DNA of 33,280 bases from Bacteroidota bacterium (GTDB taxonomy: Bacteria; Bacteroidota; Ignavibacteria; Ignavibacteriales; Melioribacteraceae): positions 1-33,280 of the forward strand of contig JAHJTX010000016.1 in NCBI GenBank assembly GCA_018829545.1, in the 5' to 3' direction. The notes beneath the pieces are model-generated. The model was not told where the DNA came from and did not search any database. It saw only the letters and a list, made by a program, of their open reading frames with translations. Every line of letters starts with the position of its first letter. Positions within the stretch are counted from its first letter, which is position 1. Shown one piece after another: positions 1 through 33,280 of this stretch. Position numbers and translations under genes: made by a program.

Positions 1-861
1 CTATACAGCGAAAGGAAAAAACCTTTGGTTCTTAACGGCGCGATGGGAAGTCTTCTTCAGCAAAAAGGTTTTATTGAAGATGATGAATTCTGGTCAGCTC
101 GAGCACTATTGGATAATGAAGAAGCTATTCTCGATATTCATCGCGGATATGTAAACTCAGGTGCAGATATTATTACTACGAACACATTTCGGACTAATCC
201 CGCGGCAGTTAAAAGATCATCATTGAACATTACTTCCACTGAGTTAGTTAAAAACGCTTTAAAAATTGCAAAAAATGCAATTGATAAAGATCTGTGTGTT
301 CTTGCCGGCTCGAACGCTCCGGCTGAAGACTGCTATTCAAAAGCAAGAATATTATCATCAAAGGAACTTGAATACAATCATAAGAATCACATCAATCTTC
401 TAATGGAAAATGGAATTGATGTAATTTGGAATGAAACGTTCAGTCACTTTGATGAAATAGAACTGGTGTGTTCAATTTGTTCCGAACAGAATATAGAATT
501 CACTATAAACCTGTACTTAGATAATAATTTGAAATTACTGAACGGAGAGAGTTTGTCTTCCGCGATTAAGCTTATCTCTGAATACAGCCCAACAGCAATC
601 GGGGTAAATTGTATTTCGCCAAATGTATTTTCCAGAATTATACCTAAAATCAGTGAACAGAAATATTGGGGTTATTATTTAAACTGCGGATTAGAACACA
701 GTGAAGCGAATATTATTACGGATGTGAAACCGGATGAGTATTCAATAATTGTAAAAGAATCATTCAATAAAAATCTTTTGTACATCGGTTCATGCTGCGG
801 ATCGTATTTTGCGCACACTAAAAAAATTAGAGAAACTGTTGATGAATTTTATCCAAATTAA
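1..861 (+). CDS. Homocysteine S-methyltransferase family protein (5' end outside window)
   Basis: This is a zinc-dependent homocysteine S-methyltransferase, the same fold as the N-terminal module of MetH or as BHMT/MmuM. It would move a methyl group to the thiol of homocysteine. The reading frame is open from base 1 and already encodes the family's N-terminal motif LNGAMGS, so the true start lies just before the window; the TTG at 25 is unlikely to be the start. The three zinc-ligand cysteines are visible as GVNC (about 600-610) and the vicinal pair in GSCCGS (about 787-801). The length (286 codons seen) suits a stand-alone enzyme without cobalamin domains. The next gene, ispE, starts inside its 3' end, so the two are co-transcribed. 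The methyl donor (S-methylmethionine, betaine or other) cannot be told from sequence. Confidence 0.85.
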   Translation, partial: LYSERKKPLVLNGAMGSLLQQKGFIEDDEFWSARALLDNEEAILDIHRGYVNSGADIITTNTFRTNPAAVKRSSLNITSTELVKNALKIAKNAIDKDLCVLAGSNAPAEDCYSKARILSSKELEYNHKNHINLLMENGIDVIWNETFSHFDEIELVCSICSEQNIEFTINLYLDNNLKLLNGESLSSAIKLISEYSPTAIGVNCISPNVFSRIIPKISEQKYWGYYLNCGLEHSEANIITDVKPDEYSIIVKESFNKNLLYIGSCCGSYFAHTKKIRETVDEFYPN

Positions 862-1684
862 CTCCCCCGCTAAAATAAATATCGGATTGAATATTGTATT
901 AAAGCGTGATGATGGTTTTCACAATCTCGAAACATTGTTTTATCCGCTTGAATTTCTACACGATACAATCACTTTCAAAAAGAGTGAAAAGTTTTCTTTT
1001 GTATGCAGCAAACCAGAATTGCAGGATAGTTCTAACTTAATCGTGAAAGCTGTAAAGCTACTTGAACAGAAAACTGAAAAGCGATTTAATGTTGAAATTA
1101 ATCTTCAAAAGAATATTCCTGTCGGCGGTGGACTCGGAGGCGGAAGTTCGAATGCAGCAGCAGTGCTGTTTGCGATAAATGAATTATTCCAATTGAACCT
1201 TACTTATGAGAAGTTGCTGGAATTATCGCTCCAATTAGGTTCTGATGTACCTTTCTTCATAAAAGCTAAACCCGCTATCGGAAAGTCACGCGGAGAAATA
1301 TTAAGTCATGTTGATTTTAACATTCCCTTCCCCATTTTAATAATCAACCCCCGTATTCATATTTCCACTAGTGAAGCATTTCAAAATATTTTGCCGAAAA
1401 TGAATCCCCTTAATTATGAGGACGTAAAATTCAATAATGTAAATGAGATAAAATCTTGGCAGGGGTTAATTAGAAATGATTTTGAGGAACATATTTTTTC
1501 TAAATACAAAGAGATTGGAAGTATAAAAAATATTCTTTTAGAGAATGGATCTCTCTTTTCTAAAATGACGGGCACCGGCTCAACTGTATTTGGTGTTTTT
1601 GAAAATCTTCAAGATGCTGAAAGAATTAAAAAATTGTTTCCGGAAAGTTACTTTAGATTTATAAACCACCATGCAGAGGGGTAA
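842..1684 (+). CDS. ispE: 4-diphosphocytidyl-2-C-methyl-D-erythritol kinase
   Basis: IspE is a cytosolic GHMP-family kinase that phosphorylates the 2-hydroxyl of CDP-methylerythritol in the non-mevalonate (MEP) isoprenoid pathway. The start at 842 gives a protein beginning MNFIQINSPAKINIGL, the usual IspE N-terminus; an upstream in-frame ATG at 809 would add 11 atypical residues. The glycine-rich ATP loop PVGGGLGGGSSNAAA lies at about residues 93-107 and the C-terminal GHMP motif TGTGSTVFG follows near residue 245. At 280 residues it has normal family length. It overlaps the preceding methyltransferase gene by 20 bases, which suggests translational coupling, and its 3' end overlaps the convergent histidine kinase gene by 26 bases. 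The identification is secure. Confidence 0.95.
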   Translation: MNFIQINSPAKINIGLNIVLKRDDGFHNLETLFYPLEFLHDTITFKKSEKFSFVCSKPELQDSSNLIVKAVKLLEQKTEKRFNVEINLQKNIPVGGGLGGGSSNAAAVLFAINELFQLNLTYEKLLELSLQLGSDVPFFIKAKPAIGKSRGEILSHVDFNIPFPILIINPRIHISTSEAFQNILPKMNPLNYEDVKFNNVNEIKSWQGLIRNDFEEHIFSKYKEIGSIKNILLENGSLFSKMTGTGSTVFGVFENLQDAERIKKLFPESYFRFINHHAEG

Positions 1685-3092
1685 GCACACGCTGTTTATT
1701 TTTATCTAACTCCCGCTGAACAAATGGAAGTTTAATCGTCATATTTGTACCAGGTCTTTCTTTAGCGCCGATACCGGAAGGGCTTTTTACATTTATTATT
1801 CCGTTATGATGCTGTATAATTTCCTTAACAAGTGAAAGCCCTAAACCGCTTCCTTCCGCTTCGTATCTTCTTGTGTTCGAAGCTCTAAAAAACTGTTTGT
1901 AAATGCTGCTAACTTCCTTTTCGGGAATACCTATTCCATCATCAACAACTGAAACGGAAAGATATTTTTGATCGATTGCTAGTTTAATGTCTATTCTTCC
2001 GCCGGTCTCGGTGTATTTAATTGAGTTGCCCAGCACGTTCGAAAGCGCAAGTTCAAGAAGCGAAGCCTCACCCTCTACAATTGTATTCTCAACATTCTGC
2101 TGCAGAAAATTTATTTTAATTCTTTTCTTATTTGCAGATTCAATATTGTCATCAATTAGCTTTCTAATTATTGTATTTATGTCCACGTCATTCGTAAATG
2201 ATTCGTTAAGAAGGCGCAATTTGGAAATCTTCAGAATGTTGTTGATTAAGTACAGACTATCGTCGAGACGCGTGCGGACTCTAAGCAGCTTTGTTTCAAC
2301 AGGCTCAGAAATAGGACCCAAATAATTTTGAAGTATTAAATCGACAAGAGATTCAGCCGCTGTAATAGGACTTTTAATCTCGTGAACAATTCCCATAATG
2401 TGCTTTTGTTTCGTTCTTTCCTGCTCATCTAATTTATCCAGCATTTCACGAAGCTGACCTTCTCTTTTTAATAGATTTCCTGCTATTCTATTCGCAAGAA
2501 TTACGGTCATCAGCATTAAAAAAGAGAAAACTAAAACAAAAACTATATTGTAATTAAGATTGTGCGCAATCGGGGATAAATATAATCCTGAAATGTAGTG
2601 ACTCTCTAAAGCACCGATATACTGATAGTAAATAAGTGAAGAATAGATGGAAATGATTAGTCCGCAAATAACATATACCAGATAATTGGGAAGAATCAAA
2701 CTTCCAATAACCATATGAAAAATAAAAAACACATTGAGCGGAGAAAATATTGTGCCCGTATAATAAACCAGTAACATCAGCGCCGTAAGATCGAGTAGCA
2801 TTTGAATGAGAGAAAGGTGCATGCAGTTAAATGAATCAGGATTGCAGCCTATTTTTAATCTAATTGCATGAATTAACGAATTATAAATTAGGATAGACAG
2901 CGCAATCATTAGGAGCGCATTTACTTGCTGATCGGTAAAATAGAAGTCCATTAAATATTGCCCAACAAAAACAAATCCAATTAAAACTAGAACCGCTGCG
3001 TATCTAAGTTTTATAAACCAAAGATTTCTTCGTCGGATAGTATTCCAAAATTCATCGTAATTATGTGCCCATTTGGGTACTAAAGAGATCAT
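1659..3092 (-). CDS. Membrane-bound sensor histidine kinase
   Basis: This 477-residue two-component kinase has an N-terminal membrane domain of about six hydrophobic segments (residues 27-200) without a large periplasmic sensor loop. A short coiled linker (205-230) and a HisKA dimerization domain follow, with the phosphoacceptor H237 in HEIKSP. The C-terminal HATPase domain shows the N box (LGNSIKYTE), G1 (DDGIGIP), F (FRAS) and G2 (GSGLGLSL) boxes, so it should be active. It may sense a membrane-associated or intramembrane signal; the signal is unknown. No receiver gene is adjacent. The only response regulator nearby is the single-domain one at 6982-7365, about 4 kb upstream in transcription direction and beyond the hydrogenase genes. 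The gene converges on ispE and overlaps its end. Confidence 0.9.
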   Translation of the reverse strand: MISLVPKWAHNYDEFWNTIRRRNLWFIKLRYAAVLVLIGFVFVGQYLMDFYFTDQQVNALLMIALSILIYNSLIHAIRLKIGCNPDSFNCMHLSLIQMLLDLTALMLLVYYTGTIFSPLNVFFIFHMVIGSLILPNYLVYVICGLIISIYSSLIYYQYIGALESHYISGLYLSPIAHNLNYNIVFVLVFSFLMLMTVILANRIAGNLLKREGQLREMLDKLDEQERTKQKHIMGIVHEIKSPITAAESLVDLILQNYLGPISEPVETKLLRVRTRLDDSLYLINNILKISKLRLLNESFTNDVDINTIIRKLIDDNIESANKKRIKINFLQQNVENTIVEGEASLLELALSNVLGNSIKYTETGGRIDIKLAIDQKYLSVSVVDDGIGIPEKEVSSIYKQFFRASNTRRYEAEGSGLGLSLVKEIIQHHNGIINVKSPSGIGAKERPGTNMTIKLPFVQRELDKNKQRVLTPLHGGL

Positions 3093-3209
3093 GTAATGTC
3101 ATCCACAAAATTCAACAATTCGCTTTAGTTGGAACACAGTCAATATAAATAACTGATTCGCAATAAACAACGCTATCAAAATAAAGCTCTTAATTCAAAA
3201 ATTGAAAAA

Positions 3210-3341
3210 TTAGTAACTCACCTTACGAAAAAAGTTTGAAAATTATATTGTAGATCGAAGCGAAGCTTCGATAAAATGCTTGTTTTTTACGATCCCGATA
3301 AATTTCGGGATCGTGCTACAAGTTCTGCGTAGGGTGACTTA
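3210..3341 (+). mobile_element. MITE-like element, copy 1
   Basis: This 132 bp non-coding element recurs in inverted orientation at 8567-8697 with about 5 substitutions and one single-base indel (about 95% identity). Its ends are imperfect inverted repeats of the form TAA(C/G)TCACCTTACGCA. Inside are two hairpins: TCGAAGC/GCTTCGA with a 3 nt loop (about 3254-3270) and ACGATCCCGA/TCGGGATCGT with a 6 nt loop (3289-3314). It has no coding capacity. It lies between hydA and the histidine kinase gene. No clear target-site duplication was found. Confidence 0.8.
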
Positions 3342-3347
3342 GCAAGA

Positions 3348-3373
3348 TGTGACGCGGTTTTACCCGCGCCACA
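3348..3373 (-). terminator. Hairpin after hydA, possible terminator
   Basis: A 10 bp stem (TGTGGCGCGG pairing with CCGCGTCACA, one G-U) with a 6 nt loop lies 17 bases past the hydA stop. No clear U-tract follows on the transcribed strand, so it may be an mRNA 3'-end stabilizer or an imperfect intrinsic terminator. It is outside the adjacent repeat element. Confidence 0.45.
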
Positions 3374-3389
3374 GAAATTAGTTCTTGTA

Positions 3390-5309
3390 CTAAGCGATGT
3401 ATTTACCGCGTTTTGTATAATGAGTATGCAGTAATTCATGAGATAAATGTCCGCACGGACCGTCCTTCAAGAATTCTTCATATATTCTAAGAACGTGTTT
3501 GTTCTCATGAGATTTTCTTACATCCAGGGATTCATCTTCGGAGTAAATTGCTTTGGCGCGAGCTTTTCTGATTTCCGGACTCGTAGGAATAGGCTGCCCG
3601 CCGCCGCCGATACATCCGCCCGGACACGCCATAAATTCAATGAAATGACATTCGCTGAACTTGCCGCCGGCTTTTATATCTTCCATAATTTTTTTAGCGT
3701 TTGCAGTACCGTGTGCAACTGCGATTTTCAGCGTTGCTCCTTTTAGCCAATCCCAGTTTGGCACGAGATGTTTAATCAAATCCGGAACGGGACCAACTTT
3801 ATCGCCAATAGGAATTTCTGCATATTTAACTCCTTCAAATCCGCGGACTACTTCAACATTTGCGTTCTTGAAAACGTCCTCAACTTTAACGCCGAGAACA
3901 AATTCAACTACGGTTCTAATTGCGGCTTCCATAACCCCGCCCGTAGCGCCGAATATTAGTCCTGCTCCGGACGCATCACCAAAAGGACTATCAAAACTAT
4001 CTTTGGGAAGTTCCGGCAGATGAATTCCTGCTTCTTTAATCATCTTTGCCAATTCTCTCGTTGTTAATCCGTAATCAACATCTTTGTAGCCGGAGTCATT
4101 CATTTCCGGTCTGTTGCATTCATATTTTTTTGCTGAGCATGGCATAACCGCAACGGAAACTATATCCTTAGGATCAATACCTTTCTGCTTTGCATAATAT
4201 GTTTTGAACAATGTACCGAACATCTGCTGCGGTGATTTTGCGGAACTTAAATTGTCGATGTATTCCGGATAAAAGTGTTCAAGATATTTTACCCATCCAG
4301 GCGAGCAAGAAGTGAACTGAGGTAACGATACCGAAGGATCTTGATTGACAAGCGCCTTAAATAAGCGGATGATTAATTCTGTGCCTTCTTCAATAATTGT
4401 TAAATCGGCAGTGAAGTTGGTATCGAAGACGCCATCAAAACCAATGCGTTTAAGCGCAGTGTTTAGTTGACCTGTCATTGAATGACCTGCTTCTAACCCA
4501 AATTCTTCACCAATTGCAGCGCGCGGAGAAGGAGCAGTTTGAATAACCACATGCTTTTTAGGATCATCAATCGAATTCCAAATTGCATCCGACGGATCGT
4601 TTGCTCTTAGAGCGCCAGTGGGGCAGCGATTTATACATTGACCGCAGTTAATGCAAATAACACCCGCCAATGGTCTATCCATAAATGTGCTTATTGTAGT
4701 TTCATCGCCTTTATATGTAGCTTCCAAAACTCCTACTTCCTGTAAATCAATGCAAGTTCTAACGCATCTTTTACACAGCACACATTTGTCCATATCTCGC
4801 AAAACGGAGAATGATGATTTATCTATCACGTGTTTTGGTTCTTTGATATGACCAAAAGTGAATTCTTCAATTCCATATTCTTTTGAAAGAGATTGCAGCT
4901 CGCATTTGCTGTTACGAACGCATGAATAACATTCGCCGTAATGCTCACTTAACAACAAATCAAGAATATGCTTTCTTGCTTTGCGAACCATTGGAGTTGA
5001 AGTTTTAATTTTCATTCTTGCTGTGATTGGATAAGCGCAGGATGCTTGTAGTGTTCTCATTCCTTCAACTTCCACAACACACAAACGGCATACTCCTGCA
5101 ACGCATAAATCCGGATGATGGCAGAGAGTTGGAATGTGAATATTGTTTTGCTGACATGCTTCTAAAATTGTTGTGCCGAGAGGTACTGTAACCTTTTTTT
5201 CATTAATTTCAATTGCAATGGTTCCGCCGATTGTAGTTATATCCTCTGGCTTTTCCACAATGTGCGCTTTTTGACTAACCGGCGCTCTTAACGTTTTTTT
5301 ATTTTTCAT
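3390..5309 (-). CDS. hydA: [FeFe] hydrogenase catalytic subunit HydA
   Basis: This is the H2-producing or H2-oxidizing subunit of a trimeric NAD(H)-linked [FeFe] hydrogenase, presumed cytoplasmic. The start at 5309 is chosen because GGAGGAAAAC directly precedes it; a longer in-frame start at 5345 lies inside hydB. In order the 639-residue protein has a [2Fe-2S] domain (cysteines near 63-91), a His-ligated Fe-S segment (HYGECYSCVRNSKC, about 123-136), two [4Fe-4S] ferredoxin motifs (about 176-230), and the H-cluster domain with TSCSPGW (333-339), MPCSAKKYE (389-397) and EFMACPGGCIGGGGQP (559-574). The small-subunit-like tail ends near HELLHTHY. The first H-cluster motif has Ser where many family members have a second Cys. 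It overlaps hydB by 11 bases. HydEFG maturases are not in this window. Confidence 0.95.
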   Translation of the reverse strand: MKNKKTLRAPVSQKAHIVEKPEDITTIGGTIAIEINEKKVTVPLGTTILEACQQNNIHIPTLCHHPDLCVAGVCRLCVVEVEGMRTLQASCAYPITARMKIKTSTPMVRKARKHILDLLLSEHYGECYSCVRNSKCELQSLSKEYGIEEFTFGHIKEPKHVIDKSSFSVLRDMDKCVLCKRCVRTCIDLQEVGVLEATYKGDETTISTFMDRPLAGVICINCGQCINRCPTGALRANDPSDAIWNSIDDPKKHVVIQTAPSPRAAIGEEFGLEAGHSMTGQLNTALKRIGFDGVFDTNFTADLTIIEEGTELIIRLFKALVNQDPSVSLPQFTSCSPGWVKYLEHFYPEYIDNLSSAKSPQQMFGTLFKTYYAKQKGIDPKDIVSVAVMPCSAKKYECNRPEMNDSGYKDVDYGLTTRELAKMIKEAGIHLPELPKDSFDSPFGDASGAGLIFGATGGVMEAAIRTVVEFVLGVKVEDVFKNANVEVVRGFEGVKYAEIPIGDKVGPVPDLIKHLVPNWDWLKGATLKIAVAHGTANAKKIMEDIKAGGKFSECHFIEFMACPGGCIGGGGQPIPTSPEIRKARAKAIYSEDESLDVRKSHENKHVLRIYEEFLKDGPCGHLSHELLHTHYTKRGKYIA

Positions 5310-6507
5310 GTTTTCCTCCGTTTCTGCCGTTGAATATTTCTTCACTAAAATTCTCTAGTATTGATAAAAATGAATTTGGACTTGATTGACCCAAACCGCA
5401 TTTGGAAGAAACCTGCATGGTTTTACCCAGCTCTTTTAATTTATTTATGTAATTGAAAGTGAACGTTTTATCCTCAATCATTTCAACGCCTTCAAGAAGT
5501 TTTACGTTGCCTATTCTGCAAGGCGTACATTGCCCGCAGCTTTCTTCAACAAAAAATTCCATGAAATTTTTAAGAACCTTTACCATATCTCTCGATTCGT
5601 TAAAAATAATAATGCTTCCGCCTGTTGAAATATCTTCGTAGGCAAGAGTTCTTTCGAATTGAGATTTTGGAAAGCACACGCCCGAAGCTCCGCCAACTTG
5701 AACTGCTTTGGTCTTTTCTGCTTCGACTAATTTTAGTAGTTCAGATATTTTTGTTCCCCAAGGGAGTTCATAAACGCCCGGTTTTTTACAATCACCTGAA
5801 ACAGAGAATAGTTTTGATCCTGATGATTTATTTGTTCCGTATGTTTTATACCATTCCCCTCCTTTGGTAACTATTTGCGAAACGGCTGCGAGTGTCTCAA
5901 CATTATTTACCGTGGTAGGTTTGTTTTTGTATCCCGTGCTTACCGGAAATGGCGGACGGTTGCGCGCTTCGCCTCTCTGTCCCTCCAAAGATTCGATCAA
6001 TGCCGTTTCCTCGCCGCAAATATAAGCCCCGGAACCTAAACGAATTTGAATATCGAAATCGAATCCTTCTTTTCCACAAATACTTTTACCGAGTAATTGA
6101 TCTTGTTTCATTTCGGATAGATAATCATGCAATGACTTCAACATATATTCGTATTCACCGCGTAAGTACAAAAACCCAACTTTTGCTCCAATAGTTTTAC
6201 CGGCTACTACCATTCCTTCAAAAACAAGCTTAGGGTATTCTAACAGTAGTACTCTGTCTTTAAATGTACCCGGTTCTCCTTCATCTGCATTACAAATCAC
6301 ATATTTCTCATCACTCTTTGCGGCTGCGGTTAGCATCCATTTTGTTGATGTAGGAAAACCCGCGCCTCCTCTTCCTTTTAAACTGGAGATTTTTATTTCG
6401 CCTAAAATATCTTCGCGAGACATTTCGGCTGCTTTTTTTACAGCTTCGCCTCTCTCATATTCTGAAAAAATAACACTGCCGACTCTATTTGTTTTTTCAT
6501 TTTCCAT
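5299..6507 (-). CDS. hydB: Hydrogenase diaphorase subunit HydB (NuoF-like)
   Basis: This NuoF-family flavoprotein binds NAD(H) and FMN and passes electrons between NADH and HydA. The 402-residue protein contains GRGGAGFPT (residues 44-52), the FMN/NADH loop NADEGEPGTFKDR (73-85), CGEETALIESLEG (164-176) and the N3-type [4Fe-4S] motif SCGQCTPC with a distal cysteine (C324, C327, C330, C370). It is short for a hydrogenase HydB: the N-terminal thioredoxin-like [2Fe-2S] domain and the C-terminal 2x[4Fe-4S] ferredoxin domain found in the Thermotoga-type bifurcating HydB are both missing. This compact form resembles HydB proteins of simpler NADH-linked hydrogenases. Its stop lies inside the start of hydA, and hydC ends 2 bases upstream of its ATG. 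Confidence 0.93.
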   Translation of the reverse strand: MENEKTNRVGSVIFSEYERGEAVKKAAEMSREDILGEIKISSLKGRGGAGFPTSTKWMLTAAAKSDEKYVICNADEGEPGTFKDRVLLLEYPKLVFEGMVVAGKTIGAKVGFLYLRGEYEYMLKSLHDYLSEMKQDQLLGKSICGKEGFDFDIQIRLGSGAYICGEETALIESLEGQRGEARNRPPFPVSTGYKNKPTTVNNVETLAAVSQIVTKGGEWYKTYGTNKSSGSKLFSVSGDCKKPGVYELPWGTKISELLKLVEAEKTKAVQVGGASGVCFPKSQFERTLAYEDISTGGSIIIFNESRDMVKVLKNFMEFFVEESCGQCTPCRIGNVKLLEGVEMIEDKTFTFNYINKLKELGKTMQVSSKCGLGQSSPNSFLSILENFSEEIFNGRNGGKHEK

Positions 6508-6509
6508 AT

Positions 6510-6980
6510 CTACACCTCACCTAAAATTTCAACAGCTTTTTCGGGAGTTAAATACGAATACACTTTGTCATTTATCAACATAGCCGGACCTTGATCACAC
6601 ATACCTAAGCAGTTGGCATATTCAAGTGTAATTCTATTGTCTTTTGTTGTCCCACCGAACTTAATTCCTAATTCCCTTTCGATTGCTTCAGCCACAGCTT
6701 TTTTGCCTTGTAAATCACAAGTAATTGTCTGGCATAAACGTACAATATTCCTTCCCATTGGTTTTGAATATAGAAACGAATAAAAAGAAATAACGCCGTA
6801 AACTTCAACCGGATGAATATCCAGAACTCTCGCTATTTCCTGTTGCGCATAATCGGAAATATAACTGTGCTTTCTTTGAACATCTTGTAAAATAGGAAGT
6901 AATGATGCTCTATCATTCCCATAATGCGCAACTAACTCTTCAATTTCTTCTGTGAGGGAATTTTTTTCAACGACTAGCAT
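6510..6980 (-). CDS. hydC: Hydrogenase subunit HydC (NuoE-like [2Fe-2S] protein)
   Basis: HydC is a thioredoxin-like [2Fe-2S] subunit of the NuoE family that joins HydB in the NADH-oxidizing module of the hydrogenase. The 156-residue protein has a helical N-terminal region with ILQDVQRKHSYIS, typical of NuoE, then the thioredoxin-fold domain with four cluster cysteines in the pattern C-x4-C (CQTITC) and C-x3-C (CLGMC). Length and motifs match the family. It sits between the receiver gene (1 base gap) and hydB (2 base gap), so all four genes read as one tight operon. The identification as part of the hydrogenase rather than complex I rests on the adjacent hydA. Confidence 0.93.
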   Translation of the reverse strand: MLVVEKNSLTEEIEELVAHYGNDRASLLPILQDVQRKHSYISDYAQQEIARVLDIHPVEVYGVISFYSFLYSKPMGRNIVRLCQTITCDLQGKKAVAEAIERELGIKFGGTTKDNRITLEYANCLGMCDQGPAMLINDKVYSYLTPEKAVEILGEV

Positions 6981-6981
6981 A

Positions 6982-7365
6982 TTATTTCCCCTCTGTATTT
7001 TTTCTTAAAAGGTTTGCGACCTTCTCTGAAAGTTGATCTGGAGAAATAGGTTTTTCAACGAATTCATCAACCGGAACCATTTCACCGGCGCCGTATTCAA
7101 AGCCGATAGTTTTTGACACCGATGTGTACATTAAAATTGGAGTTTTAACTCCTTCTCTTCTTAATCGCTGCGCTAAGAAAAATCCGTCATCCGGCTCGTC
7201 CATCATAACATCCAAAATTATTAATTCCGGATTTCTGTCCTTTACTAAACTGAAACCGTCTTCCAGATTATTTGCAGAAATTACTTTGTGCCCTTTAGAG
7301 GACAACACTAAAGTGCTTGCTTCGATGATATCTGGATCATCGTCGATAATTGCAATTAATGACAT
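6982..7365 (-). CDS. Single-domain response regulator (CheY-like receiver)
   Basis: This 127-residue protein is a lone receiver domain with the acidic pocket D8-D10, phosphoacceptor D52 (ILDVMMDEPDDG), the switch Thr in YTSV and the conserved Lys in VEKP. It has no output domain, so it must act by protein contact, as CheY or Spo0F do. It opens the hydCBA operon, with its stop only 1 base before hydC, so its role is probably tied to hydrogenase expression or activity. A good ribosome site (AGGAGAAACAAA) precedes the ATG. Just upstream lies a 29-codon histidine kinase remnant that was probably its partner, so the receiver may now be orphaned or served by another kinase. Confidence 0.9.
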   Translation of the reverse strand: MSLIAIIDDDPDIIEASTLVLSSKGHKVISANNLEDGFSLVKDRNPELIILDVMMDEPDDGFFLAQRLRREGVKTPILMYTSVSKTIGFEYGAGEMVPVDEFVEKPISPDQLSEKVANLLRKNTEGK

Positions 7366-7387
7366 TTTGTTTCTCCTGGTATAATCG

Positions 7388-7477
7388 TTATTGTTTATTG
7401 GTATTTATAAGTAATTTAACTGTAAAAGTCGTGCCTTCACCAAATTCATTTTCAACGGTTTTTTTCGCGTGATAGCT
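7388..7477 (-). pseudogene. Remnant of a histidine kinase C-terminus
   Basis: Reading the minus strand in one frame from 7477 to a TAA at 7388 gives a segment containing TVENEFGEGTTFTVKL. This is the characteristic last strand of a HATPase domain (compare 'G-T-I-x-V-E-S-E-x-G-x-G-T-T-F-T-V-x-L-P'). A stop codon lies immediately upstream in frame, and no H, N or G1 box is found in the next 300 bases. The remnant ends 22 bases before the response regulator, the spacing expected of a former kinase-receiver operon. I infer that most of the kinase gene was deleted. The segment is too short for most gene callers. Confidence 0.7.
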
Positions 7478-7776
7478 TTACTTGATGCGACATTTGGACC
7501 GCACAAATAATTGATTGCAATATTTTTTCAATTTATATGCCAACAAATGTTGAGCTAGTAATCGCTAAATAAGGGTCTTATCTATCTAAAAATATATTTT
7601 TATTCTTATCTTCAAGAAATTGAAACTTAATTTTCCAAAAAATGGAATCATGAAGGGTGAAAGCACTTATAAAATGATGGGATAATTTGAGGATTTAGAA
7701 AAGAATTATTTCAATAGAAGTGTATAAAGTAAGATTTTATAGAGAGGAATCACACTCCGCTCTAGTTACTATTTAA
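7478..7776. other. Gene-free stretch upstream of the hydrogenase operon
   Basis: This is about 300 bases of AT-rich sequence without a supportable gene, between the kinase remnant and the element beside purE. It should carry the hydrogenase operon promoter, unless transcription continues from purE, but I see no motif good enough to place one. It may also hold unrecognizable decay of the kinase gene. Bases 7771-7776 (ATTTAA) are the left target duplication of the adjacent element. Confidence 0.5.
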
Positions 7777-7952
7777 GAGTCCACTGCAAAAAGGCTATTT
7801 ATTCAATTTTGAGAGAGAATATTAAACCGTTGAAACGGTTCGCAAATTCTCTAAGTTGTTATTAACCCACGACTTAAGTCGTGGGTTAATTTCGAATCAG
7901 TTGTGCTTCTTTTAACCGTTTTAACGGTTTATTTGCTTTTTGGAGTAGACTC
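7777..7952. mobile_element. 176 bp MITE-like element inserted at the purE stop codon
   Basis: The element has terminal inverted repeats (left GAGTCCACTGCAAAAAG; right end, read inward, GAGTCTACTCCAAAAAG; 15 of 17 match) and is flanked by the 6 bp direct repeat ATTTAA (7771-7776 and 7953-7958), a target-site duplication. Inside are three palindromes: AACCGTTGAAACGGTT (7825-7840), a perfect 30 bp palindrome at 7861-7890, and AACCGTTTTAACGGTT (7914-7929). It has no open frame, so it would need a transposase from elsewhere. On the minus strand its last two bases form part of the purE stop codon. Confidence 0.85.
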
Positions 7953-8451
7953 ATTTAAGCTTTTCATTAATGTCTTCATTTTTTTTCATTGAATCTTGAG
8001 CCATGTTTAATTTGTACTTTACAAATTTTTCAGATAAATCAGAATCAATTAAAGCAATAATTTGAACTGCTAACAATGCGGCGTTTTTTGCTCCATCTAT
8101 TGCAACCGTAGCGACAGGAACACCGCTTGGCATTTGAACAATTGATAACAGTGAATCCATTCCGTCGAGACTATTGGACTTAATTGGAACTCCGATCACA
8201 GGCAGAATTGTGTGACCGGCAGTAACTCCTGGTAGATGTGCAGCGCCGCCTGCTGCTGCAATTATAACTTTAAGCCCCCTAGCTTTGGCTGTTTTCGCAT
8301 AATCTGCGTGCTCATCGGGCGTTCTGTGAGCTGAAAGGATTTTTACTTCGCAATTGATTCCAAATTCCTTGCAAACATCCACTGCTCCCTTCATTATTGG
8401 AAGGTCTGAGTCGCTGCCCATTATAATACCGATTTGAGGATTTCCAGTCAT
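7951..8451 (-). CDS. purE: N5-carboxyaminoimidazole ribonucleotide mutase
   Basis: PurE class I converts N5-CAIR to CAIR in de novo purine synthesis and is normally a cytosolic octamer. The 166-residue protein has the expected motifs: GSDSDLPIM near the N-terminus, SAHRTPDEH (about 40-48) and [11 protein letters not shown] (about 66-76). Length is normal for class I. The partner PurK is not adjacent. The TGA stop at 7953-7951 is made from the end of the inserted 176 bp element plus one base of the target duplication. Removing the element would join AAG CTT AAA to a TAG at the same codon, so the protein sequence is unchanged by the insertion. Confidence in function is high. Confidence 0.96.
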
Positions 8452-8566
8452 TTATATTGCGTCCTTTGATTTTAATGTTGGAGCAAAGATAGCTCATTAT
8501 TAAAAATTATGAAAGTTTACCGAGTGAAATTATCTTGGAATATACGTTTTGACCGGAAGTATTTAT

Positions 8567-8697
8567 TAAGTCACCTTACGCAGAACTTATAGCACGATCC
8601 CGAAATTTATCGGGATCGTAAAAAACAAGCATTTTATCGAAGCTTCGCTTCGAACTACAATATAATTTTCAAACTTTTGCGTAAGATGAGTTACTAA
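8567..8697 (-). mobile_element. MITE-like element, copy 2 (inverted relative to copy 1)
   Basis: Its reverse complement matches 3210-3341 at about 95% over 131-132 bp, including both hairpins and the end repeats. Here the ends are clearest: TAAGTCACCTTACGCAGAA at the left and the complement of TAACTCATCTTACGCAAAA at the right, which mark terminal inverted repeats. It lies between purE and the DUF2807 gene, pointing opposite to copy 1. It has no coding potential. Confidence 0.8.
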
Positions 8698-8735
8698 AAT
8701 AGTTGAGCCACGCTTGGATAGCATGGCTGCCAATT

Positions 8736-9380
8736 TTAATTACGCGATCGAATTGAAGCAGCGCCCGAAATGTCTTTTCTAATTCTAGGATTACCTTTAA
8801 ATTCTACACTTGACGCTCCGGAAAGGTCTGCGTTCAATTCTTCTTTAGCATAAATTTCTGCGCTTGAGGCTCCACTGAGATCGACAATTACTTTATCTGC
8901 CGCTAACTTATATGCTGCTAACGAAGATGCTCCGGAGAGATCAACAGTCATTTTGTTAGTTTTGCCTTCAAGTTCTAATCTTGATGCGCCGCTAATATCA
9001 ACATTAAATCTTTCAGAATCGATTCCCCTCACAAAAATGGTATTAGCGCCGGAGGATTCTACCGATTCAAGATATGGAGTTGAGACAGTTACTTTAATTC
9101 TATTTTTTGGATTAAGACTTTTTCTGCTATCAATTATAAGCGTATTCCCTTTTACTTTAGTTATAATGTAGGGTAGAATATTATCATCAGTTGTTATTTC
9201 TAATTTGGGTTCTCCCCCCACCTGTATTTTTACAATAAAAGCGCCGGAAATACTTAACTCAGAAAAATCACTTATTGAACGTTTTTCTGTTTTCAAATCT
9301 CCGCTGCCTCTAACACCCCATGTTCTGCATCCGAAAGTTAAGAGGACAATTAGTGATAGTGCAAAATATTTTTTCAACAT
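8736..9380 (-). CDS. DUF2807 family lipoprotein (GIN-type adhesin head domain)
   Basis: This 214-residue exported protein has a lipoprotein signal (MLKKYFALSLIVLLTFGC, probable lipidated Cys18), followed by a DUF2807/'putative auto-transporter adhesin head GIN' domain. The second half is a run of parallel-beta-helix-like repeats built on DLSGASS/DISGAS, seen about six times between residues 130 and 210. The family is common in Bacteroidota and relatives, and its molecular role is not settled; envelope attachment or surface structure are guesses. It is a single gene with the inverted repeat element downstream and a divergent intergenic region (9381-9580) upstream shared with the AAA+ gene. No catalytic residues are evident. 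Confidence 0.85.
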   Translation of the reverse strand: MLKKYFALSLIVLLTFGCRTWGVRGSGDLKTEKRSISDFSELSISGAFIVKIQVGGEPKLEITTDDNILPYIITKVKGNTLIIDSRKSLNPKNRIKVTVSTPYLESVESSGANTIFVRGIDSERFNVDISGASRLELEGKTNKMTVDLSGASSLAAYKLAADKVIVDLSGASSAEIYAKEELNADLSGASSVEFKGNPRIRKDISGAASIRSRN

Positions 9381-9580
9381 AACTTCTCCGCGTAAATTTG
9401 TGTTTTTAGACGCCTTTGTATCTGAATGGTTTCAAACTCTACAATTTTATTTTTTATGGAAAATATTCTATGGAAGATAAATGAAAAAAATAAAATTTTT
9501 ATTTATCTTAGCAGTGAGATGATAGGTAATCAGAATGAAATATTTATTCCTGCCAAAAATAATAATTAAGAGGGTTCACT
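9381..9580. other. Divergent intergenic region (DUF2807 / triple-AAA+)
   Basis: About 200 AT-rich bases between two divergent genes, so both promoters should lie here. I see no motif clear enough to call, apart from the AGAGGG ribosome site just before the GTG start at 9581. Confidence 0.5.
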
Positions 9581-12500
9581 GTGAATCAAATTGAATTAAA
9601 CAAACTACAAGCCGATGCTTATGACCACCTTTGGAACGGTAGATATCGATTAGCATTAAAAACAGCTAAGGAACTTTATCAGGAAAAACCAGAAGATAGC
9701 GAAGCAGTTATTTGTCTTGCCTGGGCTCACCTCGAAAATGGCAATCCATTAAAAGCTATGGATTATGCAAATCTTGCAGTTGAATTGAGCAGCGAATCTA
9801 CAAGAACACATTTATGCCGTGGATATGTCTTGATGAGGCTTTCGATTTTTGAGGGAGCGATCAACGATCTTGAAAAATCTATTACCGAGCAGCAATCGCT
9901 GCTTGCCTGGTCATATTTGAATAAAGCAAGAGCGTATGCCGGTTTAAAAAATTTCAAAGATGCAAAAAGTTCTTACGATAGGTGCATTTCTATTAATGAG
10001 GGGAAAAACGAAGCGTGGAAGAATTTAGAAAAATATTATACAACTGTGATTGACATTTCTGGAAATGAAGATTCAATTGACAAGATGAATATTCCAGAAT
10101 ATTTGGATTTAGCAAAGGATGCCTTCAAAGATAAAGAAACATGGTTTGCCAATTATCTATCGAAATTAATTTTAAAAGAACCTGAATTTAAGAGTTATCA
10201 CGAACTTGCTCATCTTCTTGAATTGGAGGCAATGATTCATCTTTTCCAATTCCGTCCGGCAATGAAAAAAGCAGAAGAAATAAAAAGTGATTTTAAAAAG
10301 AATAAGAAATTCAATCAGCTTCTTACAACCCTTGAAAAAATGAAGGAAGAAGAAACTGAGGAGGAGGAAGCTCCTAAAAAAGATTCTGATAAGCTATTTA
10401 CCGTCGAGCGTCCAGCGTCAAAAGCAACTTCAAAAAAATCAGCACAGGATTCTAGTTCAATTCCAAAGAAATTTGATGTTGTGTATCATCCAAATGATCA
10501 TGCTGATGTTTTTTCTGCAAAGATGTTCGATTCTGACGAAGCCGCCGCCATGGGCGAAAGGACTTTCTATTCACAATTCGATCTTAATAGAATTAAGGAA
10601 GTTGGAGTAGAAATTATTTTCAGTAACCCGAATTTTAGAATTCAGAATAAAGTATTCACATGCGCTGCTGTTTGGTACTTAAACGATTTTGAAATTCATC
10701 GGCATACATTTTCGTTAAAAGTTGATCAAGACTGGGATTCCATTGTATTCACACAAGCATGCGGAAGCAAAGAAAGCATCAATTGGTCAATGGGTCAGTC
10801 ACACGTAGAAATTTTTATTGAAGGATTTAAAGTTGCCGATAAATGGTTTTTCGTAGATACTGAATCCATTAAGGATTCAGAGGATTTCGATGCTCCTGCA
10901 TTCGAACCCGAAGACAAAGGGTCCAAAGAATCTTCTTCAAATCAAAAATCTGACAAGAAAGAGACAAAGAAAGAAGAAAAAGTTGAAGAGAAACCCGTCC
11001 GCAGTTTAGAGGAACTATTGGAAGAACTAGATTCCTATGTGGGCTTGAATAGTGTAAAAAAGGCAATCAGAGATTTTATTGATTTTCTAGAATTTCAAAG
11101 GGAAAGAAAAAAACGCGGCTTAAAATCTACAGAGGGATTATCGATCAACGCTGTTTTTACCGGAAACCCCGGTACGGGAAAAACAACCATTGCGCGAATG
11201 TTGGGTGAGATATTTAAATCAATGGAGATTGTACCAAAAGGTCACGTTGTTGAAGTTGACAGAGCCGCTCTGGTTGGTCAATACGTCGGAGAAACTGCTC
11301 AGAAAACCGAGCAAATAATTGAAGACGCCATGGGTGGAATTTTGTTCATCGATGAAGCTTACACATTAGTAAAAAAAGGCGGACAGGATTTCGGTCAAGA
11401 AGCAATCGACGTTCTTCTAAAACGCATGGAAGATAAAAAGGGAGATTTCTGTGTAATCGCTGCAGGCTATCCCGAGGAGATGGAAACATTTCTAACTTCA
11501 AATCCAGGAATGAAATCAAGATTTAACCATACATTTAATTTTGAGGACTACTCCCCTGAGGAACTCATCGATATATTCCAACGCTATCTTAAAAAGGAAG
11601 AGTATTCTATTGATGAAGGCGCAGAGACAGCGCTAAATAAAGAATTTACTAATCTTTACCGCAAACGTGATCAAACTTTTGGTAACGCAAGACTTGTTAG
11701 GCAAACTTTTGAATCAGCCAAACTTCAATTGAGCCGGCGAGTTTCAAAACTTTCTGATGAAGAAAAAACCGATGAGGCAATGGCAACTATTATTGAAGAT
11801 GATATTAATGCAATTCTAAAAACTGAAGAGGCAAAAGACGTAAGACTTACGATTAACGATGAATCCTTACAAGAAGCTCTTGATGAATTAAATAAATTGA
11901 CCGGTCTTACTTCCGTTAAAAATGATATAAAGGATATGGTAAAACTTGTGAGATATTTCCTTGAACAAGGAGAAGACGTTAAAGATAAGTTTGGACAGCA
12001 CATCCTCTTCCTCGGCAGCCCAGGAACAGGAAAAACAACTGCCGCCCGAATATTGAGCAAAATTTTCTCTGCACTCACCATTTTACCCAAGGGGCATTTA
12101 ATTGAGACTGATAGACAGGGATTAGTTGCAAGTCATATTGGCGGGACTGCAGAAAAAACTACAAAGATGATTGATAAATCTTTTGGAGGCACTTTATTTA
12201 TTGATGAGGCATACACATTAGCTTCTAAGGGTGGCAGCGGTTCGGATTTTGGCAAAGAAGCCGTTGATACACTTCTGAAACGAATGGAAGACGATCGAGG
12301 AAAGTTCATTTGCATCGCAGCCGGTTATACTGAAGAAATGAAAGGATTCATCGAGACAAATCCCGGCATTCAATCAAGATTCACAAAATCATTTATGTTT
12401 GAGGATTATACTCCCGACGAATTAATTGAAATTACCAAAAGAATGCTTAAAAGCAAGAAGATTGAACTCGATGAAAAAGCACGCGAAGCGTTGATGAAGC

Positions 12501-13543
12501 ACTTCAATGAAATTTACCGTACGAGAGATAAAAATTTCGGCAATGCGCGAATTGTAAGGAGTATAATTGAGAAAGGAACTCAAAAAAGAATACTTCGTCT
12601 CGCGGATTTGACAAAAGATGAACGTAAGGAAGATGAAGTTCAAAAACTGATGCTTGAGGATTTATCCGATACATTGAAGAAAGCTGATGAAGGAAAAGCC
12701 TACGAAATTAAGGGCGACCCTGAAAAACTTGAGAAGCTGATGAAGGAATTAGGCTCTTTAACCGGATTGGATAGCGTAAAGCAAAGCGTGGAAAAATTAA
12801 TCAGTAGTTTAAAAGTAGCTCAGTTGAGAAAAGATCGCGGATTGAAGGTTATTGAAAAACCTCTTCACGCAATATTTGTCGGCAATCCCGGAACAGGGAA
12901 AACGACTGTTGCCCGATTGATGAGCAAAATTTACCGTGAACTTGGTCTACTTGAAAAAGGTCATCTTGTTGAAGTTGACCGAGCTGCGCTGGTTGCGGGA
13001 TATCAAGGACAGACAGCCACAAAAACAGACAAAGTAATCGAACAGGCTCTTGGTGGCACATTATTTATAGACGAAGCCTATACCCTTTCCAGAGGCGGTA
13101 ATGATTTTGGGCAGGAAGCAATTGATACTCTATTAAAAAGAATGGAGGATTACAGAGGAAAATTCATCGTTATTGTTGCCGGTTACACAAATGAAATGAA
13201 GCAATTCGTTGAATCTAATCCCGGACTTCAATCAAGATTTACCAACGAATTTGTATTTGAAGATTATGAACCAAGAATGCTTTTGAGCATCGCAAACGAA
13301 ATTTCGGAACAGAATGGGTATAGACTTGACGAAGGCGCCCTGCAATTATTGATGGAATTTTTCGATAAGCTCTACGCTAACCGCGATAATAATTTCGGAA
13401 ATGCAAGAACGGCTAGAAATATTTTATATAAAGCAATCAGTTATCAAGAGCAAAGGATTTCTTTGAATCCCAATGCGGAAGAGCTTGATTTAACTACTAT
13501 CACGTTTGAGGATGTTGGCAAATTGACTGAGGGCGATGCATAA
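9581..13543 (+). CDS. TPR protein with three tandem CbbX/EccA-like AAA+ domains
   Basis: This 1320-residue predicted cytoplasmic ATPase starts at GTG (AGAGGG ribosome site just upstream). The order is: TPR-like helical repeats (about 1-170); further helices to about 255; a charged linker; an unassigned beta-rich domain (about 300-430, aromatic-rich); a second Lys/Glu linker (430-470); then three AAA+ modules. Walker A motifs are GNPGTGKT (528-535), GSPGTGKT (812-819) and GNPGTGKT (1101-1108). Walker B motifs LFIDEA follow each, with Asp at about 591, 875 and 1164, and each module has SRF arginine-finger-like motifs. All three look catalytically intact. The modules resemble CbbX, SpoVK and the EccA ATPases of type VII secretion, usually present once per chain. 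No Rubisco or ESX genes are here, so the client is unknown. Remodelling of protein complexes is an inference. Confidence 0.9.
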   Translation: MNQIELNKLQADAYDHLWNGRYRLALKTAKELYQEKPEDSEAVICLAWAHLENGNPLKAMDYANLAVELSSESTRTHLCRGYVLMRLSIFEGAINDLEKSITEQQSLLAWSYLNKARAYAGLKNFKDAKSSYDRCISINEGKNEAWKNLEKYYTTVIDISGNEDSIDKMNIPEYLDLAKDAFKDKETWFANYLSKLILKEPEFKSYHELAHLLELEAMIHLFQFRPAMKKAEEIKSDFKKNKKFNQLLTTLEKMKEEETEEEEAPKKDSDKLFTVERPASKATSKKSAQDSSSIPKKFDVVYHPNDHADVFSAKMFDSDEAAAMGERTFYSQFDLNRIKEVGVEIIFSNPNFRIQNKVFTCAAVWYLNDFEIHRHTFSLKVDQDWDSIVFTQACGSKESINWSMGQSHVEIFIEGFKVADKWFFVDTESIKDSEDFDAPAFEPEDKGSKESSSNQKSDKKETKKEEKVEEKPVRSLEELLEELDSYVGLNSVKKAIRDFIDFLEFQRERKKRGLKSTEGLSINAVFTGNPGTGKTTIARMLGEIFKSMEIVPKGHVVEVDRAALVGQYVGETAQKTEQIIEDAMGGILFIDEAYTLVKKGGQDFGQEAIDVLLKRMEDKKGDFCVIAAGYPEEMETFLTSNPGMKSRFNHTFNFEDYSPEELIDIFQRYLKKEEYSIDEGAETALNKEFTNLYRKRDQTFGNARLVRQTFESAKLQLSRRVSKLSDEEKTDEAMATIIEDDINAILKTEEAKDVRLTINDESLQEALDELNKLTGLTSVKNDIKDMVKLVRYFLEQGEDVKDKFGQHILFLGSPGTGKTTAARILSKIFSALTILPKGHLIETDRQGLVASHIGGTAEKTTKMIDKSFGGTLFIDEAYTLASKGGSGSDFGKEAVDTLLKRMEDDRGKFICIAAGYTEEMKGFIETNPGIQSRFTKSFMFEDYTPDELIEITKRMLKSKKIELDEKAREALMKHFNEIYRTRDKNFGNARIVRSIIEKGTQKRILRLADLTKDERKEDEVQKLMLEDLSDTLKKADEGKAYEIKGDPEKLEKLMKELGSLTGLDSVKQSVEKLISSLKVAQLRKDRGLKVIEKPLHAIFVGNPGTGKTTVARLMSKIYRELGLLEKGHLVEVDRAALVAGYQGQTATKTDKVIEQALGGTLFIDEAYTLSRGGNDFGQEAIDTLLKRMEDYRGKFIVIVAGYTNEMKQFVESNPGLQSRFTNEFVFEDYEPRMLLSIANEISEQNGYRLDEGALQLLMEFFDKLYANRDNNFGNARTARNILYKAISYQEQRISLNPNAEELDLTTITFEDVGKLTEGDA

Positions 13544-13774
13544 ATTCCCTATTGATGTTTAAATATGAACTTAAATTCTAGGCGGACTGATAAAATTTAT
13601 TTGCCCGCACATTTTGTCACTTTTTTTTGTATTTGTAAACTTTTTGGCTTTTATTACTGTTCTATATTTTTTAAGTCTAAAGATATTGGATGAATTATTT
13701 CATATCTTAGAACGTTTCTGATATTAAAACGAATTTTCAATTAATAATAATTTTAAAATAAATGGAGGATTGAT

Positions 13775-14236
13775 ATGTATAACGCAGAAGACATTCTAAA
13801 AGAAAAATCAAGAGAAATGATTTGCGTTTCACCGGAGGTAACTCTTGCCGAAGCACTAGCAGTCATGCTCGAAAATAAAATTGGAGCAATTTTAGTTAAA
13901 GAAAATGAAGACATTGTGGGTATTTGGACAGAGCGCGACCTAATGAAAAACGTAACTGAAGACGGATTTCACACAAAGACGTCCCAAATAAAAAATTTTA
14001 TGACAAAAACTTTGTTTTCTGCTCCTCATGATGTTTCGCTGTTTTCTTTGCTTGACATGTTTTTGGGAAAGCGCCTCAGACATTTACTTATAAAAAAAGA
14101 AAATAAGTACATCGGATTAATTTCTACCGGTGACGTTATTAAAACCAGCCTCAACGAAAAATCGCGTGAGTTGGACGAATTGAACGAAAAATACAACTGG
14201 GATTATTACGAAAATTGGAAGTTCCAAAAGAAATAA
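13775..14236 (+). CDS. CBS-domain pair protein
   Basis: This 153-residue protein is made almost wholly of two CBS motifs (about 8-65 and 75-130), forming one Bateman module that usually binds adenosine nucleotides. Recognizable features are KIGAILVKENEDIVGIWTERDL in the first repeat (positions about 30-51) and the HLLIKKENKYIGLISTGDVI region in the second. A charged C-terminal helix follows. A strong ribosome site (GGAGGATTGAT) precedes the ATG. It has no attached enzyme, so it probably acts as an energy-state sensor for a partner. The TraB-family gene follows 51 bases downstream on the same strand and may be co-transcribed. Confidence 0.88.
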   Translation: MYNAEDILKEKSREMICVSPEVTLAEALAVMLENKIGAILVKENEDIVGIWTERDLMKNVTEDGFHTKTSQIKNFMTKTLFSAPHDVSLFSLLDMFLGKRLRHLLIKKENKYIGLISTGDVIKTSLNEKSRELDELNEKYNWDYYENWKFQKK

Positions 14237-14287
14237 ATATGTTTGCACCTTTTGATTTCAATTCCACTTTCCGGAGAACTTGTATTT

Positions 14288-15478
14288 ATGCCTAATGCTG
14301 TTGTTGATTCAGAGTATGGACCTGATGTTAAAGTCTTTGATAACGGAGTTAAAAAATATTTTATAATCGGCACCGCACATATTTCTAAGAAGTCTGCCAA
14401 TTTGGTTAGAACTGTTATTGAAAAAGAAAAACCCGACAGAGTTTGTATTGAATTAGATTCTCAAAGGTATAAAGCGCTTTCCGAAAAAAAGAAGTGGGAT
14501 TCTCTTACATTAAAAGAAGTAATGAAGCAGAAGCAGTTAAGCACTCTTCTGATCAATATTTTATTATCATCCTATCAAAAAAAACTCGGTGAAAAACTAG
14601 GTGTCATCCCGGGTATTGAATTACTTGAAGCGGCGAACACCGCTAAAGAACTTTCCATTCCAATTGAACTATGCGACCGCGATGTAAGAATAACCCTTAA
14701 GCGGGCTTGGAACTTTATGAGTTTCTGGAATAAGCTAAAATTTCTTACGGTTAGTCTCGCAGGACTTTTTGAGCAAGAAGAAATCACCGAAGCTAAACTC
14801 GAAGAAATTAAAGAAACTGACGTTCTAAACGAGTTGATGGCTCAATTGGGTAAATCACTTCCAATATTGAAAACCGTTCTGATTGACGAACGCGATAGTT
14901 ACTTAACCACAAAAATGAAAGCAGCCGAAGGAGAAGTAATTGTTTCCGTAGTTGGCGCCGGGCACGTTAAAGGCATCTGCAATAAATTAATTGAAAACGA
15001 AGAAATTGATCTAAAAGAAATTGAAAAGATTCCTCCTCCGCCAATTACAGGAAAAATAATCGGCTGGGGAATTCCATTAATAATTGTCGCATCTATAATA
15101 TTCATCGGCTTAACAAAAGGATTTGACGAAGCGGGCAGCAATGTAATCTATTGGATTCTTGCAAACGGAATTCCGAGTGCAATTGGAACCTTACTAGCCT
15201 TAGGTCATCCAATCACAATCATCACAGCTTTTCTTGCCGCCCCGCTCACGAGTCTTACGCCCGTAATTGGCGCCGGTTATGTTGCAGCTTTTATACAGTT
15301 ATACTTCGCACCGCCGGTTGTAAAGGAATTTGAAACCGTAAGCGAGGATATAGGCAAGTTCGGAATGTGGTGGAAAAATAAGCTGCTTAAAATTCTTCTC
15401 GTATTTATTCTAAGCGGATTGGGCAGTGTTATTGGCACTTACGTCGGCGCTTATGAGATTATTTCAAATATTTTCTGA
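14288..15478 (+). CDS. TraB/PrgY-family membrane protein
   Basis: This is a 396-residue TraB-domain protein. The N-terminal domain has the conserved GTAHIS (28-33) and VCIELD (52-57) motifs, with a third conserved segment VVGAGHVKGI near residue 220. These His/Glu motifs are shared with the Tiki/GumN/EreA superfamily, some members of which are metal-dependent hydrolases. The C-terminal third (about 255-396) holds several hydrophobic segments, so it is an integral membrane protein. PrgY relatives reduce peptide pheromone activity in enterococci, but most bacterial members lack a known function. Start 14288 is preferred (CCGGAGAA ribosome site); a TTG at 14243 would add 15 residues. It converges on pduT with only 11 bases between the stops. 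Confidence 0.85.
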   Translation: MPNAVVDSEYGPDVKVFDNGVKKYFIIGTAHISKKSANLVRTVIEKEKPDRVCIELDSQRYKALSEKKKWDSLTLKEVMKQKQLSTLLINILLSSYQKKLGEKLGVIPGIELLEAANTAKELSIPIELCDRDVRITLKRAWNFMSFWNKLKFLTVSLAGLFEQEEITEAKLEEIKETDVLNELMAQLGKSLPILKTVLIDERDSYLTTKMKAAEGEVIVSVVGAGHVKGICNKLIENEEIDLKEIEKIPPPPITGKIIGWGIPLIIVASIIFIGLTKGFDEAGSNVIYWILANGIPSAIGTLLALGHPITIITAFLAAPLTSLTPVIGAGYVAAFIQLYFAPPVVKEFETVSEDIGKFGMWWKNKLLKILLVFILSGLGSVIGTYVGAYEIISNIF

Positions 15479-15489
15479 GTAAAAATAAA

Positions 15490-16041
15490 CTAAATCATCT
15501 CCGATAATAATTCTTTTCTTGGTTGAGCAATAACAACTTTATTAACCAATAATCCTTTATCTGCAATCAATTTTGCTCCGGAATCAACTGCGCTTCTTAC
15601 CGCAGCGACTTCACCGGTTAAAGTGCAAAAAGCTTTGCCGCCAAGAGCCATTGCTAACCTAATTTCAATCAATCGTACATTTGCTGATTTAACTGCCGCA
15701 TCTGCTCCTTCAATTAAAGAGGCAACAGAAAAGGATTCAATGATTCCTAACGCTTCCAATTCACCGACTTGGGAGTGACCTGCTAACGCCGGGAAAATAT
15801 CCGGATGAACATTTGGAATCACGAATGTATCGATAATGGCAAAATCTAGAGTGTTCACAGCAGCATCAACTGAAGTTTGAACCGCTGCTACTTCCCCGCC
15901 GATTAAAACCATGTATTTGCCGGAACATATTGTTCTTGAGAGAACCAGCTCAACTTCCGAAGTTTTCAGCATTATGTCAGCAGCTTGCATTCCCGCAGCG
16001 ATGCTCGTTAATTCTATTAGTCCTAATGAGTTCATTTTCAT
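15490..16041 (-). CDS. pduT: PduT-like microcompartment shell protein (tandem BMC domains)
   Basis: This 183-residue protein consists of two BMC domains in tandem (about 5-88 and 97-175), the BMC-T trimer type. The first begins SLGLIELTSIAAGMQAADIML and has the cysteine C39 in TICSGK. In Salmonella PduT the equivalent Cys38 binds a [4Fe-4S] cluster at the trimer pore, so this protein should carry an Fe-S centre able to move electrons across the shell. Overall similarity to PduT, including the GGKAFCTLTGEV segment of the second domain, is clear. It follows pduS by 16 bases. No other shell gene, signature enzyme or encapsulated dehydrogenase lies in the window, so the compartment type cannot be assigned here. 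Confidence 0.93.
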   Translation of the reverse strand: MKMNSLGLIELTSIAAGMQAADIMLKTSEVELVLSRTICSGKYMVLIGGEVAAVQTSVDAAVNTLDFAIIDTFVIPNVHPDIFPALAGHSQVGELEALGIIESFSVASLIEGADAAVKSANVRLIEIRLAMALGGKAFCTLTGEVAAVRSAVDSGAKLIADKGLLVNKVVIAQPRKELLSEMI

Positions 16042-16057
16042 GATTTATCCGTTCTCT

Positions 16058-17371
16058 TTATCTTACAATTTTAATATGACTGCCTGTAATTTCTTCAACT
16101 GTGCCGTTAATCGAAGAATGAATATTTGCTCCTAATTCACTTTCATTTACCGATGCAATTAATTGTCCCTTCTTTACAAATTCACCCTTGGCAACTGCTG
16201 AATCTGCAGATTTGCCGGTGTGTTGTTTTAAAAGAATTGTGACTTCTTTAGGTTCGAAATCAATATTTTCAAAAGGAGTCGGGGCATTGTATTGCAACAC
16301 ATTTAATCTTTTCATCAATTGTTTTAGCGGAACTCTTCTTCCCTCTTTGATTGGATGAACTTTTACAGGTTTTGGCTGTTCGTATTTAATTCCGAGTTTA
16401 CGCATTTCAACCTTACCTTGATCACATGCTTCCCGCGGATATAAATCCTCAGGACAAGAATACAACGAGCACAAACCGCACGAACAGCATAAATCTGCAT
16501 ATTGATTCCATACCTCTGAACCGCTTGCAGAGAATGACAGAGTTCTCATTACTTTATGCGGCTGAACATCATATCCAAGCAGATAACGCGGGCAGAATTC
16601 CGTGCAATAGCTGCACTGATCGCAAGCTGATTTACCAATTCTGTTCATGTCTTGCACAGGTCTTTCCATTCTTTGAACCAAATAATGATCTTTTGGAAGA
16701 ACAATAATGCCCGCAGTAGTTTTAGTTACAACCTCGTTCAAATCGAAAGTTAATTTGCCCATTAAGATTCCGCTAACAAATACTGCAAAATCTTTTAATT
16801 TTGTTCCGCCGGCAAGTTCAATCAATTCACCGATGGAAATACCAACCGGCGCAAAAAATGTTTTTGGATTTTTTACTGCGCCCGTTACGCACACAAATTT
16901 CTCTGTTACCGGAATTCCTTTAACAGCATTGGAAATATTATAGAACGTTTCCACATTATTTACAACGCACCCAATCTGCAAAGGTATACCATGCGCTGGA
17001 ATCAGTCTTCCGGTAGCGGCATAAACTAATTCATATTCATCTCCGGATGGATAATAATCCCCGAGAAGACTAAGCTCAATACGTGAATCATGTATTTCAT
17101 TTTCAACTTTCTCAATGGCTTTTACATTTTTTTCTTTTATTCCAAAATATCCTTTCTTTGCAGAAGTTGAATCCAACATTAAATTCATTCCCTCAACAAT
17201 CTGAGGCGCAAAGTTTTTCATTAATTCAACGTCTTTGTGAATCAACGGCTCGCACTCAGCTCCGTTTGCGAGAACAAACTCAACCTTGGATTTTGCCTTA
17301 ACCTGTGTCGGGAAGCCCGCGCCGCCTGCTCCAACAACTCCAGCGTCGAATATTCTTTTTGATAATTCCAC
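16058..17371 (-). CDS. pduS: PduS-like RnfC-family flavin/Fe-S reductase
   Basis: This 437-residue protein matches PduS, the cobalamin reductase-type electron carrier of propanediol and related microcompartments. It has GAGGAGFPT (14-22) of the RnfC/NuoF flavin/NADH fold, two [4Fe-4S] motifs (C250-x2-C-x2-C-x3-C260P and C295/296 to C306P), and a C-terminal barrel-sandwich hybrid domain (about 390-437). It probably passes electrons from NADH or flavin to the PduT shell cluster or to a cobalamin enzyme. The start is GTG at 17371, overlapping the TAG stop of the phosphatase gene by one base (TAGTG), so translation is probably coupled. Membrane-bound RnfC is an alternative family member, but no other Rnf genes are present and pduT follows directly. 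Confidence 0.92.
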   Translation of the reverse strand: MELSKRIFDAGVVGAGGAGFPTQVKAKSKVEFVLANGAECEPLIHKDVELMKNFAPQIVEGMNLMLDSTSAKKGYFGIKEKNVKAIEKVENEIHDSRIELSLLGDYYPSGDEYELVYAATGRLIPAHGIPLQIGCVVNNVETFYNISNAVKGIPVTEKFVCVTGAVKNPKTFFAPVGISIGELIELAGGTKLKDFAVFVSGILMGKLTFDLNEVVTKTTAGIIVLPKDHYLVQRMERPVQDMNRIGKSACDQCSYCTEFCPRYLLGYDVQPHKVMRTLSFSASGSEVWNQYADLCCSCGLCSLYSCPEDLYPREACDQGKVEMRKLGIKYEQPKPVKVHPIKEGRRVPLKQLMKRLNVLQYNAPTPFENIDFEPKEVTILLKQHTGKSADSAVAKGEFVKKGQLIASVNESELGANIHSSINGTVEEITGSHIKIVR

Positions 17372-18606
17372 TACCTTTTCCGTTTGATTACGACTACTGT
17401 TTTATCGTCCTGATATTTGCTGTTCACAGTCGCAAATTTATTAACACTTTCAATTACAAGGTAACAAATTTCTTTTGGAGATAATTGAGAATTCTTTTTT
17501 ATTAATTCCATTAATTTCTGTTCACCGTAAAATTCGAATTTTTCATTTGCCGCTTCAACAATTCCATCAGTGAATATTACAAGCAAATCACCCGCAGAAA
17601 AATTGATGCTGTCTGTTTCATACTTGGAATTCGGCGCTGGTCCTAGCAAAGGACCAGTAGGCTCTAAGAATGAAATAGATTTTGCTGCAGAAGAATAAAA
17701 TATCGGCGGATTGTGACCTGCATTAGCGTAAAGAAACAACCCCTTTTTATCATTCGATATTTCACCGTAAAATAATGTTGTAAATCTGTCGTCACTAAAT
17801 ATTTTGTTTATCAAATTATTTAAGCGGAACATCATTGGCGAAATTTTCATTTGAAATGTAGACGCCATCCTGATCGCGCCGGAAATATACATCGCTTCTG
17901 CTGCCGCGCTTATTCCTTTTGAAGCAGCGTCTCCAACCGTAATTCCTAATCTTTCTTCATCGTTGCCTATTTGAAGATAATCGAAATAATCTCCGCCTAA
18001 AATTTCTGCGGGTAAAGTTACTCCAAAGATTTCATAATTCTGAAAAGTATACTCGTGCTCAGGTAGAATTGATTTCTGCAATTCCTTTGCTTTATCCAAA
18101 TCTGCGATTAAATATTTTCGGGAAGCAGAAATTCTTCTTTCACTAATTTTTGATGTGAGCAGCGTAGCAACAATATTTAATGTATACCGCAATTCATCGC
18201 CAACGGAATCGGAATTAAACGCAATCAAATATTCATAATAAGATTGATCATTATATTTTATTTTAGTGGCAACACCCGAAGCCGAATACTTAAATATTCC
18301 TTTCTTACGAAGTTCCTCATTTGTTTCGTTTGCGAGAATAGTTCTCTGGCGTGTAATTTCGTTAAATATTGGATAATCTTTTAGTTTGAGCACGAAGTCC
18401 CATTTTATTTTGGGAACGTTTCCTGTTTGAAAAATGAGCTTGTACCCTTTTACGTTAAGATCGAGTTTCCATAATCGCCCGCCGGTTACATTAACCTGTT
18501 CGTTTGCAACAATTTGTTGAAGTATTTCAACTAGAAGTTCTTTTTCGGAAGCAAAAGATTTTGACGCAACTGTTTCGAGAGTTCTGTAGAGTTTTTTCTG
18601 TATCAT
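17371..18606 (-). CDS. PP2C-type (SpoIIE/RsbU) serine phosphatase with N-terminal GAF-like region
   Basis: This 411-residue protein has a C-terminal SpoIIE/RsbU phosphatase domain (about 175-411). Metal-binding motifs are GGDYFD (204-209), GDAASKG (225-231), an ANAGHNPP segment near 293-300, FTDGIVEA near 350, and the final DDKTVVV near 401. The N-terminal 150 residues look like a GAF/sensor domain. Such enzymes usually dephosphorylate STAS anti-anti-sigma factors in partner-switching systems; no anti-sigma or STAS gene is adjacent. Its stop overlaps the pduS start, so it is the first gene of a phosphatase-pduS-pduT operon. The M64 peptidase gene ends 39 bases upstream and may belong to the same transcript. 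Confidence 0.9.
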   Translation of the reverse strand: MIQKKLYRTLETVASKSFASEKELLVEILQQIVANEQVNVTGGRLWKLDLNVKGYKLIFQTGNVPKIKWDFVLKLKDYPIFNEITRQRTILANETNEELRKKGIFKYSASGVATKIKYNDQSYYEYLIAFNSDSVGDELRYTLNIVATLLTSKISERRISASRKYLIADLDKAKELQKSILPEHEYTFQNYEIFGVTLPAEILGGDYFDYLQIGNDEERLGITVGDAASKGISAAAEAMYISGAIRMASTFQMKISPMMFRLNNLINKIFSDDRFTTLFYGEISNDKKGLFLYANAGHNPPIFYSSAAKSISFLEPTGPLLGPAPNSKYETDSINFSAGDLLVIFTDGIVEAANEKFEFYGEQKLMELIKKNSQLSPKEICYLVIESVNKFATVNSKYQDDKTVVVIKRKR

Positions 18607-18645
18607 AAATTTTACGTGTCTGCCTAAATCCTTTTCAAGAATTAA

Positions 18646-19920
18646 TTATTTAGTGTAAAAATCCAGTACTTCTTTTAATGCTTCGATTGAGACTTGATTG
18701 AAAGAATCTACCTTTAAACTTCTCATCAAACTGTCGTACGTTGAGCGGTAAACGCCTTTTGTCACATATCCGGCGCCTTCAAAAACGCCGATATTATTTT
18801 TGTATTCTTCACTATCAGGAGTGGGAATCGGGGTACCTTCCTTAATGAGGTGTTTCCATTTTTTCTCAAAATTTACGAGCGTGGTAATATTTTTCTCCCA
18901 AGGTTCAACACTGCTGGAATAATAATCATGATAAGTTGGATCGTCGCCATACTCATCTGCTAATCCGGCAAGACCGTGCGCAAATTCGTGGATGAAGACC
19001 TTCTCAGCAGCCGGATGTTTTGATGAAGTCATTGAGTAATAATTGTAAATTGCGCCGCCGCCGTATTTTGGCGTGTTCACTAAAATCATAATCTGATCGT
19101 ACGGAGCGTTCGAAGCTGCATCACGAACTGATTTAACATCCTGCGTCATTAAATATCTTTCGCTGTCAAAAGTATAAAAAGATGAATTTAGTACAGTTGA
19201 CTTCCAGACTGAATCACCTGGGATATCTGTGCCACTCTCTTTCGAAGGAGCAAGCACGCCCCAAACATTTATTTTGTTACGATAATTTGAGAATGGTTCG
19301 TATTTAAAAATGTACTCTGAGAAAATCTTACAATCCTCTTTGAATAAATTTATTTCATCTTGGGAATATCCTTCCGGAAGAAATACAATATCAAGTTTCT
19401 CGGAACTGTCGCCAGATTTATGAACTTCTACGATTTCATGCTTCATTTTTTTTTCTTTGGAAATAAAGTAGTCTTTCGGATTGATTTTAGTCTCATAGAT
19501 TACGTCAAACGAACCTATTTTACTTCTTTTAAGAATTTCTAATTTCACATCTCTTTTGGGAAATGGGAAAACCACCGTTTCGTTGAAAACTCTTTTATGA
19601 TGTTTTGCTTCTTCCGTTGACTGCCATTCCTGGAATAGACTCCCAAATCCTCTGGAATAAATCAATTCGCCGGAAAGCTGATCATATATTTTGAAAGAGA
19701 AATTCCCAAGATTTAACGTATCAACCAAATTATTTTTTGATCCGCCCCAATATGGTTCTTCAATCAATTCATCAAAAATAATTTCTTCAGTAGTGTTCGT
19801 TCCTGTGTGAATATAATCGAACCTAAGCGTTTTTTCTTCAAAGTAATCTTGAAAGTTAATCTGCGAAAAAATGATATTCGTAAACGAGAACATTAAGATT
19901 AACATTGAAATCTTTCTCAT
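18646..19920 (-). CDS. Secreted M64-type (IgA peptidase family) metallopeptidase
   Basis: This is a 424-residue exported protein with a signal peptide (residues 1-19, hydrophobic MLILMFSFTNIIFS). It has an N-terminal beta-rich region (20-165) and a peptidase M64 domain (about 170-424). The zinc site is HEFAHGLAGLAD, with H311, E312, H315 and D322, which matches the HExxHxxGxxD form of the family. Clostridium ramosum IgA protease founded the family, but environmental members are unlikely to cut IgA; the substrate here is unknown. Preceding segments DIVFLPEGY and the GGGAIYNYYSMTSS stretch are typical of M64. The gene lies just upstream of the PP2C gene on the same strand, and the clpC terminator separates it from clpC. 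Confidence 0.88.
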   Translation of the reverse strand: MRKISMLILMFSFTNIIFSQINFQDYFEEKTLRFDYIHTGTNTTEEIIFDELIEEPYWGGSKNNLVDTLNLGNFSFKIYDQLSGELIYSRGFGSLFQEWQSTEEAKHHKRVFNETVVFPFPKRDVKLEILKRSKIGSFDVIYETKINPKDYFISKEKKMKHEIVEVHKSGDSSEKLDIVFLPEGYSQDEINLFKEDCKIFSEYIFKYEPFSNYRNKINVWGVLAPSKESGTDIPGDSVWKSTVLNSSFYTFDSERYLMTQDVKSVRDAASNAPYDQIMILVNTPKYGGGAIYNYYSMTSSKHPAAEKVFIHEFAHGLAGLADEYGDDPTYHDYYSSSVEPWEKNITTLVNFEKKWKHLIKEGTPIPTPDSEEYKNNIGVFEGAGYVTKGVYRSTYDSLMRSLKVDSFNQVSIEALKEVLDFYTK

Positions 19921-20018
19921 AATAAATCCTTCTATTTGCTTTATAAATAATAGAAATCCTGTACAAAGATAATTTTTGATCCATTCAAATCAAATTATTG
20001 ATCAATACACCATTGCGT

Positions 20019-20053
20019 AAAAAAGAAAAGGCGAACATTTCTATTCACCTTTT
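20019..20053 (-). terminator. Intrinsic terminator of clpC
   Basis: On the minus strand a 10 bp stem (AAAAGGTGAA pairing with TTCGCCTTTT, one G-U) with an 8 nt loop is followed by CTTTTTT. It lies about 28 bases beyond the clpC stop and ahead of the M64 peptidase gene. Confidence 0.75.
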
Positions 20054-20080
20054 CCACAATCACATTTCCGAAGTTAAATA

Positions 20081-22594
20081 CTACTCAATACTTTCTGTCT
20101 CCGTTGAATCTTCTGCCGCTTTTGCAGCCGCCTCAAGGTCCTTGCTTACTTCGTCCGTCAAGAAATACAATTCTTCTGTTTCAGCTTTATGCTTAACTAA
20201 AATTTTATGCCCTTCTTTAATGTGTCCTAAAAGCATTTCTTCCGCAAGATTATCTTCAACGTATTTTTGAATTGCGCGCTTAAGCGGTCTTGCCCCAAAC
20301 TTAGGATCAAAGCCTTTCTCCGCAAGAAACAATTCAGCAGAGGCATCCAGTTCAATCGTCATTTTATTTTCTTTAATATTCTTGACCAGTTCAGCCATCT
20401 CAATTTTGATGATCTTTTTGATATCCTCTACTTCAAGATTTCTGAAAACGATTGTCTCATCAATACGATTCAAAAATTCCGGATTGAATAAATGCTTCAT
20501 CGCGTCAACCACAGTATTCTTGAGATTCGTATATTTATTCATCGTCGAAACTTCGCTGAAACCATAACCGCCCGTATCCCGAATATCTTTTGTGCCAATA
20601 TTGGAAGTCATTATAATAATTGTGTTTTTAAAATCTACTCTTCTTCCAAGGCTGTCCGTTAAAGTACCGTCATCAAGCACTTGAAGCAAAATATTAAAAA
20701 CATCGGGATGAGCTTTTTCAATTTCGTCAAAAAGAACAACTGAATATGGTTTTCTTCTAACCCGCTCAGTTAATTGCCCGCCTTCTTCGTAGCCGACATA
20801 TCCCGGAGGCGCGCCCACCAATCTTGAAACGGAATATTTTTCCATATACTCGCTCATATCGATTCTAATCAAAGCATCTTCAGTATCGAACAAATATCTT
20901 GCTATTACTTTTGCCAGTTCCGTTTTACCAACGCCCGTTGGTCCTAAGAAAACGAAACTGCCAATTGGCTTTTTAGGATTCTTGAGACCTGTGCGAGTTC
21001 TGCGAATAGCCTTTGTAAGCATTTCTACCGCTTCATCCTGACCAACAATCATCTCTTTAATCGCATCATTCATTTTTAGGAGCTTTTCCGTCTCAGCCTG
21101 AACAACTCTTGTTACAGGTATGCCCGTCATCATGGAAACAACAGTGGCAATATCATCTTCGGATACATCATAAATAACGTCTTTATTTTTGTTATCCCAT
21201 TCGCGTTTAGCTATTTCCAAATCGGACTGTAACTTTCTTTCAGTATCCCGCAATCTTGCGGCTTCTTCGTAGTCTTGACGTTTAACAACATTAATCTTCC
21301 TCTTTTTTATTTCTTCGATTTCTTCTTCAAGCTTCAGCATTTCATCGGAAACTGTAAAATTCCCCATATGAACTCGTGAACCGGCTTCATCCAGAACGTC
21401 AATCGCCTTATCAGGGAAATACCTATCGGTAATATATCTTGCGCTTAATTTTACAGCCGCATCAATTGCATCATCAGAATATTTTACGCTGTGATGTTCT
21501 TCGTACTTGAATTTAATGTTGATCAAAATCTCCTTTGTTTCTTCCATTGTCGGAGGATCGATCATAACTTTTTGGAATCTTCTATCCAATGCGCCGTCGG
21601 TCTCAACGAATTTTCTGTATTCATCTAATGTAGTTGCGCCTATGCATTGTATCTCGCCTCTTGCAAGCGCAGGTTTGAACATATTCGAAGCGTCTAGTGA
21701 ACCGCTTGCTCCACCAGCGCCAACAATTGTATGAAGTTCATCAATGAACAAGATTACGTCCAGGGCTTTTTCAAGTTCACTCATTAGAGCTTTCATTCTC
21801 TCTTCAAACTGTCCTCTGTACTTTGTACCGGCTACAAGACCAGCAAGATCTAAAGTAACAACTCTTTTATCCTGAAGAATTCTCGGAACTTTTCGATTGA
21901 TAATTCTTAATGCCAATCCTTCTGCAATTGCTGTTTTACCAACACCAGGTTCGCCAATCAAAACAGGATTGTTCTTTTTTCTTCTACTTAAGACTTGGGC
22001 AACTCTTTCAATCTCCTTTTCACGCCCGATTACCGGATCTAATTTCCCTTCATGAGCAAGTTTAGTTAGGTCTCGTCCAAAGTTGTCTAAAACGGGTGTT
22101 TTCGTCTTATCCTGTTTCTTACCACCTATAGGCGGCAGAGCAATTTTTTCCGGATCTTTGCTGCTCAGAATATTGTTCAACTCAGCTCTGGCGCTTTCGT
22201 AAGTAATATGGAAATGATGAAGTATTTGTGTGGCAATATTTTCTTCATCTCTTAAAAGAGAAAGTAAAATATGCTCTGTGCCTATCACATCCGATTTGTA
22301 AATTTTTGATTCAATCTGAGTGATTTTTAAAACTTTTTCCGCCTGCTTCGTAAGAGGAATGTTACCTATCGTAAGCGTTCCCCCGGAAGTGCGGACAGTA
22401 TCTTCGATTGCCTTTTTAAGTTTTAGAAGATCACAATCCAAATTTCTTAAAATCTTAATCGCAATTCCCTGTCCTTCACGAATAACTCCTAGGAGTAAAT
22501 GCTCTGTTCCAATATAATCGTGTCCTAGTCTTAAAGCTTCTTCTCTGCTCAGTCTTATTACTTCCTGAACCCGCTCCGAAAAATTACCATCCAT
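20081..22594 (-). CDS. clpC: ATP-dependent Clp protease ATP-binding subunit ClpC
   Basis: ClpC is a Hsp100 unfoldase that feeds proteins to ClpP. The 837-residue protein has a double Clp_N repeat (about 4-145), AAA+ domain 1 with Walker A GEPGVGKT (about 213), a UVR motif in the middle domain (YEEAARLRDTE, about 430), and AAA+ domain 2 with GPTGVGKT (about 550). The C-terminal ClpB_D2 domain ends near residue 815. The UVR motif and short middle domain separate it from ClpB and ClpA. No CIRCE or CtsR-like operator is seen upstream, and McsA/McsB are not adjacent. It is a single-gene unit bounded by terminators on both sides. Confidence 0.95.
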   Translation of the reverse strand: MDGNFSERVQEVIRLSREEALRLGHDYIGTEHLLLGVIREGQGIAIKILRNLDCDLLKLKKAIEDTVRTSGGTLTIGNIPLTKQAEKVLKITQIESKIYKSDVIGTEHILLSLLRDEENIATQILHHFHITYESARAELNNILSSKDPEKIALPPIGGKKQDKTKTPVLDNFGRDLTKLAHEGKLDPVIGREKEIERVAQVLSRRKKNNPVLIGEPGVGKTAIAEGLALRIINRKVPRILQDKRVVTLDLAGLVAGTKYRGQFEERMKALMSELEKALDVILFIDELHTIVGAGGASGSLDASNMFKPALARGEIQCIGATTLDEYRKFVETDGALDRRFQKVMIDPPTMEETKEILINIKFKYEEHHSVKYSDDAIDAAVKLSARYITDRYFPDKAIDVLDEAGSRVHMGNFTVSDEMLKLEEEIEEIKKRKINVVKRQDYEEAARLRDTERKLQSDLEIAKREWDNKNKDVIYDVSEDDIATVVSMMTGIPVTRVVQAETEKLLKMNDAIKEMIVGQDEAVEMLTKAIRRTRTGLKNPKKPIGSFVFLGPTGVGKTELAKVIARYLFDTEDALIRIDMSEYMEKYSVSRLVGAPPGYVGYEEGGQLTERVRRKPYSVVLFDEIEKAHPDVFNILLQVLDDGTLTDSLGRRVDFKNTIIIMTSNIGTKDIRDTGGYGFSEVSTMNKYTNLKNTVVDAMKHLFNPEFLNRIDETIVFRNLEVEDIKKIIKIEMAELVKNIKENKMTIELDASAELFLAEKGFDPKFGARPLKRAIQKYVEDNLAEEMLLGHIKEGHKILVKHKAETEELYFLTDEVSKDLEAAAKAAEDSTETESIE

Positions 22595-22701
22595 AACAAA
22601 TCCTTAGTTTTTCTTTATATTTTTTATAACACAATGAACTAGTATTTGGTTCAATAAATATAGCCATTGTGTCCGCTGTTATCAAGGTTATAATAACGAG
22701 T

Positions 22702-22732
22702 AAAAATGGAAGGTGCAAACAACATCTTCCAT
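22702..22732 (-). terminator. Probable terminator of the aminotransferase gene
   Basis: On the minus strand ATGGAAG and CTTCCAT form a 7 bp stem with a 13 nt loop, followed by TTTTTA. It lies 10 bases past the stop codon, between this gene and clpC. Confidence 0.55.
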
Positions 22733-22741
22733 GAAAGATAA

Positions 22742-23905
22742 TTACTTTACAAATTCCGCAATTTTTTCAACAACATAAGATATTTGCTCGTTTGATAATT
22801 CAGGATAAATGGGAAGAGCAACTGACGATTTTGCTGCATTTTCCGCAACAGGAAATTCTCCGAACTTATATCCCAAATTGCCGAAACATTCCTGCATGTG
22901 GAATGGAATAGGATAATAAATTTCCGAACTGATGCCTGCTTTAGTTAAATAATCGCGAAGTTCATCTCTTTTTTCAACTCTGATAACATATTGGTTATAA
23001 ATGTGATAATTCTTTAACTCAACATTTTTATAAACGGCTTTCGGTAAAAGCACTTTATTTTCAGCGCTAATTTCAGTTAAGCCTTCTTCCGTTGCCAAAT
23101 CGGACTCAATAAATAATTTAGTGTATAGTTCGGCATTTTGTCTTCTTTGCTCAGACCAAGTGTTAAGATGCGGTAATTTCACTCTAATCACGGCTGCTTG
23201 AATCGCATCTAATCTAAAATTTCCGCCGATAATTTTGTGATGATATTTCGGTTTACCGCCGTGAACTCTTTGAATGCGCATCAAAGTTTCAAGATTATCA
23301 TCATTGGTTACAACTAATCCGCCGTCTCCGAAACATCCTAAATTTTTACTCGGGAAGAAAGAATAGCATCCAATATCCCCAATAACGCCAACGCATCTAC
23401 CATCCTTGTATTGTGTGCTGATTGCCTGAGCGCCGTCTTCAATAACTTTTAGATTATATTTTTTTGCAATTTCCATAATCGGTACCATATCGGCAGACTG
23501 CCCATAAAGATGAACAGGAACAATTGCTTTAGTTTTATTTGTAATTCTTTTTTCGATATCGTTTGGATCAATATTAAAAGTTACCGGGTCTGAATCAGCA
23601 AAAACCGGAACTGCATTTAATCTCGAAACAACTCCCGCTGTTGCGAAAAATGAATACGTGGGCATAATTACTTCATCGCCAGGTTGGAGATTAATTCCCA
23701 TTAAGGCTAAAAGTAAAGCATCGGTTCCAGAGGAAACACCAATAGCGTGTTTTGAACCCAAAAATTCGTTGAATTCTTTCTCAAGCGCCTTTACTTCCGG
23801 TCCAAGAATAAAATATTGCGATTCAGCGGTTCTCAGTAAAGCTTCGTCAATTTCGGTTTTAAGTGCATTATACTGCGGTTTTAAGTCTAACAGTGGAACA
23901 TTCAT
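22742..23905 (-). CDS. DegT/DnrJ/EryC1 family sugar aminotransferase
   Basis: This is a PLP-dependent aminotransferase acting on nucleotide-activated keto-sugars, used in cell-surface glycan synthesis. The 387-residue protein has GTDALLLAL (phosphate-binding region, about 60-68), EDGAQA (156-161) and the PLP lysine K187 in SFFPSKNLGCFGDGG. Length and fold-type I features are standard. The closest biochemical groups by eye are WbpE/WlbC-type enzymes that aminate UDP-3-keto-GlcNAcA, but the substrate cannot be fixed from sequence alone. A good ribosome site (AGAGGAAAAA) precedes the ATG. No other sugar-nucleotide genes are adjacent, which is unusual for this family. Confidence 0.88.
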   Translation of the reverse strand: MNVPLLDLKPQYNALKTEIDEALLRTAESQYFILGPEVKALEKEFNEFLGSKHAIGVSSGTDALLLALMGINLQPGDEVIMPTYSFFATAGVVSRLNAVPVFADSDPVTFNIDPNDIEKRITNKTKAIVPVHLYGQSADMVPIMEIAKKYNLKVIEDGAQAISTQYKDGRCVGVIGDIGCYSFFPSKNLGCFGDGGLVVTNDDNLETLMRIQRVHGGKPKYHHKIIGGNFRLDAIQAAVIRVKLPHLNTWSEQRRQNAELYTKLFIESDLATEEGLTEISAENKVLLPKAVYKNVELKNYHIYNQYVIRVEKRDELRDYLTKAGISSEIYYPIPFHMQECFGNLGYKFGEFPVAENAAKSSVALPIYPELSNEQISYVVEKIAEFVK

Positions 23906-24009
23906 TTTTTCCTCTAATTTGAATCAGAATTGTTGGTATTTTGAATACAAATTTACTTATTAGTTCGTAATTAAAAAATTTTGATAGGTCAAAAACGGAG
24001 AACTTTTTG

Positions 24010-24945
24010 TTATCGTCGGGAATTTCTATTAGAATCTGCAAGTTTCAGTACAACTTGATCTCTAGCCTTCATTTGCTTTTGAGACGATTTTAATATTTGC
24101 TCTAAGCGGGATTGATATTGCTCCTCTTCAGATTCAAGCGTTTTAGCCTTATTTGAAGAAATAAACTCAGAAAAAGTGTGAGACTTTCGATCTGCTGTTT
24201 CTTCTTGTTTTCTGTTTCCCTTTTTGTATTGTTCGAATAATTCATATTCAGCGTTAAACTTCGAGTTCGAGTCATTCTTCAACCTCGCGATGTTTTCGTG
24301 ATTAGCGCGCGAATAATTAATACCCGTTTCAATATCGGGACTGACAATATTTCTTGAGGAATGTAAATTATCTTCGGCAATTTTTGTGTTTGAATAATAC
24401 TCTTCTTTGGAACTATCAAATGGAGGAGAAATTTCATCATCCACAAAAGAGCGGTCTAAGGCAAAAATCGCTTGTGCAAATACTTTATCATTTTGATTTT
24501 GAGCTTCAGAACCTCGCAAATCAAAAGAGTATATTTCTTCATAAATGGCGTTGGTAATATCGCCATGTGTAGAGGCAAAGCCAATCTGCTGAATTTTAAA
24601 TCTAAAATTCTCAGGACTTATATTGAACTGAAAATGAGTAATATCTTTCAACGCATAAATCGGATCGAAATAAATAAGTTCTATTTTACTTTTTGTGTTG
24701 ATGAAGTATCCGTATTTAGTCGCATAAGCGTCCAGCCTCTGCATATTCGTCAGCAATCTGTATGCAATTAAAATCTTTGGTGATGGATCGCGAATAAATT
24801 CGCACACTTCAAAATAATCAATAGCCTTAGGCTTTTTAACACTATCCTGCTTGAAGATAATTTTAAAATTTGAATTGAAATCGAAGATGTTCTGAGAATA
24901 TATCAGAACATCATTTTTCTTAATATCTAAGGTTTCCAGAAGCAT
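24010..24945 (-). CDS. Unrecognized protein coupled to glgP
   Basis: I do not recognize this 311-residue protein. Residues 1-165 look like a folded alpha/beta domain with alternating hydrophobic strands (VLIYSQNIFDF, KIELIYFDPIYAL). Residues 165-311 are polar, rich in Ser, Asn, Glu, Lys and Gln, with low-complexity and probable coiled-coil character (EEEQYQSRLEQILKSSQK near 270-290). There is no signal peptide, membrane segment or cysteine cluster. It begins 6 bases after the glgP stop, so it is almost certainly co-translated with glgP. A regulatory or scaffolding role in glycogen handling would be guesswork. The basic C-terminal end (NRNSRR) might contact nucleic acid or membrane. Confidence 0.75.
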   Translation of the reverse strand: MLLETLDIKKNDVLIYSQNIFDFNSNFKIIFKQDSVKKPKAIDYFEVCEFIRDPSPKILIAYRLLTNMQRLDAYATKYGYFINTKSKIELIYFDPIYALKDITHFQFNISPENFRFKIQQIGFASTHGDITNAIYEEIYSFDLRGSEAQNQNDKVFAQAIFALDRSFVDDEISPPFDSSKEEYYSNTKIAEDNLHSSRNIVSPDIETGINYSRANHENIARLKNDSNSKFNAEYELFEQYKKGNRKQEETADRKSHTFSEFISSNKAKTLESEEEQYQSRLEQILKSSQKQMKARDQVVLKLADSNRNSRR

Positions 24946-24951
24946 TTTATA

Positions 24952-27519
24952 CTAAGCCCATCTAATTAATCCCAAGTCGAATTTATTAATTAACATTGGA
25001 TGATTTGGAAGAATTCTTAATGTAAAACCAAATTGACCTGTATTAACGCAGTCAATTTCTCCTTTGTATTGATATTTTCCGGTTGTAGATTTTTTCGTAG
25101 TGCATTTCATGTTGATAAATGTATTAGAGTAAGCTTTATGCTTATCGTCAACTGTGCCATAATAAATTTGAATTTCAACATCCATCGGCGTTAAAACGCC
25201 TAAATCAACCTCAGTGCTTACGATATATTTAGTTCCAACCTTAATGTCCCCATTTTTTGATTCTTGATTAATTTTTAGGAATTTAATTTTATTCCAATTA
25301 GCAAAAAGGTGATTTTTCCAACTTGTAAATTCTCTGCCCTTTTGCCAATCTTTTGCGAGTAGTGTTTTGCGCTTCTCATAAGCGTTAAGGTAGAATTTAC
25401 GAGTATATTCTTCAACCATTCTGTGCGTATTGTAAACACTGCCAAGCTGGCGCATGGAGTTTTTCATCATTGCAATCCACTTCCTCGGCAGTTTATCCTC
25501 GCCGCGATTATAGAATGTTGGAACTAATTCGTTCTCAAGCATTTCATAAATCATGTTGGATTCAACTTCATCCTGATAATCAAGATCTTTGTATTCTTCG
25601 GCGCTGCCAATTTTCCAACCAACGTGGTGATTGTAAGCTTCATCCCACCATCCGTCCAGCACGCTGAAATTTAGACCTCCATTTGCAAGAACTTTCATAC
25701 CGGAAGTTCCGCTAGCCTCCAACGGACGTCTTGGATTGTTCATCCATACATCGCATCCTTCTACCATATAGCGGGCGATATTCATGTCGTAATTTTCAAG
25801 GAACACAATCTTCTTTCTTAGATGGTCATCTTTTGTTAATGCAACAATTTCTTGTATAAGTTTTTTCCCGGCATCGTCACGTGGATGCGCTTTGCCGGCA
25901 AAAATAAACTGCACCGGAAATTTACTGTTGCACAAAATACTTGCCAGCCTTTCAACGTCGCGGGAAATCAAAGTTGCTCTTTTATATGTCGCAAATCTTC
26001 GTGCAAAGCCAATGGTCAAAGCAGAAGCGTCCAACACTTCTTTCGAGCTGATAATATCCGAATATGAACCGCCGCGCGCTATTATCTGCTGGCGAAGTCT
26101 TTTTCTTGCGAAAGCTACGAGGCGTTCTCTTCTACGCTCGTGCGTCCTCCATAATTCTTCGTCAGGTATATCATCCACGCCATCCCATACTTCTTTATTG
26201 CCCGTGTTTTCAATGAATTCATCGCCAAGATATCTATAAAGCAGATCAAACATTTCATTCGAAATATGAGATGCAGTATGTATTCCGTTAGTAACATAGT
26301 CGATGGGAATTTCATCGAACGGAATGTCCTTGAACCCTTCGACCCACATTTTTTTAGAAACTTCCCCGTGTAATTTACTTACGCCGTTTACAAACCCAGC
26401 CATATTCATAGCGAGGTGCGCCATGTTGAAATTTGTTGGCTCTTTCTTTTGTTTAATTGTTCCTAAAGAATAAAATTCCTTATCGGAAATTTTTAACTCA
26501 TTACGGTAAAAGTTGCCAAAATATTTTTCAACTAAATCATTCGGAAAAATATCAATGCCAGCCGGAACAGGAGTATGCGTAGTAAAAACATTTGAGAAAA
26601 AGCTAATATCTTTTGCTTCATTGAACGACAAATTATAATTGCTGATCAAATATCTAATTCTTTCTAAGGAAAGAAATGCCGAATGCCCCTCGTTCATGTG
26701 GCAGACTAATGGTTTCATATCTAAATGATGCAGTGTGCGAATTCCGCCAATCCCAAGTAAAATTTCCTGCTGAATTCGAGTTTCATTATTTCCACCGTAC
26801 AATGAGCGCGTAATTTCTTTATCGGCGGCAGTGTTCTCACCAACATTTGTGTCCAACAGATATAGTGGTATTCTACCAACCTGTATTTTCCATATCTGGA
26901 AATAAACTTTTCTTCCCGGAAAATCCAAATCTAATTTGATTGGCTCACCCGATTTTTCAAGAACAAGTTCCATCGGTTGATTGTAGAAATCAATCAAGTC
27001 ATATTTTTCCTGCTGCCAGCCGTCATTACTTAAATACTGCTGGAAATAACCTTCTTTATAGCAAATACCTAAGGCAACTAGAGGAATACCAAGATCGCTC
27101 GCAGATTTTAAATGATCGCCGGCAAGAACACCCAATCCTCCGGAATAAATCTGCAAACATTCAGTCAACCCAAATTCGGCTGAAAAATAAGCGATGTATC
27201 TGGTTTTCTCATCGCCAAAATTTTTCTGATACCATGTAGATTTGCTCTGATAATCATCAAACTGATTTTTGACTCTATTCAGATGGGAAATAAATCCATC
27301 ATCATCTGCAAGTTCTTGTAGTCTCTTTTGACTAACCTTTCCCAGCATTGCAACAGGATTGTGATTAGTGTCTTCCCACAAATCTCTGTCGATTCTTCTA
27401 AAAAGTTCAACTGCTTCTGTATTCCACGACCAATAAATATTTTTAGTAATGGCAATAATTGGTTTCAGTTTTGCGGGAACCGATGGTACAACGTTAAATG
27501 TGCCTACGAAATTGATCAT
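24952..27519 (-). CDS. glgP: Alpha-glucan phosphorylase (thermophile/short-type GlgP)
   Basis: This GT35 phosphorylase releases glucose-1-phosphate from glycogen or maltodextrin. The 855-residue protein belongs to the form seen in Thermotoga and many non-enteric bacteria, with an N-terminal DUF3417-like region (NIYWSWN, about residues 29-35) and without the regulatory N-terminus of animal enzymes. The PLP lysine is about K609 in GTSGMKVLANGG. Other family marks are YFSAEFGL, HMNEGHSA and FARRFATYKRA. The start at 27519 follows a GGAG site; an upstream in-frame TTG would add four residues. The last about 90 residues form a beta domain typical of this subfamily. It is the first gene of a two-gene unit with the unknown protein at 24010-24945. 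Confidence 0.94.
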   Translation of the reverse strand: MINFVGTFNVVPSVPAKLKPIIAITKNIYWSWNTEAVELFRRIDRDLWEDTNHNPVAMLGKVSQKRLQELADDDGFISHLNRVKNQFDDYQSKSTWYQKNFGDEKTRYIAYFSAEFGLTECLQIYSGGLGVLAGDHLKSASDLGIPLVALGICYKEGYFQQYLSNDGWQQEKYDLIDFYNQPMELVLEKSGEPIKLDLDFPGRKVYFQIWKIQVGRIPLYLLDTNVGENTAADKEITRSLYGGNNETRIQQEILLGIGGIRTLHHLDMKPLVCHMNEGHSAFLSLERIRYLISNYNLSFNEAKDISFFSNVFTTHTPVPAGIDIFPNDLVEKYFGNFYRNELKISDKEFYSLGTIKQKKEPTNFNMAHLAMNMAGFVNGVSKLHGEVSKKMWVEGFKDIPFDEIPIDYVTNGIHTASHISNEMFDLLYRYLGDEFIENTGNKEVWDGVDDIPDEELWRTHERRRERLVAFARKRLRQQIIARGGSYSDIISSKEVLDASALTIGFARRFATYKRATLISRDVERLASILCNSKFPVQFIFAGKAHPRDDAGKKLIQEIVALTKDDHLRKKIVFLENYDMNIARYMVEGCDVWMNNPRRPLEASGTSGMKVLANGGLNFSVLDGWWDEAYNHHVGWKIGSAEEYKDLDYQDEVESNMIYEMLENELVPTFYNRGEDKLPRKWIAMMKNSMRQLGSVYNTHRMVEEYTRKFYLNAYEKRKTLLAKDWQKGREFTSWKNHLFANWNKIKFLKINQESKNGDIKVGTKYIVSTEVDLGVLTPMDVEIQIYYGTVDDKHKAYSNTFINMKCTTKKSTTGKYQYKGEIDCVNTGQFGFTLRILPNHPMLINKFDLGLIRWA

Positions 27520-27713
27520 ATATTTCTCCAAAATTCTATTTCAAAATTTCTAAAATTCAGTTACATTATTTATAAAGTTAATTTCTAATTGTAAACTTGA
27601 TTTTTAAAAATAAGTTCAAAAATGCTTTTTTATCAAATGAATCTAAAATATTAATCTGAATATGTTTATTTTTCCACACTAATAACTGAACATATAAACT
27701 ATATAGCCGAGAC

Positions 27714-28358
27714 ATGGAATATATTATTAGCATCTTAATTGGATATGTAATTGGATCAACACCGACTGCATATCTTGTGCTTAAACATACTAAAAAAATC
27801 GATATCACGAAATATGGTTCTTCTAATGTAGGAGCTAAAAATTCATATAGAGTTTCAAAATCTAAGTTAATTGGTATAACGGTTTTCGTTGTAGATGTAC
27901 TAAAAGGAGTTTTAAGCGTTGAGTTGGTCAAATATTTTTACGCAGACTCGTTCATTCTTGCAGCACTTTCTTTAATGTTCGCGGTAATAGCTCATTGCTA
28001 TTCCCCGTGGATTAGATTTAAAGGAGGCAGAGGTTTAGCAACATCTGCGGGGGGATCACTAGTCCTTGCTCCCGCGATACTTGCGCTTTGGCTTATCTTT
28101 TGGGGTCTGAGTTTCCTTTTTAGAAAAAATTCCTATTTTGCAAGTGTGGCAGCCAGCGTTTTGACGGGAGTTACTGCAATCTATTCCGCAGATATTTTGA
28201 ATTCGGAAAAGTGGTTCGTTAATCCACCAGCGCTTTCGTCCTTCGAATATGCCTTTCCATTGGGGATAATGTTGCTGGTAATAATTGCTCGGCATATTGA
28301 ACCGTTCTTAGAGTATTATAAAAATGAGAGAATTAAATTAAAGGATAATGTAAGATGA
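27714..28358 (+). CDS. plsY: PlsY-type glycerol-3-phosphate acyltransferase
   Basis: PlsY is an integral membrane enzyme that acylates glycerol-3-phosphate from acyl-phosphate, the first step of phospholipid synthesis. The 214-residue protein has about five to six membrane helices. The three PlsY motifs are visible but altered: GSSNVGAKN in place of the usual GSGNxGATN (about residues 36-44), FKGGRGLATSAG (about 101-112), and a C-terminal segment around RHIEPF. Length is typical. The downstream htrA start overlaps its stop (ATGA), so the genes are coupled. The deviations in the first motif make it either a divergent PlsY or a paralog. The ribosome site is weak. Confidence 0.85.
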   Translation: MEYIISILIGYVIGSTPTAYLVLKHTKKIDITKYGSSNVGAKNSYRVSKSKLIGITVFVVDVLKGVLSVELVKYFYADSFILAALSLMFAVIAHCYSPWIRFKGGRGLATSAGGSLVLAPAILALWLIFWGLSFLFRKNSYFASVAASVLTGVTAIYSADILNSEKWFVNPPALSSFEYAFPLGIMLLVIIARHIEPFLEYYKNERIKLKDNVR

Positions 28359-29545
28359 CTAAGCTAAAGGTTTCCTTTTTATCATCTTCCATAACATTAG
28401 TTATAGTTGCTTTAACGTATGTTTTTATTTTTCCGAATAGCTTATCTAAGAAAGACCTAATATTTGAAGATGTTTTTCAAGAGGCAGATTCCGTTAAAAC
28501 TTCTGCGAGTGTGGATCGTGAAACGATAACAAATGATATTTATTCCTCAAGAAGGAATATAATTACCGAAACGGTTGCTAAGGTTAGTCCAGCAATTGTT
28601 GGGATCAATGTTACTGAGGTGCGTCAGTACCGTGCTCCGTGGAGCAGAGATCCATTTTGGAGACAGTTTTTTGGCAGCGGAATATACAATGAAAAGATTA
28701 AGGGTCTCGGTTCGGGAGCAATCATCTCTCCCGATGGATATATACTAACAAACGATCACGTTGCCGGCAGCGCAAATGAAATAATTGTAACATTATCCGA
28801 TGGCACTCAGCATCAGGCTAAAGTAATTGGAACTGATCAAACTACTGATATTTGCCTGCTTAAAATCGACTCGAAAAATCTTCCTTTTGTGAATCTTGGA
28901 AATTCTGACGATGTAATCATCGGTGAATGGGTAATCGCTTTGGGAAATCCGTTCGGATTATTCAGTTTAAGTGATAAGCCAACAGTAACTGTTGGGGTTG
29001 TTAGCGCAGTAGGTGTAAATCTAAATCCAAAAGACAACCGCTTTTATTTGAATATGATTCAAACCGACGCATCGATTAATCAAGGAAATTCCGGCGGTCC
29101 ACTAGTAAACAGTTTGGGCGAAGTTATCGGGATGAATACAATCATCTATACTGCGGAAGGCTCTTCCGGAAATGTAGGGGTTGGATTTGCTATTCCTGTA
29201 AATAAAATTAAAAAAGTAATTGCCGAGCTTAAGACTAAAGGTAATTTTGACAGAAATTATTGGACGGGATTAAGAATTCACACTATCGATAAAGGAATTC
29301 AGAATTATTTTAATCTTCCTAATTCGCGCGGCGTAATAGTTACGGAAGTAATCCCTAATTCACCCGGCGCTGATGCAGGATTGGAAGCTGGAGATATAAT
29401 TATGGAAATCAATGATTTCCGCGTTGACAACGAAGATATTATGATCGGCGTACTTTATAATTATAAAACTAATGAAACTATCAGATTAAAAATATGGCGT
29501 AATGGAAATACTTATGTAAAACGCATGAAATTGGAGAGCAGATAA
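28355..29545 (+). CDS. HtrA/DegP-type periplasmic serine protease
   Basis: This is a trypsin-fold protease of envelope quality control. The 396-residue protein has an N-terminal membrane anchor or signal (residues 7-27, hydrophobic, no lipobox), the protease domain (about 70-290) with catalytic H135 (TNDHVAGS), D165 (QTTDICLL) and S246 (GNSGGPL), and one PDZ domain (about 295-390). One PDZ and the uncleaved-anchor appearance suit DegS-like or Gram-positive HtrA architecture better than two-PDZ DegP. It overlaps plsY by 4 bases and ends 1 base before purB. It could respond to folding stress at the membrane, but no sigma-E-type genes are adjacent. Confidence 0.92.
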   Translation: MTKLKVSFLSSSITLVIVALTYVFIFPNSLSKKDLIFEDVFQEADSVKTSASVDRETITNDIYSSRRNIITETVAKVSPAIVGINVTEVRQYRAPWSRDPFWRQFFGSGIYNEKIKGLGSGAIISPDGYILTNDHVAGSANEIIVTLSDGTQHQAKVIGTDQTTDICLLKIDSKNLPFVNLGNSDDVIIGEWVIALGNPFGLFSLSDKPTVTVGVVSAVGVNLNPKDNRFYLNMIQTDASINQGNSGGPLVNSLGEVIGMNTIIYTAEGSSGNVGVGFAIPVNKIKKVIAELKTKGNFDRNYWTGLRIHTIDKGIQNYFNLPNSRGVIVTEVIPNSPGADAGLEAGDIIMEINDFRVDNEDIMIGVLYNYKTNETIRLKIWRNGNTYVKRMKLESR

Positions 29546-29546
29546 T

Positions 29547-30851
29547 ATGATCGAGCGTTATACTCGTCCGGAAATGGGAATGATTTTCGAAGATAAATTT
29601 AAATACGATACGTGGCTAAAAATAGAAATTCTTGCGTGCGAAGCCAGGAATAAAAGCGGAGATATTTCTGACGAGGATTTAAGCGAGATAAAACAAAAAG
29701 CTGACTTCGACATAAAAAGAATTCTGGAAATCGAAGAAACCACAAAGCACGATGTAATCGCTTTTTTAACAAATGTAGCTGAATATGTTGGGCCAGCTTC
29801 GAGACATATTCATTATGGAATGACGTCATCTGATATTCTTGATACAACCCTCTCCTTTCAAATGAAATCTGCGGGAGAATTGTTATTAGCACAATTAAAC
29901 GAATTAAAAGCCGTTTTGAAAAATCGGGCTATGGAACATAAAGAAACTGTGTGCATCGGAAGAAGTCACGGAATTCATGCTGAACCAACATCAATGGGAT
30001 TGAAATTTGCTCTATGGTTTGAAGAAACAAAGCGAAATATTAAACGGTTGGAATCCGCAATTGAATCAATCAGCGTCGGACAAATCTCAGGCGCAGTTGG
30101 AACGTTTGAACACCTGAGTCCCGATGTGGAAAAATATGTCTGCGAAAAACTTGGATTACAACCCGCCCCCATTTCAACTCAAGTTATTCAAAGAGATAGA
30201 CATGCTGAATTTTTATCCGTGCTTGCTATTATCGGTGCAACCATTGAAAAAATTGCCGTTGAAATTCGCCACCTTCAAAGGACTGAAGTTCTTGAAGTTG
30301 AAGAGTTCTTTACAAAAGGACAAAAAGGTTCTTCTGCAATGCCGCATAAGCGAAATCCTATCATTTCTGAGAGGCTAACCGGTTTAGCGAGGTTGCTGCG
30401 AGGCAATGCAATGGCAGCCCTAGAAAATGTTGCGCTTTGGCACGAACGTGATATTTCCCACTCCTCTGTTGAAAGAATAATAATTCCCGATAGCTGCATT
30501 TTGATGAATTATATGCTTCATTTATCTATTAACCTTGTGAAGTATCTCATCATCTATCCGGAAAACATGATTATGAATTTAAATAAAACGCGTGGACTGA
30601 TTTATTCACAAACCGTTTTGCTTAAACTGGTAAGCAAAGGGATTTCAAGAGAAGAAGCGTATAAAATTGTTCAGGACTCCTCCATGTCTGTTTGGAATGA
30701 TGAATCTAAGAATCTACGAGATGAACTCGTTCAGTCTCTATCTGTATCAAACTACATTTCTGAAAAAGAGATAGACGAAATATTTTCTAATAAAAATATG
30801 CTTGCAAATATTGATTTTATTTTTTCGCGGACTATAAATCTTGATGTGTGA
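29547..30851 (+). CDS. purB: Adenylosuccinate lyase
   Basis: PurB cleaves SAICAR to AICAR and adenylosuccinate to AMP, two steps of purine synthesis. The 434-residue protein matches the Bacillus/Thermotoga-size form. The fumarase/aspartase superfamily signature is SSAMPHKRNP (about residues 262-271), with TSSDILDT (about 93-100) and the GRSHGIHAEPT region (about 138-148) supplying substrate-binding residues. The ATG follows the htrA stop by one base, so it sits at the end of a plsY-htrA-purB unit. The identification is secure. The separation of purE and purB by 21 kb shows purine genes are scattered in this genome. Confidence 0.96.
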   Translation: MIERYTRPEMGMIFEDKFKYDTWLKIEILACEARNKSGDISDEDLSEIKQKADFDIKRILEIEETTKHDVIAFLTNVAEYVGPASRHIHYGMTSSDILDTTLSFQMKSAGELLLAQLNELKAVLKNRAMEHKETVCIGRSHGIHAEPTSMGLKFALWFEETKRNIKRLESAIESISVGQISGAVGTFEHLSPDVEKYVCEKLGLQPAPISTQVIQRDRHAEFLSVLAIIGATIEKIAVEIRHLQRTEVLEVEEFFTKGQKGSSAMPHKRNPIISERLTGLARLLRGNAMAALENVALWHERDISHSSVERIIIPDSCILMNYMLHLSINLVKYLIIYPENMIMNLNKTRGLIYSQTVLLKLVSKGISREEAYKIVQDSSMSVWNDESKNLRDELVQSLSVSNYISEKEIDEIFSNKNMLANIDFIFSRTINLDV

Positions 30852-30945
30852 TATTTTCCCCTTCATCCTCTTGCTAAATAATGGACGTTAAGTCTAATTT
30901 ATTTTATTAGTTTTTCCACTCAATCCAAACTTTTTTAACAAAATC

Positions 30946-30974
30946 TTGACAATGAATATTTGTTGTGATATATT
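30946..30974 (+). promoter_or_regulatory. Sigma70-type promoter of groESL
   Basis: A -35 box TTGACA (30946-30951) is followed after exactly 17 bases by a -10 box TATATT (30969-30974). It is placed correctly for transcription into groES and overlaps the first bases of the CIRCE operator, so HrcA binding would block it. Confidence 0.85.
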
Positions 30975-30999
30975 AGCACTCACTATTATTGAGTGCTAA
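30973..30999 (+). promoter_or_regulatory. CIRCE operator (HrcA binding site)
   Basis: TTAGCACTC, a 9 base spacer and GAGTGCTAA form a perfect 9-9-9 CIRCE element. It overlaps the -10 box and precedes the groES start by 27 bases. HrcA represses through this element and loses activity under heat stress, when GroEL is occupied by clients. hrcA itself is not in the window. Confidence 0.97.
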
Positions 31000-31026
31000 C
31001 AATTAACTAACTAGGGAGTAAATAAA

Positions 31027-31320
31027 ATGGCTGATTTCAAAATCAAACCATTAGGTGACCGAGTAATCGTTAAACCTAAAGCAGCAGAAGAAAAAACAAA
31101 AGGCGGAATTATTTTGCCTGATACCGTAAAAGAAAAACCAATCGAAGGGACTATTGTAGCTGCAGGTCCCGGTAAATTCGAAGACGGCAAATTAGTAGTT
31201 TTAACAGTAAAAGTTGGTGATGTTGTTTTGTACGGTAAATACGGTGGAACAGAAATCAATGTTGAAGGCGATGAATATTTGATTATGCGCGAAAGCGATG
31301 TTTACGGAATCGTAAGCTAA
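31027..31320 (+). CDS. groES: Co-chaperonin GroES
   Basis: GroES is the 10 kDa lid of the GroEL chamber. The 97-residue protein begins [13 protein letters not shown], has the mobile loop with GGIILPD (about residues 22-28) that binds GroEL, and ends with the usual [13 protein letters not shown]. Length and motifs are standard. The ATG follows an AGGGAGT ribosome site and lies 27 bases past the CIRCE element. It is followed by groEL after 62 bases in the same transcript. Confidence 0.97.
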
Positions 31321-31352
31321 TTTTCACTCGTCAAACGTATACAAAAATTTAA

Positions 31353-33020
<1,668 letters not shown>

Positions 33021-33043
33021 TAGATATTCTGTTTCAAAATTTG

Positions 33044-33072
33044 AAAGCGGCTCACAAAGCCGCTTTTTTTTT
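33044..33072 (+). terminator. Intrinsic terminator of groESL
   Basis: AAAGCGGCT pairs with AGCCGCTTT around a short loop, followed by a run of T to 33072. It lies 23 bases beyond the groEL stop and is a textbook rho-independent terminator. Confidence 0.9.
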
Positions 33073-33080
33073 CATTGTAC

Positions 33081-33099
33081 AGCGAACAGCCTGTTCGCT
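33081..33099. repeat. Short palindrome AGCGAACAG/CTGTTCGCT
   Basis: Two 9 bp arms around a single C form an almost loop-less palindrome just after the groEL terminator. It has no T-tract, so it is not an obvious terminator; it may belong to the dispersed palindrome families seen elsewhere in the window. Confidence 0.6.
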
Positions 33100-33106
33100 C
33101 TACATA

Positions 33107-33264
33107 GTTTCTATAAAACCTCCGAGGTTTGTAGATGCCAAATAGGAAATAAAACCTCGGAGGTTTTAATTTATATTCTAGCGCAGTAAAATCATTTTTT
33201 TGTTTCTATTAAACCTCCGAGGTTTGTAGATGCAAAAGAGGAAATGAAACCTCGGAGGTTTTAA
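33107..33264. repeat. Two tandem copies of a palindromic hairpin repeat
   Basis: Two units about 95 bases apart each begin with GTTTCTA and contain AAACCTCCGAGGTTT (33116-33130 and 33211-33225), a spacer with GTAGATGC, then its complement AAACCTCGGAGGTTT (33152-33166 and 33247-33261). Each 15-base arm is itself nearly palindromic (7 bp stem, one central base) and also pairs with its partner across a 21 base loop. The end of the window cuts off what follows. Confidence 0.85.
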
Positions 33265-33280
33265 ATTATCTCAACATCAG

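Follow-up and report, generated by a model that had tools for sequence, protein, structure and literature searches.

The window analysed here (the whole stretch of DNA, 33,280 nucleotides, from a member of the Melioribacteraceae) carries on its minus strand a conserved run of genes in the order M64-phosphatase-pduS-pduT. This run starts after a terminator-like hairpin (position 20024–20055, minus strand; detected by consensus scan only) located between clpC and the gene of an M64-family peptidase (18646–19920; Peptidase_M64 and M64_N domains). The latter precedes the phosphatase gene in most loci of the family, and does so also where pduST is missing. The next gene (17371–18606) encodes a SpoIIE/RsbU-type PP2C phosphatase (411 aa; Pfam SpoIIE, 150.5 bits), and is followed by pduS (16058–17371; 437 aa, GTG start) and pduT (15490–16041; 183 aa). 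A reading made previously from the sequence alone had reported this order of three genes, as well as an overlap of the phosphatase gene with the start of pduS, and both were recovered: the phosphatase stop codon and the pduS GTG codon have one base in common within the pentanucleotide TAGTG (17369–17373 in plus-strand coordinates).

Judged by its domains, PduS is a predicted NADH/FMN/2x[4Fe-4S] oxidoreductase. Pfam analysis identified Complex1_51K, SLBB, Fer4_17 and RnfC_N domains within one protein of approx. 440 aa, i.e. the combination (with a dicluster Fer4 region) by which PduS-like proteins are recognized, and the best relative in the PDB is RnfC (7zc6). The dicluster region (16424–16624, minus strand) comprises C250, C253, C256 and C260, then C295/296, C298, C301 and C306, plus C316; the cluster cysteines are invariant in 75 of 75 homologs, with the exception of C296 (74/75). 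The product of pduT is a PduT-like trimeric BMC-T shell protein, with tandem BMC domains (Pfam BMC x2, 152 bits) and a single pore cysteine, as is typical of PduT. Its best PDB match is 3nwg (E 1e-50), and 3pac and 3n79 (PduT) were also found. The pore cysteine, Cys39 (codon at 15925–15927, minus strand), is a predicted [4Fe-4S] ligand, which aligns with the cysteine of the solved PduT-like shell proteins 3nwg and 3pac, and is conserved in 72 of 72 homologs; its presence had been noted in the sequence-only reading. The designation C39 follows the numbering of the present protein; the counterpart residue of the Salmonella PduT is Cys38. Since the score with the NCBIfam model TIGR02526 (eut_PduT) is below the equivalog cut-off (116.7 vs 250.3 bits), we use the name “PduT-like” for this protein. 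The component domains of the two proteins support their earlier designation as a shell electron-conduit pair.

The phosphatase-pduS-pduT order is not confined to this genome, but forms a conserved and tightly spaced run throughout the family. It was found, with a spacing near zero, in all 32 sampled Melioribacteraceae genomes containing pduS of this type. PduS entries identical to those of family members are labelled Stygiobacter electus, Melioribacter sp. and Melioribacteraceae, which places the window in the Melioribacteraceae of the Ignavibacteriota. The phosphatase gene lies directly 5′ of pduS in 28 of the 30 best-matching pduS loci (the other two represent family f2), 36 of 38 linked copies examined show a gap of between −26 and +6 bp, and pduT comes after pduS in nearly all loci. 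Outside the family, linkage was detected in one f3 genome and in the f13 genomes G011, G060 and G021 (85 bp in the last case); the gap is 1.5 kb in G051, the two genes are on different contigs in G041, and they are separate in the compared genomes of f2, f5, f14, f19 and f20. In the pduS tree, linked copies occupy separate places among unlinked ones, which requires at least four changes. This pattern is as expected for an old linkage that was lost in places, although separate gains may also account for it.

Several further pduS and pduT loci were observed in the course of these comparisons. In G153 (C1:2894555–2895649), pduS contains an internal stop codon and has a shortened open frame, possibly a pseudogene or an assembly error. 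In family f24 (G154, L063:10517–12120), the genes directly after pduT are one for a sigma factor of the ECF type and a probable anti-sigma gene. The same PduS type is also encoded by Acidobacteriota MAGs (L193, L194, L197, L198 and L199), with PduT adjacent in four of the five; their PduS sequences branch beside those of f13, which makes a transfer between phyla probable. In the plasmid collection, only PduS proteins less than 60% identical were found.

The window encodes no further shell protein, so the isolation of pduST from other compartment genes, pointed out in the sequence-only reading, holds locally. It is not a peculiarity of this locus, as every gene of the compartment is scattered over the genome. 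A genome-wide search for shell genes revealed five more outside the window, namely a BMC-H pair on contig C311, a BMC-P pair on C51 and a third BMC-P gene on C211; no other BMC-H or BMC-P gene was found in the genome. Their surroundings are housekeeping genes: ruvX and ybbR (BMC-H pair), deoB and rpoD (BMC-P pair) and dprA (third BMC-P gene), all of which, deoB excepted, are named according to our own reading of the sequences. Of 30 loci compared, 25 retain the order deoB-BMC-P-BMC-P-rpoD (L010:10019–12699), which indicates that this placement of the BMC-P pair is old, and all 30 contain rpoD. Vertex shell genes thus adjoin a sigma-factor gene in an arrangement that is frozen across the class. 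The second BMC-H protein (L005:14783–15538, on C311) has a C-terminal extension of approx. 160 residues, which resembles SAP/Rho-N folds, has a conserved helical stretch at its end (ELRKMARSF..IKGREISKANRGTLLDFF) and is also present in G249.

The compartment appears to match the FRAG BMC, a known pattern of scattered genes described for Ignavibacteriae by Sutter et al. 2021 (PMC8217296), in which shell genes occur at up to six places and include a BMC-P triplet. As in that type, shell genes of this Ignavibacteriota genome lie at several separate places (C111, C311, C51 and C211) and three BMC-P genes are present; a BMC-P pair plus a single BMC-P gene was also found in most of the FRAG genomes sampled. 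The 2021 catalogue lists the FRAG BMC as enigmatic, without a substrate or signature enzyme. In the present analysis, by contrast, co-occurrence links the shell with an acetaldehyde dehydrogenase that carries a tail, with a DeoC that carries an extension, and with PduST.

Co-occurrence was determined in 294 genomes of the class (110 with and 184 without FRAG BMC-H), using cut-offs of ≥80% identity for BMC-H, ≥51% for the dehydrogenase and ≥52% for PduS; these identity cut-offs, like the E-value cut-offs, were fixed after inspection of the lists. PduS of this type is encoded by 73 of the 110 genomes with FRAG BMC-H and by none of the 184 without (Fisher p 1e-41, calculated for related genomes, which are not independent samples). 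Its absence from 37 of the 110 FRAG genomes indicates that the conduit is an accessory part. The dehydrogenase and BMC-H occur together in 107 genomes, the dehydrogenase alone in 1, BMC-H alone in 3 and neither in 183 (p 9e-76, for the same related genomes).

This dehydrogenase is the only EutE-like one in the genome, where no second acylating dehydrogenase was detected at E 1e-20, and it scores above the cut-off for the TIGR02518 acetaldehyde dehydrogenases (635.5 vs 620.1). Beyond the family domain and a variable linker it has a C-terminal tail with the helix-like motif G-x-G-I-S-E-x-E-I-x-K-I-I-x-E-F, which is also found in distant families. The tail is encapsulation peptide-like and may have a role in encapsulation; its amphipathicity (p 0.055) is suggestive only. 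When 12 genomes were searched with a profile of the tail, the dehydrogenase itself was the only strong match in 11 of them and a weak one in G149, and no further cargo was found at convincing E-values.

The second candidate cargo is a DeoC aldolase (TIGR00126, 275 vs 117 bits; 289 aa; L006:6484–7353), encoded 12 kb from the BMC-H pair, its nearest shell gene. A set of approx. 226-bit matches to PF01791, taken as DeoC, had made the present genome appear DeoC-less; this identification was wrong, as the true DeoC is the 289-aa protein that matches at approx. 58 bits. A conserved 72-residue N-terminal extension of DeoC is present in 98 genomes, 97 of which contain BMC-H, and the sole exception is a genome that is 78% complete. 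None of the eight compartment-less genomes of the order has the extension; two shell-less genomes of the order, G119 and G297, have kept DeoC with an extension that is different or shortened. The extension may function in encapsulation, although the amphipathicity of the N-terminal helix is not robust (p varies between 0.02 and 0.98 with the choice of stretch) and AlphaFold confidence for it is low. The absences of the shell, the dehydrogenase and the DeoC extension coincide in separate families; in f1, f2 and f3, where they are missing together, several independent losses seem to have occurred. A literature search found no text on this cargo assignment; the supplementary tables of the 2021 catalogue may contain part of the assignment of the dehydrogenase.

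The nearest clustered relative found of these scattered genes is a compact run of the SPU (sugar phosphate utilisation) type, RpiB-DeoC-BMC-P-dehydrogenase-BMC-H, which is found in another genome of the class, G085. The dehydrogenase, BMC-P and BMC-H proteins encoded there share 51, 56 and 80% identity, respectively, with their scattered counterparts. The present system shares with SPU BMCs a DeoC-type aldolase and a related acetaldehyde dehydrogenase, but differs from them in its dispersed genes, two BMC-H proteins (one with the C-terminal extension) and the presence of PduST. Because the enzymes and shell genes are not in one locus, we describe the compartment as one that may work like an SPU BMC and do not file it as such.

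Taken together, the sequence comparisons make it probable that the compartment is a dispersed SPU-like metabolosome for deoxyribose-phosphate and acetaldehyde, in which PduS-PduT serves to discharge the NADH of the lumen. In this model, pduS-pduT would be the electron-export module of a FRAG-type BMC with genes scattered over the genome. The tailed acetylating aldehyde dehydrogenase would convert acetaldehyde to acetyl-CoA with formation of NADH, PduS would oxidize the NADH via FMN and two [4Fe-4S] clusters, and the electrons would then move to the [4Fe-4S] cluster that Cys39 binds within the PduT trimer pore, and from there to a cytosolic acceptor. We adopted this predicted direction of flow because a compartment producing NADH by acetaldehyde oxidation must reoxidize it; export through PduS and PduT was put forward earlier for compartments other than this one (PMC6325248, PMC8667426). 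The PduS-PduT pair of PDU/GRM compartments (PMC6325248) resembles the present one in its adjacent genes, the same domains, the pore cysteine and two [4Fe-4S] motifs, whereas here the genes are not part of a compartment operon, they follow a phosphatase gene, and no B12-dependent or glycyl-radical enzyme was found alongside. Some points are counted against this model. PduL phosphotransacylase, a component expected in a metabolosome core, was found neither in the present genome nor in 26 of the 29 genomes searched, which makes luminal recycling of CoA difficult to account for. Furthermore, the midpoint potential of PduT (+99 mV, as cited in PMC8667426) limits the possible acceptors.

One alternative is that PduST serves other chemistry, involving for example aldehydes derived from fucose or rhamnose, or from ethanolamine, and that the co-occurrence of DeoC and the dehydrogenase has other causes. 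Some genomes of the class do have compact BMC loci with a pduST of their own (approx. 40–46% identical), one of these loci being eut-like, and the lack of a recognized FRAG signature enzyme in PMC8217296 would agree with such a role. However, the present genome, with its single acylating dehydrogenase, has one BMC-H pair and three BMC-P genes only, and both the DeoC extension and the dehydrogenase track the presence and absence of the FRAG shell, which leaves this explanation unlikely. A further possibility is that PduS is a soluble enzyme that reduces cobalamin, that PduT is a shell remnant, and that electrons are not exported at all. Reduction of cobalamin is indeed the activity of PduS in PDU compartments (reviewed in PMC6325248), but a B12 enzyme could not be found among the genes of this compartment, Cys39 is invariant in 72 homologs, and pduS is succeeded by pduT in nearly all loci; we consider this interpretation very improbable.

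The remaining alternative concerns the phosphatase, which, in line with the stress- or phosphorylation-linked control of electron flow suggested in the sequence-only reading, would be a dedicated regulator of flow through PduS-PduT, acting by a partner switch or by direct dephosphorylation. The protein consists of an N-terminal alpha/beta domain, a long helix and a PP2C domain. In fold the protein resembles the RsbU domain of Rv1364c, with a Z of 25.8 and an rmsd of 2.2 across 216 residues; a whole-model search, which barely probes the N-terminal domain, assigned no fold to the latter. The phosphatase combines the SpoIIE domain with the metal-binding Asp residues of RsbU/SpoIIE-type PP2C phosphatases: D206, D209, D226, D340, D347, D400 and D401 are invariant in 39 homologs, a point in favor of the control hypothesis. 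The PP2C fold and metal-binding residues are shared with Rv1364c, RsbU and RssB; unlike these, the present phosphatase gene adjoins pduS and has no RsbV/RsbW-like partner beside it. Dedicated control would be in keeping with the gene order and near-zero spacing described above for the Melioribacteraceae, f3 and part of f13, as well as with the phosphatase gene lying 4 kb 3′ of pduST in G154 (f24) and approx. 5 kb from the gene of the compartment's dehydrogenase in G249. The distribution of the phosphatase argues against it. A full-length homolog is encoded by 236 of the 294 genomes of the class, i.e. by 69 of the 73 with this pduS and by 167 of the 221 without, and seven of the eight compartment-less genomes of the order have retained the phosphatase. 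In G280, clpC, the M64 gene and the phosphatase gene are still in place, while pduST and the compartment are missing. Conversely, G140, G149, G218 and G254 contain pduS without a phosphatase homolog, the two genes are unlinked in the compared genomes of the five families named above, and no anti-sigma kinase or antagonist gene lies directly beside the phosphatase gene. Because of this distribution we rejected the phosphatase as a dedicated compartment part, and a role as dedicated regulator is quite unlikely. We take it as a class-wide general regulator of the RsbU/SpoIIE type, which in some lineages is probably transcribed together with pduST. It seems highly improbable that the phosphatase, translated with PduS, sets the phosphorylation of a factor gating electron export from the dispersed deoxyribose-phosphate compartment; if true, this would represent stress-linked control of organelle redox.

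A connection of PduST with the NAD-linked [FeFe] hydrogenase HydABC (3390–7365), also considered in the sequence-only reading, appears to be one of neighborhood and not of coupling. The hydABC genes lie 9 kb from pduST, behind genes on the opposite strand, and clear orthologs (71–81% identity) were found at the same syntenic place in two of 11 relatives with long flanks. A response-regulator receiver gene is situated directly upstream of hydABC, and a HATPase_c kinase gene downstream (1659–3092). The window also encodes a 1320-aa protein (9581–13543) that contains TPRs and a tandem of three AAA+ modules with AAA_lid_6 (CbbX/SpoVK-like), and which is syntenic with pduST in most of the family genomes examined.

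If the assignment of the cargo to the FRAG-type compartment holds, the proposed function of this organelle, present in over one third of the sampled genomes of the class, would be to utilize deoxyribose, such as that of DNA, by way of acetaldehyde, with PduS-PduT as its proposed NADH outlet. Its genes would then be an example of an organelle dispersed among housekeeping genes, yet retained and lost jointly.
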